Below are positions 1 to 64,000 of a DNA stretch of 64,000 nt, piece by piece. Numbering within the stretch: position 1 is the first letter of the stretch; every line of letters begins with the position of its first letter. Source of the DNA: an uncultured Pseudomonadota bacterium (GTDB lineage: Bacteria; Pseudomonadota; Gammaproteobacteria; Steroidobacterales; Steroidobacteraceae); assembly GCA_902826225.1 (NCBI GenBank), contig CADEED010000004.1, positions 1 to 64,000 on the forward strand, given 5' to 3'. The translations under genes and the position numbers were made by a program. The notes under the pieces are model-generated. The model was not told where the DNA came from. It was given only the letters and a program-made list of their open reading frames with translations, and made no database searches.

Positions 1-408
1 AAGGTGGAGCGCCCACGCGTGACCCAGGCGGTGTCCGAGGCCGCGGCCCAGGGCGATCGGTCCGAGAACGCCGAGTACACCTATGGAAAAAGGCGTTTGC
101 GTGAGATCGACCGGCGCGTGCGTTTCCTGCGCAAGCGCCTCGACGGCATGACCGTCGTCGACAAGCCGCCAACGGATCGCGGCCGCGTGTACTTCGGCGG
201 GCTCGTCGAGCTCGAGGACGAGGACGGCAAAGTGGTCAGGCATCGCATCGTGGGTCCCGACGAATTCGACGCCGCGCCCGGCTACATCAGCATGGATGCG
301 CCGCTCGGACGCGCGCTGATGCGCAAGTCGCTCGACAACGAAGTGCGCGTGCCGCTGCCGGGGGGAGAGCGCCTGTTCACCATCGTCGCCATCGACTACG
401 CCGACTGA
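1..408 (+). CDS. greB: Transcription elongation factor GreB (5' end outside window)
   Basis: GreB rescues backtracked RNA polymerase by stimulating cleavage of the transcript in the secondary channel. The reading frame is open to the first base of the window, so about 23 N-terminal residues of the coiled-coil finger are missing; the GTG at base 4 is an internal valine, not the start. The visible part carries the family signature GDRSENAEY, followed by REIDRRVRFL of the second helix, and the C-terminal FKBP-like domain with PLGRALMRK. Recalled E. coli GreB matches this order closely. The REIDRRV stretch favours GreB over GreA. Confidence 0.95.
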   Translation, partial: KVERPRVTQAVSEAAAQGDRSENAEYTYGKRRLREIDRRVRFLRKRLDGMTVVDKPPTDRGRVYFGGLVELEDEDGKVVRHRIVGPDEFDAAPGYISMDAPLGRALMRKSLDNEVRVPLPGGERLFTIVAIDYAD

Positions 409-460
409 GTCGACTGCGACGGCGCGGTCGGGCCGAAGTTGCTTTCCAGGCCCGCCGGTC

Positions 461-486
461 TATAATTTCTGTGAAGACAGAAATTA
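461..486 (+). promoter_or_regulatory. Promoter with palindromic operator ahead of the GbsR/MarR-type regulator
   Basis: Bases 461-466 read TATAAT, a perfect -10, with TTGCTT at 439-444 as a -35 sixteen bases upstream. A perfect 10-bp inverted repeat, TAATTTCTGT at 463-472 and ACAGAAATTA at 477-486 around GAAG, overlaps the -10. A repressor bound here would block RNA polymerase directly. The adjacent regulator is the obvious candidate for autoregulation; that link is inferred. Confidence 0.75.
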
Positions 487-499
487 CGGACATAACAAT

Positions 500-1024
500 A
501 TGCGGCTCTCCGACACCATGCAGCGGTACGTCGTCCACTGGGGCGAAATGGGCAGCCGCTGGGGCATGAACCGCTCCGTCGCGCAGATCCATGCGCTGCT
601 GTTCCTGAGCGAGAAGCCGCTCAACGCGGACGAGATCGCCGAGACGCTCGGCATCGCGCGCTCCAACATCAGCAACGGCCTCAAGGAACTCCTGGCGTGG
701 GACCTCGTGCACGTCACGCACGTCCTGGGAGATCGGCGCGACTTCTTCGCCGCCCAGCAGGACAGCTGGGAGGTGATCCGCGCGATCATGGAAGGCCGGA
801 AGAAGCGGGAGATCGACCCGACGCTGGCGACGCTGCGGGAATGCGCGGCGCAACTTCAGCGCGACAAGGACACGCCGGCGGCCGTCCGCGCACGCATCGA
901 AGAACAACTCGAGTTCCTCGAGACGGTCACGCGGTGGTTCGAATCCATGAAGCGAATGCCGCGCAAGACCCTGCTCAAGATGATGAAGATGGGCGAGCGC
1001 ATCGCGAAGGTGCTGGGCGAGTAG
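500..1024 (+). CDS. GbsR/MarR-family winged-helix transcriptional regulator
   Basis: A 174-residue DNA-binding protein of the GbsR branch of the MarR superfamily. The GbsR-like N-terminus (VVHWGEMGSRWGMNRSVAQ, residues 11-29) precedes the winged helix, whose recognition region is about residues 43-64 (ADEIAETLGIARSNISNGL). The C-terminal half is predicted helical and probably mediates dimerisation. It is the first gene of an operon with a DUF4166 protein (3-bp gap) and a TIGR01777 oxidoreductase, and sits directly behind a palindrome overlapping its own -10. Its ligand is unknown. GbsR itself senses choline in Bacillus, but nothing here suggests choline genes. Confidence 0.88.
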   Translation: MRLSDTMQRYVVHWGEMGSRWGMNRSVAQIHALLFLSEKPLNADEIAETLGIARSNISNGLKELLAWDLVHVTHVLGDRRDFFAAQQDSWEVIRAIMEGRKKREIDPTLATLRECAAQLQRDKDTPAAVRARIEEQLEFLETVTRWFESMKRMPRKTLLKMMKMGERIAKVLGE

Positions 1025-1027
1025 CGC

Positions 1028-1687
1028 ATGGCGGACGTCGGCACCCTCACTGCGCCACTCGACCATCCGTGCCGCGCGCGGCACGGACTGCGGGCCCTGC
1101 TCGGCGGCGAAGCGTGGCAGCGCCTGCCGGAGGCGGTGCGTGAGCGATTCGCGGAGAGCGCACCGGATGTCACGTACGCGGGCGCGTTCGAACTCGTGCG
1201 CGCCAGCCGGCTCGGACGCGCGTTCGCGTGGTTGGGAACGCTGGTCGGCACGCCCGTCGTACCGCGCAGTGGCGAGAACGTGCAGACAAGTGTCCGCGTG
1301 CGCGCGACCCGCGACGGAGTCGCCTGGCATCGCAACTACCTCTGGGCCGATGGCGCTCGCCACGAAGTGACGTCCACCAAGGTGGTCGCCGGCGGCGAAC
1401 TCATCGAGAAGCTGCCCGCGCGGCTGAACATGCTGCTCACCGTGACGGAGGAAGGCGGGGTGCTCGTATTCACCAGCCGCGGCTATTATTTCGATCTGTC
1501 GCCGGGCGACTTCGGCGTCGGCTTGCGGCTCCCCCTGCCCGCCTTCTTCTCTCCCGGCACGACGCGCGTCGAGCACATCGACCTCGGGCACGGGTGGTTT
1601 CGCTTCACGATGATCGTCATGCATCCATGGTTCGGAGAGATGTTCTTCCAGACCGGCCGCTTCTGCATGACGGAGGATTTGCCATGA
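1028..1687 (+). CDS. DUF4166 domain-containing protein
   Basis: A 219-residue protein that matches the DUF4166 pattern: an internal V-R-A-T-R-D-G-V-x-W-x-R strand region and the C-terminal segment ending HPWFGEMFFQTGRF (about residues 199-212), which is the most conserved part of the family. No signal peptide or membrane segment is evident. The function is not known. It follows the regulator by 3 bp and its TGA overlaps the ATG of the next gene (ATGA), so translation with the TIGR01777 oxidoreductase is probably coupled. In related bacteria DUF4166 proteins are often adjacent to or fused with such oxidoreductases, which suggests one shared pathway. Confidence 0.85.
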   Translation: MADVGTLTAPLDHPCRARHGLRALLGGEAWQRLPEAVRERFAESAPDVTYAGAFELVRASRLGRAFAWLGTLVGTPVVPRSGENVQTSVRVRATRDGVAWHRNYLWADGARHEVTSTKVVAGGELIEKLPARLNMLLTVTEEGGVLVFTSRGYYFDLSPGDFGVGLRLPLPAFFSPGTTRVEHIDLGHGWFRFTMIVMHPWFGEMFFQTGRFCMTEDLP

Positions 1688-2598
1688 ATGTTCGCGGCGT
1701 GTTGCTCACCGGTGGCACCGGCTTCATCGGCGGCCACGCGATCCGCGCGTTCCGGTCGCGCGGCGTCGCAGTCTGGGTCTGGAGTCGGGACGCCGCGCGC
1801 GCGCAGCGGCGGCTTCCCGGCGTGCACGCCGTCGCGGCGTTGAGCGAGATTCCTGCGGACGCGCCGATCGACGCGATCGTGAACCTCGCGGGCGCCGCCG
1901 CCATCGGCCCGCCGTGGACCGCGGCGCGACGTCGCGTGCTCGTGGACAGCCGCGTGAAGACGACCGAGGCGGTGATCGCCTGGTGCGCCTCCCGCGCCAC
2001 GCGCCCCGCGGTGCTCGTGAGCGCCAGCGCGATCGGCTATTACGGACCCGGCGACGACGCGTGGTTCGACGAACGCTCGCCGCCCCAGGCGATGTTCCAG
2101 TCGCAGCTCTGCGTGGCGCGCGAAGCCGCGACTCACCCGGCCGAAGCGCTCGGCATCCGCGTGGTCAACCTGCGCATCGGGCTCGTGCTGGGCTCGGACG
2201 GCGGAATCCTCCGCCAGCTCGCGCTCGCCGCGCGACTCGGCGGCGCCGCGGTCATCGGCGACGGACGGCAGTGGATGTCGTGGATCCACATCGACGACCT
2301 GCTGCGGATCGTCGATCGGGTGATCGGGGAGTCGTCGTGGAGCGGCGCCGTGAACGCCGTTGGCCCGCACCCCGTGAGGCAGCGGGAGTTCCAGCAGGCG
2401 CTGACACGGGCGCTGCATCGCCCGTTGCTGCTGCGGATACCCGCGGCGCTACTGCGTCTCTCGCTCGGCGAGATGGCCGAGCTGCTCGTGAAGGGTCAGC
2501 GTGTCGCGCCGCGGCGCCTGGCCGACGCCGGGTTCACCTTTGCGCACCCGGACCTCGACGGCGCGCTGCGTCATCTGGTGCAGTGGGGACAGGCTTAA
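1684..2598 (+). CDS. TIGR01777-family NAD(P)-dependent epimerase/SDR protein
   Basis: Extended short-chain dehydrogenase of the TIGR01777 (YfcH) family, 304 residues from the ATG that overlaps the previous stop. The Rossmann glycine motif TGGTGFIG lies at residues 9-16, and the family's SASAIGYYGPGD segment at 113-124 supplies the catalytic tyrosine region. The C-terminal part carries the expected LRIGLVLGSDGG and WIHIDDL stretches. An upstream extension of the frame exists but has no start signal and would overlap the DUF4166 gene. The substrate is unknown. The last codons run into the palindrome at 2587-2606. Confidence 0.9.
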   Translation: MNVRGVLLTGGTGFIGGHAIRAFRSRGVAVWVWSRDAARAQRRLPGVHAVAALSEIPADAPIDAIVNLAGAAAIGPPWTAARRRVLVDSRVKTTEAVIAWCASRATRPAVLVSASAIGYYGPGDDAWFDERSPPQAMFQSQLCVAREAATHPAEALGIRVVNLRIGLVLGSDGGILRQLALAARLGGAAVIGDGRQWMSWIHIDDLLRIVDRVIGESSWSGAVNAVGPHPVRQREFQQALTRALHRPLLLRIPAALLRLSLGEMAELLVKGQRVAPRRLADAGFTFAHPDLDGALRHLVQWGQA

Positions 2599-2640
2599 GC
2601 CTGTCCTGAAGTGTGGGGACAGGCTGAAGCCTGTCCCCAC
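2587..2640. repeat. Two tandem REP-like palindromes between convergent genes
   Basis: Bases 2587-2606 form a perfect 20-bp palindrome (GGACAGGCTTAAGCCTGTCC). Bases 2613-2640 form a second hairpin with 13-bp arms, GTGGGGACAGGCT and AGCCTGTCCCCAC, around GA. Both share the AGGCT/AGCCT core, and the first overlaps the last codons of the upstream gene. There is no T-tract, so intrinsic termination would be weak; REP-type sequence or a bidirectional mRNA stabiliser is more likely. Confidence 0.8.
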
Positions 2641-2644
2641 CCGT

Positions 2645-4057
2645 TTACACGCGAACGTTCTTGAACTGCCAGGGATCGGTCTTGTCGAGATCCTCGGGGA
2701 ACAGCCGCTCGCGATCGTGCAGCGGCGTCCAGTCGGTGTAGGCGCCCGTCACGGTGCCGAGGTACGGCATCGCGATCTGCAGATTGCGCTTGAAGTCCAT
2801 CTCGTCCGGCTCGACGAGACCCGCATTCGGGTTCTCCATCGCCCAGATCATTCCCGACAGGCACGACACGGTGACCTGCAGGCTCGTGGCATTGTTGTGC
2901 GGGCAGAGTTTGCGCGCTTCGTCGATCGAGAGCTGCGAGCCGAACCAGTACGCATTCTTCTTGTGACCCGCGAGCAGCACGCCGAGCTCGTCGATGCCGC
3001 CGATGATCTCGTCCATGAGGATGCGCTGGCGGTCCTGCAGGTGCCAGTTGCGGCCCGCGAATTCGTGCACCGACACCACGGCGGAATCGCTCGGATGATA
3101 GGCGTAGTGACACGTGGGCCGGTACACGACCTCGGAACTCTGGCGCACCGATAGATAGTCTGCGATCGAGATGGCCTCGCCGTGCGTGATCAGGAAGCCG
3201 TGGAAGTGCCCGGCCTTCGGCGTCCACGTGCGCACGCGCGTCGCCGCACCGGGCTGCATCAGGTAGATCGAAGAGCCGCTGCCGAAATCGTAGCGCTTGC
3301 CGTCGCGCGGGAAGTTCTTCTCGTGAGTGCCCCAGCCGAGCTCGGCCGGTTGCTGGCCTTCGCTCACGAAGCCGTCCACCGACCACGTGTTGACGAATTC
3401 GTTGAACTCTTTCGGCTTCGCGGAGAGCTGCGTGTCGCGCTCGGCGATGTGGATGACCTTGATGCCGAGCTTGCGCGCGAGCTGGCCCCAATCGTCGCGC
3501 GTCTTCGGCGTACCCGCGTCGATGCCGGTGTCGCCGGCGACGTTGAGCAGCGCCTGCTTCACGAAGTGCGAGACGAGACCCGGGTTCGCGCCGTGCGTCA
3601 GCACCGCGGTCGGCGCGCGCGCGTTTTCCTTGCGCAGGCCGAGCGCCTCTTCGCGCAGCGCGTAGTTGGTGCGCTTCGCATGCGGGATGGTGACGTCGGT
3701 GTAGCCACCGGGCCAGGGTTCGATGCACGTGTCGAGGTACATGGCGCCCTTCGACCAGCAGAACTTGATCAACGCGATCGAGGAGACGTCGACGGACACG
3801 TTGAGCACGAAATCGCCGCGGCCAATGTACTTGTCGAGCTCGCGCTGGAAGTTGTCGCGCGTCAGCGTGACGTTCACGAACTTGATGCCGTACTCCGCCG
3901 CGACCTTTTTGCCGCGCTCGTCCGACGTGATGATCGTGATGCGTTCCTTCGGGATCCCGATGTGGCGCAGCACCAGCGGCAGCGTGCCCTGTCCGATGCT
4001 GCCGCATCCGATGAAGACGATGCGCCCGGGAAACTCGACGTGCACTTTGTTATCCAT
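2645..4057 (-). CDS. hss: Homospermidine synthase
   Basis: Makes sym-homospermidine from two putrescines (or putrescine plus spermidine) with an NAD cofactor, in the cytoplasm. The N-terminal Rossmann motif GCGSIGQG is at about residues 17-24 and the protein is about 470 residues, normal for bacterial HSS. Family stretches include THGANPGLVSHF, EPWPGGYTD and the C-terminal VTGAYTDWTPL. I use the ATG at 4057 because it has a GGTGTGG purine stretch just upstream; a GTG at 4066 is an alternative. Together with arginine decarboxylase at 5759 it suggests that homospermidine is a polyamine of this organism. Agmatine-to-putrescine enzymes are not in the window. Confidence 0.93.
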   Translation of the reverse strand: MDNKVHVEFPGRIVFIGCGSIGQGTLPLVLRHIGIPKERITIITSDERGKKVAAEYGIKFVNVTLTRDNFQRELDKYIGRGDFVLNVSVDVSSIALIKFCWSKGAMYLDTCIEPWPGGYTDVTIPHAKRTNYALREEALGLRKENARAPTAVLTHGANPGLVSHFVKQALLNVAGDTGIDAGTPKTRDDWGQLARKLGIKVIHIAERDTQLSAKPKEFNEFVNTWSVDGFVSEGQQPAELGWGTHEKNFPRDGKRYDFGSGSSIYLMQPGAATRVRTWTPKAGHFHGFLITHGEAISIADYLSVRQSSEVVYRPTCHYAYHPSDSAVVSVHEFAGRNWHLQDRQRILMDEIIGGIDELGVLLAGHKKNAYWFGSQLSIDEARKLCPHNNATSLQVTVSCLSGMIWAMENPNAGLVEPDEMDFKRNLQIAMPYLGTVTGAYTDWTPLHDRERLFPEDLDKTDPWQFKNVRV

Positions 4058-4134
4058 TTTCCACACCCGTCAAAAACAGGGCGTGAGGGTACCAACCCGC
4101 TGTGGTGGTTGCCACCGAGCGGGGTGTCAGGCGG

Positions 4135-4812
4135 TCACTCTCTGGACGGTGCGTCGCGCCAGTGCGGCGGATAGGTGCGTTCGAAGCCCGGCAACGCTTC
4201 GACGCGCGTCAGCCAACGGCCCAGCGCCGGATAATTCGCTTCGACGGGCATGAAGCGCGACGAGAGCTCGCGCGCCTCCGGCCGCGCGAGCGCGCGCAGC
4301 AGCAATTTGATGCCCGGATAGATCATGTAGTCGGCGGCCCCGGGTTTGTCTCCCACGATCCAGTCACCCTTGGAAAGGCGCATCTCGATCGTGCGCGCTT
4401 CACCCGCGGCCACGTGCATCGAGTACGTGACTTCGTCGGAGTTCGGATCGCCGCGACGCAGGAGAATCGCGCGCGAAATGCGCATGACGTGTTCCTCGAT
4501 GTACGCCTGGTACTCGCAGCACACGCGCATGATGACCGCGCCCTCTTCCGGCGAATCGCCGAACAGCGGTTTCGCGGGATACTTCCGGTCGAGGTAGTAC
4601 ATCACGGCGAGGGACTCGAAGACGACGTAGTCGCCGTCCTTCAGCGTCGGCACGCGACCGCGCGGATTCATCGCCAGCATGTGCGGCGACTTGTGCTCCT
4701 GTACGTCCAGCGACAGCTCGTGGCTGTTGTAAGGCAAGCCCTTGTGTTCGAGCGCGAGCAGCACCCGCCACGAGTACGGACTGCCGCTGCCCCAGTAAAC
4801 ATCGATCGTCAT
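4135..4812 (-). CDS. Glutathione S-transferase family protein
   Basis: A 225-residue cytosolic GST. The N-terminal thioredoxin fold has SPYSWRV at residues 11-17, where the catalytic serine is expected, then the cis-proline segment MNPRGRVPTL and the glutathione-binding E-S motif (VFESLAVMYYLDR). The helical C-terminal domain carries the GDWIVGDKPGAADYM capping region. It is divergent from the rhodanese gene and has TACAAT eight bases before its ATG with no Shine-Dalgarno, so the mRNA may be leaderless. Substrate specificity cannot be read from the sequence. Confidence 0.9.
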   Translation of the reverse strand: MTIDVYWGSGSPYSWRVLLALEHKGLPYNSHELSLDVQEHKSPHMLAMNPRGRVPTLKDGDYVVFESLAVMYYLDRKYPAKPLFGDSPEEGAVIMRVCCEYQAYIEEHVMRISRAILLRRGDPNSDEVTYSMHVAAGEARTIEMRLSKGDWIVGDKPGAADYMIYPGIKLLLRALARPEARELSSRFMPVEANYPALGRWLTRVEALPGFERTYPPHWRDAPSRE

Positions 4813-4820
4813 CGTGCGCG

Positions 4821-4830
4821 ATTGTAAAAT
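4821..4830. promoter_or_regulatory. Overlapping divergent -10 elements (GST / rhodanese)
   Basis: The ten bases ATTGTAAAAT hold TAAAAT on the plus strand (4825-4830), five bases before the rhodanese ATG. On the minus strand they hold TACAAT (4826-4821), eight bases before the GST ATG. The two -10s share two bases, so the two polymerases could not bind at once. Confidence 0.65.
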
Positions 4831-4835
4831 GCGGC

Positions 4836-5684
4836 ATGCGCCCTTTCACCACATTAATCGACGCCGCCACGCTCGCGACTCTCGACGGCGATTTTCTCGT
4901 CTTCGATTGCCGCTTCGACATCACGAATGCGGGCTGGGGCGAGGCCGAATTCGCCGCCGCTCACCTGCCCGGCGCGCAGTACCTGCACCTCGATCGCGAT
5001 CTCTCGAGCGCGATCACGCCTGAGAGCGGCCGGCATCCGCTGCCCGACCCCGACACGCTCGCGCGGCGGCTCGGCGCGCTCGGTGTGGGCTCGCGCTGTC
5101 AGATCGTCGCCTACGACCAGGCGAATGGCGCGCATGCCGCGCGCCTGTGGTGGCTCGCGCGCTGGATCGGCCATGACGCGGTTGCCGTGCTGGACGGTGG
5201 GATCGCGGCGTGGCGCACCGCCGGACTGCCACTCACCGCGCAGGTGCGCAGCCCGCCCCCGCGCACGCTCACGGCGCAGGTTCGCGAGGGTGCGTGGGTG
5301 GATTCGGCGCAGGTGGACGCGCTGCGGGCCCGCCCCGGCCACCTGGTCGTGGACGCGCGCGGCGCCGATCGCTTCGCCGGCCGCAACGAAACCATCGATC
5401 CGCTCGCAGGACACATCCCCGGCGCGCGCAATCATCCATTCCTGGCCAACCTGGGCACCGATGGACGATTTCTGCCCGCGGACGAACTGCGCCGCCGCTG
5501 GGACGTGATGCTCGGATCGGTGCCGCCGGCCGGATTGGTCGCGATGTGCGGCTCGGGCGTGACGGCCTGCCACAACCTGCTCGCACTGGAACACGCCGGG
5601 CTCGCCGGCGGAAAGCTCTATGCCGGGTCGTGGAGCGAGTGGATCCGCGATCCGCGGCGCCCGGTGGCGACGGGGGGCCATTAG
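4836..5684 (+). CDS. Two-domain rhodanese (thiosulfate / 3-mercaptopyruvate sulfurtransferase)
   Basis: Transfers sulfane sulfur to cyanide or a thiol acceptor. Two rhodanese domains are visible: an inactive N-terminal one (about residues 1-130) and a catalytic C-terminal one whose active loop is CGSGVT with Cys238. The CGSGVT loop is typical of the 3-mercaptopyruvate sulfurtransferase branch (SseA-like), whereas classic thiosulfate rhodaneses carry CRKGVT. The 282-residue length fits SseA. No signal peptide is seen. The start lies five bases after a TAAAAT hexamer, so this gene is one of the likely leaderless set. Confidence 0.9.
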   Translation: MRPFTTLIDAATLATLDGDFLVFDCRFDITNAGWGEAEFAAAHLPGAQYLHLDRDLSSAITPESGRHPLPDPDTLARRLGALGVGSRCQIVAYDQANGAHAARLWWLARWIGHDAVAVLDGGIAAWRTAGLPLTAQVRSPPPRTLTAQVREGAWVDSAQVDALRARPGHLVVDARGADRFAGRNETIDPLAGHIPGARNHPFLANLGTDGRFLPADELRRRWDVMLGSVPPAGLVAMCGSGVTACHNLLALEHAGLAGGKLYAGSWSEWIRDPRRPVATGGH

Positions 5685-5758
5685 ATCGACCGTCGGCGAC
5701 ATCGGAGGTGAACACCGACGTTTACTTGCAGACCCTATTTGATATCGTGCGCGCCAAA

Positions 5759-7720
<1,962 letters not shown>

Positions 7721-8060
7721 GTGATGCGCGGCGCCCGAGCGGGCCCTGGAGCGTTCCCACCCGTCGCCCGGGTGCGCGAAACTGGCGGGAAAACAGTGAC
7801 TTTTGCCGGTCGCGGGGCGGGATCCGGCACCCCCGGCCCCTTGTTTACAGCTTCTCGAAGCGAGGAGTAGCATCGACTGCGTTCGAAATCTCTAATGGTT
7901 TCTCCCGGAAGAGGTGCACGAACGACGGTGCAGGCCGCTGGTCCGCAAGAGCTACGATTGACACCCAACGTGTGCCTTGAAGCCTTGACCTGTGGGTATT
8001 AGTCCGCGGTACATGCAGGTCCGCGTCCTGCCGCTGTCCGCATTCTGAGAGAAATCTGGG
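7721..8060. other. 340-bp gap before the RRM protein gene
   Basis: No protein-like reading frame or RNA gene is evident. A perfect TTGACA occurs at 7958-7963 but has no acceptable -10 at 16-18 bp. The stretch is less G+C-rich than its surroundings from about 7850 onward and probably contains the promoter and a long leader of the RNA-binding protein gene. Long cold-responsive leaders are common for this class, but nothing here proves one. Confidence 0.4.
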
Positions 8061-8345
8061 ATGACGACGATTTATGTGGGCAACCTGCCCTTTTCCGCGA
8101 CCGAGCAGGATATCAAGGTGCTCTTCGAGCGCCACGGCAAGGTCGATTCCGTCAAGCTCGTGAACGACCGCGAAACCGGCAAGCCGCGTGGTTTCGGTTT
8201 CGTCGAGATGGGTTCCAGCGAGGCACAGGCCGCGATCCAGGGGCTCAACGGATACCAGATGAACGGCCGTCCACTGCGCGTGAACGAGGCGCAGGAACGT
8301 CCGCCGCGCCCGCGTCAGGGCGGTGGCGGTCCGTTCCGCCGCTGA
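8061..8345 (+). CDS. Small RRM-domain RNA-binding protein
   Basis: A 94-residue single RNA-recognition-motif protein. RNP2 (IYVGNL, residues 4-9) and RNP1 (KPRGFGFVEM, about residues 43-52) are both intact, with the aromatic residues that stack on RNA bases. The tail is a short arginine- and glycine-rich stretch ending GGGGPFRR. Such proteins in Proteobacteria and cyanobacteria are often cold- or stress-induced RNA chaperones; that role is inferred from the family. The gene stands alone, followed by a possible terminator at 8381. Confidence 0.93.
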   Translation: MTTIYVGNLPFSATEQDIKVLFERHGKVDSVKLVNDRETGKPRGFGFVEMGSSEAQAAIQGLNGYQMNGRPLRVNEAQERPPRPRQGGGGPFRR

Positions 8346-8380
8346 TCGACTTCGCCTAACTAGCGATCGATCCGTTTCGA

Positions 8381-8414
8381 GGCCGCGGTCCCCGCGGCGG
8401 GGCGGCTGTTTTTT
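8381..8414 (+). terminator. Possible intrinsic terminator after the RRM gene
   Basis: GGCCGCGG and CCGCGGC around a short loop are followed, after a further G+C-rich stretch, by GTTTTTT at 8408-8414. The gap between hairpin and T-tract is longer than ideal, so the call is moderate. Confidence 0.5.
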
Positions 8415-8429
8415 CTCGCGGAGGTCGCG

Positions 8430-9299
8430 ATGCGCGCTCGCCCGATGGCGGTCTTGGCAGCCCTGGTGCTGCTCACGGCCTGCGCCGGGGCGCCAAGCGA
8501 CGCACCGGTTCCGCCAGCCGCTCCCGATCGCCCCGCGGCTCCCGTTCGGGACGCGGCCACCGCCGCGGCGATCGAAGCCGTCCTCGGCGGCAATCAGCGT
8601 TCGGCCGCGAACCGCGCGCGGGACGAATACCGGCATCCGCTCGAAACGCTGCTCTTCTTCGGCATCAAGCCGGAGATGACGGTGGTCGAGGTCTGGCCGG
8701 GCGTGGGCGGCTGGTACACCGAAGTTCTCGCGCCGCTGCTTCGCGATCGCGGCAGGTTCTACACGGCGACGATGCCGCCGGTGCCCGGCAACGAGTACGT
8801 GACCTTGAGCCTCGAACGCTTCCACGAAAAACTCGCGTCACGACCCGACCTCTACGGAAAGGTCGAAGTCACCCGGATGGGTCCCGGCAACTTCGAGATC
8901 GCGCCGCCCGGGAGCGCGGACATGGTGCTCGCGTTCGACAACCTGCACGACTGGATGAACCTGGGGTTCGCGCCGGACGCCATCGCCGCGATGCATCGAG
9001 CGCTCGAGCCGGGTGGAATCCTGGGGCTCGTCGAACACCGCGGCGACCCCGCGAAGCCCCAGGATCCCCGCGCCGCGAACGGATACGTCAGCGAAAAGGC
9101 GGCGATCGAACTCATCGAGGCAGCCGGATTCGAACTCGTCGACCGTTCGGAGATCAACGCCAACTCTGAGGATACGAAGGACTACGAGCAGGGTGTATGG
9201 GCGCTGCCGCCCGACTACCGCGCGGGCAACCGCGATCGCGCACGGTACGAGGCGATCGGTGAGAGCGACCGGATGACGCTGAAATTCCGCCGACGTTGA
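8430..9299 (+). CDS. Exported class I SAM-dependent methyltransferase, putative lipoprotein (COG4798-like)
   Basis: The 289-residue protein begins with a signal peptide ending in the lipobox LLTAC, which predicts lipidation at Cys18. A proline/alanine-rich linker follows. The mature part looks like a Rossmann methyltransferase of the COG4798 type: VVEVWPGVGGWYTEVLAP takes the place of motif I, and LAFDNLHDWMNLGF and LEPGGILGLVEH follow the fold. The ATG has GGAGG six bases upstream. A second exported member with the same core lies at 58167. Why a SAM-binding fold should be outside the cytoplasm is unclear, and substrate and activity are unknown. Confidence 0.8.
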   Translation: MRARPMAVLAALVLLTACAGAPSDAPVPPAAPDRPAAPVRDAATAAAIEAVLGGNQRSAANRARDEYRHPLETLLFFGIKPEMTVVEVWPGVGGWYTEVLAPLLRDRGRFYTATMPPVPGNEYVTLSLERFHEKLASRPDLYGKVEVTRMGPGNFEIAPPGSADMVLAFDNLHDWMNLGFAPDAIAAMHRALEPGGILGLVEHRGDPAKPQDPRAANGYVSEKAAIELIEAAGFELVDRSEINANSEDTKDYEQGVWALPPDYRAGNRDRARYEAIGESDRMTLKFRRR

Positions 9300-9317
9300 C
9301 CGCCGGCCGGGGAGAAT

Positions 9318-9330
9318 GGGGTCAGACCCC
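9318..9330. repeat. Short palindrome GGGGTCAGACCCC between convergent genes
   Basis: Five-base G/C arms around CAG lie between the methyltransferase and helicase stops. No T-tract follows. It resembles short dispersed REP-like sequences, but only one copy was noticed in the window. Confidence 0.4.
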
Positions 9331-9338
9331 TGTCGCCC

Positions 9339-11426
9339 CTACCACATCTGCTTGAGGCGCGAGGCCACGTCGATCGTCCCCGAATCCGCGGCGGACTCGG
9401 CGATCTTCACTTCGGTGTTCGAACCCTGGAACGTCTGCTCGTCGAAACACTTGATGACCTTTTCGGTCATGAAGCGGCTGCGCGCGCCGTAGACGTGGCC
9501 GTCGGTGCTGCGCGGACTCGTGATCTGGAAGCGCAGCGGCACCACGCAGGTGAGCTCGTTGCGCGCACGGGTCATCGCGACGTAGAGAAGCCGCCGCTCC
9601 TCTTCGATCTGTTCGGGCTTGCCCGCGGCGAACTCGTTCGGGAAGCTGCCCTCGACCACGTTCAGCACGTAGACCTGGTCCCACTCCATGCCCTTGGCGG
9701 AGTGGATGGTCGAAAGGACGAGATATTCCTCGTCCTGGTGTGCGCCGCTCGATTGAGCGCCGGTGGCCTGCGGAGGATCCAGCGTGAGCTCCGTGACGAA
9801 TCGTTCGCGCGTCGGGTACTGCGACGACAGCAGTTCGAGCTGGTCGAGGTCGCCGATGCGCATGTGCACGTGTTCGTACAGGCGCTCCATGTGCGGCCGG
9901 TACCATTCGCGGACCATGTTGATCTGGCCGCGCCATTCGCGATTCGGATCGCCCAACGCCGAGAACAGCTCGACGAATTTCTTCCACGCGACCTTGGCGT
10001 CGCCGGGCGCCTCGAAAGTCTCGAAGCCGGCCCACAGGTAGTTCTTGGAGACGAAGTGGTCGAGCGCGCGCCTGGCGTTCGCGGGACCCATGCCCGGCAT
10101 GAACTGCAGCACGCGGAATGCGGCGACCTGGTTGCGCGGGTTGTCCGCCCAGCGCAGCACCGCGAGGAGATCCTTCACGTGCGCGGCCTCGAGGAACTGC
10201 AGGCCGCCATACTTCACGAACGGGATGTTGCGCTTGGCGAGCTCGATTTCGAGCATGTCGCTGTGCGAGCCGGTACGGAACAACACGGCCTGGCGGCGCA
10301 GCGGGATGCCCGCTTCGCGCGACGCGAGCACGCGCGTGGCGATGAACTCGGCCTGGGTCGGCAGATCGTCCACGGTCACGAGCTTCGGCCTCGGACCCTG
10401 GCCGCGCATCGACAGCAGGTGTTTTCGATACTGGCGCGGCGCATCCGCCATCAGCGCGTTCGAGGCATCGAGCACGCTCTGGCTCGAGCGATAGTTCTGC
10501 GCGAGCGTGATGACCTCGGCCTTCGGGCGGAAGCGGTCCGGAAAACCCAGGATGTTCTCGACCGCGGCGGCGCGGAAGGAGTAGATCGCCTGGGCGTCGT
10601 CGCCGACCACTGTGACGCCGGCGCCGTCGGGCTTGAGTGCCTGCAGGATGTCGCCCTGGAGCTTGTTCGTATCCTGGTATTCGTCGACGAGCACGTGATC
10701 GAAGAGCTGCGACACGGACTTGGCGATGCGCTCTTCCCCCATCATCGCGTGCCAGTAGAGCAGCAGGTCGTCGAAATCGAGCACTCGGTATTGCGACTTC
10801 CGCTCCACGTATGCGCGCAGCAGCTTCGCGATGTCTTCTTCGTGGCTGACGCACCAGGGATACTGGCTGTCGAGCGTGTCCTTCAGCGACTTCTGCGTGT
10901 TGACCCGATACGAATAGATGCCGAGGCAGGTGTCCTTGCGCGGGAAACGCTGGCCCTTGCCGGATAAACCCAGTTCCGTGCGCACGGTGTCGAGCAGATC
11001 CGCGGCGTCCGAGCGATCGAGAACGCTGAAGGAAGGATCGAGGCCGACGTGCTTCGCGTAGTGGCGCAGCAAACGGTTGCCGATCGAATGGAAGGTGCCC
11101 GACCAGGTGAGGCGCTGCGAGAGCTGCGACGCCTTGCCGCCGAGCTGGTCGTTCAGCGCGGTGCGCATGATCTCGTTCGCCCGGCGCTTCATCTCGATGG
11201 CCGCGCGGCGCGTGAAGGTGAGCATCAGGATGCGCGCCGGATCCACGCCGGACATCGCAAGATGCGCGACGCGGTGCGCGAGGGTGTTCGTCTTGCCGGT
11301 GCCCGCACCGGCCACGATGAGCAACGGACCCGCGCGGAATCCTTTTCCGCCGGGAAGCGCTTCGCCAAACGTCACCGCCTTGCGTTGCGGAGTGTTCAGG
11401 CTGCCGAGTTGTTCGGGCGTGGACAT
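9339..11426 (-). CDS. UvrD/Rep-family ATP-dependent DNA helicase
   Basis: A 695-residue superfamily 1A helicase that unwinds DNA 3' to 5', probably in repair or replication restart. Walker A AGAGTGKT is at residues 39-46, motif Ia is LTFTRRAA, motif II is DEYQDTN, motif III is GDDAQAIYSFR, motif IV is NYRSSQSVL, motif V is STIHSAKGMEWD and motif VI is LLYVAMTRA. All motifs are intact. It has the 1A, 1B, 2A and 2B arrangement but is distinct in the C-terminal tail from recalled UvrD and Rep, so I give no gene symbol. It is divergent from the Nudix gene. Confidence 0.92.
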   Translation of the reverse strand: MSTPEQLGSLNTPQRKAVTFGEALPGGKGFRAGPLLIVAGAGTGKTNTLAHRVAHLAMSGVDPARILMLTFTRRAAIEMKRRANEIMRTALNDQLGGKASQLSQRLTWSGTFHSIGNRLLRHYAKHVGLDPSFSVLDRSDAADLLDTVRTELGLSGKGQRFPRKDTCLGIYSYRVNTQKSLKDTLDSQYPWCVSHEEDIAKLLRAYVERKSQYRVLDFDDLLLYWHAMMGEERIAKSVSQLFDHVLVDEYQDTNKLQGDILQALKPDGAGVTVVGDDAQAIYSFRAAAVENILGFPDRFRPKAEVITLAQNYRSSQSVLDASNALMADAPRQYRKHLLSMRGQGPRPKLVTVDDLPTQAEFIATRVLASREAGIPLRRQAVLFRTGSHSDMLEIELAKRNIPFVKYGGLQFLEAAHVKDLLAVLRWADNPRNQVAAFRVLQFMPGMGPANARRALDHFVSKNYLWAGFETFEAPGDAKVAWKKFVELFSALGDPNREWRGQINMVREWYRPHMERLYEHVHMRIGDLDQLELLSSQYPTRERFVTELTLDPPQATGAQSSGAHQDEEYLVLSTIHSAKGMEWDQVYVLNVVEGSFPNEFAAGKPEQIEEERRLLYVAMTRARNELTCVVPLRFQITSPRSTDGHVYGARSRFMTEKVIKCFDEQTFQGSNTEVKIAESAADSGTIDVASRLKQMW

Positions 11427-11689
11427 GGATACAACAATATACGAAAGGGCATGACAATCGGCGCCCGGCCCCCGAGAGAGCCGTGACGGCCGTCACGTGG
11501 CCAAGTGCCGGAATGTGACGCCTTTTTGATCCAAAATTGCACGGGCGTCGTCGTCACCATCGCGCGCGCTCATTATTGGCGCGGGCGATCGGGCGTACAA
11601 GCCGCATCGCGCCTGTTGCAGGGACGCATCGCGCGTCTCGAACAATCTTCGGCGGACTCACTACTCCCGGCGCAGACGTGGCTCGCAGG

Positions 11690-11695
11690 TACACT
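11690..11695 (+). promoter_or_regulatory. Putative -10 (TACACT) of a leaderless Nudix gene
   Basis: TACACT ends six bases before the ATG at 11702, and no Shine-Dalgarno is present. Confidence 0.45.
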
Positions 11696-11701
11696 CGCGC
11701 C

Positions 11702-12226
11702 ATGCTGGTCGACCGAAAAGTGATCTTTGAAGGACGCGTCATCAAGGTGAGCATCGACACCGTGGACCTGCCGAATGGCATCCGGCTGCCGCTCGAGATC
11801 GTGCGTCACCCGGGCGGCGCCGCGGCCGTCGCCATCGACGCGCAGGAGCGCATCTGCCTGCTGCGGCAGTATCGCCACGCCGCCGGCGGTTACATCTACG
11901 AACTGCCGGCGGGAAAGCTCGAACCGGACGAACCGCCCGAAGAGACGGCACGGCGCGAGCTGGTGGAGGAAGGCGGCGTCAATGCCGCGCGCTGGGAATC
12001 CCTGGGGCAGTACTTCAGCTCGCCCGGCGTCTTCACCGAAGTCATCCACCTGTATCTCGCCACCGGACTCACGGCCACCCCGCCCCGCCCCGAGGCCGAC
12101 GAAGTCTTCCAGATCGAGTGGTGGCCCCTGGAACTGGCCGTGCAGCGCGCCACCCGCGGGGAGCTCACGGATGCGAAGACGATCATCGGTATACTGCGGG
12201 CCGCGCACGCCAGAAAAATTGCGTGA
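11702..12226 (+). CDS. Nudix hydrolase, ADP-ribose pyrophosphatase type
   Basis: Hydrolyses ADP-ribose or related nucleoside diphosphate sugars, keeping free ADP-ribose low. The Nudix box is complete at residues 71-93 (G-x5-E-x7-RELVEEGGV). The N-terminal dimerisation strand region (VIFEGRVIKVSIDTVDLPNG) and 174-residue length match NudF-type enzymes. The downstream proline/tyrosine position used to recognise ADP-ribose cannot be assigned with certainty. The frame is open upstream of the ATG but without recognisable sequence. It is divergent from the helicase. Confidence 0.88.
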   Translation: MLVDRKVIFEGRVIKVSIDTVDLPNGIRLPLEIVRHPGGAAAVAIDAQERICLLRQYRHAAGGYIYELPAGKLEPDEPPEETARRELVEEGGVNAARWESLGQYFSSPGVFTEVIHLYLATGLTATPPRPEADEVFQIEWWPLELAVQRATRGELTDAKTIIGILRAAHARKIA

Positions 12227-12260
12227 AGCGCTTCACAGCGCGCGATTTTCACAGGGCCAA

Positions 12261-12680
12261 ATGCCGTCTATGTCAAACATTCGGCGTCGCCCGTTCGGTA
12301 TTCTGTACACCGTGAACGACAGCGATCCCAAAGATAAGTCGGTTATCGGGAACCGGCGTCGTGCGTCTCAGATCGTCCACGACGAACGTGGTAACGCGCG
12401 CGTCGAGTGGATCGATGCGGGCAACGCCGGGGATGTCCTCGAGCGGGCGCCGCTCAGCGTCGAACCGACGCCGGGCCGCGGCGAGCCGCAGATCGGCCGC
12501 ATGGCTGTCGAACGCACTCGCGCCGGCGGATTCGATCCGTACGCTCGCGTCGGTGCCGCCCACATTCGCGAAGAAAAAAAGCCGCAGGGCAAGCGTGACC
12601 TGCGCAAACTCGGCGAGTGGATCAAGATGAAGCGCGAGCTCGAAGCCCGCAAAGAGTCGGGCGAACCCGACGCCGAGTAG
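12261..12680 (+). CDS. Uncharacterised 139-residue basic protein
   Basis: I do not recognise the family. The composition is highly charged, with RNRR-type clusters, a lysine-rich KKPQGKRDLRKLGEWIKMKRE stretch near the C-terminus and no signal peptide or membrane segment. A soluble nucleic-acid- or ribosome-associated protein would fit, but this is only a guess. An ATG at 12270 is an equally good start, since neither has a clear Shine-Dalgarno. Codon choice resembles the neighbouring genes, which supports a real gene. It lies 34 bp after the Nudix gene. Confidence 0.65.
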   Translation: MPSMSNIRRRPFGILYTVNDSDPKDKSVIGNRRRASQIVHDERGNARVEWIDAGNAGDVLERAPLSVEPTPGRGEPQIGRMAVERTRAGGFDPYARVGAAHIREEKKPQGKRDLRKLGEWIKMKRELEARKESGEPDAE

Positions 12681-12735
12681 CGCCGACGCGCGCGGCGCGC
12701 GTTCCCCGAGAGAACAACGACAAGGGCCGGCCTGC

Positions 12736-13392
12736 ATGGCGTCGCCGTTTTCGATCGTCCGATTTCTCGGAAACGCCACCCGCGCGATCCTGCGGGGCGA
12801 CGCGCGGCAACTGTATTTCGACGTTCGCAACCGGCTGCGGCGCGTGGACCTCGAGTACGTGAGCGTGGCGGACCTCGGTCTTCCGGCCGACGTCGCGCAT
12901 TTCCACAGCCAGTCGGGCGGCGACCTTCTGCGCCAGGTCTTCGCGCGGCTGCCCATCCCGAAAGGCAGCGTCGCGCTCGACTTTGGCAGCGGCAAGGGTG
13001 GCGCCATCATTTCGCTGCACCAGTTCGGCTTTGCCGAGATACGCGGCGTCGAGCTGTCGGAGCCGCTCGTCGCGGTGGCGCGGGAGAACATGCGGCGCCT
13101 GGGTCTCGAGCGGGCGCGCTTCTTCGTGTCCGATGCCGCGAAATTCCGCGAACTCGACGACGTGACGCACATCTATCTGTACAACCCGTTTCCCTGCCCC
13201 GTGGTGGCCGACGTGATCCGCAATATCGAGTCGTCGCTCGCCGCCGCGCCGCGCGAACTCCACGTCGTCTATCGAAACGCCTTGTGCCAGGATCTCTTCG
13301 ACCGCTCGGCGCGGTTCACGCCGGTGTCGAGGTTCACGCGGGACCGCCACGAATGGCGGATATGGAAGAGCGTCACCCCAGGTTCTCGATGA
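12736..13392 (+). CDS. Class I SAM-dependent methyltransferase
   Basis: A 218-residue Rossmann methyltransferase. Motif I is DFGSGKGG (about residues 82-89), motif II ends in GVELSEPLV, and the segment IYLYNPFPC sits where the catalytic motif IV lies; the NPFPC loop resembles N-methyltransferase NPP(Y/F) motifs. No signal peptide is present. The last 20 bases overlap the 3' end of the convergent unknown gene at 13373. The substrate is unknown. Confidence 0.85.
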   Translation: MASPFSIVRFLGNATRAILRGDARQLYFDVRNRLRRVDLEYVSVADLGLPADVAHFHSQSGGDLLRQVFARLPIPKGSVALDFGSGKGGAIISLHQFGFAEIRGVELSEPLVAVARENMRRLGLERARFFVSDAAKFRELDDVTHIYLYNPFPCPVVADVIRNIESSLAAAPRELHVVYRNALCQDLFDRSARFTPVSRFTRDRHEWRIWKSVTPGSR

Positions 13393-14038
13393 ACGAGAAC
13401 TTGCGGGCGCTGCTCCAGCGGTAGAACCGCCGCAACTCCGCGAGCAGTTCTCCGGTGTCGTGTGCCCGCGCGTGGCATTCGCGCTCGAGTCGCGTTGCGA
13501 CGCGCCGGCAGAACCGGCCCGCGTACTCCGATGCGCGCCGATAGAGGCCGGTGCGCTCGCCGGCCAGGCAGGCATCCACGTGCGCCCGCTCGAACAGGGC
13601 GCGATGCAACTCCCGCGGAAACCGGCCTGCGCCCTGCGCGCGCAGCAACCATGCGCCCATCACGTACTTGTCGATCTCGGCCTGCAACTCCAGTTCGAGC
13701 AGGGTCACCGGCTTGTCGTGACTCGCATTCCACGCGACGTACACGAAGTGGCTCACGCCCTCGGCGACCGTGAGGTAGTCGGCCAGGTTGTCGCCGGTCA
13801 GCGCCTCGAACGGATCGCGGCGCCCCAGGCGCTCGAGCACCCGCTCGTCGATGTAGAGCGCGAGCGAGACCGTATCGCCCTCGTCCGCGACCCACAGTTG
13901 TTCGTCCGCGCCGCGCGCCGTGGCCAGCGGCAGCGTCGCGCGATCGGTCAGCAGGAAGTCGTGGACATCGGGCGTGCCAGGCAGGTCGTAGATGTCAGCG
14001 AGCGCACCCTGCAACGAGGCGAGAGTGCTGGCGCTCAT
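13373..14038 (-). CDS. Uncharacterised 221-residue protein, second gene of an overlapping pair
   Basis: I do not recognise it. The start ATG overlaps the TGA of the upstream gene (ATGA), so the two are probably translated together. The N-terminal half is acidic (TPDVHDFLLTDRATLP, then DEQLWVADEGDTVSLALYIDE), and the middle repeats leucine and glutamate in predicted helices. The C-terminus is arginine-rich and ends in ARKFSFIENLG. Cytoplasmic, without membrane segments. The ORF upstream of this start overlaps the partner gene and is not used. Confidence 0.7.
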   Translation of the reverse strand: MSASTLASLQGALADIYDLPGTPDVHDFLLTDRATLPLATARGADEQLWVADEGDTVSLALYIDERVLERLGRRDPFEALTGDNLADYLTVAEGVSHFVYVAWNASHDKPVTLLELELQAEIDKYVMGAWLLRAQGAGRFPRELHRALFERAHVDACLAGERTGLYRRASEYAGRFCRRVATRLERECHARAHDTGELLAELRRFYRWSSARKFSFIENLG

Positions 14039-14667
14039 CAATGCGCCAGCCGGCTGCGCGCCGCGGGCGCGGGTTCGAGTCCGAGCTTCCGCAGGAGCGT
14101 GCGGGAGCGCTCGCTGCCCGTCTTCAACCACAGTTCGTAAAGACGCAGTCGATCGCGGTCCGAGTGCTGGTACGAGCTCTCGCTGATCTCGTTGAGCGCG
14201 TCGACCATCGGCACGAACTTCGCGGCCAGCTCGGCGAACACCTGGCGCAGCGTGCGTCCCCGCGCCGGCGGGCAGGTATCGGCAAGCGTGCCGTAGGCAC
14301 GACCGCCCATGGCGATGTGGTAGTCGATGTCGACGAGCTTGCGCGCGAAGCCGGCGGAGAAGAACCCGGCGATGAACAGCGACACGTCGCCGAGCCGCTG
14401 CAGGCCGCGGCACCGGGCCTCGTGGGTCGGCGCTTCGAGCGCCTCGCCGAGCATCACCACGAGTGGCTTGAGCCGCGCGCTGCGGCCGTGATGATCGCGC
14501 TCGTACAGTGCGTCGGCGTCGGCGAACAGCGTGAGCATGTTGACGACGTAGTGTTCGGTCTGGTCCTCGACGGCCACGTGCTGGTGCGCGAGCGCGTCGT
14601 GCAAGGCGTCGCGGAAGAACTCCTTCAGATTCGCAACGGGTTGAATCGTCGTCGAGGAACCGGCCAT
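14038..14667 (-). CDS. Uncharacterised 209-residue helical protein, first gene of an overlapping pair
   Basis: Not recognised. The sequence looks entirely helical and contains several histidines and acidic residues in the first third (DALAHQHVAVEDQTEHYVVN), then a conserved-looking LVDIDYHIAMGGRAYGTLA segment and LNEISESSYQHSDRDRLRLYE. These could form a metal or ligand pocket, but this is not established. GGAGG precedes the ATG by five bases. It overlaps the next gene by 4 bp, and the pair forms its own transcription unit between a methyltransferase and a HAD gene. Confidence 0.7.
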   Translation of the reverse strand: MAGSSTTIQPVANLKEFFRDALHDALAHQHVAVEDQTEHYVVNMLTLFADADALYERDHHGRSARLKPLVVMLGEALEAPTHEARCRGLQRLGDVSLFIAGFFSAGFARKLVDIDYHIAMGGRAYGTLADTCPPARGRTLRQVFAELAAKFVPMVDALNEISESSYQHSDRDRLRLYELWLKTGSERSRTLLRKLGLEPAPAARSRLAH

Positions 14668-14808
14668 CGCAGACCTCCGCTGAGTTACGCCGTCGGTCGG
14701 TTGCCAGTTGAGCGCGATCGCGTCATCGATTCCGTGACGCAGGATCGGTTTCGGTCATTGGCAGCCGACGATGCACAGTGCTAGCTCCCTCGCGGCCAGG
14801 GAACGCCG

Positions 14809-15513
14809 TCAGAACGTGAGCAGCGTCACGAGCCCGTCGAGGTCGCAGACGCAAGCATCCGGCGCCGTCAGCGCGGCCGGCCATGCGCCTTTGTCCCGAT
14901 TCATCCATACAGTTTGCATGCCAACGCTGCGGGGTCCGATGACATCGGCGTGGGGTTCGTCGCCTACGAACAGGATTTCGGCGGGTTCGAGCGTCAGCGA
15001 ACGCGCCAGCGCCCGGTATGCCCGCGCATCGGGTTTGGCGCATCCGAGTGCAGCGGCATGCAGCGACACCTCGAAATGGTGCGCGATGCCGATCACGCCC
15101 AGGTCTGCGTTGCCGTTGCTGAGCGTCGCCAGCCGGAAGCGGCGCCCGAGCGTCGCCAGGGCGGGCAGCACCTCCGCGTAGGGCGTGCATCGGTTGCGCG
15201 CCGCATGCCACGCCACGAAAGCCTCGTGCGCGATCCGCCCGGCGTCGGCACTCGCGTAGCCGGCGGCCACCGCCGCGCGGGCCAGCGTCTCGCGCCGCAG
15301 GAACGTGAAGTCGTGCGCCATGTCCGGCCGTTCGCGCGCGAGCGCCGCGCGCATCTCGAGCATGAGGGCATGGGGAAAACGCTGCGGGATGCGTGGGTAC
15401 CGGCGGTGCAGCCAATCGGCGAGAATGCGCTCCGCGCGAACGAGCACGGGCTCGATGTCCCAGAGGGTATTGTCGAGATCGAAACAGATCGCGCGAACGG
15501 CGCCGGGATTCAT
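14809..15513 (-). CDS. HAD-superfamily hydrolase
   Basis: A 234-residue haloacid dehalogenase-type phosphatase. Motif I is CFDLDNTLWD (nucleophile and acid/base aspartates), motif II is TLSNGNAD, and motifs III and IV are CAKPDARAY and ILFVGDEPHADVIG. A helical cap domain lies between motifs I and II, as in subfamily IA phosphatases such as YjjG-type nucleotidases. The substrate is not predictable. It diverges from the GST at 15546 over 32 bp. Confidence 0.9.
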   Translation of the reverse strand: MNPGAVRAICFDLDNTLWDIEPVLVRAERILADWLHRRYPRIPQRFPHALMLEMRAALARERPDMAHDFTFLRRETLARAAVAAGYASADAGRIAHEAFVAWHAARNRCTPYAEVLPALATLGRRFRLATLSNGNADLGVIGIAHHFEVSLHAAALGCAKPDARAYRALARSLTLEPAEILFVGDEPHADVIGPRSVGMQTVWMNRDKGAWPAALTAPDACVCDLDGLVTLLTF

Positions 15514-15545
15514 CGCCGTGCATTGTCGTCTTCGGGGGGCTTTCG

Positions 15546-16199
15546 ATGGAAGATTTGCGGCTGACGATCGGCAACAAGAATTACTCGTCTTGGTCGCTGC
15601 GCCCGTGGATTCTGCTGAAGCACCTGGGCCTCGAATTCAGCGAACGCGTCCTGCCGCTCGACACGCCGCAGTTCGCCCGCGACATCGCCGCGTTGAGCCC
15701 GTCGCGTCGCGTACCGCTGCTCACGCACGGCGCGCTCACCATCTGGGACTCGCTCGCGATCTGCGAGTATGTCTGCGAGCTCACCGGCCGCGGTTGGCCC
15801 TCCGATCGTGCGGCGCGCGCCGTGGCGCGTTCGGTGTGCGCCGAGATGCACTCGGGTTTCAGCATCCTGCGCTCGCAATGGCCGATGAATGCGCGTGCCG
15901 AAGGACGTCGAACCGCCCCGAATCCGGAACGCGATGCGGACATCGCGCGCATCGAGGATCTGTGGAACGATTGCCGCACGCGTTACGGCGCCGGCGGCCC
16001 GTGGTTGTTCGGTGAGTACAGCGTCGCCGACGCGATGTTCGCGCCCGTCGTCCTGCGATTCCGCACGTACGGCCCGCGGCTGCGGGCGCCGTCGGCGGCC
16101 TATGCCGCCACGGTGCGGGCGGATGTGCATTTGCGCGATTGGCTGACCAGCGCGGCGGCGGAAACCTGGACAATCGAAGATTCGGAGATCGGACGATGA
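15546..16199 (+). CDS. Glutathione S-transferase family protein (YfcF-like)
   Basis: A 217-residue GST with the N-terminal IGNKNYSSWSLRPWILL stretch (residues 8-24) typical of this serine-rich branch, the cis-proline segment RRVPLL and the WDSLAICEYV glutathione contact region. The C-terminal domain holds LFGEYSVADAMFAPV. The TGA overlaps the ATG of the peptidase gene, so the two genes are probably an operon. No direct functional link between a GST and an S9 peptidase is known to me. Confidence 0.88.
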   Translation: MEDLRLTIGNKNYSSWSLRPWILLKHLGLEFSERVLPLDTPQFARDIAALSPSRRVPLLTHGALTIWDSLAICEYVCELTGRGWPSDRAARAVARSVCAEMHSGFSILRSQWPMNARAEGRRTAPNPERDADIARIEDLWNDCRTRYGAGGPWLFGEYSVADAMFAPVVLRFRTYGPRLRAPSAAYAATVRADVHLRDWLTSAAAETWTIEDSEIGR

Positions 16200-18238
16200 A
16201 AACGAAAGCCTGGCTCGCCCTGTCGTGCGTGTTCTGCCTGCCGGTCATGGCGCAGGAAACATCGCGCGTGTTCACGCCGACGGATCTCAACGCGCTCGCG
16301 CGGGTGAGCGATCCGCAGGTCTCGCCGAACGGGCGCCTCGTCGTCTACGTGCAGCGCGAAACCGACTTCGACGCCAATCGCGGCCGCAACGACCTCTGGC
16401 TGCTCGATCTGTCGACCGCCGGTGCGACGCCGCGGCGCCTCACGCAACACTCCGCCAACGACACGCATCCGCGCTGGTCCGTCGACGGCACCGGCGTGTT
16501 CTTCCTCTCGACCCGAGGGGGTTCGAGCCAGGTGTGGCGGCTGCCGCTCAACGGCGGCGAGGCGGTGCAGATCACCGATCTGCCGCTCGACATCGGTTCG
16601 TTCCGCCTGTCGGCGGGCGGGGGCCGCATCGCATTTCCGCTGGACGTGTTCCCCGACTGCGCCGATCTGAAGTGCACGCGCGACCGGCTCGATGCGGCCG
16701 CGAAGAACAAGCCCTCGGGCCGGCAATTCGCCGAACTGTTCGTGCGGCATTGGGACGAGTGGCGCAACGGCACGCGGTCGAACCTGTTCGTCGCGCCGCT
16801 GGTCAACGGCGGCCGCGCCGGCACCCCCGTCAACGTGAGCAGTGCGCTCGCGGCAGACGTTCCGTCGAAGCCGTTCGGTGGCGCCGAGGAATACACGTTC
16901 AGCCCCGACGGCGGTCGCGTGGTCTTCAGCGCACGCGTCGCCGGCCGCGAGGAGGCGTGGTCCACGAATTTCGACCTGTACGAAGTGCGGTCCGACGGAA
17001 GCACCAGGCCCAGGAACCTCACCGCGAACAATCCGGCGTGGGACACGCAACCCGTCTATCTCGCAAACGGCGACCTCGCCTGGCTCGCAATGAAGCGACC
17101 GGGTTTCGAAGCCGACCGGTTCGGCATCCGGATCTTGCGCAAGGGCGCGGTGCGCGAAATCGCCGCGGATTGGGATCGCTCGGTAGGCCATCTCGACGTC
17201 GCGCGCGACGGCCGCACGCTGCTCGCCACCGCGAACGATCTCGGCCAGAACGTGCTGTTCAGCGTCGACGCCGGCAGCGGCCGCATCGCGAAGCTCACGG
17301 GCGCGGGCTCGGTCGGCGAGTTCTCGACGACGCCCGGAGGCGCTGTCGTCGTGTGGCACGACCTCGCCACTCCGCCCGATCTCTACGCGACCGGTGGCGC
17401 CGCGCCGCGCCGCCTCACGAACGTCAACGCCGCGCGGCTGGGCGCGCGCAGCCTCGGCGAGTTCGAGCAGTACTCGTTCAGGGGCTGGAACGGCGAAACC
17501 GTCTACGGCTACGTCATGAAGCCCGCGACGTTCGCGGCCGGCGGCCAATACCCGATCGCGTTCATCGTGCACGGCGGCCCGCAGGTGAGCTTCGCCAACC
17601 AGTGGAACTGGCGCTGGAACGCGCAGACATACGCCGCGCGCGGATACGGCGTCGTCTTCATCGACTTCCACGGTTCACCCGGCTACGGCCAGGCGTTCAC
17701 CGACTCCATCAGCGAGCACTGGGGCGATCGCCCGTTCGAGGATCTGCAGAAAGGTCTGGCCGCCGCCCTGGAGAAGTACTCGTGGCTCGACGGTAAACGG
17801 GCATGCTCGCTGGGCGCATCCTACGGCGGCTACATGCAGAACTGGATCGCCGGCAACTGGAGCGATGGCTTCCGCTGCATCGTGAACCACGCGGGAATCT
17901 TCGACACGCGCTCGATGTACTACACGACCGAGGAGTTGTGGTTCACGGAATGGGAGAACGGCGGCCCGTACCACGACGCGCCGCAGGTCCACGAGAAGTT
18001 CAACCCAGCGAATTTCGTGAAGCAATGGAAGACGCCGATGCTCGTGACGCACGGCGAGAAGGATTTCCGCGTGCCGTACACTCAGGGCATCGCGACTTTC
18101 ACGGCGCTGCAGCGGCGCGGCGTCGAGAGCCGGTTGCTGGTGTTCCCCGACGAGAACCACTGGGTGCTGAAGCCGGCCAACAACGTGCAGTGGTACGGCG
18201 CCATCCTCGACTGGCTCGACGCGCACACGAAGAAGTAG
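16196..18238 (+). CDS. Exported S9-family serine peptidase (prolyl oligopeptidase superfamily)
   Basis: A 680-residue periplasmic peptidase. The signal peptide (residues 1-19) ends at VMAQE. A seven-bladed WD40-like/beta-propeller region with TolB-type repeats (SPNGRLVVY, SPDGGRVVF) gates the C-terminal alpha/beta-hydrolase domain. The catalytic triad appears complete: Ser542 in GASYGG, Asp623 in GEKDFRVP and His655 in DENHW. The architecture resembles dipeptidyl peptidase 5 or acylaminoacyl peptidase, so it probably removes dipeptides or acylated residues from peptides. An upstream extension of the frame lies inside the GST gene. Confidence 0.93.
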   Translation: MKTKAWLALSCVFCLPVMAQETSRVFTPTDLNALARVSDPQVSPNGRLVVYVQRETDFDANRGRNDLWLLDLSTAGATPRRLTQHSANDTHPRWSVDGTGVFFLSTRGGSSQVWRLPLNGGEAVQITDLPLDIGSFRLSAGGGRIAFPLDVFPDCADLKCTRDRLDAAAKNKPSGRQFAELFVRHWDEWRNGTRSNLFVAPLVNGGRAGTPVNVSSALAADVPSKPFGGAEEYTFSPDGGRVVFSARVAGREEAWSTNFDLYEVRSDGSTRPRNLTANNPAWDTQPVYLANGDLAWLAMKRPGFEADRFGIRILRKGAVREIAADWDRSVGHLDVARDGRTLLATANDLGQNVLFSVDAGSGRIAKLTGAGSVGEFSTTPGGAVVVWHDLATPPDLYATGGAAPRRLTNVNAARLGARSLGEFEQYSFRGWNGETVYGYVMKPATFAAGGQYPIAFIVHGGPQVSFANQWNWRWNAQTYAARGYGVVFIDFHGSPGYGQAFTDSISEHWGDRPFEDLQKGLAAALEKYSWLDGKRACSLGASYGGYMQNWIAGNWSDGFRCIVNHAGIFDTRSMYYTTEELWFTEWENGGPYHDAPQVHEKFNPANFVKQWKTPMLVTHGEKDFRVPYTQGIATFTALQRRGVESRLLVFPDENHWVLKPANNVQWYGAILDWLDAHTKK

Positions 18239-18272
18239 ACGGCGGCCGCCGGCGCAGTCCGCGCGGCCGCGC

Positions 18273-18746
18273 TCACTTGCGCTTGAAGTGTTCCGGCGGC
18301 GAACCGCTGCAGGAATAGCTCAGCGAGTTGCCGTCCTCGGCCGGCTGGATGTCGCAGGTGCCCGCGGGCCGCACGTCCTTGGGCAACAACGCCGTCAGCA
18401 GCTCCGGGTTTTCGCGCAGATCGCGCCACTGCCCTTCCGTGGCGAACATCAACGCGCGCTGCAGGATCTTCTTGCCGTCTTTCGCCAGCGCGACGTCGAC
18501 GATGCGCGCCGTCACCGCCCCGTTCGGTGCATGGTGTTCCACGTAGATGGCCTCGTCAGTCACCATGCGCGCGCGCACCGGCGCGATGAACAGCTGCGAG
18601 CCGCCGTCGCTCATGTACTGCCCTGCCGTCGACTTGAAGAACTTGTCGACCGCCGCACGATTCTTCTGCTCCGCCGTCATGCAGGCCGCGAGCAGCACGG
18701 ACATCGCGACCGCCATGGCCACGGGTTGCGCGAAACGAATGCTCAT
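18273..18746 (-). CDS. Uncharacterised lipoprotein
   Basis: A 157-residue protein with a signal peptide and lipobox LLAAC (Cys23), so it is predicted to be membrane-anchored in the periplasm. The mature part includes KFFKSTAGQYMSDGGSQLF and ends with two cysteines in GTCDIQPAEDG and SYSCSG that could form a disulfide. It shows faint resemblance to the CpcT/CpeT lipocalin-like family, mainly the central YVEHHAPNG strand, too weak to name it. GAGAAGGG lies before the ATG. It follows the ATP-grasp gene by 11 bp and probably belongs to the same operon. Confidence 0.75.
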   Translation of the reverse strand: MSIRFAQPVAMAVAMSVLLAACMTAEQKNRAAVDKFFKSTAGQYMSDGGSQLFIAPVRARMVTDEAIYVEHHAPNGAVTARIVDVALAKDGKKILQRALMFATEGQWRDLRENPELLTALLPKDVRPAGTCDIQPAEDGNSLSYSCSGSPPEHFKRK

Positions 18747-18757
18747 GAGGACCCTTC

Positions 18758-19792
18758 TCAGCCGTAGTACGCGCGCCACTCTGCCTGATAACCGCCGCCA
18801 AGCGTGAGCAATTTCTCCAACAACTCCGGGTACTTGATGCCCGCGGCCAGCGCGGACTGCGCGAAGTCCTCGTCCGCCGCGAGGTTCGGATTCGGATTCG
18901 CTTCGATCACGTAGATCTGGCCGTCGGCGGTCATTCGGTAGTCGACGCGCGCGCACCCGGAGAGGCCAAGCGATCGATAGACGCGGCGCGAGAGCTTGTC
19001 CAGGCGCGCGACGAGCGCGGGCGCGAGATCCTTCGCCTCGTGCGTGTCGATGCCGTGCTTCTTCTGATACTTCTTGTCCCACTTCACGCGCCGCGTCGCG
19101 ATGCCCGCGCCGGATTCCGCGACCGACCCGAACTTCATCTCCCAGATCGGCAGCCGCGTGAGACGGTCGTTGCCCATCACGCCGATGTAGAGCTCGCGCC
19201 CCTCGATGTACTCCTCGACCAGCGCGTCCGTCTGCACCTGCTCGTGCACGAACTCGATGCGTTGCCTGAGCGCGGCCTTGTCGGTGACGATCGATGCCTG
19301 CGAGATGCCGAGCGACGCGTCTTCGGTCGTCGACTTCACGAACAGCGGGTACTTGATCTTGCGCGGCAGCCGGAGCTTGATGCCGCGCCTGAATACGGCG
19401 AACTGCGGCGACGGGATTCGGTGATAGCTCATGAGTTGCTTGCACAGCGGCTTGTCGCGCGACAGCAGCAGCCCGCGGGGATTGCAGCCCGTGTACGGCT
19501 GGCGCAGCAGCTCGAGGAACGCGACCACGTGCTGGTCGTACGTGACGATGCCGTCGAACTCCTCGAGCAGGTTGAAGACGATCTCGGGCTTGAACTCGGT
19601 GATGACGCTGCGCAGCTCCTCGACGGAGTCGGAGATCCCGAGGCAGCGCACTTCGTGCCCCGACTTCTTGAGAGTCGAGACCACGTCGTACTCCGTACGC
19701 CATTCTTCGATTGCTTTGTCGCTGTGACCGTCGAGTGAATCGGGCGGGACCAGCGTTGAGTGCATCACGACGAGCGTGCGCAGTCGCTTCAT
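18758..19792 (-). CDS. ATP-grasp ligase, D-Ala-D-Ala ligase/RimK-like
   Basis: A 344-residue ATP-grasp enzyme, which would join a carboxylate to an amine by way of an acyl phosphate. Recognisable parts are the N-terminal Ddl-like domain (NLLEEF, then QPYTGCNPRGLLLSRDKPLCKQLM), the central lid (KYPLFVKSTTEDASLGIS) and the metal-binding C-terminal part CARVDYRMTADGQIYVIEANPNPNL. It is not a cell-wall Ddl: it lacks the usual neighbours, and its second substrate is unknown. It overlaps the upstream zincin gene by 4 bp, which strongly suggests that the two proteins act together. Confidence 0.88.
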   Translation of the reverse strand: MKRLRTLVVMHSTLVPPDSLDGHSDKAIEEWRTEYDVVSTLKKSGHEVRCLGISDSVEELRSVITEFKPEIVFNLLEEFDGIVTYDQHVVAFLELLRQPYTGCNPRGLLLSRDKPLCKQLMSYHRIPSPQFAVFRRGIKLRLPRKIKYPLFVKSTTEDASLGISQASIVTDKAALRQRIEFVHEQVQTDALVEEYIEGRELYIGVMGNDRLTRLPIWEMKFGSVAESGAGIATRRVKWDKKYQKKHGIDTHEAKDLAPALVARLDKLSRRVYRSLGLSGCARVDYRMTADGQIYVIEANPNPNLAADEDFAQSALAAGIKYPELLEKLLTLGGGYQAEWRAYYG

Positions 19793-20835
19793 AGCGCGAG
19801 TGTCGGACTTTCACCCTGCGCGTACAAGCGCGTCAGATAAACTAGCATCCAGCGTGAGTGCCGCAGGGCGTCTCGACGGCTGCCGCGCACCCACAATCCT
19901 AGCTTCTCGGCGCGCTCGACCATGATGCGCAGGATCTGTTCGACGTTGTAACGCTCCGCGTCGAGCTCGCGCATCGCGGAGTTCACGAGATTCGTGGTGT
20001 GCGCGCGCAGGAACGTGGCCGCGCGGCGCGACTCGGACTTCAGCCGCTCGGGCGCGAACACGCGCTCCAGCAGGTGGTCGGTGACCGTGCGGCGATACAT
20101 GCTGTGGCGGCGCAGCTTGCGGCGATAGTGGTCGGCCAGGGTGCGCGTGTTCTCGCGCAACGGCTCGATGACCTCGCGGTTGCGCACCGACGCGCGCCGC
20201 GTGCGCACTTCGCTCAGCAGGTCGTCGACGAACTCGAGCTTGTGGAACGCGGGCCACTGCGCGTACGTGCGGCGCCACGAAGAATTCGGCTTCAGCCAGA
20301 CGGCGAAGGTCTCCGCGAAATCCTCGCAGGGATGCGCCTGCGCGTACCACTCGCCGAGATGCTGCACGTAGCGGCGGCTGCCGGGGCGCGCGCGGTACGT
20401 GTCGGGATACGGCAGCGATGCCGGACCGAACACCTCGCGCCAGCGCTTGCGCCGGCGCAGCCGGTAGGCGGTATCGATGGCATGGCCCGCCTCGTGGCGC
20501 AGGATGCGCATCGCGCTCTCGGCGCTGCCGCCCTCCACGTTGCGCATCATCCGGCGTTCGAGACGCTCAAGCCGCGGATGAGCGAGATAGAACGGCACGG
20601 CGATCCCGGGCACGCCGTCCGGCGAGAACCACTCTTCGGACAGCCAGACATGCGGACGAAATCCGATCTGGCGCTTGTCGAGCTCGCGGTAGAGCCGGCG
20701 CACGCGCCGGGCGACCGGCGTGCGTTCGATGCGCAGCTTGAGGTCGCAGAAGCGCAGCCCGAGCAATTGCTCGTCGGTCATGCGAGTCCAGGAGCGCGTG
20801 GCCCGCCGGACGCGGGGAGTGCGCGTGGACGACAT
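19789..20835 (-). CDS. Putative zinc metallopeptidase (Peptidase_Mx-like zincin)
   Basis: A 348-residue arginine-rich protein with the zinc motif HEAGH (His114, Glu115, His118). Downstream HPCEDFAETF (168-177) supplies the likely third ligand and matches the H-P-x-E-D-x-A-E-T-F pattern of Peptidase_Mx. There is no signal peptide, so it is probably cytoplasmic. It is the first gene of an operon with the ATP-grasp ligase, overlapping it by four bases. TAGAGT lies seven bases before the ATG and no Shine-Dalgarno is present. A peptidase and a ligase side by side suggest processing or assembly of a peptide; the substrate is unknown. Confidence 0.85.
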   Translation of the reverse strand: MSSTRTPRVRRATRSWTRMTDEQLLGLRFCDLKLRIERTPVARRVRRLYRELDKRQIGFRPHVWLSEEWFSPDGVPGIAVPFYLAHPRLERLERRMMRNVEGGSAESAMRILRHEAGHAIDTAYRLRRRKRWREVFGPASLPYPDTYRARPGSRRYVQHLGEWYAQAHPCEDFAETFAVWLKPNSSWRRTYAQWPAFHKLEFVDDLLSEVRTRRASVRNREVIEPLRENTRTLADHYRRKLRRHSMYRRTVTDHLLERVFAPERLKSESRRAATFLRAHTTNLVNSAMRELDAERYNVEQILRIMVERAEKLGLWVRGSRRDALRHSRWMLVYLTRLYAQGESPTLAL

Positions 20836-20842
20836 GGTCCGG

Positions 20843-20848
20843 ACTCTA
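20843..20848 (-). promoter_or_regulatory. Putative -10 (TAGAGT) of the leaderless zincin gene
   Basis: On the minus strand TAGAGT ends seven bases before the ATG, without a Shine-Dalgarno. Confidence 0.45.
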
Positions 20849-20871
20849 AGGCACGGCGGGCCGGTTCGGAA

Positions 20872-22344
20872 TCAGCTTCCGAGCGTCACGAGCGCGTGAG
20901 TGAGAAGTCGATCCGCACGGTCGATGATCACTTCCCGTTTCATCAGGCTCTTGCGCCAGATTCCGGGAATGGCACTCACGCCGTGGTACGCACCGGCGAG
21001 CTGGCCGTGGACCGCGCCGACCACGTCCGAGTCCGCGCCCAGGTTGGCGGCATGCAGCGCGCCCTCCTTGAATGTCCCGCTGCGCTGGAAAATCCACAGT
21101 GCCGCCTCGAGCGCCTGCAGGACATGGCCGCCGCCGCCGATCTCCTCCGCCGGCTTTCGCGTGAACCCGCCCTCGTACAGCGCGAGCGACTCCGGGCGGG
21201 TGGTGGCGGTGACCCACCACTCGCGCGGCGGGCGCAGCACGGCCGTCTTGTCGCGCCCGGCGAGCGCCAGGTGCAGCATGGCGGCCAGCAGGCGGACGCA
21301 GTCGAGCACCAGGGGGGCCTGCGCCGTGACCCGCGCCGCCTCGGCGGCACGGGCGACGGCAGCCGGCGGATCATCGAAGAAATACATGACGGTGGGCGCG
21401 ACCCGCGACAGCGGATCCTTGTCGAGCTGGTCGGGATCATGGGACCCGGCGAACGGCTGGCGCTTGTACAGCGCGTTCGCGAGCGAGCGCGCGACATTGG
21501 CCGAGATCCCGACGCACTGCCCCGTCGAGCTGCCGTAGCCCTCGCGCTGCCAGCGCGCGTACCGGTCGACCTGGTCACGCGCATCGAACCCGTCGCGCTC
21601 GATCAGGCTTTCGGCCAGCAGCAGGGCCATGGCCGTGTCGTCCGTCCAGGCGCCGCGGGGCAGGTCGAAGGGGCCACCCCCCAGCAGATCGCCGACGGGC
21701 GGAAACGTCCCGGGCTTGCGGAACTGGGTGTGCGCGGCGAGCGCATCGCCCACGGCCAGGCCCACGAGCGCCCCCTGGAAGCGTTCGCGCAGCGTCCGGG
21801 CGGCATCCATGACCTCGGGGGCGCTGGTCGGGTCCGCACGCGATACCCAGTCCCGCACGTACGCGTACTGCTCCTGGGTCTCGGGCACCTCCGGCCAGGT
21901 GTCAGAGCGGTCGCTCTGCTTCCACAGGTCGTTGAGCCGTCGCAGGGCCTGCTCGCCCGAGAGGCCGCCTTCGACGAGGTGGCAGGCGACCACTGTGCCC
22001 GTGCGCCCGATCCCCGCGCGACAGTGCACGTAGACACGCCGGCCCGCGCGCAACGCGCCATCGAGTTCCGCGAGGATCTCCGCCATGTGCTCCGGCGCGC
22101 GCGGCACGCCATGGTCCGGGATGGGCCGGCGGACGTGCTGGACACTCTCGGGTAGATAGCCGTCGTACGGCGGCAGCTCGCCCGCCTCGGTCAGGTCGAG
22201 GAAGAAATCGAAGCCGGCGCCAAGCAGCGCGCCAAGACGACGCTCGATCTCCTGCTCGTTCTTGCCGCCCGGATACTTGCCCGCGAGGAAGCGGTCCGGA
22301 ACGACCCAATAGGATTCAGCGAGGGGCTTGATGACGCTCGTCAT
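20872..22344 (-). CDS. Fusion of dual-specificity phosphatase and ADP-ribosylglycohydrolase
   Basis: A 490-residue two-domain protein. Residues 1-170 form a protein-tyrosine/dual-specificity phosphatase with the complete P-loop [10 protein letters not shown] (Cys108, Arg114) and the acid loop PIPDHGVP (Asp77). Residues 185-480 form an ADP-ribosylglycohydrolase with the metal-binding GAWTDDT (Thr234-Asp235-Asp236) and the C-terminal GADSD (Asp438, Asp440) that completes the two-metal site. Both active sites look intact. It would remove ADP-ribose and phosphate from targets still unknown. Its ATG lies 29 bp inside ttcA, so it is probably co-transcribed. A shorter start would cut the phosphatase fold. 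Confidence 0.92.
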
Positions 22345-23164
22345 CGAGACTCTTGAAGTCGAAGACCTGCGGGTCGGCGAGATGTCCTGCCTCGACGTTG
22401 CGCAGCGCCGAGAAGATGGATTCCGTGCGGCCCGGGTACTCCCGTTCCCACTCCGCCAGCATGCGTTTCACCTGGCGACGCTGCGCGTTGTCCTGCGACC
22501 CGCACAGTTTGCAGGGAATGATCGGGAAGCCGCGCGCCCGCGAATAACGCTCGATTTGCGATTCCGCGACGTACGCGAGCGGGCGGATGACGATGTGCCG
22601 GCCGTCTTCCGACTTGAGCTTGGGCGCCATCGCCTTGAGCCGGCCGCCAAAGAACATGTTGAGGAACAGCGTCTCGACGATGTCGTCGCGATGATGGCCG
22701 AGCGCGATCTTCGTGATCCCGTTCTCCGCCGCGTAGCGATACAGCGCGCCGCGCCGCAGGCGCGAGCACAGCCCGCACATCGTCTTGCCTTCGGGGATCA
22801 CGCGCTTCACCACGCTGTAGGTGTCCTGCTCGATCACGTGGAACGGCACGCCGGCGCCGCGCAGGTAGTTGGGCAGCACCTCGGCCGGGAAGTCCGGCTG
22901 CTTCTGGTCGAGGTTCACGGCGACGAGATCGAAATCGACCGGCGCGGAGCGCTTGAGCGACAGCAGGATGTCGAGCAGCGTGTACGAGTCCTTGCCGCCC
23001 GAGAGGCAGACCATCACGCGGTCGCCAGCGGAGATCATCGAATAGTCCTCGATCGCCTTGCCCACGAGCCCGCGCAGCTGCGCGCCGAGCTTCTTCGCGG
23101 TTTGCGAAGGCCATTCGGGCGAGTTCTCGACCGGGGTCTCGAGTGTCTGGGGGGTCGCGTTCAT
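22316..23164 (-). CDS. ttcA: tRNA 2-thiocytidine(32) synthetase TtcA
   Basis: Thiolates cytidine 32 of certain tRNAs, using ATP and an iron-sulfur cluster. The PP-loop SGGKDS (about residues 55-60) activates the tRNA by adenylation. CGLC (about 131-134) and the CKLCGSQ motif (about 219-225) supply the cluster cysteines. The length of 282 residues and the ending [12 protein letters not shown] are usual. It follows the membrane protein gene at 23177 by only 12 bp. The 3' end overlaps the phosphatase-glycohydrolase gene. Confidence 0.96.
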
Positions 23165-23176
23165 CGGGCGGTGAGT

Positions 23177-23983
23177 TTAGGGAACGCGGGGGTCGGCTGA
23201 CAGACTCTTGCGGACCTGGAGCTGCCGCACGATCGCGAACACCGCCGCGGCCGCGAACACGTGCTTGATGGTGTGGCCGCTCAGTGTCCCGGCCAGCGCC
23301 CGGTAGACCGCGAGATCGAAGGTTTCGAACACCTTGGCCACGCCGTACAGCACGGCGGCCCAGACCAGGTACTTGCCGCCGGTGTATCTCCGGGCCGGGA
23401 ACAACGCGATCAACAGCACGATCGCGAGGATCGACCAGCCCTGGTAGAGGCCGTAGGGAATGACATTGCCGTGGCCGGTGCGCTCCGTGGCGTACCAGTA
23501 CATGACCGTCAGCGCCCCCAGCGCGAGCAGCGGCCACAGGAGCTTCAGCCCTCCCTTGAGGCTGGCGCGCTCCGCAACGGCCGCCGAGACCAGCCCGGCG
23601 AAGCCCAGGGTCATCGGCAACCGGTCCCAGACCAGCCGCGCGTTGTCGGGCGCGAGGTGGTAGTACGCCGAACCGAAGGCCGTGAGCAGTCCGCCCAGGA
23701 AAAAGACCAGGTAAGCCTGGCTCTCGCGGGGCTCGATGAAGCCGCCGCGACCGGCGAGGATCATGCCGAGCCCCGCGCCGCCCGCGACGAGGAACGGCAG
23801 GTTCGACAGCACGTTGAAGAAGTTAGGGATGGCCCAGAAGATGCGGCAATCCGCGAACTGGTGATACGACAGCGGCTGCGGCATCGCCGGCACGGCCACC
23901 GCGGCGATCGCGCAGGCGATCAGGGAACCGATGAGAAGCCAGCCGCGCCAGCCGTTGTGAAAGCGCCCCGCGGCGACGCTCAT
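23177..23983 (-). CDS. Ceramidase-like CREST-family membrane protein
   Basis: A 268-residue inner-membrane protein with about seven hydrophobic segments. It carries the CREST superfamily signatures: the serine and histidine in SAYYHLAPDN followed by the aspartate in LVWDRLPMT, and the late histidine pair in GHTIKHV. These residues bind zinc in alkaline ceramidases. Hydrolysis of a lipid amide is therefore likely, but bacterial substrates are not established. Its start overlaps the stop of the M32 carboxypeptidase by 4 bp. Confidence 0.85.
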   Translation of the reverse strand: MSVAAGRFHNGWRGWLLIGSLIACAIAAVAVPAMPQPLSYHQFADCRIFWAIPNFFNVLSNLPFLVAGGAGLGMILAGRGGFIEPRESQAYLVFFLGGLLTAFGSAYYHLAPDNARLVWDRLPMTLGFAGLVSAAVAERASLKGGLKLLWPLLALGALTVMYWYATERTGHGNVIPYGLYQGWSILAIVLLIALFPARRYTGGKYLVWAAVLYGVAKVFETFDLAVYRALAGTLSGHTIKHVFAAAAVFAIVRQLQVRKSLSADPRVP

Positions 23984-25503
23984 GCCGCGGCGCTGCCGAC
24001 GACCGGTTCCCCGTGGAGGTACTTCGCCTCGAGATACCGCAGCGAGGCGGCCGCGGACAGCGGCTTGCCGGTGGCCTGCTTGAGAAGCTCCTGCGGACTC
24101 ACGCGGGCGCCCTGCGCGTGCACGTTCTCGCGCAGCCAGCCCATGAGCCCGGCGAACTCACCGCGCCCGATCTGGTCGTCGACATCCGGCACCGCCGCAC
24201 GCAGCGCTTCGTAGAACTGCGCGGCCATGACGGCGCCGAGCGCGTACGACGGGAAGTATCCGAATGACCCTACCGCCCAGTGGACGTCCTGGAGCACGCC
24301 CTCGAGATCGTTCTGCGGCTTGAAGCCGAGACGCTGCTCCATGGCGGCGTTCCAGGCGTCACGCAGGTTGCGGACCGCAAGCTTGCCCGAGAGCAGCTCG
24401 TTCTCGATTTCGTAACGCAGCTGGATGTGCAGCGAATAAGTGAGCTCGTCCGCGTCGACGCGGATGGGACCGCGGCGCACGCGCGTCAGGTGGGCGTAGA
24501 GGTTTTCCTCGGACCACTCCGGACCCGAGACCCCGAAGTGCTTCTCGAGGAGCGGCTTGAGGTAGCGCACGAACGGCCGGCTGCGGCAGACGATCATCTC
24601 CATCAGCAATGACTGGCTCTCCTCGAGCGCCATGCCACGGTCGCGGCCGACCGGTTGGTCGGCGAATTCCGCCGGCAAGCCGATGTCGTACATCGCGTGG
24701 CCCGTCTCGTGCAGCGCGCCCAGGAAGCCCTGGAATGGCTCGGAGGTGTCGAAACGCGTAGTGACGCGGACGTCGCCCGGGACGCCCTCGGTGAACGGAT
24801 GTTCGCTTTCGTCGAGCCGGCCGCGGTCGAAGGGAAATCCGACGGCCTTCATGAGCTCGACCGAGAGCGCGCGCTGCTTGCTCGCGCTGAACTTGCCGGT
24901 GATGGGCAACAGCGGCCGGCGCTCCTGCTGCGCGACCACCTCGCGGATCAGCCCGGGCAGGCGGCGCCCCAGCGCCTTGAACATCGCATCGATCTCGGCC
25001 GAGGTGAGCCCGGGGCTGAATTCGTCAACCAGCGCGTCATAGGGCGAGAGATTGCGCGACTGCCCGAGCAGCTGCGCCTTGTCGCGCACCAGGTGCACGA
25101 CCTCTTCGAGGTGCGGTGCGAAGTCTTCGAACTTGCCCGTCTCGCGCGCCGCCAGCCATTTCATCTCGGCCTTGGACGCGGCCTTCGCAAGGCGTGAGAC
25201 CAGCGCGACCGGCGTGGCGATCGCGAAGTCCCGCTGCCGGCGCATCTCGCGCAGATTCGCGATGTGCCAATCCTCGAGGCCGGCCGTGCTGGCCTGCGCG
25301 CGATCGAGCAGGCGCGTGATTTTCGGCGAGGTGACGAGCGTGTGGTATTCGGTCTCGAGCGCGGCGAGCTGCTCACCGCGTACGTCCGCGCTGCCGCGCG
25401 GCATCATCACCGCCGCGTCCCAGCGCAGGACGGCCATGGCGCCGCGGAACGCGTGCAGGCGTTTCCATTCCTGCTCGAGCTGCTTGTACGGGGTCTGGGC
25501 CAT
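23980..25503 (-). CDS. M32 family metallocarboxypeptidase (carboxypeptidase Taq type)
   Basis: Removes C-terminal residues from peptides in the cytoplasm. The zinc motif HETGH is at residues 265-269, preceded by the family signature DVRVTTRFD (244-252). Other family stretches include SPYDALVDEFSPG, the EESQSLL helix with the third ligand, and SVGSFGYFPSYALG-like AVGSFGYFPSYALG. At 507 residues it has the normal length. It heads the run M32 - CREST protein - ttcA - phosphatase/glycohydrolase. On the minus strand, a TAAACT hexamer lies about 30 bases before the ATG. Confidence 0.95.
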   Translation of the reverse strand: MAQTPYKQLEQEWKRLHAFRGAMAVLRWDAAVMMPRGSADVRGEQLAALETEYHTLVTSPKITRLLDRAQASTAGLEDWHIANLREMRRQRDFAIATPVALVSRLAKAASKAEMKWLAARETGKFEDFAPHLEEVVHLVRDKAQLLGQSRNLSPYDALVDEFSPGLTSAEIDAMFKALGRRLPGLIREVVAQQERRPLLPITGKFSASKQRALSVELMKAVGFPFDRGRLDESEHPFTEGVPGDVRVTTRFDTSEPFQGFLGALHETGHAMYDIGLPAEFADQPVGRDRGMALEESQSLLMEMIVCRSRPFVRYLKPLLEKHFGVSGPEWSEENLYAHLTRVRRGPIRVDADELTYSLHIQLRYEIENELLSGKLAVRNLRDAWNAAMEQRLGFKPQNDLEGVLQDVHWAVGSFGYFPSYALGAVMAAQFYEALRAAVPDVDDQIGRGEFAGLMGWLRENVHAQGARVSPQELLKQATGKPLSAAASLRYLEAKYLHGEPVVGSAAA

Positions 25504-25684
25504 GGCGATCGCGGGGTCGGGGAAGTGGCCGCGAGTTTACCAGCGACCCATCTCCCGCCCCGTTCTCGACCGCAGAAAATCCTTTTGAATCAGCGATTTA
25601 AATGATCAGGATCGGGTTGACAGCGCGCTTGTCGAAAAGGGCCTCGCGATGTCAAATCGGCGGCAGCGGACGCGCCGGACGGCA

Positions 25685-28600
25685 TCAATGCGACTGGGGT
25701 GATGCCGTCCCCTCGGCCTTGGGTTCGCGCAGCGGCGGGCCGCGACGAAGCAGGCCGTCGATCAGCCGGGTCATGTACTCCGGCGACCGCGTGTTCCGCG
25801 CGATCAACAGGTACAGCGCAGGCAACACGTACAGCGTCATGCCGAGCGACACCAGGGTGCCGAAGAATACGGTGGCGCCGATGGATTCACGGCTCTCCGC
25901 GCCCGCGCCATGCGCCAGCATGAGCGGAAGCGCGCCGAACGCCGTGCACAGACTGGTCATGAGCACCGGCCGGAGACGCGTCGCGGAAGACTGGATCACC
26001 GCGTCGACGAACTCGACGCCACGGTCGCGCAGCTGGTTGGCGAACTCGACGATGAGGATGCCGTTCTTGCACGCGATGCCGATCAGCATGATGCAGCCGA
26101 TCTGGCTGAAGATGTTGATCGTCGAGTTGAACAGGAAGAGGCCGAGCAGCGCGCCGGTCAGCGCGAGCGGCACGGTGACGAGGATGACGACCGGATGGAT
26201 GAAGCTCTCGAATTGCGCCGCGAGCACGAGGTACACCACCAGCAGCGCGAACGCGAAGGTCACCCACAGCGCGTCCCCCGATTTCTTGTACTGGTAGGTC
26301 TCGCCGTTGTAGATGATCTGCGCGTTCGGCGCTTCCTCGCGGATGACGCGCTCCATGTAGGCCACCGCTTCACCCAGCGTGTAACCGGGCGCGAGCGAAC
26401 CCGCGACCTCGATCGCGCGCATGCGATCCGTGCGTCGCAGCTCGGTGGGCCCGGCGCGCTCCTCGACGCGCACCAGCGCCGACAAGGGGATCAGGTCGTT
26501 GTTCTTGTCCGAACGAACGTACAGGTTGTCGAGGTCGCCGACCGACGCGCGCTGGGTATCGCGGGCCTGCAGCATGACGTCGTACTCCTCGCCGGCGCGC
26601 TCGAACGTCGTGACGATGCGCGAACCCATCATGGTCTCGAGCGTGCGTCCCACCGTCTGCAACGACACCCCGAGGTCCGCCGCCTTGTTGCGATCGATCT
26701 GCACGATCACGCGCGGCTGGCGCTCGAGGTAATCGGACTCGAGATTGAGGATGCGCGGATTCTCCTGCGCCACGCGCTGCATGACCTTGTCGCGCCACTG
26801 CACGATCTCTTCGTATTCGCCGCCACCCATGGCGATGGCCAGCGGCCGCGTGCTGTTGCGCGTGAGGGGAGAACCCACCTGGTTCACGTTGACACGCGCG
26901 CCGGAGATGTTCTGAGTCTGCCGGCGGATGCGATCGGCGATCGCGCCGGCGCTCTCGTCGCGCTCGTCCCACAGATTGAGGGGCAGGATCACCATGCCGG
27001 TGCTGACGTCGCCACTGCGGCCGAAGCCGCCGGTACGGACGTTCACGCGGCGAGCGTTGCCATTCTCCACTTCGGCCATGGTGATGTGTTCGATCTGGCG
27101 CAGCTGACGATCGAGGTAACCGAGACTCGCGCCCTCGGGCGCCGTCACGAAGATGCGGACCATCGCGCGGTCTTCCTGCGGCGCGAGTTCGCTCGGGAGT
27201 TTGAGCGAGCCCACTGGCCAGCCGACCATGAACAGCATCACGAGAACCCCGAAGCCGGCGAGCGCCCCGCCCACGATCCACAGCGGGCGCCGGCCCGTGA
27301 GCGCGCGCTTGAGGGCCGCGGCGTACTTGTCGTCGAGATTGTGGAACAGGCGGTCCACGCCGCCGGCCATGCGCGATTTCGGCATGCCATTGGCGAACAA
27401 CTTCGATGCCATCATCGGCGTGAGACTGAGCGCGACGAAAGCCGAGAATCCGACCGCCGCCGCGACGGTCACGCCGAATTCGCCGAACAGTCGCCCCGTA
27501 TCGCCCGTCATGAACGACACCGGAATGAACACGGCCATCAACACCAGCGTGGTCGCGATGACGGCGAAGCCGATTTCGCGCGACCCATCGATCGAGGCGA
27601 GCACGGCGGGCTCGCCGTTCTCGATGCGCCTCACGATGTTCTCGAGCACGACGATCGCATCGTCCACGACCAGACCGATGGCGAGCACCGCCGCGAGCAG
27701 CGTCAGCGTGTTGACCGAGTAGTCGAGCGCCGCCATCACGATCGCGGCCGCGATGATCGACACCGGGATCGTGACGGCGGGGATGAGGGTCGCGCGCGCG
27801 GTGCCGAGGAACAGGAAGATGACGATGAGGACGAGGATGAGCGTTTCGGACAACGCGAACACCACGTTCTTGAGAGATGCCGCGATGTACACGCCGTTGT
27901 CGATGTTGATCTCGAGCGACATGTCCTTGGGCAGCGTCGGCCGGATTTCGGCGAGCTTCGTCTTCACGGCGTTGGACGTCGCCAGGACATTCGCCTTCGA
28001 CTGCGGGATGATCGCCATCGACAGGCCGATGGAACCGTTCGATCGCGAGATGCTCCGGTCGTCATCCGAGGCCAGCCTGACTTCCGACACCTCACCCAGG
28101 CGCACCAGGTAGCCGTCGGGACCGCGCCCCACGACCAGGTTGCGGAAGTCTTCCTCCGTGCGCAGGTTCGTATCCGTGCGGAGCGTGAATTCGCGCTCCG
28201 TCGATTCGAGCCGCCCCGCGGGCAGCTCCACGTTTTCGCGCAACAGCGAATTCTCGACGTCCGCCACCGTCAGCTGTCGCGCGGCGAGATTCTCGCGCGA
28301 CAGCCACACACGCATGGCATAGCGCCGCGCGCCGTTCATGCGCACGCTCGCCACGCCCTCCAGCGTCGAGAACTGGTCGATGAGGTAGCGCTCCATGTAG
28401 TCGGTGATCTCCAGCATGTTTCGCTGGGTGCTCGCGACGTTGAGCCAGATGATCGGATCCGCACCGCTGTCGACCTTCGTGATCTGCGGTGGATCCGCTT
28501 CGATCGGCAAGCGGGCGGAGACCCGCGAGAGGCGCTCGCGCACGTCGTTGGCCGCGCTGTCGAGATCGCGCTCGAGCGTGAACTCGACGTTGATCTGCGA

Positions 28601-28864
28601 GCGCTCGTCGCGACTCGCGGAGTTGAGGCGCTCGACGCCCTCGATACCCGAGATCTCGTTCTCGATGATCTGCGTGATCCGCGACTCGACGACGTCCGAC
28701 GAAGCGCCGCGATAGCGCGTCTCGACGTTGACGACGGGCCGCTCCACGTCCGGGAATTCACGCAGGCTCAGGCGCGTGACGGCCCCCAGTCCGAGGATGA
28801 ACAGCAGCAAGGACATCACCGTGGCGAACACCGGGCGCCGGACGGAGAGGTCGGAGATCTTCAT
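25685..28864 (-). CDS. RND efflux transporter permease (HAE-1 family)
   Basis: A 1059-residue inner-membrane proton antiporter of the AcrB/MexB superfamily. It starts MKISDLSVRRPVFA with the first membrane segment, has two large periplasmic loops, and TM4 with AIGLVVDDAIVVLENI, where the paired aspartates carry protons. TM6 has the usual LSLTPMMASKLF and the second half ends in LYLLIAR. The sequence resembles MdtB/MexF-type drug exporters more than metal pumps. It is translated after the adaptor, overlapping by 4 bp. No outer-membrane channel or local regulator is present, so it must use one encoded elsewhere. Confidence 0.95.
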   Translation of the reverse strand: MKISDLSVRRPVFATVMSLLLFILGLGAVTRLSLREFPDVERPVVNVETRYRGASSDVVESRITQIIENEISGIEGVERLNSASRDERSQINVEFTLERDLDSAANDVRERLSRVSARLPIEADPPQITKVDSGADPIIWLNVASTQRNMLEITDYMERYLIDQFSTLEGVASVRMNGARRYAMRVWLSRENLAARQLTVADVENSLLRENVELPAGRLESTEREFTLRTDTNLRTEEDFRNLVVGRGPDGYLVRLGEVSEVRLASDDDRSISRSNGSIGLSMAIIPQSKANVLATSNAVKTKLAEIRPTLPKDMSLEINIDNGVYIAASLKNVVFALSETLILVLIVIFLFLGTARATLIPAVTIPVSIIAAAIVMAALDYSVNTLTLLAAVLAIGLVVDDAIVVLENIVRRIENGEPAVLASIDGSREIGFAVIATTLVLMAVFIPVSFMTGDTGRLFGEFGVTVAAAVGFSAFVALSLTPMMASKLFANGMPKSRMAGGVDRLFHNLDDKYAAALKRALTGRRPLWIVGGALAGFGVLVMLFMVGWPVGSLKLPSELAPQEDRAMVRIFVTAPEGASLGYLDRQLRQIEHITMAEVENGNARRVNVRTGGFGRSGDVSTGMVILPLNLWDERDESAGAIADRIRRQTQNISGARVNVNQVGSPLTRNSTRPLAIAMGGGEYEEIVQWRDKVMQRVAQENPRILNLESDYLERQPRVIVQIDRNKAADLGVSLQTVGRTLETMMGSRIVTTFERAGEEYDVMLQARDTQRASVGDLDNLYVRSDKNNDLIPLSALVRVEERAGPTELRRTDRMRAIEVAGSLAPGYTLGEAVAYMERVIREEAPNAQIIYNGETYQYKKSGDALWVTFAFALLVVYLVLAAQFESFIHPVVILVTVPLALTGALLGLFLFNSTINIFSQIGCIMLIGIACKNGILIVEFANQLRDRGVEFVDAVIQSSATRLRPVLMTSLCTAFGALPLMLAHGAGAESRESIGATVFFGTLVSLGMTLYVLPALYLLIARNTRSPEYMTRLIDGLLRRGPPLREPKAEGTASPQSH

Positions 28865-30000
28865 TGACGCGAACTCGGCGGGGATGCGCTGGCGGCATGG
28901 CCGGAATCGTCCGCGACCAACTCCGGCTCGCGTTCGATGCCGCTCACGGCGGCGCCATCGCGGACTTTCTGGGTGCCTTCGACGATCACGCGCTCACCGG
29001 GGGAGAGGCCCGCGAGCACTTCGACGGTGCCCGGCTGGCGGCCACCGATACGCACTTCGCGCCGCTCGGCCTTGCCGTCGGTCACGACGAACACGAACTG
29101 CTTGTCCGCCTCGGGCGTCAACGCTTCCTCCGGGATCAGGAGCGCGTCGCGCTCTTCCTTCGCGAGCTGCACGCTCATGAACATGCCTGGCTTGAGCGCA
29201 CCGTCGTCGTTCGCGAGCAGCGCACGAACGGTTACCGAGCGCGTGTTCTGGTCGACGCGGGAGTCGATGCTCGCAACCTTGCCGGAAAAGGCACGGCCGG
29301 GAAACGCGGGCGCCGTTGCGCGCACGGTGAGGCCTTCACGCAGCGTCGCGACGAAATTTTCCGGCACCGCGAAGTCGAGCTTGATCACGCTCGTGTCGTC
29401 GAGCGTGGTGATGACGTCCCCGGGACTGATGAGCGCGCCCACGCTGACGCGGCGCAGCCCGACACGTCCGCTGAATGGCGCGCGGATGAGCGTGTCCTCG
29501 AGCCGGGAGGTGGCGGCCTGCAGGCGCGCGCGATTGGCCTTGAGCGTGGCTTCGAGCTGGTCGAACTGGGATTTCGACAGCGCCTGCGTGTTCAGCAGTT
29601 CGCGGCTGCGGTTGTACTGCGCTTCGCTTTCGGTGACCGCCGCCTGGGCAGCCGCCACGTCGGCCCGGGTGGCCGCGTCGTCGAGCTGGACCAGCACCTG
29701 TCCCCGCTGCACGCGTTCACCGTCGCGGAACTTCACCCCGATGACGACGTTGGAGGTCTTCGAGCTCACGTCGACGGATTCGTTGGCGCGCGCATTGCCG
29801 AGCGCTTCCAGCCGCTGCGCGACGCGCTCGCTGCGCACCGCGGCGAGGGTCACCGCCGGGACCGCGTTGCTGCGGCCGCCGCCGCCGGTCGGCGCGGCAC
29901 CGGGCTCGGGGCGATGCTGCGTCGCGTAAATGGCCCAGCCCGCGCACAGGACGGCCACGACGAGACTGATGGGAGTGACGAGACTGCGAGGCTGCGACAT
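28861..30000 (-). CDS. RND efflux periplasmic adaptor (membrane-fusion) subunit
   Basis: A 379-residue MFP that links the permease to an outer-membrane channel. An uncleaved N-terminal membrane segment (about residues 8-25) replaces a lipobox. The lipoyl halves flank an alpha-hairpin (RADVAAAQAAVTESEAQY and AQLE-type helices), and the beta-barrel includes SPGDVITTLDD and FAVPENFVATL. The C-terminus ends in a serine/proline-rich tail. It is first in the two-gene pump operon. No Shine-Dalgarno is obvious before the ATG. Confidence 0.93.
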   Translation of the reverse strand: MSQPRSLVTPISLVVAVLCAGWAIYATQHRPEPGAAPTGGGGRSNAVPAVTLAAVRSERVAQRLEALGNARANESVDVSSKTSNVVIGVKFRDGERVQRGQVLVQLDDAATRADVAAAQAAVTESEAQYNRSRELLNTQALSKSQFDQLEATLKANRARLQAATSRLEDTLIRAPFSGRVGLRRVSVGALISPGDVITTLDDTSVIKLDFAVPENFVATLREGLTVRATAPAFPGRAFSGKVASIDSRVDQNTRSVTVRALLANDDGALKPGMFMSVQLAKEERDALLIPEEALTPEADKQFVFVVTDGKAERREVRIGGRQPGTVEVLAGLSPGERVIVEGTQKVRDGAAVSGIEREPELVADDSGHAASASPPSSRQ

Positions 30001-30073
30001 CGTGTTCGGGTACCGCTAACGGACGACGAGTATGGCATTGCCGAAAGCACCTTACACGAGGGTAATCAGAAAG

Positions 30074-30937
30074 TTATGACACCCCGCGCGCGTGTTCCCA
30101 GCGGCGAATCATCTGCTTGCGCGCGACGCCCCAGCGATACCCGCCGAGGTCGCCGCCGGCCCTCAGGACCCGATGGCAGGGAATGACCCAGGCAACCGGA
30201 TTCGCACCCACTGCATTTCCAATGGCGCGCGCGCCGTTGGGTCTTCCCAGTTGTTTCGCGAGCGCGCTGTATGTGACCGTCGACCCGGGTGTGAGTTCTA
30301 GCAACGCGCGCCACACCTGCACCTGGAAATTCGTGCCGACGACGGCCAGCGGCAGCGACGCGGCTTCGCGACCCCAGATCGTCGACACGAGCTCGGCCGT
30401 CCGGGTGTCGTCCCGCAAGAACGTGGCCGCGGGCCAGGCCGCGCGCAGTTCGGCGAGCTCGCGCGTGGCCTCGAGGGTCTCGACGAACGAGAGCCGGCAC
30501 AGACCCCGCGGGGTCTCGGCGATGAACGCCGAACCGAAGGGTGTATGCGCCAGGCCGTGACGGATCGTGACGCCTTTGCCCTGCGCGCGGATTTCGCCGG
30601 GCGTCAGCGCGTCGAGAGTCACCGTCAGATCATGTAACCGTCCGCCGCCCGAAAGTCCGACGGAGTGCGCCGCGTCGAGAACCGACGGCTCGGCCTGCAG
30701 CGCTGCGCCCGCCGCGCGGCTCGTGACCTCGGCCAGATACTGCTTCGGCGTAAGTCCCGTCCAGCGGCGGAACAGGCGGTTGAAGTGATACTCGGAGAGA
30801 CCGACGTGACGGGCGATCTGCGCGAGCTTCGGCTGCCGCTGGTATTCGCGCTCGATGAACTCGATGGCGCGGGTCATCCGCGCGAATTCGCGGCTGTCGA
30901 CGAAACCCGGTTCGGCGGCCATGTCCATGGGCGGCAT
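30074..30937 (-). CDS. AraC-type DNA-binding / O6-methylguanine-DNA methyltransferase fusion (Ada-like)
   Basis: A 287-residue fusion of an AraC HTH domain (about residues 20-110, IARHVGLSEYHFNRLFRRWTG) with an alkylguanine transferase whose nucleophile is Cys254 in IPCHRV. The helix-turn RAIGNAVGANP before it completes the DNA-binding site. The N-terminal Cys4-zinc domain that makes E. coli Ada an alkylation sensor is absent, so this protein may repair DNA and regulate genes by another signal. I use the ATG at 30937; ATGs at 30928 and 30922 are possible. A longer start would overlap the neighbouring gene. Confidence 0.88.
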   Translation of the reverse strand: MPPMDMAAEPGFVDSREFARMTRAIEFIEREYQRQPKLAQIARHVGLSEYHFNRLFRRWTGLTPKQYLAEVTSRAAGAALQAEPSVLDAAHSVGLSGGGRLHDLTVTLDALTPGEIRAQGKGVTIRHGLAHTPFGSAFIAETPRGLCRLSFVETLEATRELAELRAAWPAATFLRDDTRTAELVSTIWGREAASLPLAVVGTNFQVQVWRALLELTPGSTVTYSALAKQLGRPNGARAIGNAVGANPVAWVIPCHRVLRAGGDLGGYRWGVARKQMIRRWEHARGVS

Positions 30938-30968
30938 TCTGGGGGCGCGAGCGCGCCGGTTCGACCCG

Positions 30969-32144
30969 TTATTTGCGCACGGCGGCCAGCAGCGGCTCCA
31001 CGATTTCATCCGGCGTCGGCGCATCGCGCCGGGCAGTCACGACCACGACCAGCCCGGCAGCGGGAGCGATCCATGCGCCGCCGCCCCGACCGTTCCCGAG
31101 ACGCCAGACCTCGAGGTCGACATTCGCCAGCCGCTCCATCTGCAGGCCGAACTCCGGATTGGCGCGTGATCCGCGGCGCATCTCGTCGATCCACCGGGGC
31201 GCGATTCTCGACTTGCCCAGCGACAGACCGCCACCCGGGTCCATCGCCGCCATGAGGCGGTTCGCCAGGGTCAGCGCGACGTTCGGGCTCGCCATCAGAC
31301 AGCAATGGGCCGCCGGCATTCCGCTGCGGCGGTCCATCTGCATCTGCACGTCACCGGAAATCACGTCGGTCAGTACGCGGTCCCCCACGTACCGCTCGTA
31401 CTGCATGCCGGTCGCCCGCTCGAGGATGATGGCCACGAGCTGCACGTTGGCGGGCGAGACGTTGAAGAATCCACCGGGCTCGTGATCGAGACGGAAGCCG
31501 AGCGCCGTCGACTCGAAATCGTTGCCTAACAAGAGGCGCACGCCGCGCGACGTGGCGAACCGGGGGAGGCGCTCCCAGTCCGCGAAGGGTCTCGAGCCGA
31601 GCACGTCGGCCGCATCGACGCCGGTCTCCAATCCACTCGTCTCGTTGAGCAACTGACGAAGCGTGATGCGGCCGCGCGCCTCGCCTTCCCACTCGTGCAG
31701 CCACGTCGCGACCGGCTCATCCAGGGACCCGATCAGGCCCTCACCGATGGCCACGCCCAGCGCCAGCGCGGCGAGCGGCCTGGCGAGAAAGTCGGCCGGC
31801 CCCATCCGGCCGTCGGCAAGCTCGCGCGACTCCGTCGAGAAGTGACGAGCCGTCTGCAGACGCGTGCCGTGCATCACGAGAATCGCATCCGCGCCCGTCA
31901 GCCGCGCCCGCTCGGATGCCTCTTCCAGGGCCGCACGATCGAGATCGATCAGCGAGCCGTCGACCATCCCGGTGCCCGTCCGCGCGTCGGCGTGAACCGA
32001 AACCGTCGGCGAATAGGCCTCGCCGGGCGCGAGGGGCAAGTCGTATGCGCGCTGCCAGAAAGGCAGGTCGGCGGTGAAGACACCGACGCACAGTGAAGCC
32101 AGCAACAGCGCGAGGGCCGTCAGGATTGTGAGAACGCGGCGCAT
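30969..32144 (-). CDS. Beta-lactamase-fold (class C-like) protein, probably inactive
   Basis: A 391-residue protein with an N-terminal hydrophobic signal or anchor (residues 4-24), placing it in the periplasm. It follows the serine beta-lactamase/EstB layout: MHGTRLQTARHFS, then VAIGEGLIGSLDEPVATWL, ITLRQLLNETSGLE and IILERATGMQYERYV. The catalytic S-x-x-K is replaced by Phe119-Leu-Ala-Arg122, and the Y-x-S/N position reads FFNVS, so hydrolysis is unlikely. A binding or scaffold role is inferred. I use the internal ATG at 32144, which begins a proper signal peptide. It is divergent from glgA. Confidence 0.8.
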   Translation of the reverse strand: MRRVLTILTALALLLASLCVGVFTADLPFWQRAYDLPLAPGEAYSPTVSVHADARTGTGMVDGSLIDLDRAALEEASERARLTGADAILVMHGTRLQTARHFSTESRELADGRMGPADFLARPLAALALGVAIGEGLIGSLDEPVATWLHEWEGEARGRITLRQLLNETSGLETGVDAADVLGSRPFADWERLPRFATSRGVRLLLGNDFESTALGFRLDHEPGGFFNVSPANVQLVAIILERATGMQYERYVGDRVLTDVISGDVQMQMDRRSGMPAAHCCLMASPNVALTLANRLMAAMDPGGGLSLGKSRIAPRWIDEMRRGSRANPEFGLQMERLANVDLEVWRLGNGRGGGAWIAPAAGLVVVVTARRDAPTPDEIVEPLLAAVRK

Positions 32145-32193
32145 GGAAGGACGAGGAAGACCTGGCCCAATGCTACCAGTCACATCCCATGGC

Positions 32194-32199
32194 TAGAAT
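32194..32199 (+). promoter_or_regulatory. Putative -10 (TAGAAT) of a leaderless glgA
   Basis: TAGAAT ends eight bases before the GTG start of glgA. No Shine-Dalgarno is present. Confidence 0.45.
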
Positions 32200-32207
32200 G
32201 CCCGCCC

Positions 32208-33716
32208 GTGAAACTCTCGATCTGCGCCATCGCCTCAGAAGTGGTCCCCCTCGCCAAGAGCGGTGGTCTCGCCGACGTCGCGAGCGCGCTGTCGCGCCAG
32301 CTCACGCTGGCCGGACACGACGTACGGCTGTTCGTGCCGTTCTATACGCAGATCAGGCGCGACAAGCTCGAACTGGCCCGCGTCGACTTCCTGCAGAAGG
32401 TACCCGTGGTCACCGGCAGCCACCAGCACGTGGTGGACATCTGGCGCGCCAGGCTCCCCGGCTCCGCGACCCCGGTGTACCTGGTGGAGAACGACGGCCT
32501 GTATTCGCGCCCGGCGCTCTACACGAACGATCCGGACGAGCATCGCCGCTTCCTCGTGCTCACGCGCGCGGCGCTGGAGTGCTGCAAGCGCATGCATTTC
32601 CGGCCGCACATCGTGCACTCGCACGACTGGCATGCGGCCATCGCGCCGCTGTGGCTGCGCTCGAATTACCGGCACGAGCCGATGTTCGCCGGCACCAGGT
32701 CGGTGATGACGATCCACAACATCGGCTACCAGGGGGAGTTCGGCGCGGAGAACCTCGCGGACCTCGATCTCGGCGTCGATTCCTATCTACTGCACCAGGA
32801 TGACCTCAGGGCCGGGAAGATCAACGCGCTGAAGAGCGGCATCCTGCACGCGGACGCCGTGACCACCGTGAGCCCCACCTACGCGCGCGAGATCGCGACT
32901 CCGCGCTATGGCATGGGAATGGAGCAGGCGCTGGCCGCGCGCGGAGCGGCCGTGCGCGGCATCCTGAACGGCGTCGACTACGACGAATGGGATCCACGGC
33001 ACGATCGCTACCTGCCCATCCACTTCGACCCCGCGACTCTCGCGAAGAAAGCGGAACTGAAGCGCAACTTCCTGCTGCGTCAGAACATGACGGCCATCCA
33101 CGGCCGCGTGCCGCTGTTCGGCATGGTGAGCCGCCTCACTTCGCAGAAGGGCTTCGACCTGCTCACGGACACGCTGCCCGCGCTGCTGTCGAACAACGAC
33201 GTGCGCGTCGCCACGGTCGGCACCGGCGATCCGAAATACGAGAAGTTCTTCGCGGGCCTGGCCCAGAAGTACAAGGGCCGCATGTGGTTCTTCTCGGGAT
33301 ACGACGAGAGCCTCGCGCACTGGATCGAGGGCGCGAGCGACGCTTTCCTGATGCCCTCGCTGTACGAACCCTGTGGGCTCAACCAGATGTACTCGCTGCG
33401 CTACGGCACGATCCCGATCGTGCGCAACACGGGCGGACTCGCGGATTCCGTGCAGCACTTCGACCCTGCCACCGGCGCGGGGACGGGCATCGTGTTCAAC
33501 GATTTCGACGCGCCGGCGATGGCCTGGGCGCTCGACCAGGCGATTGAGTGGTACGCGGACGAGAAGCTGTGGGACCGGCTCGTGCAGAACGCGATGCGCA
33601 TGGATTTCTCGTGGCGCACGCAGTCCACCGAGTATCTCAAGCTGTTCGCCGAGCTACTTCAGCTTGACGCTGCCGCGCTCATCGAAGGGGATGCGCCGCA
33701 GAAATCCGCTGGATAG
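32208..33716 (+). CDS. glgA: Glycogen synthase GlgA
   Basis: Extends alpha-1,4-glucan chains from ADP-glucose; GT-B fold, GT5 family. The N-terminal nucleotide-sugar motif KSGGLADV (Lys17) is intact, as are HSHDWH, TIHNIGYQG and the C-terminal EPCGLNQMYSLRYGTIPIVR region with the catalytic glutamate. Length 502 residues, slightly longer than E. coli. The start is GTG. glgC lies tail to tail 400 bp downstream. The last 63 bp overlap the 3' end of the LEA-type lipoprotein gene on the other strand. Branching enzyme and phosphorylase are not in the window. Confidence 0.95.
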   Translation: MKLSICAIASEVVPLAKSGGLADVASALSRQLTLAGHDVRLFVPFYTQIRRDKLELARVDFLQKVPVVTGSHQHVVDIWRARLPGSATPVYLVENDGLYSRPALYTNDPDEHRRFLVLTRAALECCKRMHFRPHIVHSHDWHAAIAPLWLRSNYRHEPMFAGTRSVMTIHNIGYQGEFGAENLADLDLGVDSYLLHQDDLRAGKINALKSGILHADAVTTVSPTYAREIATPRYGMGMEQALAARGAAVRGILNGVDYDEWDPRHDRYLPIHFDPATLAKKAELKRNFLLRQNMTAIHGRVPLFGMVSRLTSQKGFDLLTDTLPALLSNNDVRVATVGTGDPKYEKFFAGLAQKYKGRMWFFSGYDESLAHWIEGASDAFLMPSLYEPCGLNQMYSLRYGTIPIVRNTGGLADSVQHFDPATGAGTGIVFNDFDAPAMAWALDQAIEWYADEKLWDRLVQNAMRMDFSWRTQSTEYLKLFAELLQLDAAALIEGDAPQKSAG

Positions 33717-34121
33717 CGCGACATTGCCGATCAGTCGGTAGTCGAGCGAGTCCGAGTTTCCCCGCCTGCCGAGCAGCTGCGAGAGCGCGCTCGCGAGGTT
33801 CGCCGTGAGGTTCACGTCGAACTCGGCCTCGCCCATCGCGGGCACGGTGAATGGCGTATCCGAGACCCCGTTCGCGAGCTCCGCGTCGTTGACCTCGATG
33901 CGGTAGGTGATGCCCTTGATGGGCAACGCGCGATCGTTCGGGTTCTGCACGCGCATGCGCACGAGGACGCGCTGCGAGAAGATGTCGGCGCTCTGCATCT
34001 TGATCGAGACGACGGACAGGTTCGGCGCCTCGAGCTGCAACGCCGAGGCGCAGCCGCCCAGCGAGAACGCGGCCGCGAATGCGACGATCCCGGCGAGCAG
34101 CAGCCGGCGCAGCTCAGGCAT
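33654..34121 (-). CDS. LEA type 2 / WHy-domain lipoprotein
   Basis: A 155-residue lipoprotein: signal peptide with lipobox LGGC (about Cys24). The mature part is a single LEA14-like immunoglobulin fold: VRMRVQNPNDRALPIKGITYRIEVND, ANGVSDTPFTVPAMGEAEF and a final strand pair. Plant relatives act in desiccation stress; bacterial members are poorly known, and a membrane-stress role is only a guess. Its start overlaps the 3' end of glgC by 8 bp, suggesting co-transcription. Its 3' end is antisense to the last 63 bp of glgA. Confidence 0.88.
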   Translation of the reverse strand: MPELRRLLLAGIVAFAAAFSLGGCASALQLEAPNLSVVSIKMQSADIFSQRVLVRMRVQNPNDRALPIKGITYRIEVNDAELANGVSDTPFTVPAMGEAEFDVNLTANLASALSQLLGRRGNSDSLDYRLIGNVALSSGFLRRIPFDERGSVKLK

Positions 34122-35376
34122 GCAGCATGTCCACGGTCACGAGCACCACGCCCTTCTCGGTCACCAGGAACCGCTGCGCGTCCTCGGCATGGTCGTGGCC
34201 GATGCGGGTGCCCGCGGGCAACTCGCAGCCCTCGTCGATGATGGCGTTGCGGATCAGGCAGTTCGCGCCGATGCGCACGTTCGGCAGCACGACGGATCGT
34301 TCGACGGTGGAGCGCTCCTCGACGCGCACGCCCGAGAACAGCAGCGACTCGCGCACCGTCGCGCCCGAGATGATCGTGCCACCCGACACCAGCGAGTTGA
34401 TCGCGACCCCGCGCCGGCCGTCCTCGTCGAGCACGAACTTGGCAGGCGGGGTCTGCGCCTGGTAGGTCCAGATGGGCCAGTCCTCGTCGTAGATGTTGAG
34501 CTCGGGATTGACCCAGACCATCTCGATGTTCGCCTCGTAGAAGGCATCGATTGTTCCAACATCGCGCCAATAGGACTGCGCACGCGTCTTGACGTCCCGG
34601 AAAGGATAGGCAAAGACCTGCATCTTCTCGATGGCGTCGGGGACGACGTTCTTGCCGAAGTCGTGCTTCGAGTTCTCGTTCGCCGCGTCCGCGACGAGCA
34701 TCTTTTCGAGCAGGTCCGGATTGAAGACGTAGATGCCCATCGAGGCCAGCGCGACGTCGGGACGCCCCGGCATCGGATCCGGTGTCGGTGACTTCTCGAC
34801 GAACCGCGTCACGCGATTCCACTCCGTGACCGTAAGCACGCCGAACTCCTTTGCGTCGGCGATCGGCACCTCCACCACGCCCACGGTGATATCGGCGCCC
34901 TTCTCCACGTGGTACGCGATCATCGGGCCGTAGTCCATCTTGTAGATGTGATCGCCGGCGAGCACGAGCACGTGCTTCGGATGGTGCGCGTGCATCACGT
35001 CGATGTTCTGGTACACCGCGTCCGCGGTGCCGCGATACCAGTGGCTGCCGGTTTTCTGCTGCGCCGGCACGACTTCGACGAACTCGCCGAACTCGCCGCG
35101 CATGTAACCCCAGCCGCGATGGATGTGCTGGATCAGCGACTGCGCCTTGTACTGCGTGAGCACGGTGATCTGGCGGATACCGGAGTTCACGCAGTTCGAC
35201 AGCACGAAGTCGATGATGCGGAACTTGCCGCCGAACGGCGTCGCAGGCTTGGCACGATGTTCCGTGAGCCCCTTCAGGCGTTCACCGCGGCCACCCGCCA
35301 TGATCACCGCGAGGGTGCCGCTGGTTAGACGGCTCACGTATCGTCCGGACGTTGCTCGCGCAGGGCGCTTGGCCAT
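34114..35376 (-). CDS. glgC: Glucose-1-phosphate adenylyltransferase GlgC
   Basis: Makes ADP-glucose, the substrate of GlgA, from glucose-1-phosphate and ATP; usually the regulated step of glycogen synthesis. The nucleotidyltransferase loop AGGRGERLKGLTEHRAKPA is at about residues 21-39, followed by GGKFRIIDFVLSNC. The C-terminal part is a left-handed beta-helix (SGATVRESLLFSGVRV) that binds allosteric effectors in relatives. Length 420 residues. The ATG has GGGGGAA a few bases upstream, and TATACT on the minus strand is a likely -10. A long frame extension upstream is not supported. Confidence 0.95.
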   Translation of the reverse strand: MAKRPARATSGRYVSRLTSGTLAVIMAGGRGERLKGLTEHRAKPATPFGGKFRIIDFVLSNCVNSGIRQITVLTQYKAQSLIQHIHRGWGYMRGEFGEFVEVVPAQQKTGSHWYRGTADAVYQNIDVMHAHHPKHVLVLAGDHIYKMDYGPMIAYHVEKGADITVGVVEVPIADAKEFGVLTVTEWNRVTRFVEKSPTPDPMPGRPDVALASMGIYVFNPDLLEKMLVADAANENSKHDFGKNVVPDAIEKMQVFAYPFRDVKTRAQSYWRDVGTIDAFYEANIEMVWVNPELNIYDEDWPIWTYQAQTPPAKFVLDEDGRRGVAINSLVSGGTIISGATVRESLLFSGVRVEERSTVERSVVLPNVRIGANCLIRNAIIDEGCELPAGTRIGHDHAEDAQRFLVTEKGVVLVTVDMLHA

Positions 35377-35424
35377 GGTTCCCCCGGTTTTTTTGCAGTA
35401 TAGGGCGCGTGCTACCGTATAAGC

Positions 35425-36024
35425 ATGTCTCATCTGTTCGCCTTGATGGCGCCGCTGCTGGCCGTCGGCGCAACTCCGTCCGCCAGTCCGACACCACCAG
35501 CCGCCGGCTGCCTCGTTGCCGGAGACGGTTACCTGCGGGCGCGCGTGCGCGGCGCGCTCGACCTCGATCTCGACTGGAAGAACGACGAAATGCAGTGCGA
35601 GGGAGGACCGCGGCCGCGTGGCAAGAACGACAGTCGGGGTCTGCGGGTCAGCATCGGGGGACCCCCGCGCGGCGACGGCCGGCGCATCCGCCTCGTGTTC
35701 GGCGTGGGCGGCGTGGCCGAAGGCGCGAGCGGCCAGGCGCTGAAAACCAACGTCACGCTGTTCCTCGAAGGCGAGCAACGGGCCTTCGCGACGCTCGGCG
35801 ACGACAAGTGCAGCGTCGACCTCGATCAGCAGCGGATCGAAGTGCTCGGCGCCGGCAGGGCCGTCTATCGGGTGGTCGGCCGCGGCTTTTGCCTCGGACC
35901 GGCGACCAGCCTGACGCAAGGCGAGCGCGTCGTCGTGACCAGCTTCGATTTTGCAGGCCGCGTGGAATTCAGTGACGATGACCGCCATGAACCGGCCCCC
36001 GCGACGACCCCCGCTCCGAACTGA
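35425..36024 (+). CDS. Uncharacterised exported protein
   Basis: A 199-residue protein with a hydrophobic, uncharged N-terminus (SHLFALMAPLLAVGA) that probably is a signal peptide, cleaved near residue 20-27. The rest is glycine- and arginine-rich, with GVGGVAEGASGQALKTNVTLFLEGE and three cysteines. I do not recognise the family. A TATAAG lies only one base before the ATG, so the real start may be downstream, for instance Met8 at 35446. It overlaps the DUF192 gene by 47 bp, so the two are likely one operon. Confidence 0.65.
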   Translation: MSHLFALMAPLLAVGATPSASPTPPAAGCLVAGDGYLRARVRGALDLDLDWKNDEMQCEGGPRPRGKNDSRGLRVSIGGPPRGDGRRIRLVFGVGGVAEGASGQALKTNVTLFLEGEQRAFATLGDDKCSVDLDQQRIEVLGAGRAVYRVVGRGFCLGPATSLTQGERVVVTSFDFAGRVEFSDDDRHEPAPATTPAPN

Positions 36025-36514
36025 GCCTTCCGGTGGCCTGCGGGTGGCCGGCTGGCTGTTCGTGCTGTTGCTGGCGGCCGGCACGCTCGCGCGCGCGCAG
36101 ATCGCGCCGCTCGAGGACCTGGCTAACTTTCCGTCCGGGACCCTGGAGATCACCGAGGGCAAGGCGGTCAAGCACACTTTCAAGGTCTGGCTGGCGGACA
36201 GCCCCAGCCGCCAGGCGCAGGGACTGATGTTCGTCCGCTCGCTGCCGGTACTGCACGGAATGCTGTTCGTGTATCCCGAACCGCAGTCCCTCGGTATCTG
36301 GATGAAGAACACGTACATCCCGCTGGACGTCATCTTCATCGACGAACGCGGCCGCATCCGGCAGATCTTCGCCAACGCCAAACCCCATACGCTCGACACC
36401 ATGCGCAGCAAAGAGCCGGGATTGGCAGTCCTCGAAATCGGCGGAGGCGAAGCCGCGCGCCTCGGAATCCGCCCGGGGCAGTCGGTGCGGCATCCGTCGC
36501 TCGTGCGCCGCTGA
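35978..36514 (+). CDS. DUF192 family exported protein
   Basis: A 178-residue protein with a signal peptide or membrane anchor (residues 17-35) and one DUF192 domain. The family signature is clear: RQAQGLMFVRSLPVLHGMLF, then LGIWMKNTYIPLDVIFIDERG and the C-terminal AVLEIGGGEAARLGI. The function is not known; members are often periplasmic and found near stress or envelope genes. The ATG at 35978 lies inside the upstream gene, and 35987 is an alternative. Confidence 0.88.
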   Translation: MTAMNRPPRRPPLRTEPSGGLRVAGWLFVLLLAAGTLARAQIAPLEDLANFPSGTLEITEGKAVKHTFKVWLADSPSRQAQGLMFVRSLPVLHGMLFVYPEPQSLGIWMKNTYIPLDVIFIDERGRIRQIFANAKPHTLDTMRSKEPGLAVLEIGGGEAARLGIRPGQSVRHPSLVRR

Positions 36515-36557
36515 TATCATTGCGCACTTATTAGGGGTTCCCTTCCGGAGAAGAACC

Positions 36558-37835
36558 ATGAGAACAATCGGTCGTTTGGGTCTGGTCGCGTGCGTCGCGG
36601 CGTTCGCCAGTGCATCTGTCCATGCGGGCGCGCCCGAGGGCGGTTGGTATGTCGCCCCGCGCGTGAACGCATTGTGGGTCGACGACGGGCGCAGCGCGGA
36701 CGACGACGTCGGTTTCACGCTGTCGCTGGGACACAGCTTCACGGAGAACTGGGACGGCGAGTTGTCGCTGTTCCAGTCGAGCCATGAAACGCTGGGCGGT
36801 GGCGACACCAAGCTGCGCGGCTACGGCCTCTCGGCGAACCGGGTGTTCTACCGCAACACCAGCCGCGTGAACCCTTTCCTCACGTTCGGCCTGGCCCGCG
36901 TCAAGGCGGACTCGGATCTCTTCGGCGACCAGGAAGAAACATCCGCGACCTACGGCGCGGGAGTGCTCGTGGACCTGTCGTCCTCGCGCGAGCGCGGCCG
37001 CGCCGTGCAGCTGCGCGCCGAGATCGGCGCGCGCCGCGGACTGTCGACCAGCAGTGTTCCGGATCGTCCGGTGGACTACGTCGCCGGGCTCGGCATCCAG
37101 TTGAGCTGGGGCGGCAAGACTGCCCCGCTCGATTCCGACGGGGACGGCGTGAACGATACGCTCGACAACTGTCCGGGCACGCCGGCCGGCACGCCCGTGG
37201 ATTCGAGCGGCTGCCCGCTGCCGCAGGACGATGACGGCGACGGCGTCACGAACGACATCGACAAGTGCCCGGGCACGCCAGCGGGCGCGCGCGTCGATGC
37301 GAATGGCTGCGAGCTCGACAGTGACGGCGACGGCGTCGTCGACAGCCGCGACCAGTGCCCGAACACGCCAGCCGGCGCGAAGGTCGACGAGCGCGGGTGC
37401 GAGCTCGACAGCGACGGCGACGGCGTCCTCGACAGCCAGGACAAGTGCCCGGACACGCCGAAGGGCGACCGCGTCGATGCGCAGGGCTGCTCCTTCAAGG
37501 AGGAGATCAAACTACCCGGCGTGGTGTTCGAGACCAACAAGGCCGAACTGCTGCCCGAGAGTCTGCCGGTGCTCGAAGGCGCGATCTCGACGCTCAAGCG
37601 CTACCCTGATCTCAAGGTCGAGGTGGCGGGTCACACCGACAGCCGCGGCTCGGACGCTTACAACCTGGATCTCTCGACGCGTCGCGCGGCCACCGTGCTC
37701 AAGTATCTGCAGGACGGCGGCGTGGCGAACTCGATGACGTCGCGCGGCTACGGCGAGCGCCAGCCGGTCGCGAGCAACAGCACGGACGAAGGTCGCCAGT
37801 CCAACCGTCGCGTGGTGCTGCGCGTCCTGAACTGA
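36558..37835 (+). CDS. OmpA-family outer-membrane protein with thrombospondin type 3 repeats
   Basis: A 425-residue outer-membrane protein. The signal peptide ends near SVHAG (about residue 24). Residues 25-190 form an eight-stranded OmpA-like beta-barrel. Residues 190-310 hold acidic calcium-binding TSP3 repeats (DSDGDGVxDxxDxCPxTPxG-type, at least four copies). The C-terminal OmpA/MotB domain binds peptidoglycan (TNKAELLPES, then HTDSRGSDAYNLDLSTRRA). It tethers the outer membrane to the cell wall. GGAGAAG precedes the ATG, and a strong terminator follows. Confidence 0.95.
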   Translation: MRTIGRLGLVACVAAFASASVHAGAPEGGWYVAPRVNALWVDDGRSADDDVGFTLSLGHSFTENWDGELSLFQSSHETLGGGDTKLRGYGLSANRVFYRNTSRVNPFLTFGLARVKADSDLFGDQEETSATYGAGVLVDLSSSRERGRAVQLRAEIGARRGLSTSSVPDRPVDYVAGLGIQLSWGGKTAPLDSDGDGVNDTLDNCPGTPAGTPVDSSGCPLPQDDDGDGVTNDIDKCPGTPAGARVDANGCELDSDGDGVVDSRDQCPNTPAGAKVDERGCELDSDGDGVLDSQDKCPDTPKGDRVDAQGCSFKEEIKLPGVVFETNKAELLPESLPVLEGAISTLKRYPDLKVEVAGHTDSRGSDAYNLDLSTRRAATVLKYLQDGGVANSMTSRGYGERQPVASNSTDEGRQSNRRVVLRVLN

Positions 37836-37851
37836 AGACGACGCAAATGAC

Positions 37852-37887
37852 GGGGCGCGCCGGGTGACTGGCGCGCCCCTTTTTTTC
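37852..37887 (+). terminator. Intrinsic terminator after the OmpA-family gene
   Basis: The 10-bp stem GGGGCGCGCC / GGCGCGCCCC around an 8-nt loop is followed by eight T. It lies between convergent genes and could also slow transcription from the other strand. Confidence 0.92.
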
Positions 37888-37905
37888 GCGTGCCCGTCGC
37901 CCGAC

Positions 37906-39537
37906 TCAGTCCGCGCCGTATCCGAACTTCTCGGCCCATGGGGCGAGCGCGGGCAGGATGGGCGCGAGCTGTTCGCGGTATCTGCGCCACTCGCCGACGC
38001 CGCCCGCGTTGAGGCCCTGCGCGAGCTGCGCGCCGCTCGGCGTCGCGACACCACGGGCGCGCGCCGTTCCGGCGAAGTCCCGCATCTTCTCGTTCCAGTC
38101 GAGGTCGAGGAACGCGCACAGTCCGCGCGCCTCGTTCTCGAAGTCGCCGATGAGTTTCTCGAGTTGCACGCGATGCACACGCAGCTCGAGATCGCGGACC
38201 AGGATCTCCGTGATCTCCATCACCGCGTCGTAGAGCGCCGCCGCCGTCTCGAGGTCGAGCATTTCGTACATCGACGCGTTCATCCGGAATCGGCGCCGGT
38301 AGCAGCTCCACACGACGTCGCGTGGATCGCGCAATGCCAGCAGGATCTTCGCCTCGGGGAACAGCCGCGCGATGAGCGGCAGCTTGAGTCCGTTGAGCGG
38401 GTACTTGTCGACGAACAGGTTGCGGTTCACGAACACGCCCGACTCCGCGACGCGGCGCCAGTAGGCGTCCCGCAGCGGCCCGAGCTGCGCCTCGCCCGCC
38501 AGACCCAGCCGCGCGAGGTCGCCCGGCGAGCGCATGTAGGTGCGCACGGCGTCGATCAGGGTCTCCCGCTCCTCCAGCGCCACGACGCGCGGGTGACTCG
38601 CGAGGATCTGCTCGAGCAGCGTCGTGCCCGACCGCGGAAAGCCGATGAGGAACGCGTGCCCGTTCGCCGGCGAGTTCGAGACTTCCGGCGGCACGACGGT
38701 CATGAGGTCGCGCGCGCCGTGCGCCCGCAACCAGTCGCGCAGCTCCTGCGCATAAGCGAGCGTGCCCGGACCGCCGAAGTCGCGCGCGTAATGGGCGCGA
38801 CGCATTTCGTTCGATTCGCGGTAAGCGGCAAACGCCTCCGGCGCGCGACGCTGCTTGTCCAGCGCGTCCCCCAAGGTGCTCAGCGCGAGTGAACGCTCGA
38901 CGTCGGTGAGGCGCGGCTCATCCAGCAACGCGCGCAGCCGCTGCTCGGCCGCGGCGGCGTCGTTGTCCGCGATCTCGGCCTCGGCCACGACCATCGCCGC
39001 CGGGGGATAGTTGGGTTCTGCGGCGAGCACCGCCGCGCCGTGCTGGCGGGCGGCGGCCCGGTCACCGCGCCGGACGCAGACGGACGCGAGCCCGGCCCGG
39101 GCGAGCAGGTTGCCGGGCTGGAGTTCGAGAGCCCGCGCGTAACGCGACTCGGCTGCCGGCAACTCGGCCAGGGTCTCGAGGACCTGCCCGAGCGCGACCA
39201 GGGCCGGGGCGAAATCGGCGTGCAGCTCGACCACGCGCTCGAACAGCGGTTTTGCCTCGTCCGGCCGCTCGAGCCGCAGCAGGAGCAGGCCCAGGGCATG
39301 TAGGCAGCCGGCGTCATCGGGAGCCAGTGCCAGGCCCTGCCGCAGGCTGGCCTCGGCCTCCGCTAACCGGCCCACCGATTCGCGATGCATGGCCAGTGTG
39401 TTGTGCACGAAGGGATGGCGGATGCCGTCGGCCAGCGCGCGTTCGGCCAGGCCCGCCGCACCGGCCACGTCGCCGGACTGGACGAAGTCCCGCACCTGGC
39501 GCAGACGTTCTCGGGCTTCGGGACTCAACGTACTCAT
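37906..39537 (-). CDS. TPR-repeat sulfotransferase
   Basis: A 543-residue fusion. About residues 1-245 are tetratricopeptide repeats. The C-terminal half is a PAPS-dependent sulfotransferase: the 5'-phosphosulfate loop GFPRSGTTLLEQIL begins at residue 299 and the 3'-phosphate region ALRDPRDVVWSCY follows. Members near TonB-dependent receptors are common in this part of the Proteobacteria and may sulfate a protein or glycan; the target is unknown. I start at the second ATG, because TAGAAT lies ten bases before it and the upstream ATG would overlap that element. It is divergent from the receptor gene. Confidence 0.9.
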   Translation of the reverse strand: MSTLSPEARERLRQVRDFVQSGDVAGAAGLAERALADGIRHPFVHNTLAMHRESVGRLAEAEASLRQGLALAPDDAGCLHALGLLLLRLERPDEAKPLFERVVELHADFAPALVALGQVLETLAELPAAESRYARALELQPGNLLARAGLASVCVRRGDRAAARQHGAAVLAAEPNYPPAAMVVAEAEIADNDAAAAEQRLRALLDEPRLTDVERSLALSTLGDALDKQRRAPEAFAAYRESNEMRRAHYARDFGGPGTLAYAQELRDWLRAHGARDLMTVVPPEVSNSPANGHAFLIGFPRSGTTLLEQILASHPRVVALEERETLIDAVRTYMRSPGDLARLGLAGEAQLGPLRDAYWRRVAESGVFVNRNLFVDKYPLNGLKLPLIARLFPEAKILLALRDPRDVVWSCYRRRFRMNASMYEMLDLETAAALYDAVMEITEILVRDLELRVHRVQLEKLIGDFENEARGLCAFLDLDWNEKMRDFAGTARARGVATPSGAQLAQGLNAGGVGEWRRYREQLAPILPALAPWAEKFGYGAD

Positions 39538-39547
39538 GGGGGCGGCG

Positions 39548-39553
39548 ATTCTA
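39548..39553 (-). promoter_or_regulatory. Putative -10 (TAGAAT) of the TPR-sulfotransferase gene
   Basis: On the minus strand TAGAAT ends ten bases before the ATG at 39537. The leader would be only a few nucleotides. Confidence 0.4.
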
Positions 39554-39661
39554 GGCATCGATCCGGGCTCCGCAACCGTCCCTCGTGTCGCCGGGGACCG
39601 GCCCGGGAACGGGGCACGGCTCGTCGCAAATCCTTACAAATAGACGTTGTTTTTGTGCTAC

Positions 39662-39790
39662 AGGCTTTTGTTCCGGGGGGTTCGTGGTTAGTATCGGCGC
39701 CACAACTACCGTGACGAAAGCCCTAGAAAAGCCTTTGTTCCGGTATTCAGGGGTTAGTGTTCGAAACGCAACGACCGAGACATTCATCTT
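39662..39790. repeat. Two imperfect direct repeats, period about 67 bp, upstream of the TonB receptor
   Basis: GTTCCGG occurs at 39670-39676 and 39737-39743, each followed by GGTTAGT at the same spacing within one base. CACAACTACCGTGAC at 39701-39715 matches CGCAACGACCGAGAC at 39767-39781 in 12 of 15 positions. The 300-bp region between the sulfotransferase and receptor starts otherwise holds no gene. The repeats could be a double operator or part of the receptor leader; no function is shown. Confidence 0.55.
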
Positions 39791-39838
39791 CAGCGTTCCG
39801 TTCACTGTTTTCGCACAAAGCTTTCAGGAGATATCTGA

Positions 39839-42796
39839 ATGACTCGCAATACCGAGATCGCACGTTCTATCCGTCGGGCACTCTTCATGAGTGCTTGCGC
39901 GGCTGGCGGCGCGAGCACCGCGCTCGCGCAGGACCAAGAGAATCCGGACGCACAGGAACAAGACACCGTCGTCGTCACGGGCTCACGCATCATCACTCCC
40001 AACCTTCAGGCCATCAGCCCGGTCACCGCGCTGTCCGCCGAAGAAATCGTCCGCACCGGCCGCAGCTCGATCGAAGACGTGATCAACGAACTGCCGCAGG
40101 TGTTCGCGGCGCAGGGCGCGAACGTTTCGAACGGCGCCAACGGTACGGCGACGGTCAACCTCCGCGGCCTCGGCTCCAACCGCACGCTGGTGCTGTTGAA
40201 CGGCCGTCGTCTCGGCCCCGGCGACCCGGGCTCCGTGACGTTCGCCTCCGACATCAACATCGTCCCGACGATGCTCGTGCAGCGCGTCGAAATCCTCACC
40301 GGCGGCGCCTCGTCGGTGTACGGCGCCGACGCCGTCGGCGGTGTCGTGAACTTCATCATCGACAAGAAGTTCGAAGGCGTGAAGATCAGTGGTGGTTACA
40401 GCTTCTTCAACCACAAGAACGACAACTCGAACGCGCAGGACGTGCTCGAAGCCGGTGGCATCGACGCGCCGGAGAGCACGGTCAACAAGGGCTACGACAA
40501 GAACTTCTCGTTCGCCGTCGGCTCGAACTTCGCCGACGATCGCGGCAACGCGACGTTCTATGCGACGTACCGCGACACCGATCCGGTGTTCCAGGCGGAC
40601 TACGACTACTCCGCCTGCACGTACTTCTCGGGTGACGAATTCACCTGCGGCGGCTCGGGCACGGCCTTCCCGGCGCGCTTCCGTCCGCTCAGCCCCGTCA
40701 CGGGCGGCGCGGTCGGCAGCTACACGCTGAACCCGCAGACCGGCGTGTTCCAGGCCGGCAACGCCCCGGCCTACAACTTCGGTCCGCTGAACTATTACCA
40801 GCGTCCGAACAAGCGCTACACGGTCGGTTCGTTCCTGAACTTCGCGCTCAATGAGAAGGCCGAGGTCTACGGCGAATTCAACTTCCTCAAGGACCAGTCG
40901 GTGTCGCAGATCGCCCCCTCGGGTCTGTTCACGCTCGACGCAACGGTCAGCTGCTCGAACCCGCTGTGGACGGCGGCTCAGTTCACCGCGTTCTGCGGCC
41001 AGTTCGGCCTCACCGCCGCGGACGACACCAACATCCGCTTCAACCGCCGCAACATCGAAGGTGGCGGTCGCCAGCAGGACCTCGAACACAGCGCCTATCG
41101 CGCCGGTGGCGGCGTCAAGGGCGACATCAACGAAGCGTGGAGCTATGACGCGTCCCTGTTCCAGGGCACCGCGCGCATCTCCAACACGTACCTGAACGAC
41201 TTCTCGATCACGCGCTCCGGCCGTGCCCTGAACGTCGTCCCGGGTCCGGGCGGCGTTCCGACCTGCCAGTCGGTCATCGACGGCACGGACGCCAACTGCG
41301 TTCCGTACAACATCTGGGCGGCCGACTCGGTCACACCCGCCGCGTTGAACTACATGCAGATCCCGCTCGTCTCGGTGGGTGAAGTCACCGAGCGCATCGT
41401 GAACTCGACGTTCACGGTCGACCTCGGCGAATACGGCGTCAAGCTCGCGGCGGATGACGGCATCCTCGTGAACTTCGGCTTCGAAATGCGCAAGGTCGAA
41501 ACGGACTTCCAGCCGGACGGCAACTACATCGCCGGCGACGGCGCCGGCCAGGGTGGCGCGACGCTGCCGCTGTCGGGCTCGTTCAAGGCGAAGGAAGCGT
41601 TCTTCGAAGCACGCCTCCCGATCCTCAACAACGTCTCGGCCGAACTCGGCTATCGCTACTCCGACTACTCGGGCGCGTTCGACACGAGCACCGACACGTG
41701 GAAGGTCGGTCTCGAGTACTCGCCGGTGGATGCGGTCCGCCTGCGCGGCAGCTTCCAGCACGCCACGCGCGTTCCGAACATCTATGAGCTGTTCGGCACG
41801 AACCAGGTCGGCCTCAACGGCACGCTCGATCCCTGCGCCGGCGCGACGCCGGTCCTCACGGCCGCGCAGTGCTTGAACACGGGCATGACCGCGGGCCAGT
41901 ACGGCAACGTCGAAGCGAATCCGGCGGCGCAGTACAACGGCTTCATCGGCGGCAACCCGAACCTGAATCCGGAAGAGGCGGACACGATGTCGTTCGGCAT
42001 CGAGTTCCACCCGAACTTCGCGCCCGGCCTGCGAGTGAACCTCGACTGGTACAACATCAAGATCGACGATGCGATCCAGAACCCGAACCAGGACTTCACG
42101 CTGCTGCAGTGCGCCCTCACGGGTGCGGCGGCGGCTTGCGGCCAGGTCAATCGTGACTCGCAGGGCTCGCTGTTCGAGACGAACGAGGGCTTCGTGATCG
42201 ACACGCTGCAGAACATCGGCTCGATCGAGACCAGCGGTATCGACATCGACGCGAGCTATGCGTTCGACATCGGTGGCGCCGGCAAGCTGCGCTTCGGCCT
42301 CATCGGCACGCTGCTCGACAAGTACGAAGTGACGCCGCAGGACGGCATCACCTACGACTGCGTCGGCCTCTACGGCAGCATCTGCACCCCGGGAAACCCG
42401 AATGGCGCCCCGGTCGCGAAGTTCCGCAGCAAGGCGGACATCACCTGGACGACGCCGTGGAGCGGCATCGACCTGAACCTGGGCTTCCGCTACTACGGCG
42501 CGTCGAAGCGCGACCTCGAGGACTCGCAGGAGTCGCTGGCGTTCCTGGGTTCGGCGACGGGCGCATTCGCGACCGACTCCGAGCTGGGCTCGCGCAGCTA
42601 CGTCGACCTGTCGGCCTCCGTGTCGCTGTTCGAGAAGTACACGCTGCGTGTCGGCGCGAACAACCTGTTGGACAAGGATCCGCCGCTCAACGGCTCGAAC
42701 ACCTGCCCGACCGGTCCTTGCAACGGCAACACGTGGCCGCAGGCCTACGACGCCCTCGGTCGTCAGGTGTTCCTCACGATCGGCGCCGAGTTCTAA
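39839..42796 (+). CDS. TonB-dependent outer-membrane receptor
   Basis: A 985-residue transporter that uses TonB energy to import a bulky ligand. A signal peptide covers about residues 1-30. A TonB-box-like DTVVVTG (about residues 42-48) precedes the plug domain, which has NLRGLGSNRTLVLLNGRR and EILTGGASSVYGADAVGGVVN. The rest is a 22-stranded barrel closing in F (LTIGAEF). Length and plug features resemble the OAR/sugar-receptor type common in Xanthomonadales and Sphingomonads. AGGAG lies before the ATG. The adjacent oxygenase, hydroxylase and sulfotransferase hint at a modified ligand or a modified receptor. Confidence 0.96.
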   Translation: MTRNTEIARSIRRALFMSACAAGGASTALAQDQENPDAQEQDTVVVTGSRIITPNLQAISPVTALSAEEIVRTGRSSIEDVINELPQVFAAQGANVSNGANGTATVNLRGLGSNRTLVLLNGRRLGPGDPGSVTFASDINIVPTMLVQRVEILTGGASSVYGADAVGGVVNFIIDKKFEGVKISGGYSFFNHKNDNSNAQDVLEAGGIDAPESTVNKGYDKNFSFAVGSNFADDRGNATFYATYRDTDPVFQADYDYSACTYFSGDEFTCGGSGTAFPARFRPLSPVTGGAVGSYTLNPQTGVFQAGNAPAYNFGPLNYYQRPNKRYTVGSFLNFALNEKAEVYGEFNFLKDQSVSQIAPSGLFTLDATVSCSNPLWTAAQFTAFCGQFGLTAADDTNIRFNRRNIEGGGRQQDLEHSAYRAGGGVKGDINEAWSYDASLFQGTARISNTYLNDFSITRSGRALNVVPGPGGVPTCQSVIDGTDANCVPYNIWAADSVTPAALNYMQIPLVSVGEVTERIVNSTFTVDLGEYGVKLAADDGILVNFGFEMRKVETDFQPDGNYIAGDGAGQGGATLPLSGSFKAKEAFFEARLPILNNVSAELGYRYSDYSGAFDTSTDTWKVGLEYSPVDAVRLRGSFQHATRVPNIYELFGTNQVGLNGTLDPCAGATPVLTAAQCLNTGMTAGQYGNVEANPAAQYNGFIGGNPNLNPEEADTMSFGIEFHPNFAPGLRVNLDWYNIKIDDAIQNPNQDFTLLQCALTGAAAACGQVNRDSQGSLFETNEGFVIDTLQNIGSIETSGIDIDASYAFDIGGAGKLRFGLIGTLLDKYEVTPQDGITYDCVGLYGSICTPGNPNGAPVAKFRSKADITWTTPWSGIDLNLGFRYYGASKRDLEDSQESLAFLGSATGAFATDSELGSRSYVDLSASVSLFEKYTLRVGANNLLDKDPPLNGSNTCPTGPCNGNTWPQAYDALGRQVFLTIGAEF

Positions 42797-42836
42797 CGGC
42801 CAACCTTCGCAAGAAGGCGTTCGGTACGAACGAAAG

Positions 42837-42865
42837 ACGGCGGGCGAAAGCCCGCCGTTTTTTTT
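42837..42865 (+). terminator. Intrinsic terminator after the TonB-dependent receptor
   Basis: A 9-bp stem ACGGCGGGC / GCCCGCCGT with a GAAA tetraloop runs into eight T. The next gene starts 22 bases later with its own -10. Confidence 0.95.
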
Positions 42866-42874
42866 GCGCGCGGG

Positions 42875-42880
42875 TAAAGT
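42875..42880 (+). promoter_or_regulatory. Putative -10 (TAAAGT) of a leaderless oxygenase gene
   Basis: TAAAGT ends seven bases before the ATG at 42888 and just after the receptor terminator. No Shine-Dalgarno is present. Confidence 0.5.
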
Positions 42881-42887
42881 GCGGCCC

Positions 42888-43544
42888 ATGGCCGATATCG
42901 TCCCCTTCTTCGCCGTGCCGTTCGCGTTCTCGCGGCACCCGGATCCCGCCGCGCTCAACCGCGAGCTTCGGGACCTGTTCGTCGCGAAGTCCGCCGAAGG
43001 AGCCGCGTATGCGAATCCGCGGCCCATCACGCTGCGGAACTCGACCGTGTTCGAGAGCCGTTTCGATCTCTTCCGCTGGCCCGACAAGCCGGTGCAGCAG
43101 CTCAAGGAGTTCTGCTGGCACGAGATGCTCAACGTGCTGTGCGAAATCAACCGCTACGACGCGGCGATGCGCGCGCAGCTGCTGATCTACAACGACGCCT
43201 GGTTCCACGTCACCCGACGTGGCGGGTTCTTCTCGCTGCACAACCATCCGAACGCATCCTGGTCCGGCGTGTACTGCGTCGACTCGGGCACGAGCGAGGC
43301 CGACCAGCGCGGCGGCGCGCTGACGTTCGTGAATCCCACGCTGACGTCGACGATGCACGTCGATGCAGGCAATGCCTCGCTCCAGGGCGCGTTCGCGAGC
43401 GGCATCCGCACCTTGCGGATGGAGCCGGGTCAGCTCGTGCTGTTCCCGTCGTGGGTGCTGCACGAAGTGCAGCCGTTCGAAGGCGACGGCGAGCGCATCA
43501 GCGTCGCTTTCAATTGCTGGTTCGGACTGAAGGACCCGCGTTAG
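42888..43544 (+). CDS. Putative 2-oxoglutarate/Fe(II)-dependent oxygenase (2OG-FeII_Oxy_5 type)
   Basis: A 218-residue cytoplasmic oxygenase related to the TIGR02466 family. The iron ligands are in SLHNHPN (His118, His120 region) with WSGVYCV behind it, and a late histidine occurs in VLHEVQPF, followed by ERISVAFN, which contains the 2-oxoglutarate-binding arginine. The domain boundaries match this family well. Such proteins lie beside TonB-dependent receptors and sulfotransferases in several lineages. The substrate is not known. It is transcribed from its own promoter after the receptor terminator. Confidence 0.88.
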   Translation: MADIVPFFAVPFAFSRHPDPAALNRELRDLFVAKSAEGAAYANPRPITLRNSTVFESRFDLFRWPDKPVQQLKEFCWHEMLNVLCEINRYDAAMRAQLLIYNDAWFHVTRRGGFFSLHNHPNASWSGVYCVDSGTSEADQRGGALTFVNPTLTSTMHVDAGNASLQGAFASGIRTLRMEPGQLVLFPSWVLHEVQPFEGDGERISVAFNCWFGLKDPR

Positions 43545-44011
43545 TCGACGCGGCGTACCTTCGCCGAGCGGCCGCTCGGCATGATCATCTGGAAGGAGCC
43601 GAGCGCCGCGCGATTGATGGTGACGGTGTCGCCTTTCCGCAGCAGCGGATCGGTGCCGGAGATCTGCTTCCAGGCCTGGCCGTTCTCGAGCTTGATCAAC
43701 AGCGAGCCGTCATCAGCGCGGCCGAATGCCTTCACGGTCGATTGCAACGATTGCAGATCTCCGCCGCTGTCCGCGGGGCGCGTCGGCGCGGGGGTGCTCG
43801 ACAGCATGCCGAACGTCGCTTCGGGCGTGGCCGCGGGACCGCCCGCCGGTTTGCCGGCCGCCAGCGCGGCGACGGCGCGATCGAAACACGCCAGCCGCTC
43901 GTTGTTGCGGCCGATGGCAGCGCAATTGAGGAGTTCGGGCGGAACCGGCGGCGGCGTGTCGGCCGCGGCGGTCGTGGCGAGCGCGAGTGAGACGAGCCAG
44001 TGGAATTTCAT
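43541..44011 (-). CDS. Exported protein with DNGQ/ENGQ-type C-terminal domain
   Basis: A 156-residue protein with a signal peptide (residues 1-18). The N-terminal part holds two cysteines in LLNCAAIGRNNERLACFDRAVA, as in TagO-like small proteins. An alanine/proline linker leads to a beta-rich domain with LENGQAWKQ, GDTVTINRAALGSFQMI and AKVRRV. The same order occurs in the protein at 45381. The function is unknown. TAAGAT lies six bases before the ATG. The stop overlaps the oxygenase stop by 4 bp. Confidence 0.78.
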   Translation of the reverse strand: MKFHWLVSLALATTAAADTPPPVPPELLNCAAIGRNNERLACFDRAVAALAAGKPAGGPAATPEATFGMLSSTPAPTRPADSGGDLQSLQSTVKAFGRADDGSLLIKLENGQAWKQISGTDPLLRKGDTVTINRAALGSFQMIMPSGRSAKVRRVD

Positions 44012-44017
44012 GGCGCG

Positions 44018-44023
44018 ATCTTA
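44018..44023 (-). promoter_or_regulatory. Putative -10 (TAAGAT) for the gene ending at 43541
   Basis: On the minus strand TAAGAT ends six bases before the ATG, with no Shine-Dalgarno. Confidence 0.45.
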
Positions 44024-44036
44024 ACGCCGCTCCGGC

Positions 44037-45332
44037 TCAAGCGCCGTACGAGCCCGGGCCGCGGCCGCCATAGAACTCCGCCATCGCCGGAATCGCCTGC
44101 CGGATGACGGCGCGATCGTCGTCCGAGAGGAAGGGATTCCAGACATCGAAGATCAGCACCGCCCGCGGAAGCCTGCTGTCGTTCCAGGCCTCGTGCTCGA
44201 TGGTGTCGTCGAACACCCAGGCCTCGCCCGCGCGCCACTCGCGCGTCGTGGAGCCGACGCGGAAACGGCATTGCCCGGGCAGCACGAGCGGCAGGTGCAC
44301 GATGACGCGCGAATTCGTCACGCCCGTGTGCGGGGGAATGTGCGAGCCGGCGTCGAGGATCGAGAAGAACGCGGTGGGCGCGTGGCCGGGAACGTCGTGC
44401 ATCGGCAGCGTCCGCAGCAGCGCGGCCGTGCGCGGGCAGCGCGCGACATTTGCCTCGACGGGCTGGCCGTCGCGCCACAGGAAATACGCGCTCCACTTGC
44501 GCGACCGGTTGAGGTCGCGCCATTGGTCGAGCGGCACGCCGTCCGGATAGGCGATGTACGGCCGCAGGGAATCCTGGTCTTCCGCGAACACGCGCTCGAA
44601 TTCCTCGCGCACGGTCGCCGTCGCGGCTTCGAGCACCGCGAGCCACGGGAAATGCTCGCGTGGATAGAACTCGAGCGCGGGCAGCATGGGCACGTGCAAC
44701 TGCGTCGGTTCCGGGTAATAGATCCGGCGCTTGCCGACGAGTGCGCCGAGCGCGTGCTCGATGCGTGACGAGCGAGCGCTTTCCGGCACGGCGGCGCCGA
44801 TCTTTTGTGCCAGATGGCGCTCGAGCGCCGCGGCGTTCACGCGGACGGCTTCGGTCGCTTCCTCGATCGCGGGACGCAGCGCCTCGGGCAATGTCGCACC
44901 CTCGGGAAGGGTCTTCAACGCGTTCTCGTAGATCACCGCGGCGGCGCGTGCGCCGTGCCGGCGGCGGGTGAGATCCGCCTTGCGCAGCAGCGCCAGCAGG
45001 TGGCGCGGTTCGAGCGCGAGGGCCCGTTCCAGGGCCACGGCTTCTTCGTCCGGCCGATCCAGTTGTCGCAGCGCGGAAGCGAGGTTTACCCAGATGGACG
45101 CGATGCGATCGTCGCGCTCCAGCGCGCGGCGCAGCAGGTCGGCGGCCTCCACCGGGCGGCCGGCGTCCAGGGCGCGGATGCCGGCCGTATTCAGGACGAG
45201 CGGACTCTCGGGCGCCATCTTTTGCGCCTCGAAGAGCAAGTGCATTCCGCGCGCCATGTCGCCCGACGCAAAGGCGCGATCCGACTGCTGCAGGAGCCCG
45301 CGCAGCCGGCTTTCTTCTTCTGACGACGCCAA
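44037..45332 (-). CDS. TPR-containing aspartyl/asparaginyl beta-hydroxylase-like oxygenase
   Basis: A 431-residue protein: an N-terminal TPR region (about residues 1-165) and a C-terminal Asp/Asn beta-hydroxylase domain. The domain shows HIPPHTGVTNSRVIVHLPL, with the first iron histidine and the 2-oxoglutarate-binding part, and EAWVFDDTIEHEAWN with the second histidine. The start is TTG at 45332, with AGGGAAA six bases upstream; no ATG lies before the first conserved repeat. It shares the TPR-plus-modification-domain layout with the sulfotransferase at 37906. The substrate is unknown. Confidence 0.88.
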   Translation of the reverse strand: MASSEEESRLRGLLQQSDRAFASGDMARGMHLLFEAQKMAPESPLVLNTAGIRALDAGRPVEAADLLRRALERDDRIASIWVNLASALRQLDRPDEEAVALERALALEPRHLLALLRKADLTRRRHGARAAAVIYENALKTLPEGATLPEALRPAIEEATEAVRVNAAALERHLAQKIGAAVPESARSSRIEHALGALVGKRRIYYPEPTQLHVPMLPALEFYPREHFPWLAVLEAATATVREEFERVFAEDQDSLRPYIAYPDGVPLDQWRDLNRSRKWSAYFLWRDGQPVEANVARCPRTAALLRTLPMHDVPGHAPTAFFSILDAGSHIPPHTGVTNSRVIVHLPLVLPGQCRFRVGSTTREWRAGEAWVFDDTIEHEAWNDSRLPRAVLIFDVWNPFLSDDDRAVIRQAIPAMAEFYGGRGPGSYGA

Positions 45333-45368
45333 GGTTGTTTCCCTGGGAGACCTGCGCGGATTCTGCGC

Positions 45369-45374
45369 TATTCT
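45369..45374 (+). promoter_or_regulatory. Putative -10 (TATTCT) for the gene at 45381
   Basis: TATTCT ends six bases before the ATG, with no Shine-Dalgarno. Confidence 0.4.
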
Positions 45375-45380
45375 CGGGCC

Positions 45381-45752
45381 ATGAAGAAATCCGCACTCGC
45401 GATAGTTGCCGGCGGGTTACTGGCCGCCTCGGCGCTGGCCCAGGTGCAGCCGCCGATCCTCCCACCTACCGGCGCCACGAAGGGCTGGACGACCGAGGAC
45501 ACCCGCGCCATCGAGAAGCGTCCTCACGAGATGGGCTACCTCTCGGCCACGATCGTGAAGCTCAGTGTCCGCAAGCGCACGGGGCGCTTCATCGTGACGC
45601 TCGACAACGGTCAGCGCTGGTCGCAGACGGAGAGCAAACCGGACGTGACCGTCGGCATCGGCGACGAGGTCAAGATCCAGAAGAGCACGCTCGGCTCGTA
45701 CACGCTCGTCACCGAGCATGGCGTCGAGACCCGGGTGCGCCGCGACCGTTGA
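45381..45752 (+). CDS. Small exported protein related to the gene at 43541
   Basis: A 123-residue protein with a signal peptide (residues 1-20). Its beta-rich domain shows LDNGQRWSQ, GDEVKIQKSTLGSYTLV and ETRVRRD, in the same order and spacing as the C-terminal part of the 156-residue protein 1.4 kb away. The two appear to be paralogues. It lacks the cysteine-containing N-terminal region of the other. A role in the envelope is inferred from the signal peptide. Confidence 0.8.
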   Translation: MKKSALAIVAGGLLAASALAQVQPPILPPTGATKGWTTEDTRAIEKRPHEMGYLSATIVKLSVRKRTGRFIVTLDNGQRWSQTESKPDVTVGIGDEVKIQKSTLGSYTLVTEHGVETRVRRDR

Positions 45753-45764
45753 CCGGCCGATCGG

Positions 45765-46817
45765 CTAGTCCCGCTGCGGGAGGCGGCTCGGGATGCCGTG
45801 CCGTTTCATGGTGACGTTGCTCGCGCCGCCGCGCGGCAGGAAGCGCACCTCGCTCTTGCGATAGTCGATCATCATCGCGTCGGTGCTGCCGAGCACGTCG
45901 ATGCCGAGCACGATCGCCGGCTCGTCCTCGACTCCCCAGATCCTGAAGACCTCGAAGTCCCCGTAGACCACCTGCAGGCTGCCGATCTCCACGCCCGCGA
46001 CGCGGATCTGCGGCGTCTTGACCAGGTCGCCGAACACCGCGTGCGAGGTCGCCGCGTAGACCTGCGTTCGGGTCGGCTCCGGCGCGATCTTGCGGCGTTC
46101 GCGGAGGGCCCGGAGCAGCGCGGGATTGCCGAGCGACCGCTCCGCGCCGGTGTCGATGATCGCGGCGGTCTTGATGTTGCCGACGCGCGCGTCGACCACC
46201 ACGAGCCCACCGAACTCCAGCCGCGCGCGCGCCCGCTCCCATTCCTCGCCGACGCGCGGGCAGGCCTTGTCGTGGATCGCGAGCCGGCCGCGCACGAAGT
46301 TCACGACGAGACAGCCGCGCGCGAACGCATCCGCGCCGAAGATTCCGTCGGCATCGGCGAATACACGGGGCTCGACGACGGGCAGGCTGCTGTTCGTGAG
46401 CTTGATGCCGCCCGCGGTGATGTCGTCGACGAGCACCGTCGGCACGACCTCGGAGCCGGTGATGCCGCGCAGCAGTTTGCTGTTCGAGTGGTCGACGGGC
46501 AGAGACAGCCGCCGCACGACGCGCGGCGCGATGACCGTGCTCGAGGCGCCCGTGTCGACGACGAACGCGAACGGGCCAACGCCATTCACGTAGACCGGCG
46601 CCATCACGCGTCCGATGCGGTCGGGCTGCGTGGCCGCGACGTATACGAAGCTCTCGGGCTTGATCTCGGCGGGCGGCACCACTTCCAGCGAAGGCAACAC
46701 GACGGGTGCGCCGGCCGGCTGCCCGGCGGCAGTCGGTTCGACGTGTGCGGAGGCGCGCGCGACGGGCGCCGAGGCGATGATCGCCAGGACTACGACTGCC
46801 TGAATTCGATGCGCCAT
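45765..46817 (-). CDS. Exported retropepsin-like aspartic protease, tandem domains
   Basis: A 350-residue periplasmic protein with a signal peptide (residues 1-23). It contains two retropepsin-like halves, each with the catalytic D-T-G: VVDTGASST (Asp88) and IIDTGAERS (Asp222). Each half also has the later G-x-D/L-G segment (GIFGADAFA and VLGIDVLGS). Most bacterial relatives have one such unit, so this looks like a self-contained pepsin-like pair. Substrates are unknown. TAATGT lies six bases before the ATG. It is divergent from the histidine kinase. Confidence 0.88.
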   Translation of the reverse strand: MAHRIQAVVVLAIIASAPVARASAHVEPTAAGQPAGAPVVLPSLEVVPPAEIKPESFVYVAATQPDRIGRVMAPVYVNGVGPFAFVVDTGASSTVIAPRVVRRLSLPVDHSNSKLLRGITGSEVVPTVLVDDITAGGIKLTNSSLPVVEPRVFADADGIFGADAFARGCLVVNFVRGRLAIHDKACPRVGEEWERARARLEFGGLVVVDARVGNIKTAAIIDTGAERSLGNPALLRALRERRKIAPEPTRTQVYAATSHAVFGDLVKTPQIRVAGVEIGSLQVVYGDFEVFRIWGVEDEPAIVLGIDVLGSTDAMMIDYRKSEVRFLPRGGASNVTMKRHGIPSRLPQRD

Positions 46818-46823
46818 GTCGAA

Positions 46824-46829
46824 ACATTA
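46824..46829 (-). promoter_or_regulatory. Putative -10 (TAATGT) of the retropepsin gene
   Basis: On the minus strand TAATGT ends six bases before the ATG, with no Shine-Dalgarno. Confidence 0.45.
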
Positions 46830-47024
46830 CTCCAATCGTTCCGCGAAAGGCGCGCGGTGCGCTGAAGCGTGAAGCAGGTTCCCGGTGCGGGACGGGCCCA
46901 TGAATTGCCTTGCGGGTCACCCCACGAGCCGCACCGTCAGCGCGATGTCCGGTCTTCCGGGCCGCCTGCGTCCGGGGGCGGACGTTTCCGGCGGTTTGCG
47001 GCACGGCGGGAACGCTCCGCTGGC

Positions 47025-47030
47025 TAGAAT
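47025..47030 (+). promoter_or_regulatory. Putative -10 (TAGAAT) of the PAS histidine kinase gene
   Basis: TAGAAT ends seven bases before the ATG at 47038, with no Shine-Dalgarno. Confidence 0.5.
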
Positions 47031-47037
47031 CCGGGAC

Positions 47038-49242
47038 ATGACCTCGAAGCCGCCCGTGGATATCCGCGTGAACACCGACCTGTCGGCACGCGCGGAAGCC
47101 CGGCTGCGGGCGCTCACCGAATACGCCTTCGAGATCATCACGATCCAGGACGTCGAGGGCACCTTCACGTACGTCAACGAAGCCGTGAAACGGCACCTCG
47201 GCTACTCCGTCGCCGAGATCATCGGTCGAAGCGCCGCCGATTTCATCCACGCGGACGATCTCGATGCAATGCGCCAGCGTTTCCGCAGCGTGCTGGCGTC
47301 GACGGAGCCGAACCCCGATGCGAACTACTTCGAGTACCGGTTCCGCCATCGCGACGGGACCTGGCGCTGGCTCGAGAGCGTCGCCGTCAATGCGCTGAGG
47401 AATCCCGCGGTGCTGGGCGTCATCGCGCATTCGCGCGACATCTCGCGCCGCAAGGCCAACGAGCGGAGCCTGTCGCTGAACCACGCGCGTTACCGCACCG
47501 TCGCCGACCTGTCCGAGGGCGCGGTGCACGAGTACGTCATCAATGCCGCGGGCCGCTTCGAGCTCGAATGGACGCTGGGCGCGGAGCGCGTCTACGGCTG
47601 CAGCGACGAGGAGTACCGCCGTCGCGGCTGGGACAGCTTCGTCGTCGGCCAAGGCTGGAAGGATTTGAGTCTCGCGCGCACCGAACGCTACCTGCGCGGC
47701 GAGACGGTCGAGTTCGGCGCGCAGATCCGGCGCGCCGACGGGTTGGTCCGCTGGATCGAAGCGCGCAATACGCCGATCGCCGATCCCGCGACGGGCAAGT
47801 TCACGCGGCTGATCGGCGTGGCGATCGACGTCACCGAGCGCAAGCTGGCCGCCGATGCCTTGCGCGAGAGCGAGTTCCGCTATCGCACCGTGGCCGAACT
47901 CACCTCGGGGTTCGTGTACGAGGCCGCCGTCGACGAGCGCGGCGAGGTGCAGGTCGTATGGGCCAGCCCCGGGTGGGACAAATTCTTCGGCGGACCATTC
48001 GAAGAACTCAACCGCATCGGCTGGAGGCATTTCTTCCCGCCCTCAGACCACGCGGCCGCGATCCGCCGGCGCCTGAAGCTGCGCCGCGGCGAGCGCACCG
48101 TGATGGAGGTCGCGCTGCGCACGCTGAACGGCGCAACACGGTGGGTGCACCTCGCGAACCAGCCGCTCGTCGCGCCGGACGGGAGCGTGACGCGTTACAT
48201 CGGCGTGGTTCACGACATCACGGACCGCAAGGCGAACGAAGAGGTCCTGCGTACTCAGGCCCTCGCCATCGAGGTGATGCACGAGGGCGTCGTGCTGTCC
48301 GACGGCGGCGGCGTGATCCGCATGACGAACCCGGCATTCGATCGCATGTTTCGCGCCGAACCCGGCACCCTGGCCGGCAAGCATCTCGATCAGCTGCCCT
48401 GCGAGCCGCCGCTCGATCGGCGCATTGCCGAATTCGCCGGCGAGGCCGGCCTGGTGCGCGCGGGCGCGCCGCTCGTGAGCGAACTCACCGTGCGTGGCGC
48501 CCACGACGGCACGCCCTTGTTCGTCGAGGCGGCGATCACCTCGCTCGTCCTGCGCGGTGAACGCTTCTGGCTCACGATGCTGCAGGATGCGACCGCGCGG
48601 CGTCAGCTCGAACGCGAAGTGCTCGAGGTCAGCAACCGCGAGCAGCAACGCATCGGCAGCGACCTGCACGACGGCCTGGGGCAGGAACTCACCGGAATCG
48701 CCCTGCTGCTGCGCGGCCTCGAGAACCGTGCGGAGCGAGAGGCGCCCGCGCTGTCGCAGTCGATCGAGGAAATCGCGCTGCTCGTCAACGACGCGATCTT
48801 CACGACGCGCGCGCTCGCGCGCGGATTGTCACCGGTGACCTTCGATCGTGGCGGTCTCTCGCTCGCGCTGGAAGAACTCGCACGCCGCCTGTCGGCCATG
48901 TTCCGCATCGACGTGCGCTGCGAGGCGATCGAGGCGATCGACGGCGGGCTCGACTCGGTGAATGCGCTGCATCTGTACCGCATCGCGCAGGAAGCCGTGA
49001 CCAATGCCGCCCAGCACGGCGGCGCGGGGCACGTGTACATCACGCTGGTGCGCGACGGGGATCGCGGGTTGCTGCGCATCGAGGACAACGGCAGGGGCTT
49101 CAACCCCGCGACGCCGCATGCCAAGGGACTGGGCCTGCGCATCATGCATTACCGCGCGCAGATGATGGCCGGGAGCCTGCGCATCGAGAGCGACGCGGCT
49201 CGCGGCACGGTGGTGAGCTGCTGGTTCCCCCGCCAGGCTTGA
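47038..49242 (+). CDS. Multi-PAS sensor histidine kinase (NarL-type, HisKA_3)
   Basis: A 734-residue cytoplasmic kinase. At least three PAS/PAC units are visible: ITIQDVEGTFTYVNEAVKRHLGY (first), then two more each ending in GVAIDVTERK- and GVVHDITDRK-type PAC motifs, and a fourth shorter PAS before the kinase core. The dimerisation helix has DLHDGLGQELTGIALL with the phosphorylated His544. The ATPase part has EAVTNAAQHG (N box) and IEDNGRGFNP (G1 box). There are no membrane segments. The partner response regulator, probably NarL-like, is not in the window. The signal is unknown. Confidence 0.92.
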   Translation: MTSKPPVDIRVNTDLSARAEARLRALTEYAFEIITIQDVEGTFTYVNEAVKRHLGYSVAEIIGRSAADFIHADDLDAMRQRFRSVLASTEPNPDANYFEYRFRHRDGTWRWLESVAVNALRNPAVLGVIAHSRDISRRKANERSLSLNHARYRTVADLSEGAVHEYVINAAGRFELEWTLGAERVYGCSDEEYRRRGWDSFVVGQGWKDLSLARTERYLRGETVEFGAQIRRADGLVRWIEARNTPIADPATGKFTRLIGVAIDVTERKLAADALRESEFRYRTVAELTSGFVYEAAVDERGEVQVVWASPGWDKFFGGPFEELNRIGWRHFFPPSDHAAAIRRRLKLRRGERTVMEVALRTLNGATRWVHLANQPLVAPDGSVTRYIGVVHDITDRKANEEVLRTQALAIEVMHEGVVLSDGGGVIRMTNPAFDRMFRAEPGTLAGKHLDQLPCEPPLDRRIAEFAGEAGLVRAGAPLVSELTVRGAHDGTPLFVEAAITSLVLRGERFWLTMLQDATARRQLEREVLEVSNREQQRIGSDLHDGLGQELTGIALLLRGLENRAEREAPALSQSIEEIALLVNDAIFTTRALARGLSPVTFDRGGLSLALEELARRLSAMFRIDVRCEAIEAIDGGLDSVNALHLYRIAQEAVTNAAQHGGAGHVYITLVRDGDRGLLRIEDNGRGFNPATPHAKGLGLRIMHYRAQMMAGSLRIESDAARGTVVSCWFPRQA

Positions 49243-49278
49243 GGGTGCCCGTGTCGGCGAGGGCATAGTCACCTTGTC

Positions 49279-50802
49279 TCAGCGACGCCCGATAGACCCC
49301 GCAGCAATCCTCTGCGACCACTCCGCCGGCCCCGTCCGATGCACCGACGTCCCGTTCGCATCGACCGCCACCGTCACCGGCATGTCCTCGACGGTGAACT
49401 CATAGATCGCTTCCATGCCGAGATCCTCGAACGCCACGACGCGCGATGCCTTGATCGCCTTGGACACGAGGTAAGCCGCGCCGCCCACGGCCATGAGATA
49501 CGCCGCGCGATGCTTCTGGATGGCTTCGACGCCGGCCGGGCCGCGCTCGGCCTTGCCGACCATCGCGATGAGGCCGGTCTTCGCGAGCATCATCTCCGTG
49601 AACTTGTCCATGCGCGTCGCGGTGGTCGGGCCCGCGGGTCCCACGACCTCGCTGCGCACCGGGTCGACGGGACCGACGTAGTAGATGACGCGATTGCGGA
49701 AATCGACGCCGGGCGGCAACGGCTCGCCTTTCGCGAACAGGTCCGCGATGCGCTTGTGGGCCGCGTCGCGCCCCGTGAGCATGCGGCCGTTAAGCAACAG
49801 CGATTCACCCGGCTTCCAGGTCGCGACCTCCGCGGGCGTCAGCGTATCGAGGTTCACGCGGCGCGCATCGGCGGCCGGCGCCCAGTCGACCTTCGGCCAG
49901 TCCGCAAGCTTCGGCGGCTCGAGCCTCGCGGGTCCGCTGCCGTCGAGCGTGAAATGCACGTGCCGCGTCGCCGCGCAGTTCGGGATCATCGCGACGGGCT
50001 TCGATGCCGCGTGGGTCGGGTACTCGAAGATCTTGACGTCGAGCACGGTAGATAGGCCGCCGAGACCCTGCGCGCCGATGCCGAGCGCGTTCACGCGCTC
50101 GTAGAGTTCGATGCGCAGCTCCTCGGTCTTGCTGGACGGGCCGCGCGCCTTGAGATCCGCCATGTCGATGGGTTCCATCAGCGATTCCTTGGCGAGCAGC
50201 ATCGCCTTCTCCGCCGAACCGCCGATACCGATGCCGAGCATCCCCGGCGGGCACCAGCCCGCGCCCATGAGAGGCACCGTCTTGAGCACCCAGTCCACGA
50301 GCGAATCCGACGGATTCAGCATCACGAACTTCGACTTGTTTTCCGAACCGCCGCCCTTCGCCGCGACGGTGATCTCGAGTTCGTCCCCCGGCACGAGGCG
50401 GGTGTGGATGACGGCCGGCGTGTTGTCCCGAGTGTTCCTGCGCGTGAAATTCGGATCCGCGACGATCGACGCACGCAGCTTGTTGTCGGGGTGCAGATAG
50501 GCGCGGCGCACGCCTTCGTTGATCATCTCTTCGAAGGAGAGCCGCGCGTCCCACCGCACGTTCATGCCCACCTTCGCGAACACCACGACGATGCCCGTGT
50601 CCTGGCAGATCGGCCGGCGACCCTCGGCGCACATGCGCGAGTTCGTGAGGATCTGCGCGATCGCATCGCGCGCGGCCGGGGACTGCTCGAGCTCGTAGGC
50701 CTTGCCGAGCGCCCGGATGTAGTCCGGCGGGTGGTAGTACGAGATGTACTGAAGCGCGTCGGCGACGCTGTCGATGAGGTCCTGCTGGCGGATGGCTTGC
50801 AT
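49279..50802 (-). CDS. Class I fumarate hydratase (iron-sulfur)
   Basis: Interconverts fumarate and malate in the TCA cycle using a [4Fe-4S] cluster. Cluster cysteines appear in RRPICQDTGIVVVF and MIPNCAATRHVHF. The N-terminal alpha and C-terminal beta parts are fused, giving 507 residues, as in FumA/FumB. Family stretches include GWCPPGMLGIGIGGSAEKAM and GPAGPTTATRMDKF. An oxygen-sensitive enzyme; a class II isozyme may exist elsewhere. A TAAAAT on the minus strand about 27 bases before the ATG is the likely -10. It is divergent from NDH-2. Confidence 0.95.
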   Translation of the reverse strand: MQAIRQQDLIDSVADALQYISYYHPPDYIRALGKAYELEQSPAARDAIAQILTNSRMCAEGRRPICQDTGIVVVFAKVGMNVRWDARLSFEEMINEGVRRAYLHPDNKLRASIVADPNFTRRNTRDNTPAVIHTRLVPGDELEITVAAKGGGSENKSKFVMLNPSDSLVDWVLKTVPLMGAGWCPPGMLGIGIGGSAEKAMLLAKESLMEPIDMADLKARGPSSKTEELRIELYERVNALGIGAQGLGGLSTVLDVKIFEYPTHAASKPVAMIPNCAATRHVHFTLDGSGPARLEPPKLADWPKVDWAPAADARRVNLDTLTPAEVATWKPGESLLLNGRMLTGRDAAHKRIADLFAKGEPLPPGVDFRNRVIYYVGPVDPVRSEVVGPAGPTTATRMDKFTEMMLAKTGLIAMVGKAERGPAGVEAIQKHRAAYLMAVGGAAYLVSKAIKASRVVAFEDLGMEAIYEFTVEDMPVTVAVDANGTSVHRTGPAEWSQRIAAGSIGRR

Positions 50803-50861
50803 GATGTCTTTTGCTTAAGTGGCGTTCACATTTTAGCGCGCCGAATTCGCGCCGTTTCGGT

Positions 50862-50867
50862 TAAGTT
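50862..50867 (+). promoter_or_regulatory. Putative -10 (TAAGTT) of the NDH-2 gene
   Basis: TAAGTT ends seven bases before the ATG at 50875, with no Shine-Dalgarno. Confidence 0.45.
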
Positions 50868-50874
50868 TTGGCTC

Positions 50875-52188
50875 ATGACGCAAAGGAAACGAGTCATCGT
50901 GATCGGTGGCGGATTCGCGGGGCTGTGGTGCGTCCAGCGGCTCGCCAAGGCGCCGGTCGACATCACGCTCATCGACCGCAGCAATCACCATCTCTTCCAG
51001 CCGCTGCTCTACCAGGTCGCGACGGCCGGCCTCGCGGCGCCCTCGATCGCCGCGCCGTTGCGCTACATCCTGCGCGACCAGCGCAACGTGACGGTGCTCA
51101 TGGGCGAGGTCGACCGCATCGACGTGACCGCGCGTACCGTCCATGTCGGCGGGCAGGCGCTGTCCTTCGACTATCTGCTCGTCGCCAGCGGCGCGACGCA
51201 TGCCTACTTCGGCCGCGACCAGTGGGCGACGCACGCGCCCGGACTCAAGACGCTCGACGACGCGTTCCTGATCCGCCGCCGCGTGCTCTCTGCCTTCGAG
51301 GAGGCGGAGGCCGCGCAGGACAGCGCCACGCGCGACGCGTGCCTCACGTTTGCCGTGATCGGCGCGGGTCCGACGGGCGTCGAACTCGCCGGGACGCTGG
51401 CCGAGATCGCGCGACACACGCTGGCGCGGGAGTTTCGCCACATCGATTCCCGCCGCGCGCGGGTGCTGCTCATCGAGGCCGGGCCGCGCGTGTTGTCGAC
51501 GTTCACCGAAGGGCTGTCGGAAAAGGCGCGCGCGCAACTGGTGAAACTCGGCGTCGAGGTGCACCTGGGCAAGCCCGTCACCCATATCGGGGATGGCTAT
51601 CTCGAGTTCGGCGGGCAACGCGTCGACGCGCGCAACATCCTGTGGGCCGCCGGTGTCGCCGCCTCGCCGCTCGGCAAACAACTCGTCGAAGGAACCGGCA
51701 GTCCGGGGATCGATCGCGCCGGGCGCGTGCGGGTCGCGTCCGATCTGTCGCTGCCCGGTCACCCCGGGATCTTCGTCGCGGGCGACCTCGTCTCGATCGA
51801 GCTCGAAGGCAAGCCCGTCCCCGGCGTGGCGCCGGCCGCGAAGCAGATGGGCAACCGGGTGGCGGACAATATCCGCGCGCTCCTCGCCGGCAGGCCGACG
51901 ACGGCGTTCCGGTACCGGGACTTCGGTTCTCTCGCGACGATCGGCCGCCACTCCGCGATCGTGCAATGGCCGAACCTGCGCATGTCCGGCGCGCTGGCGT
52001 GGTGGTTCTGGCTCGTCCTCCACATCTATTTCCTGATCGGCTTCCGCAGCCGTCTCATCGTGCTCATCAACTGGGCGTGGGCCTATTTCACGTACGCCCG
52101 CGGCGCGCGCATCATCATCAACACCGATTCCGACAGGGAAATTCATGGCAGCGAAGAAGAAGTCCGCGGCGAAAGCCGGGGCGCGTAA
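50875..52188 (+). CDS. ndh: Type II NADH dehydrogenase-like FAD oxidoreductase
   Basis: A 437-residue flavoprotein that passes electrons from NADH to quinone without pumping protons. It has an N-terminal FAD motif VIVIGGGFAGLWCVQ (residues 7-21), NHHLFQPLLYQVATAGL after it, the NADH-binding VIGAGPTGVELAG in the middle and the GDLVS region near the C-terminus. The end, WWFWLVLHIYFLIGFRSRL, is a membrane-anchoring helix. The next gene overlaps its last 44 bp. The longer upstream frame crosses the fumarase gene and is not used. Confidence 0.92.
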   Translation: MTQRKRVIVIGGGFAGLWCVQRLAKAPVDITLIDRSNHHLFQPLLYQVATAGLAAPSIAAPLRYILRDQRNVTVLMGEVDRIDVTARTVHVGGQALSFDYLLVASGATHAYFGRDQWATHAPGLKTLDDAFLIRRRVLSAFEEAEAAQDSATRDACLTFAVIGAGPTGVELAGTLAEIARHTLAREFRHIDSRRARVLLIEAGPRVLSTFTEGLSEKARAQLVKLGVEVHLGKPVTHIGDGYLEFGGQRVDARNILWAAGVAASPLGKQLVEGTGSPGIDRAGRVRVASDLSLPGHPGIFVAGDLVSIELEGKPVPGVAPAAKQMGNRVADNIRALLAGRPTTAFRYRDFGSLATIGRHSAIVQWPNLRMSGALAWWFWLVLHIYFLIGFRSRLIVLINWAWAYFTYARGARIIINTDSDREIHGSEEEVRGESRGA

Positions 52189-53155
52189 GGCGAGGCGCTC
52201 GCCCAGGCTCGCACCGAACGCGGTGAAGCGCGGGCTGTCCGCGACCGAGGTGGCGTTGGCGCTGGATCACCCGGACATCGCGCCCGTGGTCGAACTCGTG
52301 CGCGCCGCGGGCGGCGCGCCGCTCGGCGCCTACCGCGAGCCGCTCGGCGGTCGACCGCTGCTGCTGGCATCTCTGCCGTTCTCGGCGGTGCAGCCCACGC
52401 CATTCCAACGCGATCTTTCGCCCACGCACGCGAAGAAGCTCGCGGTGGCCATCGAGGCGACCTCCGCATTCCTGGATCCGCTGATCGTCGTGCGTGGCGA
52501 GGACGGCCGCTTCTGGACGCCGAACGGACGTCATCGCCTCGCCGCCGCGAAAGTGCTGGGCCTCAAGCAGATCACCGTGCTGATCTCGCCCGACGAGTCG
52601 CTGTCGTACCGCATCCTGGCGTTGAACACGGAGAAGGCGCACAACCTCAAGGACAAGTCCCTCGAGGTCGTGCGCATGGCGCGCAATCTTGCGAAGCGGG
52701 AACCGGCGCGGACCGAGGCGTCCCTGGCCGCGGAGTTCGAGGCGGCCGAGCTGCTCACGCTGGGACTGGTGTACGAGAAGAACCTGCGCTTCGGCGGCGG
52801 AGCCTACAGCCCGGTGCTCAAGAAGGTGGATCGACTGTCGACGAAGAAGTTGCCGGAAGGCCTGCGCGAGCGCACGGCCTATGCGGCGCGGCTGCAGGAG
52901 ATCGACAACGAAGTGAAGCGCATCGTCGGCGAGCTCCAGGCGCGCGGCATGAAGTCGCCCTACCTGCGCAGCTACGTCGTGGCGCGCATCAACCCGGTGC
53001 GCTTCCACAAGGCGAAGCCGGGCGACAAGAAGCCGGCGATGCCGATCGCCCAGGCGCTGTTGCGCATGGTGTCGGCGGCGAAGAAGTTCGATCTCTCCCG
53101 GGTGAACATGAGCGACCTGGCCTTCGTTGCCGCCGGCGCCGAGTCAGCCGATTGA
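52145..53155 (+). CDS. ParB-like nuclease-domain protein (orphan)
   Basis: A 336-residue protein with a very basic N-terminus (AAKKKSAAKAGARKARR) and one ParB/RepB N-terminal domain at about residues 75-150, including TPNGRHRLAAAKVLG and ALNTEKAHNLKDKS. The central HTH of chromosomal ParB is not clear and no parA is adjacent, so it is unlikely to be the segregation protein. ParB-type domains are now known as CTP-binding switches; whether this one binds CTP is unknown. It starts inside ndh and ends at the DUF4180 gene. Confidence 0.8.
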   Translation: MAAKKKSAAKAGARKARRSPRLAPNAVKRGLSATEVALALDHPDIAPVVELVRAAGGAPLGAYREPLGGRPLLLASLPFSAVQPTPFQRDLSPTHAKKLAVAIEATSAFLDPLIVVRGEDGRFWTPNGRHRLAAAKVLGLKQITVLISPDESLSYRILALNTEKAHNLKDKSLEVVRMARNLAKREPARTEASLAAEFEAAELLTLGLVYEKNLRFGGGAYSPVLKKVDRLSTKKLPEGLRERTAYAARLQEIDNEVKRIVGELQARGMKSPYLRSYVVARINPVRFHKAKPGDKKPAMPIAQALLRMVSAAKKFDLSRVNMSDLAFVAAGAESAD

Positions 53156-53472
53156 CCGCTCCGCGAATAGACGAACCGGGCGACATCGCCGACGCGCTCA
53201 GCGCAGGCATGAACTCCGGCGGGTTGCTGCTGGACGAGTCCCAGCTCGGCGCGAAGTTCTTCGACATGCGTAGCGGTCTCGCGGGTGAAGTGCTGCAGAA
53301 GTTCACGAACTACCGGGTACGCCTGGCCATCGTCGTCGCGAACCCCCTCGCCCATGGCAGCCGCTTCAGCGAACTCGCCTGCGAACATCGCAGGCACAAC
53401 GGCGTGCGCTTCTTCGAGACCGCGCAGCTCGCGCGGCAATGGCTGGCTTACAACCCGATCGTGAAGTGTTGA
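53152..53472 (+). CDS. DUF4180 domain-containing protein
   Basis: A 106-residue single-domain protein. It matches DUF4180: GLLLDESQLGAKFFDMRSGLAGEVLQKFTNYRVRLAIV is the family core, and a C-terminal GVRFFETAQLARQWL closes it. The start is TTG, overlapping the ParB-like stop by 4 bp. The function is unknown. The tight coupling with the ParB-like gene suggests they act together. Confidence 0.85.
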   Translation: MTAPRIDEPGDIADALSAGMNSGGLLLDESQLGAKFFDMRSGLAGEVLQKFTNYRVRLAIVVANPLAHGSRFSELACEHRRHNGVRFFETAQLARQWLAYNPIVKC

Positions 53473-53530
53473 CCCCGTAGGGTGATCCGGGCCTACAGCC
53501 GCGCGCCGGGGCGAACGTCAGGCTCGGGAC

Positions 53531-54547
53531 ATGCCACCCGTCCCGCGAGGCCTCGTCTATGTCAGCGATGACTCGCGCGGCATTCATCGCGTGAGGCGGC
53601 CCGGGCGCAAGGATGCCCCGCCCCGCTTCCACTACACCGGGCCCTCGGGACGTCGGATCAGCGACGCCCGCACGCTGGACCGAATCGCGAAGCTCGCCAT
53701 CCCGCCCGCGTACGAAGACGTCTGGATCTGCAGGAACCCGCGCGGCCACCTTCAGGCCACAGGCCGCGACGCGCGCGGCCGCAAGCAGTATCGCTATCAC
53801 CCGGGCTGGCGAACCGCACGCGACGATCACAAGCACTCGCGCATGCTGAGCTTCGGCAAGGCGCTGGCGAAGTTGCGCGCCGGCGTCCGCCGCGACCTGC
53901 GCCGCCCGGGAATGCCGCGCGAAAAGGTGCTGGCGCTGGTCGTCAAACTACTCGACTCGACCCAGGTACGCGTCGGCAACGAAGAGTACGCGCGCAGCAA
54001 CGGCAGCTTCGGTCTCACGACGTTGCGCAATCGTCACGCGCGCTTCCCGGGCCGTGGCAAGGCGTTGCTGCACTTCCGCGGCAAGGGCGGCTCCGAGCAC
54101 GACGTACTCATCGACGATGCGCGCCTCGCGAAACTCGTGCGCCGCTGCCAGGAGTTGCCGGGACAGGCGTTGTTCCAGTACGTCGGCGAGGACGGCGGAC
54201 ACCACGCCATCGACTCCGGGCAGGTGAACGGCTATCTACGCGAGCGGATGGGCGGTGAGTTCACCGCAAAGGATTTCCGCACCTGGCACGCGACGCTGCA
54301 CGCGCTCACGCTGCTCGGCGACGTCCCCCTGCCGGAGCGCCGCTCGGAAGCCGCGCTGCGTCGCTGCATGAATGCCGTGGTGAAGGACGTGGCCACCGGC
54401 CTGCGGAACACCCCCGCGGTCTGCCGCAAGTCGTATATCAATCCCGCCGTGTTCGTCGCCTGGCAGGACGGCCGGCTGCGCAGCCGCGCGGTTGGCGGAA
54501 AATCGCCCGCCCGGGCCCTGCTGGCGCTCCTGCGCCGCGCAAGTTAG
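53531..54547 (+). CDS. DNA topoisomerase IB
   Basis: A 338-residue type IB enzyme of the poxvirus-like bacterial group, which relaxes supercoils through a 3'-phosphotyrosine. The N-terminal clamp domain has DRIAKLAIPPAYEDVWI and the C-terminal domain holds the catalytic set: arginine in VRVGNEEYARSNGSFGLTT, lysine in the FRGKGG hairpin, the R-x-x-H pair in KDFRTWHATLHA, and the tyrosine in CRKSYINPAVF. All five positions appear present. It follows DUF4180 by 58 bp. Confidence 0.93.
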   Translation: MPPVPRGLVYVSDDSRGIHRVRRPGRKDAPPRFHYTGPSGRRISDARTLDRIAKLAIPPAYEDVWICRNPRGHLQATGRDARGRKQYRYHPGWRTARDDHKHSRMLSFGKALAKLRAGVRRDLRRPGMPREKVLALVVKLLDSTQVRVGNEEYARSNGSFGLTTLRNRHARFPGRGKALLHFRGKGGSEHDVLIDDARLAKLVRRCQELPGQALFQYVGEDGGHHAIDSGQVNGYLRERMGGEFTAKDFRTWHATLHALTLLGDVPLPERRSEAALRRCMNAVVKDVATGLRNTPAVCRKSYINPAVFVAWQDGRLRSRAVGGKSPARALLALLRRAS

Positions 54548-54700
54548 CTTTTCCAGGGGCTCGTGCCCCACTTCGGAAACCGGCGCCGAGGCGGCGCCGT
54601 CCATGAATTGTTTGTTACGCGTTGCAACCGTTGTGGGGAGTGCGGCGTCTATATGGACACAACAGACAGCAACGCTTCAAACCACTTTACGGAGACTTCC

Positions 54701-54895
54701 ATGACCCGCTCGAACGATTCCCCGCTGCGCCGCGCCTACGAACAGTTCACCTCCAGCGCCGCCGCGCTCGCCGTGACCGCCGTTTTCCTGTTCAGCGTGA
54801 ATGCCGCCGCCGCGGCCAACGCCGTCGCCGCCCAGAACGTCACGCCGAGCGTCACGATCCTCGTCCCGACGGTGACGATCGAAGTCGTCGGATAA
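54701..54895 (+). CDS. Small exported protein, N-terminus like the adjacent UrcA protein
   Basis: A 64-residue protein: a signal-peptide-like core (ALAVTAVFLFSVNAAAAAN) leaves a mature tail of about 25 residues rich in valine and threonine. The N-terminal half resembles the signal region of the UrcA-family protein 230 bp downstream, so it may be a truncated or degenerate relative. GGAG lies before the ATG. A perfect hairpin terminator follows. The function is unknown. Confidence 0.65.
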   Translation: MTRSNDSPLRRAYEQFTSSAAALAVTAVFLFSVNAAAAANAVAAQNVTPSVTILVPTVTIEVVG

Positions 54896-54921
54896 GCGAG
54901 GCCTTTGACAGAATCGCCCGC

Positions 54922-54949
54922 GCGGCCGCGAAAGCGGCCGCTCTTTTTT
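54922..54949 (+). terminator. Intrinsic terminator after the small exported protein
   Basis: A GAAA tetraloop between two copies of GCGGCCGC forms an 8-bp stem and is followed by TCTTTTTT. Confidence 0.9.
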
Positions 54950-55128
54950 CAGCCCGGCGATATCCGCGAACGCTTCACCGAGATTCTGCCGATCCAGCTG
55001 CAACGCTTTTGCGTGCTCGTGCGTCTATACAAGCGATCCGATCGACACGATTCGATTTCGTTACTCACGCCGGCAAGCGATGAGTCGATGCGTCGTCGGC
55101 GGTTTCTTCACCAGAGGAGGCTTTGCCC

Positions 55129-55479
55129 ATGACTCGTATTCTCGAAAAAATCACCGTGAGCGCCGGTGCCGTCGCGCTGTCCGCCTGCTTCCTGTTCGCC
55201 GCGAGCGCGGGCGCTGCCGAACTATCCGCCGGGGCGGAAGGCATCGCGATCCAGTATTCGCAGGAGGAGCTCAACTCCAGCGCGGATGCGGAACGCCTCT
55301 ACGGCAAGATCAAGCAGGCCTCGCGCAAGGCGTGCGGCCTGGGCGGCGGGTTCCTGAACCTCCAGGAACGCACGCGCGCCCAGAAGTGCGCCGCGGAGAC
55401 GCTGGCGGACGTGGTCGCCAGGATCAACCGGCCGCAGCTGTCCGCCCTGCATACGTCGAAGGCGACGAAGTCGGGCTGA
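55129..55479 (+). CDS. UrcA family protein
   Basis: A 116-residue exported protein with a signal peptide ending near GAAEL (about residue 30). The mature part has the UrcA pattern: IAIQYSQEELNSSADAERLYGKIKQASRKACG, with the cysteine after the helix, and AQKCAAETLADVVARIN with the second cysteine. UrcA members are common in Sphingomonads, Caulobacter and Steroidobacter. The function is unknown; the two cysteines probably form a disulfide. Confidence 0.88.
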   Translation: MTRILEKITVSAGAVALSACFLFAASAGAAELSAGAEGIAIQYSQEELNSSADAERLYGKIKQASRKACGLGGGFLNLQERTRAQKCAAETLADVVARINRPQLSALHTSKATKSG

Positions 55480-55529
55480 CCGCATGATCGAGGCGGCGCG
55501 CCGGTGACCCCCGGCGCACTGCCGATCGG

Positions 55530-56738
55530 TCAGCGGTACAGCAGGATCTCCGCGCGTTCCTCTTCCCAGGACTGCTCGTCGCGGGCCGCGATGCGGTCGA
55601 GATCGCCGGGCGTCGCCGCCGGGTCGTCTACCCACTCGCGCAGCAGCTCACTGCCGTTGATGAGGTCGATGGCGAGACGGGTGCGTTCGTATTCGTACGG
55701 GAAGTCGCGCCACAGCGGGTACTCGCCGCGCAGGCGCCGGATGCACTTGAAGGCCCCTGCGACGAGGCGCCACGGGCGGAACTCGCCGTGGTTGTAGGCG
55801 CCGTCCTCGACGTGGATCTGGAATCCCGAGCAGAGTTTGCCCGAATGCTTCTGGAAGGTCGGCTCGAACCAGATCGGACGCAGTCGGCAGCCGCGCAGCC
55901 AGCCAGGCATGATGCGCTGCATCGTCGTCAGCAGCGAGCGCGGATCGAGCCCGGGCGCGCCTAACAACTCGAGCGGCCGCGTCGTGCCACGTCCCTCGGA
56001 CAACGTCGTTCCCTCGAGCATCACGGTGCCTGCGTACGCGCGCGCCATCGAGACGTTCGCGGCATTGGGGCTCGGGTTCACCCAGTTGCGCTCGAGGAGC
56101 GGCCAGCCGTAGCCGGGCGATTCCTCCGGCTTCCAGCCGCGCATGGGGATCACGCGGTAGTCCACCGCGAGATGGAAGTGGCTGATGAACCAGATCCCGA
56201 GTTCGCCGAGCGTGAGGCCGTGACGCATCGGCAGCGGGCCGGCGCCGACGAAACTCTCCCAGCCCTTGCGCAGGCGCAGTCCTTCGACCGGGCGTCCGGC
56301 GGGATTGGGGCGGTCGAGCACCCACACGGTCTTGCCGTGCTTCGCCGCCGCCTCGAGCACATATAAGAGTGTGGTGATGAACGTGTAGATGCGGCAGCCG
56401 AGGTCCTGCAGGTCGACGAGCAGCACGTCGAAGTGCGCGAGCATCTCTTCCGTGGGTCGGCGGACTTCGCCGTACAGGCTGAACACCGGGATGCCGTGGA
56501 CCGGGTCGCGGAAATCCTGCGACTCGATCATGTTGTCCTGCTTGTCGCCGCGCAGTCCGTGTTGCGGACCGAACGCCGCGGTGATGTCGAGCCCACGCAC
56601 GGCACGCAGTGCGTACAGCGAGTGCTCGAAATCCGCGGTCATGGACGCCGGATGCGCGAGCAGCGCGACACGACGCCCTTCGAGCTCCTGCAGCAGCTTG
56701 TGGTCGCCCAGGAGGCGATCGATACCGAACTGGATCAA
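55530..56738 (-). CDS. DUF1343 / NamZ-type exo-beta-N-acetylmuramidase
   Basis: A 402-residue GH171-type enzyme that would release terminal N-acetylmuramic acid from peptidoglycan fragments. Family stretches are GPQHGLRGDKQDNM, PVFSLYGE, VDLQDLGCRIYTFITTL and NRVNPSP-like NWVNPSPNAANV, with LEGTTLSEGRGTTRP. Characterised NamZ proteins are secreted, but no signal peptide is seen at this start (MIQFGIDRLL). Either it acts in the cytoplasm on imported muropeptides or the start is misjudged. It lies 10 bp after the DOMON-like gene. Confidence 0.9.
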   Translation of the reverse strand: MIQFGIDRLLGDHKLLQELEGRRVALLAHPASMTADFEHSLYALRAVRGLDITAAFGPQHGLRGDKQDNMIESQDFRDPVHGIPVFSLYGEVRRPTEEMLAHFDVLLVDLQDLGCRIYTFITTLLYVLEAAAKHGKTVWVLDRPNPAGRPVEGLRLRKGWESFVGAGPLPMRHGLTLGELGIWFISHFHLAVDYRVIPMRGWKPEESPGYGWPLLERNWVNPSPNAANVSMARAYAGTVMLEGTTLSEGRGTTRPLELLGAPGLDPRSLLTTMQRIMPGWLRGCRLRPIWFEPTFQKHSGKLCSGFQIHVEDGAYNHGEFRPWRLVAGAFKCIRRLRGEYPLWRDFPYEYERTRLAIDLINGSELLREWVDDPAATPGDLDRIAARDEQSWEEERAEILLYR

Positions 56739-56748
56739 GGACGTCCCT

Positions 56749-57306
56749 TCAACCGAGCAAGATGGTCCGACCGTCCGGATGGTGGAAGTCGGGCTTGTCG
56801 GCCGGATGTTTGAGCGCCCAGTATGACAGTACGCGCGCCTTGTCCTCGACCACCGCGGACAAACCGAGACGCAGTCCCGGGCTCGCGGAGGCCTTCACGT
56901 ACCACGCCAGGTCGATGGTCACCTCGAGGCTCAGCATCTGCGCCGCCATGTCCAGGGACATCACGGGCGCGGCGCCCTTGATGTGCGGCGCCATCCCCTC
57001 GCGAAAGCCCGTGAAGTGGTAGGCCGCCCAGGCGCCGGACGGTGAGAAGTTGTACTCCCAATAGTCCGAACCGTCGGGTCGGCCGACGAACGCCTCGAAG
57101 CAGGTGTGACGCCACAGCCCGTCGGCGCGCACTGGCGGGCGCGGCTCCGGCAGCCGCAGCGCGGCCAGGTCGCCCTCGAGCTGGTAGGTGAGCCGCAGGA
57201 CCTCGGGTGCGGGACGGTCCACCAGCACCGCGATGCCGGTGACGGCGCGCATGGGGCTCATGGGATGCGGCGCCAGCCTGTGGCGAACGGAGGATTGCTG
57301 GGTCAT
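56749..57306 (-). CDS. DOMON-like domain-containing protein
   Basis: A 185-residue protein that matches the DOMON-like/CBM9-related family: RLTYQLEGDLAALRLPEP and GLWRHTCFEAFVGRPDGSDYWEYNFSPSGAWAAYHFTGFREGM are typical. DOMON domains bind haem or sugars in other proteins, but these bacterial forms are uncharacterised. No signal peptide is visible. It is probably co-transcribed with the NamZ gene, from which it is 10 bp away. Confidence 0.85.
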   Translation of the reverse strand: MTQQSSVRHRLAPHPMSPMRAVTGIAVLVDRPAPEVLRLTYQLEGDLAALRLPEPRPPVRADGLWRHTCFEAFVGRPDGSDYWEYNFSPSGAWAAYHFTGFREGMAPHIKGAAPVMSLDMAAQMLSLEVTIDLAWYVKASASPGLRLGLSAVVEDKARVLSYWALKHPADKPDFHHPDGRTILLG

Positions 57307-57381
57307 GGTGGCCCCGAAGCATAACCCACTCCCCGGCCGGGGATGCGGTGGATCGCCGCAACGCCGGCCGCCGGCCGGTAG

Positions 57382-58065
57382 TTAGGTGTGCGCGCCGCTG
57401 CGTTCGCTGATCCACGACGCGAAAGCATCGAGCTGCGCGGCGTCGGCGCCCGCGACGCCGCGGCGTTCGCCGACGTACTCGTGCATCGCCTTGAGCAGCT
57501 TCGCGGCGAGCTCGCGTCTGCCGTCGAACAGGTTGAGATAGGCGCGCTTCGCGTCTTCCACGCGGTGGAGACCGAGGTACGCGTACCCGCGCCCTTCGAT
57601 CGCCTCGGCGTAGTCCGCCTTGAGGGCCACTGCCCGGTCGTAAGCGACCAGCGCGGCGTCGTATCGGCCCAGCTTCCGGTTGAGTGAACCTGCGGCATTC
57701 CACGCTTCGGCCAGGCGCGGATTGAGCTTCGTCGCCTTCATCATCTTCTCGAGCGCGTCCTCGTAGGCATCCCGCGAGCGGGTGGCGAGCTTCTCGCGCT
57801 TCTGGGCGTCGGATTGCCGCGCCGCGTCGGCGGCCAGTTCGTCGCCCTTCTCCAAACCACGGACGCCGATGTTGTACTGCGTGCGCGCCGCGGCTTCGGG
57901 CGTCTGTTCCTTCGCCAGGCGCGACGCCGTGCCGGACTTGCGATCCACGCGCGTGGAATTCGGGCCTGTGTCGGTACCGGACTCGGTTTCGGCCCCGAAT
58001 GCGGTCCACGTTGCGACGGCAAGATAAGCCGTCAGGACGGAAACGATGACTCGGGCAGGACGCAT
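57382..58065 (-). CDS. Exported TPR-repeat protein
   Basis: A 227-residue periplasmic protein with a signal peptide (residues 1-24, cleaved near AFGAE). It carries about three tetratricopeptide repeats at residues 55-170, including AWNAAGSLNRKLGRYDAALVAYDRAVAL and EAIEGRGYAYLGLHRVEDAKRAYL. A short charged linker precedes them. GGAG lies nine bases before the ATG at 58065; the longer frame is not supported. It probably scaffolds other proteins, but the partner is unknown. It is divergent from the methyltransferase at 58167. Confidence 0.85.
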   Translation of the reverse strand: MRPARVIVSVLTAYLAVATWTAFGAETESGTDTGPNSTRVDRKSGTASRLAKEQTPEAAARTQYNIGVRGLEKGDELAADAARQSDAQKREKLATRSRDAYEDALEKMMKATKLNPRLAEAWNAAGSLNRKLGRYDAALVAYDRAVALKADYAEAIEGRGYAYLGLHRVEDAKRAYLNLFDGRRELAAKLLKAMHEYVGERRGVAGADAAQLDAFASWISERSGAHT

Positions 58066-58166
58066 GACGAATCTCCGGAGTGCGGGTCGATGAGTCGAGT
58101 GGCTCGCGCGCCGGAACTCTCCGCGCCCGAGTCTGCTGCCCGCATAATGCACTCAAGGAGACTCCC

Positions 58167-58919
58167 ATGAAAACATTCGCCTTGAGCGCCCTGCTCGCCC
58201 TAGCTATCCCGGCCATGGCGCCGGCCGCCGAAGCCAGCCTCATCCAGAAATCGGTCGCCAGCACCGAGCGCCCGGACTCCGATCGCGAACGCGACGCGCG
58301 CGACAAGCCCGGAGAAGTGATGGCCTTCGCGGGCATCAAGCCCGGCATGACCGTCGTCGACATGTTCTCGGCCGGCGGGTACTGGACGGAGTTGTTAGCC
58401 GGTGCCGTCGGGCCGTCGGGCAAGGTGCTCGCGGTCAACAACCTCCCCTACGCGGCCTTTTCCAAGGAAGGTGCGGCCAAGCGGTTCACCGAGGGCCGCC
58501 TGCCGAACGTCGAGCGCCGTCTCATCGAAGCGAGCTGGTTCAACCTCCCGCCGAAGAGCGCGGACCTCGTGCTCATCGTGATGGCCTTTCACGACGTCTA
58601 CTGGATCGACGAGAAGGAAGGCTGGCCCGAGATCCATACGGACGGCTTCATCGAGTCTCTCAAGCGTGTCCTCAAGCCGGGCGGCAAGCTGGTGATCATC
58701 GATCACAACGCGGCCGCCGGCAGTGGCAAGGAAGCCGTCGGCAAACTCCACCGGCTCAATGAAGAGTGGGTGAAGAAGACCCTCGCGGCGCACGGCTTCG
58801 TCTTCGAGAAAGCCTACGACGGCCTGCGTAATCCGGCCGACCAGTTCGACAAGATGGTCTACGACGCGGCCGTGAAGGGCAAGACGGACCGTTACGTACA
58901 GATGTACCGGGTGAAATGA
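58167..58919 (+). CDS. Exported class I SAM-dependent methyltransferase (COG4798-like)
   Basis: A 250-residue protein with a Sec signal peptide (residues 1-21). The mature part is a Rossmann methyltransferase: VVDMFSAGGYWTELLAGAVG for motif I, LVLIVMAFHDVYWID for motif IV, and RVLKPGGKLVIIDHNA. The second exported member in the window is at 8430; this one is not a lipoprotein. AAGGAG lies six bases before the ATG. The DUF4440-type gene overlaps it by four bases. Substrate and the source of SAM outside the cytoplasm are unknown. Confidence 0.87.
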   Translation: MKTFALSALLALAIPAMAPAAEASLIQKSVASTERPDSDRERDARDKPGEVMAFAGIKPGMTVVDMFSAGGYWTELLAGAVGPSGKVLAVNNLPYAAFSKEGAAKRFTEGRLPNVERRLIEASWFNLPPKSADLVLIVMAFHDVYWIDEKEGWPEIHTDGFIESLKRVLKPGGKLVIIDHNAAAGSGKEAVGKLHRLNEEWVKKTLAAHGFVFEKAYDGLRNPADQFDKMVYDAAVKGKTDRYVQMYRVK

Positions 58920-59383
58920 TGCGCACCGCCTTCGTCATCGCGGGCGCCCTGCTGTGGGGCTGCGGCGCCTTCGCCCTCGCCGGCGAGAAGGAAGACGTCG
59001 CGGCTCTCACGAAACTCTCGGACGACTGGGACAAGGCAATCGTCCGCAAGGACGAGAGGGCCATCGCGGACAACATGGCGGAGGACTTCCGCCAGATCGA
59101 CGGCGCCGCGAACCTGGAGACGAAGAAATCCTTCGTCGCCGGACTCTTGGATCCGAAGCTCAAGATCGACCCGTACACCGTCGAAGATTTCGAGGTGCGG
59201 CTGTACGGCGACACCGCGCTGCTTTCCGGGCGGTCGCGCATGACCGGCTCGTTCGATGGCAAGCCTTTCGTATCGAACTACCGCTACATCGACATCTACG
59301 TGCGGCGCGCCGGCAAGTGGAAGATCGTGAGCGTGCAGATCACGCGGATTCCGCCGCCGGCGAATACCGCCGCCGCGAACTGA
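58916..59383 (+). CDS. Exported NTF2-like / DUF4440 protein
   Basis: A 155-residue protein with a signal peptide (about residues 1-21) and a nuclear-transport-factor-2 fold: LTKLSDDWDKAIVRKDERAIADNMAEDFRQID, then the strand-rich part ending in GKWKIVSVQITRI. NTF2-like domains bind small ligands or act as enzymes; this one has no assignable active site. Two ATGs are tandem at the start (58916 and 58919). It overlaps the methyltransferase stop and is probably co-translated with it. Confidence 0.87.
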   Translation: MMRTAFVIAGALLWGCGAFALAGEKEDVAALTKLSDDWDKAIVRKDERAIADNMAEDFRQIDGAANLETKKSFVAGLLDPKLKIDPYTVEDFEVRLYGDTALLSGRSRMTGSFDGKPFVSNYRYIDIYVRRAGKWKIVSVQITRIPPPANTAAAN

Positions 59384-59385
59384 TT

Positions 59386-59781
59386 TCAGTTCGCGGCCTT
59401 CGGCAGGGAGGCGCGCGCCCGGGCGACGTCCGCGGCAGTCACCGCGGACGCGCCGCCGCCGAAAGTCGCGCGGATGAAGGTCAGGATCGCGGCCAGCTCG
59501 TCGTCGTCGAGCCGCGCGAACGGCGGCATCACGTTGGTGTTCTCGCCGTCCCTGCGCGCCGCCGAATCGAAGCCACCCGTGAGAACGAACAGCGCGAGTG
59601 GCGCGATCTCTCCCCGCACCCATGCGCCGCCGGTGATCGCCGGCTGCATGTTGGGCACGCCGTAGCCGTCGGACTGGTGGCAAGTCAGGCAGTGCCGCTG
59701 ATACAGCTTCGCGCCGTCGTCCGCGGCCGCGCCCGCGGCGAGCGCGATGAACCCCAGTGCCCCGACGAGGCGTCGTCTCAT
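59386..59781 (-). CDS. c-type cytochrome, probable electron acceptor of the neighbouring dehydrogenase
   Basis: A 131-residue periplasmic cytochrome c. A signal peptide (about residues 1-20) precedes the haem motif CLTCH (about residues 31-35), and a later methionine in NVMPPFARL is the likely axial ligand. The C-terminus is short and alanine-rich. The start overlaps the dehydrogenase stop by 4 bp. Electrons from the dehydrogenase probably pass through it to the respiratory chain; this is inferred from the operon. Confidence 0.92.
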   Translation of the reverse strand: MRRRLVGALGFIALAAGAAADDGAKLYQRHCLTCHQSDGYGVPNMQPAITGGAWVRGEIAPLALFVLTGGFDSAARRDGENTNVMPPFARLDDDELAAILTFIRATFGGGASAVTAADVARARASLPKAAN

Positions 59782-61034
59782 TTGCCGGAGTGCGCGATGC
59801 GCCAGATGCGGCCCTTCTGCGAATCCGAAATGTACAGCGCCCCATCCGGGTGGACCGCGAGACCGACCGGTCGGAACACCGCGTTGCGCGGATTGTTGCC
59901 TTCGAGCGTCCCGGCGAAACCGTCAGCGAATTCTTCGAACTTGCCCGACGGCTTGCCGTCCTTCAGCGGCTGGAACACCACCTTGTAGCCCGCCTGCGGC
60001 TCGGGAGCGCGGTTCCAGCTGCCGTGGAAGGCGATGAACGCGCCACCCCGGTACTTCTTCGGGAAACTCCTGCCGTCGTAGAACAGCAGGTCGTTGGGCG
60101 CCCAATGCGCGGGAAACGCGACCAGCGGGTCAGGGTACTTTCCCTTGTCCGCCTTCTTCTTCGTGTCGCCGCCATACTCGGGCGCGACGATGCGCTCGTT
60201 CAGCTTCAGGTCCCAGAACGTGTACGGCCAGCCGTAGTCTCCGCCGTCCTCGATCTGGTGGAATTCCTCGGCGGTGCGCGTCGCGTTGTCGACGGCGTTG
60301 TAGAGCGCCGGGAAGAGCGTGTCCAACCCGTCACGACCGTGGATCGCCGAGTACAGCGCCTTCTGCCGCGGGTTCCACGTGATGGCGACGGCATTGCGCA
60401 TGCCGGTCGCGAAGCGGCGTCCATCCGCCGGTGTCTGGTTCTGCTTGTTGCCGTCGAAGACCCAGACGCCGCCGTACCTTTCGAGGATCGGGCAGGGATT
60501 CCGGCCGGGCGATCCCTCCTCGCGGTCCTTCGCCTGGCAGGAGTTCGACGGTGCGCCGACGTTCACGTACAGGGTGCCCTTCTCGTCGAGGGCGAACGTC
60601 TTGTCCGCGTGCTGGCGTTCCGGCGGGAATTGCGAGACCACGGTTTCCTTCGTCGCCACGTCGGGGACGAGGGCCTTCCCGAGCTTGTAGCGATACACGC
60701 CGACGTTGTCCGAGGCGTAGAGGTAACCCTTATAAATTCGGACGCCGGTGCCTTTCACGTCGCCGAACGTGGTTACCTCATCCACCACGAAATCGCCATT
60801 CGTGTCGCGCATCGCGGTGAGGCCGTTGCGGCTCGCCAGGTAGATGTCGCCGTTCGGCGCGATGGCGAGGTGGCGCCCCGCGCCGGTCCCGGGCTGGACG
60901 ACCGTCGCCGTGAACCCCGGCGGCAGCGTGGGGGCGGCGTCCTGCCCCATCGCGGCGCCCGCGAACAGGGCCGCGCAAACGGCGGCGGCCACATTGGCGA
61001 TTCTAACTATTACACGGGGAAGTTTCGCGTGCAT
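59778..61034 (-). CDS. PQQ-dependent sugar dehydrogenase (GSDH/L-sorbosone type)
   Basis: A 418-residue periplasmic beta-propeller enzyme with a signal peptide ending near AAMGQ (about residue 29). Family stretches are GAGRHLAIAPNGDIYLA, FATGMRNAVAITWNP, GGDYGWPYTFWD, FYDGRSFPKKYRGGAFIAFHGSWNR and PVGLAVHPDGALYISD. PQQ binding is expected but not proven, and the sugar substrate is unknown. It is first in the two-gene unit with the cytochrome c. PQQ biosynthesis genes are not in the window. Confidence 0.9.
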   Translation of the reverse strand: MHAKLPRVIVRIANVAAAVCAALFAGAAMGQDAAPTLPPGFTATVVQPGTGAGRHLAIAPNGDIYLASRNGLTAMRDTNGDFVVDEVTTFGDVKGTGVRIYKGYLYASDNVGVYRYKLGKALVPDVATKETVVSQFPPERQHADKTFALDEKGTLYVNVGAPSNSCQAKDREEGSPGRNPCPILERYGGVWVFDGNKQNQTPADGRRFATGMRNAVAITWNPRQKALYSAIHGRDGLDTLFPALYNAVDNATRTAEEFHQIEDGGDYGWPYTFWDLKLNERIVAPEYGGDTKKKADKGKYPDPLVAFPAHWAPNDLLFYDGRSFPKKYRGGAFIAFHGSWNRAPEPQAGYKVVFQPLKDGKPSGKFEEFADGFAGTLEGNNPRNAVFRPVGLAVHPDGALYISDSQKGRIWRIAHSGK

Positions 61035-61209
61035 GGGGTCCTCGGGTCTCCTGTGATTCTCGCGGTGGACGCCCGTTGCACCACCGGAGCGCGATAGTGC
61101 GGTCGAACCGGTTGCGGCGCAACGGGGACTCGCCAACCCGCTGACAACCGTGCAGAATTCCGGCCGCGCCTCTCTCGAGCGCCGACCCGACAAACTCCAA
61201 GAAGCCGAC

Positions 61210-61830
61210 ATGCCACTCTTCGATCCCGCCATCGAACGCATTCTCGCGGAGTTCGAGCGCCGCGCTGAAGAGGAATCCCGCCGGACTGCGGCGCCGGGTA
61301 CGCCCGGCATCGCGCTCGACGACCTGCTGCTGTCCGTCGGGCGCGAAGCCGGGACGCTGCTCTATCTACTAGCGACGGGCGCGGTATCACGCCGCATCCT
61401 CGAAGTCGGCTCGTCGTACGGCTATTCGACGGTGTGGCTGGGCGCGGCGGCCCGCGCGAACGGCGGAAAAGTGCAGTCGCTCGAGCTCAAGGATTTCAAG
61501 ATCGAGCACGCGCGCCAGGCGCTCACGCGCGCCGGGCTCTCCAGCCGCGTGGAGTTCCACGAGGGAGACTGCCTCGAGACCCTGAAGGCGCTGCCCGGAC
61601 CCTTCGACTTCGTGTTGCTCGACGTGTGGAAGGATCTCTACGTGCCCTGCTTCGAACTCATGCACCCGAAGCTGGCGCCGGGCGCGATCATCTGCGCGGA
61701 CAACATGCTCCATCCCGAATCCGCGCGCCCCCACGCGGATGCCTACCGCAGGCGCGTGCGCGCCGCGGGAGACCTGGATTCGGTGCTGGTCGAGGTCGGC
61801 AACGGCATCGAGATCAGCCGCAAGCGCTAG
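61210..61830 (+). CDS. O-methyltransferase-like class I SAM methyltransferase
   Basis: A 206-residue enzyme related to the caffeoyl-CoA/catechol O-methyltransferase family. Motif I is RILEVGSSYGYSTVWLG (about residues 61-77), and VLLDVWKDLYVPCFEL and GAIICADNML are the family's metal-binding and catalytic stretches. No signal peptide is seen. I chose the ATG at 61210, which starts the conserved N-terminus; a GTG at 61150 is possible. The stop shares a CTAG with the stop of the convergent transporter gene. Confidence 0.85.
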   Translation: MPLFDPAIERILAEFERRAEEESRRTAAPGTPGIALDDLLLSVGREAGTLLYLLATGAVSRRILEVGSSYGYSTVWLGAAARANGGKVQSLELKDFKIEHARQALTRAGLSSRVEFHEGDCLETLKALPGPFDFVLLDVWKDLYVPCFELMHPKLAPGAIICADNMLHPESARPHADAYRRRVRAAGDLDSVLVEVGNGIEISRKR

Positions 61831-63293
61831 AAGAACGACCGCGATACCAGCGCCACGAAGAAGCCGTAGAAGAGCGCCATGCCCACGAGCGCGAGCCGGC
61901 GCCACCGGGGCGGCCGCAGCGCCGCGGGCAGGATCCGCGTGTTCAGGTACAGCAGGTGCAGCGAGCAGATGACGAACACGGCGCCGCCGATGTTCGCGCC
62001 GATCTGCAGCAGCATCACGGGCTGCGCGAGCTTGAGCGCGATGACGCCCCACACCACGACGACACCGAGCACGGCGTAGTAGATAGTCCGCACGTCTTCC
62101 TTGACCGCCTTCCGGACGCGGGCGCTGCCGGTCCAGAGGATGTCGGTGATCGAACGCGTCATGCCTTCGATGACGTCGAGCTGGGTCTTGAACAGGATCC
62201 ACGCGCCGAGAACGGCGACGACGATTCCGAGCCACAGCCCGGCGGTGGAGCCGATGGATTGCGCGAGCACTGCGCTGATGGCGAGGCCCTTGATGTCGGT
62301 GCCGGGCGGCAGGAACGTGACGTACAGCAGCGCGGGCAACATCATGCCGAGCAGCGCGCCGACGAAGAAGATGCCCCACTGGTCGACGCGCACGATGCGC
62401 CACCAGCCTTTCCAGCGCGAGAGGTTCGGCGCATCGGGCTCGAAGATGAAGCCGGTTTCCGCGAGGCGCGATTTCTCGCCGCCGACCACGCCGCCGATGT
62501 GCCCGACGCGCGAGCCCATGCCGTAGCCCTTGTCGCGGGCCCAGTTCGACAGCGTGAGATTGAGCACGCCGCCGCCGCCCGAATAGCCGACCAGTGCACC
62601 GAGCAGCAGGATGTCGAGATTGTCAGGCAGGAAGCTGAACTCGCGATGCACGGCATCGAACCCGATGAAGCCGACGAGGGCGCTCGCCCAGGTCTCGAGC
62701 GGCACGTAGATGCACGCCAGCACGAGGAACCCGCCGAGGATGCACGTGACGAGCACCCAGTTCAGCAGCTCGAGCGTGCGCGCGATGCGCCTGCCGAGCA
62801 TCAGAACCAGGACGGTCGCGACGAACGTGCCGACGCCGATCCAGTAGATTGCGAGCGAATCGGCGGGAGGCGCGGCGAGGCGGCCCAGCGCCAGGAAGAA
62901 GATCGCGCCAGCCGCGGTCGCCGCCCAGGCCGGCCACCCGATCTGGAGGAAGTACAGCAACGAGTAGAACCACGCCCAGAACCGTTTGCCGCCCGGCGTG
63001 CGCATGAATCCGGTGACCACGGGTTCGCCCGTCGCGAGGGTGTACCGCATCAGTTCCGTGTTGAACACCGTCTGGAAGAAGACAGCCACCAGGGTGACCC
63101 ACAACAGCGAGAGACCGTGCTTGACGAACATCGCGGGTCCGAGCAGGAACTCGCCGCTGCCGATCGAGACGCCGAGCACGATGACGCCGGGCCCACAGAC
63201 CCCGATCCACGACAGGCCGCGCGGATAAGGTGGTTCCGGCAGGTCCGCCCGTGCCCAGGGTGCGAGTCTCTTGCCCGCTTCAGTGTCGGCCAT
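61827..63293 (-). CDS. Nramp-family-like membrane transporter lacking the DPGN motif
   Basis: A 488-residue polytopic membrane protein with about 11 hydrophobic segments and the Nramp/LeuT-type layout. In TM1, where Nramp proteins have DPGN, it reads GPGVIVLGVSIGSGEFLLGP. In TM6, where MPH occurs, there is a glycine-rich GYSGGGGVLNL. Both canonical metal-binding motifs are therefore missing, so the substrate is uncertain: it may not be Mn(II)/Fe(II). GGGGGAG lies before the ATG at 63293. A longer N-terminus is possible, with starts at 63323 and 63347. Confidence 0.85.
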   Translation of the reverse strand: MADTEAGKRLAPWARADLPEPPYPRGLSWIGVCGPGVIVLGVSIGSGEFLLGPAMFVKHGLSLLWVTLVAVFFQTVFNTELMRYTLATGEPVVTGFMRTPGGKRFWAWFYSLLYFLQIGWPAWAATAAGAIFFLALGRLAAPPADSLAIYWIGVGTFVATVLVLMLGRRIARTLELLNWVLVTCILGGFLVLACIYVPLETWASALVGFIGFDAVHREFSFLPDNLDILLLGALVGYSGGGGVLNLTLSNWARDKGYGMGSRVGHIGGVVGGEKSRLAETGFIFEPDAPNLSRWKGWWRIVRVDQWGIFFVGALLGMMLPALLYVTFLPPGTDIKGLAISAVLAQSIGSTAGLWLGIVVAVLGAWILFKTQLDVIEGMTRSITDILWTGSARVRKAVKEDVRTIYYAVLGVVVVWGVIALKLAQPVMLLQIGANIGGAVFVICSLHLLYLNTRILPAALRPPRWRRLALVGMALFYGFFVALVSRSFF

Positions 63294-63680
63294 CGCTCCC
63301 CCGTCGTTCCGAGGCTCCAGCATGACGAGGAATGCGCCGACATTCAAAGCCGACTGGAATCGCGGGTTCGGCCGGGTTCCTTCGCGGCGGCCGCGCTCGT
63401 TGCCGGAAATCGGGACCGGCAGGTGTCCTCCGCATTCCCACGTCCGCGTTCGCCGACCCGCAAGTGGCTGTTTGTAGTTAGGCTGCGTGCGCGCGTCGCG
63501 AATCGGCGTCGCTCGCAGCGCGGATTGTCGTGTGCGGCCGACCCGCGGCGCGAACCCGGCGCGCGAACGGGCGATTTCACGCTGGCACGGGGATTGCTTT
63601 CTCTGCTGGTACGCGGCCGGACGCCGAATTCACCCTTCGGGCGCCATAGCCGCACCTTTCCGATGAACAGGAGTTACGAC
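63294..63680. other. 387-bp gap between divergent genes, with a sigma-54 promoter
   Basis: No protein-like frame is seen on either strand; the open stretch at 63344-63655 on the minus strand has arginine/serine-rich composition without any domain. The right-hand end holds the sigma-54 promoter at 63582. The left-hand part must hold the transporter promoter, but no clear -10/-35 pair was found. Confidence 0.6.
63582..63598 (+). promoter_or_regulatory. Sigma-54 (RpoN) promoter ahead of the EF-hand gene
   Basis: CTGGCACGGGGATTGCT has the -24 GG at 63584-63585 and the -12 GC at 63596-63597 with exactly ten bases between, and matches YTGGCACGNNNNTTGCW at every fixed position. Transcription would start near 63609 and leave a leader of about 70 nt. 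An enhancer-binding activator is needed; its site was not identified. Confidence 0.85.
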
Positions 63681-64000
63681 ATGAAATACCGAAAGACGCT
63701 GATCGCCGCGGCCGCAGCCGTGCTGATTCCGGTCGCCGGCACCGCGCTGGCCAACGAGGGCAAGGACTCCGGCATGGCCGGTTCCACTTTCGATTCGCTC
63801 GATACCAACCGCGACGGCCGCATCTCCAGCGCCGAGGCGGCGGCCGATTCGAAGATCGTCTTCGCGACGGCGGACGCGAACGCGGACGGTTATCTCGACA
63901 AGTCCGAGTTCAAGAAAGCCCACAAGGCTGCCAAGGATGGCGCGGCGACACAGTCCAGCGAGGAGCCGACCGCCGACCCCACGGCGCCGGAATCGTCGAT
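63681..64000 (+). CDS. Exported EF-hand calcium-binding protein (3' end outside window)
   Basis: At least 106 residues are visible. The signal peptide (about residues 1-25, cleaved near ALANE) is followed by two EF-hands: DTNRDGRISSAE and DANADGYLDKSE, with the calcium-ligand positions intact. A charged, threonine/proline-rich tail begins before the window ends, and no stop is seen. AGGAG is nine bases upstream of the ATG. It would buffer or sense calcium in the periplasm. Expression is probably RpoN-dependent because of the promoter at 63582. Confidence 0.88.
   Translation, partial: MKYRKTLIAAAAAVLIPVAGTALANEGKDSGMAGSTFDSLDTNRDGRISSAEAAADSKIVFATADANADGYLDKSEFKKAHKAAKDGAATQSSEEPTADPTAPESS

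Follow-up and report, generated by a model that had tools for sequence, protein, structure and literature searches.

A putative zinc metallopeptidase and a Ddl-fold ATP-grasp ligase encoded as a translationally coupled pair in several bacterial phyla

What might a metallopeptidase and a ligase expected to form amide bonds do together when their reading frames overlap? The question is raised by two neighbouring genes in the window, by which we mean the whole stretch of 64,000 nucleotides analysed (contig CADEED010000004.1, from an uncultured member of the Steroidobacteraceae). A first-pass annotation, made from the sequence alone, had proposed them as a candidate peptide-modification system. 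The features concerned are the following:

19789..20835, minus strand: zincin gene, 348 aa, for a putative zinc metallopeptidase of Peptidase_Mx type that looks cytosolic
18758..19792, minus strand: ATP-grasp ligase gene, Ddl fold, 344 aa, with an acidic E308-D309 pair
19789..19792, minus strand: overlap of the zincin and ligase genes, 4 bp stop/start, ATGA on the coding strand
18273..18746, minus strand: lipoprotein gene, 157 aa, 11 bp 3′ of the ligase gene
20872..22344, minus strand: DSP-phosphatase/ADP-ribosylglycohydrolase fusion (PF03747 and PF22784), just upstream of the zincin gene, given for context only

The ligase start codon sits within the zincin stop codon, and both this overlap and the position of the lipoprotein gene are as the first-pass annotation gave them. 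The lipoprotein, whose lipobox reads LAAC by eye, matches only CpeT in Pfam, below threshold, and is perhaps encoded in the same transcription unit as the pair. On the upstream side a TtcA-like PP-loop gene is followed by the fusion and then by the zincin gene (20872-23164, minus strand); on the other side the gene of a secreted-looking S9 oligopeptidase converges on the pair (16139-18238, plus strand). An earlier description of the pair was not found in searches of open-licence PMC papers.

Linkage, co-occurrence and one-sided dependence

The genomes of 84,980 species were scanned with the zincin alignment, and the 80 loci named here are the best 80 of 471 confirmed. Their sources are Steroidobacteraceae with further Pseudomonadota, Planctomycetota, Acidobacteriota and a single Myxococcota bin; zincin loci L113, L120 and L133 are from cultured planctomycetes of the Rhodopirellula group, and genus g151 carries the pair. 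The ligase gene lies directly downstream of the zincin gene, on the same strand, in 77 of these best 80 of 471 loci. The exceptions are L081, where a ligase start is visible at the contig end, L126, whose contig stops about 80 bp past the zincin gene, and L095, where 385 bp of contig are left and the ligase was not detected. Among near relatives the two genes adjoin in all 25 loci obtained. Conservation beyond close relatives, on which the original proposal had been staked, is thus observed over several phyla.

The exact 4-bp overlap recurs in 71 of the 84 measurable pairs, with start codons picked by script; a gap separates the genes in 12 pairs and one pair overlaps by 14 bp. In some GC-rich loci, where ORF calls gave antisense frames, ligases and zincins were located by profile search. 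Fusions of the two families, envisaged at first pass, were not seen among the loci examined.

Main-type zincins (E < 1e-100) have a ligase at most 400 bp downstream in 26/26 places in Planctomycetota and in 18/23 in Acidobacteriota, the other five of the 23 being without a ligase within 400 bp. Of the 24 places with a divergent zincin in these two phyla, nine have a ligase no more than 400 bp away, which is downstream in the same orientation in four cases and convergent in five; the remaining 15, spread over both phyla, have none within that distance. The partners read beside the divergent zincins belong to another ligase group, which is without the full acidic pair. Since both the orientations and the ligase groups are separate, simple hitch-hiking in one operon is an unlikely source of the association. 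Maximum-likelihood trees of 65 zincins and of their 65 ligases agree in their main groups, which mostly follow the phyla, with a few placements that differ or are unsure; the agreement of the main groups suggests that the couple is old and has mostly been inherited together. No zincin was found on the plasmids of PLSDB. The plasmid ligases listed are 28-34% paralogues, and the three inspected all lie in other contexts.

In a sample of 398 Pseudomonadota genomes, a full-length zincin occurs in nine and the ligase (E <= 1e-60) in the same nine, side by side; eight of the nine belong to one genus of another class. Any zincin match at all was obtained in 44 of the 398; in 35 of them it is confined to the short motif region in other proteins resembling Peptidase_Mx. 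Among 149 Planctomycetota the zincin is present in 33 genomes, all of them within the 47 that have the ligase (E <= 1e-40), and among 149 Acidobacteriota in 34, all within the 49 that have the ligase. The hypergeometric probabilities, which are not corrected for kinship and genome size, are ~3e-22 and ~4e-22, respectively. The co-occurrence check suggested at first pass therefore finds the family ligase in 9/9, 33/33 and 34/34 zincin-bearing genomes, and the pairing is far above chance. The linkage is supported as well as comparative genomics can support one. Among 59 relatives the family ligase is present in 31 of 32 zincin-bearing genomes; the exception, and the sole case of a zincin without the family ligase, is G037, whose zincin gene is itself cut by a contig end.

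The window's own family (f1, 36 genomes) has both genes in 29 genomes, the ligase only in six and neither in one. The six ligase-only genomes are near-complete and keep the ligase in place; the zincin was sought by profile in their ligase regions and is absent from them. In three of them the DSP-phosphatase/ADP-ribosylglycohydrolase fusion immediately precedes the ligase (Pfam); in the remaining three the gene at that place resembles an ADP-ribosylglycohydrolase by eye. Genera g10 and g12 each include both states, which indicates that the zincin was lost more than once, or regained. The ligase is also found without the zincin in G528, G690 and G738. Since the ligase persists on its own, it is the core of the pair, with the zincin as an accessory and dependent partner. 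This dispensability of the zincin is new with respect to the first-pass annotation.

Two further observations concern these regions. The gene order around the fusion is kept in zincin-less relatives, in which the fusion directly precedes the ligase. A single stop codon is present inside the matched ligase stretch in G565:C99, G583:C726, G655:C51, G020:C46, G026:C80, G044:C4 and G057:C22, and may reflect decay, a sequencing error or an overrun of the match.

Neighbourhood of the pair

At first pass the lipoprotein had been grouped with the two enzymes. By tblastn, eight of the 25 close loci and five of the 80 wider ones (best 80 of 471) have relatives of it; it is lineage-specific and was rejected as a third module member outside close relatives. 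Clustering of ORFs over the 80 loci (best 80 of 471) found no third gene conserved across lineages, its output being limited to Steroidobacteraceae-type synteny and antisense artefacts of GC-rich frames. Of the best 80 of 471 loci, 25, of the Steroidobacteraceae type, have a TtcA-like gene upstream in the same orientation; an M32 carboxypeptidase gene occurs in 23 and an S9 peptidase gene in 12. L091 and L097 are among the loci bearing the S9 peptidase. Pfam scans of the neighbours of the pair in other lineages returned only unrelated housekeeping genes.

A conserved short frame near the pair, which the first-pass annotation had suggested looking for, was not found: translated comparison of the 800-bp flanks (81 upstream, 71 downstream) gave no frame conserved across lineages. 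Cross-lineage matches in the upstream flanks are few and weak (E 5e-5 to 1e-3), and those in the downstream flanks, on the opposite strand, are probably to the S9 peptidase gene. Pfam showed no cell-wall gene among ten flanking ORFs between 13373 and 28864 (2 of the 10 have no match), in agreement with the initial remark that nothing else for cell-wall synthesis is nearby. In the absence of a conserved third gene, the neighbourhood does not name the chemistry.

Related ligases occur in several other settings. In two Acidobacteriota loci, L217 (G627:C188, 7939-10601) and L219 (G747:C5, 169-2602), the ligase follows a 4′-phosphopantetheinyl transferase and a calcineurin-like phosphoesterase, with a 4-bp overlap in L219; the zincin of both lies kilobases off. 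Ddl-like ATP-grasp ligases in tandem pairs are found repeatedly in Acidobacteriota and Planctomycetota (for example G618:C244, G634:C80, G685:C15, G698:C57 and G484:C96) and are a separate system. On the Thioflavicoccus plasmid pTHIMO01 (L154, 2557-8038) a ligase paralogue lies with genes for a diaminobutyrate aminotransferase, SbnA, an ornithine cyclodeaminase and a KamA-family radical SAM protein, perhaps a small cluster for a diaminopropionate peptide. The rhizobial symbiosis plasmid pNGR234a (L152, 5905-8987) carries a paralogous ATP-grasp ligase upstream of a CapA-family gene, and ligases similar to it are present on other rhizobial plasmids.

Features of the zincin and the ligase

The zincin carries HEAGH at residues 114-118 and HPCEDFAETF further on. 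Its description at first pass as Peptidase_Mx-like is borne out by Pfam PF15887, which it matches with 32.8 bits against a cut-off of 27, over residues 111-181 only; two relatives score slightly below the cut-off (26.3 and 26.7 bits). Residues H114, E115, H118, Y164, H168, E171, D172 and E175 are invariant in 63/63 aligned relatives, and the HExxH zinc motif and HPxED region are present in all 63 rows. Among 16 divergent zincins, three have Asp in place of E171 and none in place of E175, an observation that bears on the third zinc ligand. To judge from these residues the protein looks active. No signal peptide is obvious by eye. Neither the zincin nor the ligase matched the PADLOC models of known anti-phage defence proteins, and PHROGs gave no match.

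Like Peptidase_Mx proteins (PF15887; the solved member 4l7a aligns with the zincin at Z 5.5 over 172 residues), the zincin has HExxH and an HPxEDxAE region. Unlike them, it is matched over only 70 residues and has parts of its own: a conserved N-terminal region outside the Peptidase_Mx match and a helical C-terminal part of about 130 residues (214-348), to which hardly any of the structures listed, if any, extended. In its AlphaFold2 model (mean pLDDT 90.5), residues ~29-213 match zincins of the PPEP, lethal-factor and Peptidase_Mx types with Z 5.5-7.8, the range for PPEP, MtfA and lethal-factor zincins being 5.3-7.8; since even the best match (7.8) lies below the line of Z 8 used in the comparison, the likeness to the PPEP/lethal-factor type of fold is suggestive only. 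The zincin resembles PPEP, MtfA and lethal factor in having HExxH followed by a Tyr and a Glu seven residues apart (Y164 and E171), the spacing of PPEP and related zincins. It differs from these proteins in showing no obvious secretion signal and in being paired with a ligase.

The ligase had been called Ddl/RimK-like. The Ddl half of that assignment stands, with 98.8 bits to PF07478 (Dala_Dala_lig_C); RimK was rejected at 16.1 bits against the Pfam cut-off of 21. Comparison of the structure model (mean pLDDT 91.0) indicates a full Ddl fold (Z ~32 to Ddl enzymes), the ATP-grasp residues K153, R282, D284, E297 and N299 are invariant in 54/54, and Y242, the equivalent of the omega-loop Tyr in an alignment with Ddl, is retained in 49/54. 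The reaction class, ATP-dependent amide formation, follows from the family.

The ligase also differs from Ddl (TIGR01205/PRK01372) in several respects. The best NCBIfam Ddl models score it at about half of their cut-offs (120.8 against 243 and 119.4 against 245.65 bits). Position 308 is acidic in 54/54 and position 309 in 53/54, where Ddl has, after PGMT, the Ser-Leu that binds the carboxylate of the acceptor; the residue equivalent to S150 of Ddl is Ala or Gly. No cell-wall context is apparent around the ligase, and the genome encodes an ordinary Ddl elsewhere, which keeps the Ddl sequence at the clamp site and has murG, murB, ftsQ and ftsZ around it (recognised by eye). Because of this separate Ddl in the mur-fts cluster and the loss of the carboxylate clamp, an identity as ordinary Ddl, which the first-pass annotation had counted against its own proposal, was rejected.

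The acidic pair at the clamp site would make D-alanine an unsuitable acceptor; a cationic acceptor, or one lacking a free carboxylate, fits better. An acidic pair of the E308-D309 type is also present in the unlinked ligases of G546, G468, G596 and G528 and in the ligase-only genomes, and is missing from the plasmid paralogues. As the second ligase group is without the full pair, the idea of a cationic acceptor cannot cover all zincin partners.

Possible activities of the pair

We give a probability of roughly one half to a reading in which the zincin and the ligase are a self-contained cytosolic module, the ligase making an amide and the zincin trimming or hydrolysing the product. The ligase would activate a carboxylate as an acyl phosphate with ATP and couple this to an amine, the usual reaction of Ddl-fold ATP-grasp ligases; the acceptor would be other than D-alanine and either cationic or carboxylate-free; and the zincin peptidase would then trim or hydrolyse what has been made. 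That the zincin acts on the ligase product is the simplest account of the linkage, the translational coupling, the re-pairing with a second ligase group and the one-sided loss, and the two enzymes would accordingly meet on one peptide-like product. Against this reading weigh the genomes that have the ligase alone, the main-type and divergent zincins with no ligase at 400 bp or less, a neighbourhood that names no chemistry, a second ligase group without the acidic pair and zincin fold matches below Z 8. A comparable arrangement is that of glutathionylspermidine synthetase/amidase, in which an ATP-dependent amide former with a cationic acceptor is fused to a cysteine amidase that undoes its work. 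The likeness lies in an amide former tied to a hydrolase; here the hydrolase is a separate zincin instead of a fused cysteine amidase. Within this shared make-and-cut frame the product may be a tag on a protein, a small metabolite of peptide nature or a ribosomal peptide.

Tentatively, the pair may write and erase a protein tag: the ligase would attach a single amino acid or a short peptide to one of the host's proteins and the zincin would take it off again, in the manner of tubulin-tyrosine ligase with its carboxypeptidases. The one-sided dependence and translational coupling, the housekeeping surroundings in several lineages with no biosynthetic cluster around the pair, and a zincin that looks active would all suit such a role. 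However, the ligase is compact and Ddl-like and its Y242, in 49/54, suits small substrates; its plasmid relatives of 30-34% identity include one among small-molecule genes (Thioflavicoccus), and no target protein is visible. It is rather doubtful that the pair runs a widespread, reversible amide-tagging cycle, in which a Ddl-derived ligase whose acceptor site binds cations would put an amino acid or peptide on a cellular target or polyamine-like metabolite, the co-translated zincin would remove or trim the tag, and a second lineage would have swapped its ligase.

Maturation of a ribosomal peptide, with the ligase modifying a precursor and the zincin cutting it in the manner of graspetides, is improbable. 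The same two enzyme classes meet in graspetide loci: passages of PMC8939145 describe zincin peptidases occurring with ATP-grasp ligases there and mention two zincin-superfamily peptidases for some of these loci. The present pair differs in having no cross-lineage precursor frame in the 800-bp flanks (81 upstream, 71 downstream), a comparison that a distant or lineage-specific precursor would escape, and in its ligase, which is of another, Ddl type.

The zincin might instead serve the ligase alone, as its partner or regulator in a complex, with a peptidase activity directed elsewhere than at the ligase product. Coupling and one-sided dependence would fit such a subunit-like protein, but the invariance of the catalytic residues and the retention of the zincin beside two ligase groups, also convergently, point to catalysis and make this account hardly credible. 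Van-type systems make a variant cell-wall dipeptide and clear the normal one. A similar arrangement here, with the ligase making D-Ala-D-X or the like and the zincin clearing the normal dipeptide, would agree with the Ddl fold and is the least probable of these readings, given the separate Ddl in the mur-fts cluster, the lost clamp, a zincin with no signal peptide obvious by eye and flanking ORFs in which the scan found no cell-wall gene; a role of the pair in the cell wall is unlikely.

The proposed module of an amide-forming ligase and a zincin acting on its product concerns a strict couple that spans several phyla, cultured planctomycetes of the Rhodopirellula group included. Many systems rely on ligase-hydrolase couples to govern small peptides and protein tags, and the coupling, the swap of acid for serine at the clamp and the natural ligase-only genomes provide predictions that are directly testable.

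Follow-up and report, generated by a model that had tools for sequence, protein, structure and literature searches.

A TonB-dependent receptor locus with TPR-sulfotransferase and TPR-Asp/Asn beta-hydroxylase genes in Steroidobacteraceae: a candidate module for cytoplasmic protein modification

A precedent for tyrosine sulfation of an exported peptide in bacteria is provided by RaxST and RaxX of Xanthomonas (PMC6637879). The raxX-raxSTAB cluster contains genes for a small peptide and for its export. For human AspH, Arg688 has been reported to be directly involved in substrate binding (PMC12816917). Modifying enzymes also stand beside TonB-dependent receptors (TBDRs) at loci carrying tryptophan halogenase, Cupin_8 and DUF6445 genes, for which no published function was found in the literature searched. 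Here we describe a locus in the window (the whole 64,000-nucleotide stretch of DNA analysed) where a TBDR is likewise accompanied by modifying enzymes. Its enzyme families differ from those of the halogenase loci and, unlike the rax cluster, it combines a TBDR with hydroxylases. No published description of this module was found in the open-access full text searched.

The four genes named in a preliminary description (37906-45332) were confirmed by gene calls and by Pfam/NCBIfam scans, and two small secreted proteins and an aspartyl protease were added to them from the same neighbourhood, which extends the set to 46817 (Table 1). The sulfotransferase and receptor genes are divergent and 280 bp apart, and the ATG at 42888 is the most probable start codon of the oxygenase. 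The hairpin and T run that follow the receptor gene suggest that the receptor may be transcribed separately from the oxygenase; the terminator call is weak, as the hairpin count of the region is no higher than in shuffled sequences, and the scan assigned the hairpin to the minus strand. Inspection of the three enzymes showed neither signal peptides nor membrane segments. The receptor has Plug and beta-barrel domains in the Pfam/NCBIfam scans and a signal peptide recognised by eye, its plug is closest to BtuB among solved chains, and its seven Cys pairs are mostly conserved.

Table 1. Coordinates, strands and supporting matches of the features at the receptor locus.
Feature	Coordinates	Strand	Evidence
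TPR-sulfotransferase, 550 aa	37906..39558	-	TPRs + Sulfotransfer_3 (PF13469, 5.8e-31)
TonB-dependent receptor (TBDR), 985 aa	39839..42796	+	Plug PF07715 3.6e-21, barrel PF00593 1.1e-33
GC-rich hairpin then T run, terminator-like, directly after receptor gene	42837..42866	.	sequence
2OG-Fe(II) oxygenase, ~218 aa	42888..43544	+	PF13759 6.5e-22; TIGR02466 62.8 bits vs cut-off 62.5
Small secreted protein, 156 aa	43541..44011	-	family profile; predicted model
TPR-Asp/Asn beta-hydroxylase, 431 aa, TTG start, AspH-like	44037..45332	-	PF05118 1.7e-43
Second small secreted protein, 123 aa	45381..45752	+	profile match, alignment
Aspartyl protease with signal peptide, periplasmic-type, 350 aa	45765..46817	-	Asp_protease_2

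Linkage was analysed by searching 59 relatives with the hydroxylase, counting TBDR plugs in the same genomes and measuring the distances; the genomes compared were draft and metagenome-assembled, with genes called by a simple purpose-made caller. Full hydroxylase homologues number 29 in the family of the window, and for 25 of them a TBDR is no more than 4.7 kb away (0.1-4.6 kb), as compared to 4.8 expected by chance from TBDR density (P about 8e-17, with genes taken as independent). When one gene per genome was counted, 17 of 19 were linked to a TBDR against 3.1 expected (P about 2e-12), and of the four unlinked hydroxylases among the 29, three sit on cut contigs. The association of receptor and enzymes is thus strongly non-random, a chance neighbourhood being ruled out by these statistics, and the survey of gene neighbourhoods confirmed that the linkage is conserved.

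Of all partners of the enzymes, the receptor is the most consistently present. A scan based on the receptor gave 42 related loci, and comparable gene sets occur in Phenylobacterium (Alphaproteobacteria) and in other Proteobacteria. In Phenylobacterium and its relatives, a receptor of the same type opens a tight run that continues with two TPR-sulfotransferase genes and ends with an aspartyl protease gene. Most complete loci also have the TPR-hydroxylase gene and a member of the small secreted protein family immediately upstream of this run; identity with the window is 44-46% for the hydroxylase and 47-49% for the sulfotransferase. In an even sample of the phylum, the hydroxylase was found at E <= 1e-40 in 27 of 398 genomes. 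A TBDR lies within 8 kb at 10 of the 31 sampled hydroxylase loci, five of which hold another enzyme of the set, while the remaining 21 have no recognised TBDR nearby and just one of them has another set enzyme. These counts indicate that the hydroxylase family exists in two forms, one linked to receptors and one standing alone, and also works without a TBDR. The linked or stand-alone label switches many times on the hydroxylase tree.

Pairwise distances between receptors correlate with those between their nearest hydroxylases (r = 0.65; 0.70 within the family) and with those between sulfotransferases (r = 0.41; 0.62 within the family), values reached in none of 2000 shuffles in either case; the co-variation is supportive rather than decisive, since shared species ancestry contributes to it. 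In one module subtype (L085/L092/L065), the PF05118 and Sulfotransfer_3 sulfotransferase domains are joined in one polypeptide, which argues that the two activities meet one substrate, and in L082 the receptor is duplicated along with small protein, hydroxylase and sulfotransferase. The proposed functional grouping of the enzymes with the receptor is therefore supported by linkage, co-variation, domain fusion and recurrence in another class.

Some close receptors do lack nearby enzymes, as would be expected if the synteny were due to chance or inheritance and a functional link were absent, but with linkage at P about 1e-16, recurrence in two classes, co-variation and fusions we regard this explanation as highly improbable. 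The receptors concerned are the nearest ones, of Steroidobacter type and 54-56% identical (L101-L103, L107). The expectation that the enzymes stand beside orthologous receptors did not hold at these four loci, yet all four genomes encode the hydroxylase elsewhere, and in three of them it adjoins another receptor (L143, L144, L146).

The hydroxylase resembles human AspH in having an N-terminal TPR domain and a PF05118 oxygenase domain in a single chain (Pfam; 148.6 bits for PF05118 against a cut-off of 22.6). The best solved relatives of its catalytic domain in a PDB sequence search are human AspH structures (2e-26). In a predicted model with a mean pLDDT of 82, residues 3-411 match the TPR and oxygenase domains of AspH with a Z of about 22, and the catalytic part superimposes on AspH 5apa with Z 22.0 (188 residues, 2.2 A). 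Over the whole chain the rmsd is 16-17 A, so the relative placement of the domains is not reproduced, being either different or unsure. The metal site, HxG...H without a carboxylate, is that of AspH: all 89 homologues have Gly in place of the usual carboxylate, and in 81 of the 82 where the motif was found, an Arg equivalent to Arg735 of AspH stands at +10 from the second His. There are also differences from AspH. The enzyme has no membrane anchor, and the Arg688 position is occupied by Ile, Val, Leu, Thr or Ala in all 89 homologues and by Arg in none. Five candidate window proteins, the receptor among them, lack the EGF-type substrate consensus of AspH. From the conserved metal site together with the replacement at Arg688, the hydroxylase works like AspH but on a substrate that must be a different one.

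Because PF05118 also includes OlsC and LpxO, an envelope lipid or glycan was considered as the substrate, by LpxO/OlsC-like hydroxylation or as a sulfated polysaccharide. The NCBIfam matches to LpxO and OlsC (54.1 and 90.2 bits) fall far below the curated cut-offs (500 and 450, respectively), so that identity with either was rejected, and since the TPR architecture and the best structural matches favour AspH, modification of a lipid or glycan appears improbable.

The sulfotransferase has no signal peptide, and its TPST-like catalytic domain spans roughly residues 300-548. The nearest solved structures of this domain are protein-tyrosine sulfotransferases (1.3e-11 to 9e-7), and it aligns with TPST1 end to end. 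As in TPST1/2, an RSGTTL-type loop and a Glu are conserved, the Glu being invariant in the 19 sulfotransferase homologues; as in TPST2, this Glu is presumably the catalytic base. The TPR part resembles OGT in the search of solved structures. Unlike TPST1/2, the window enzyme is cytoplasmic and TPR-fused, and the E-values of its TPST matches are no better than about 1e-11 to 1e-6. The setting differs as well, as acidic-flanked Tyr is not enriched in the neighbouring module receptors (3.3% vs 4.2%).

PAPS and 2OG are cytoplasmic metabolites. As the enzymes have no signal peptides and depend on cytoplasmic PAPS and 2OG, the modification would have to precede export if the target is exported. The explanation that we favour, tentatively and at somewhat short of even chances, is a cytoplasmic, TPR-docked protein-modification module whose target is the receptor or a partner exported with it, modified prior to secretion. 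Three soluble cytoplasmic enzymes would act with cytoplasmic cosubstrates, namely PAPS for the TPR-sulfotransferase and 2OG, Fe and O2 for the hydroxylase, the third enzyme being a second 2OG oxygenase. In the cytoplasm, the TPR arms of two of them would dock on the as yet unfolded chain of a shared exported protein, for which the neighbouring TBDR or else a co-encoded envelope partner is the most probable candidate. The side chains would be changed probably by Tyr sulfation and by Asp/Asn or similar hydroxylation, and the receptor complex, once exported, may bind its ligand or partner differently. The narrower version, in which TPR-docked homologues of human TPST and AspH sulfate Tyr and hydroxylate Asp/Asn (or other residues) of TBDRs themselves in the cytoplasm, after translation and before export, with dedicated sets for particular receptor subfamilies, is possible but rather less likely. 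If true, outer-membrane receptors would bear side-chain modifications regarded as characteristic of animal secretory proteins; the view of receptor specificity, of phage or colicin recognition and of nutrient capture in soil and freshwater Proteobacteria would change accordingly, and the locus would be the first in which TPR-sulfotransferases and bacterial TPR-AspH homologues could be tested for function.

Sulfation and hydroxylation of the receptor or another envelope protein had been proposed earlier; this is plausible, as the closest solved relatives are enzymes that modify proteins, whereas the search for sites on the receptor was negative. In the receptor alignment, no Tyr, Asp or Asn position clearly distinguishes receptors accompanied by enzymes from the others, a comparison weakened by the fact that receptors without adjacent enzymes often share their genome with the enzymes. 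The missing consensus protein sites would suit the main rival explanation, that a small molecule or short peptide imported by the receptor is hydroxylated and sulfated for its use or detoxification. The PF13469, PF13759 and PF05118 superfamilies all have small-molecule members, a weak PDB match to the CurM polyketide sulfotransferase was obtained, and free-amino-acid proline hydroxylases are among the fold matches of the hydroxylase. However, AspH and TPST, the best matches, both act on proteins, and an inner-membrane importer, NRPS, PKS or catabolic gene is absent among the module genes examined. The TPR arms also speak against a small substrate: their presence on two of the three enzymes, as first described, was verified, and the PF13759/TIGR02466 oxygenase, which has no TPR in the window, is TPR-fused in other modules (L072-type loci). 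On balance, we consider an imported small substrate unlikely, and a protein substrate the better reading.

Among the candidate partners, the 156-aa small protein has a signal peptide, a Cys...ERLACFD motif and a C-terminal small beta-barrel; the mean pLDDT of its model is 74.5, with about 90 in the barrel. Foldseek gave no match to its fold at E <= 0.001, the weak ones being ribosomal proteins and IF-1. The C-terminal domain of the 123-aa protein is related to that of the 156-aa protein by profile match and alignment. About 25 bp separate the hydroxylase gene from the 156-aa protein gene downstream of it, and the two probably form one operon. The small-protein family was found at 17 of 51 module loci and at none of the 26 receptor loci without enzymes, and the aspartyl protease at 16 of 51 and 2 of 26, respectively; both recur in related modules. 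This small beta-barrel protein, rather than the receptor, could be the main substrate and would then partner the receptor in the periplasm or at the surface, and its gene is directly downstream of the hydroxylase also in L082 (both copies) and L087 and adjoins it in Phenylobacterium. But the protein is missing from two thirds of the modules, and with zero Tyr the 156-aa protein cannot be a target of tyrosine sulfation, although it could still be a hydroxylase substrate. We therefore hold its role as main substrate to be rather improbable, if slightly less so than that of a lipid or glycan.

Elsewhere in the genome of the window, a second TPR-sulfotransferase abuts a TBDR, as does one of the two further TPR-2OG oxygenases. 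Full-length tryptophan halogenases number about 12, several of them encoded beside TBDRs, and one of these is accompanied by Cupin_8 and DUF6445. These neighbourhoods indicate that receptor-adjacent modifying enzymes are a general theme of this lineage. As named, apparently cultured strains have the module (e.g. L109, L143), the proposed modifications are directly testable. L109 is Phenylobacterium kunshanense, whose locus comprises a TBDR, two sulfotransferases, the protease and a small protein, and L143 is Steroidobacter gossypii, with hydroxylase, oxygenase, small protein and TBDR. Large proteins beside hydroxylases or sulfotransferases were also considered as unrecognised TBDRs, and most of them proved to be housekeeping enzymes. 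The large neighbour protein at locus L166 is an OMP_b-brl_4/CarboxypepD_reg protein.

Both PF05118 and Sulfotransfer_3 were found in a single protein of about 600-640 aa adjoining TonB-dependent receptor (TBDR) modules, at fetched locus L085 and also at L065, L092, L098 and L146. Module neighbours without Pfam match are listed in the table. In Phenylobacterium modules (L108, L112, L113, L125 and others) the aspartyl protease gene is convergent with an S49 (SppA-type) peptidase gene, and such a peptidase gene also lies close to the TBDR-hydroxylase pair of L168. The S49 peptidase could reflect either synteny or a module component.

Features at fetched loci (locus-internal coordinates)
Locus	Coordinates	Feature
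L083	15603-16676	protein of ~325-390 aa, no Pfam match, adjoins module
L084	7383-8558	as L083
L093	5874-6932	as L083
L089	3791-4768	as L083
L085	1085-3001	PF05118 + Sulfotransfer_3 protein
L078 (G000:C51, window's genome)	6236-12051	consecutive TPR-2OG oxygenase, TBDR and tryptophan halogenase genes

Stand-alone TPR-hydroxylases, with no TBDR at the locus (L174, L188, L190, L192), are a second context for this family; some lie close to a gene of 736-746 aa, which at L190 is of purL type.

The window's 4 Mb genome carries about 12 full-length Trp_halogenase genes (loci L210-L216), several of them adjoined by TBDRs, and at L212 Cupin_8, halogenase, DUF6445 and TBDR genes form an uninterrupted series.
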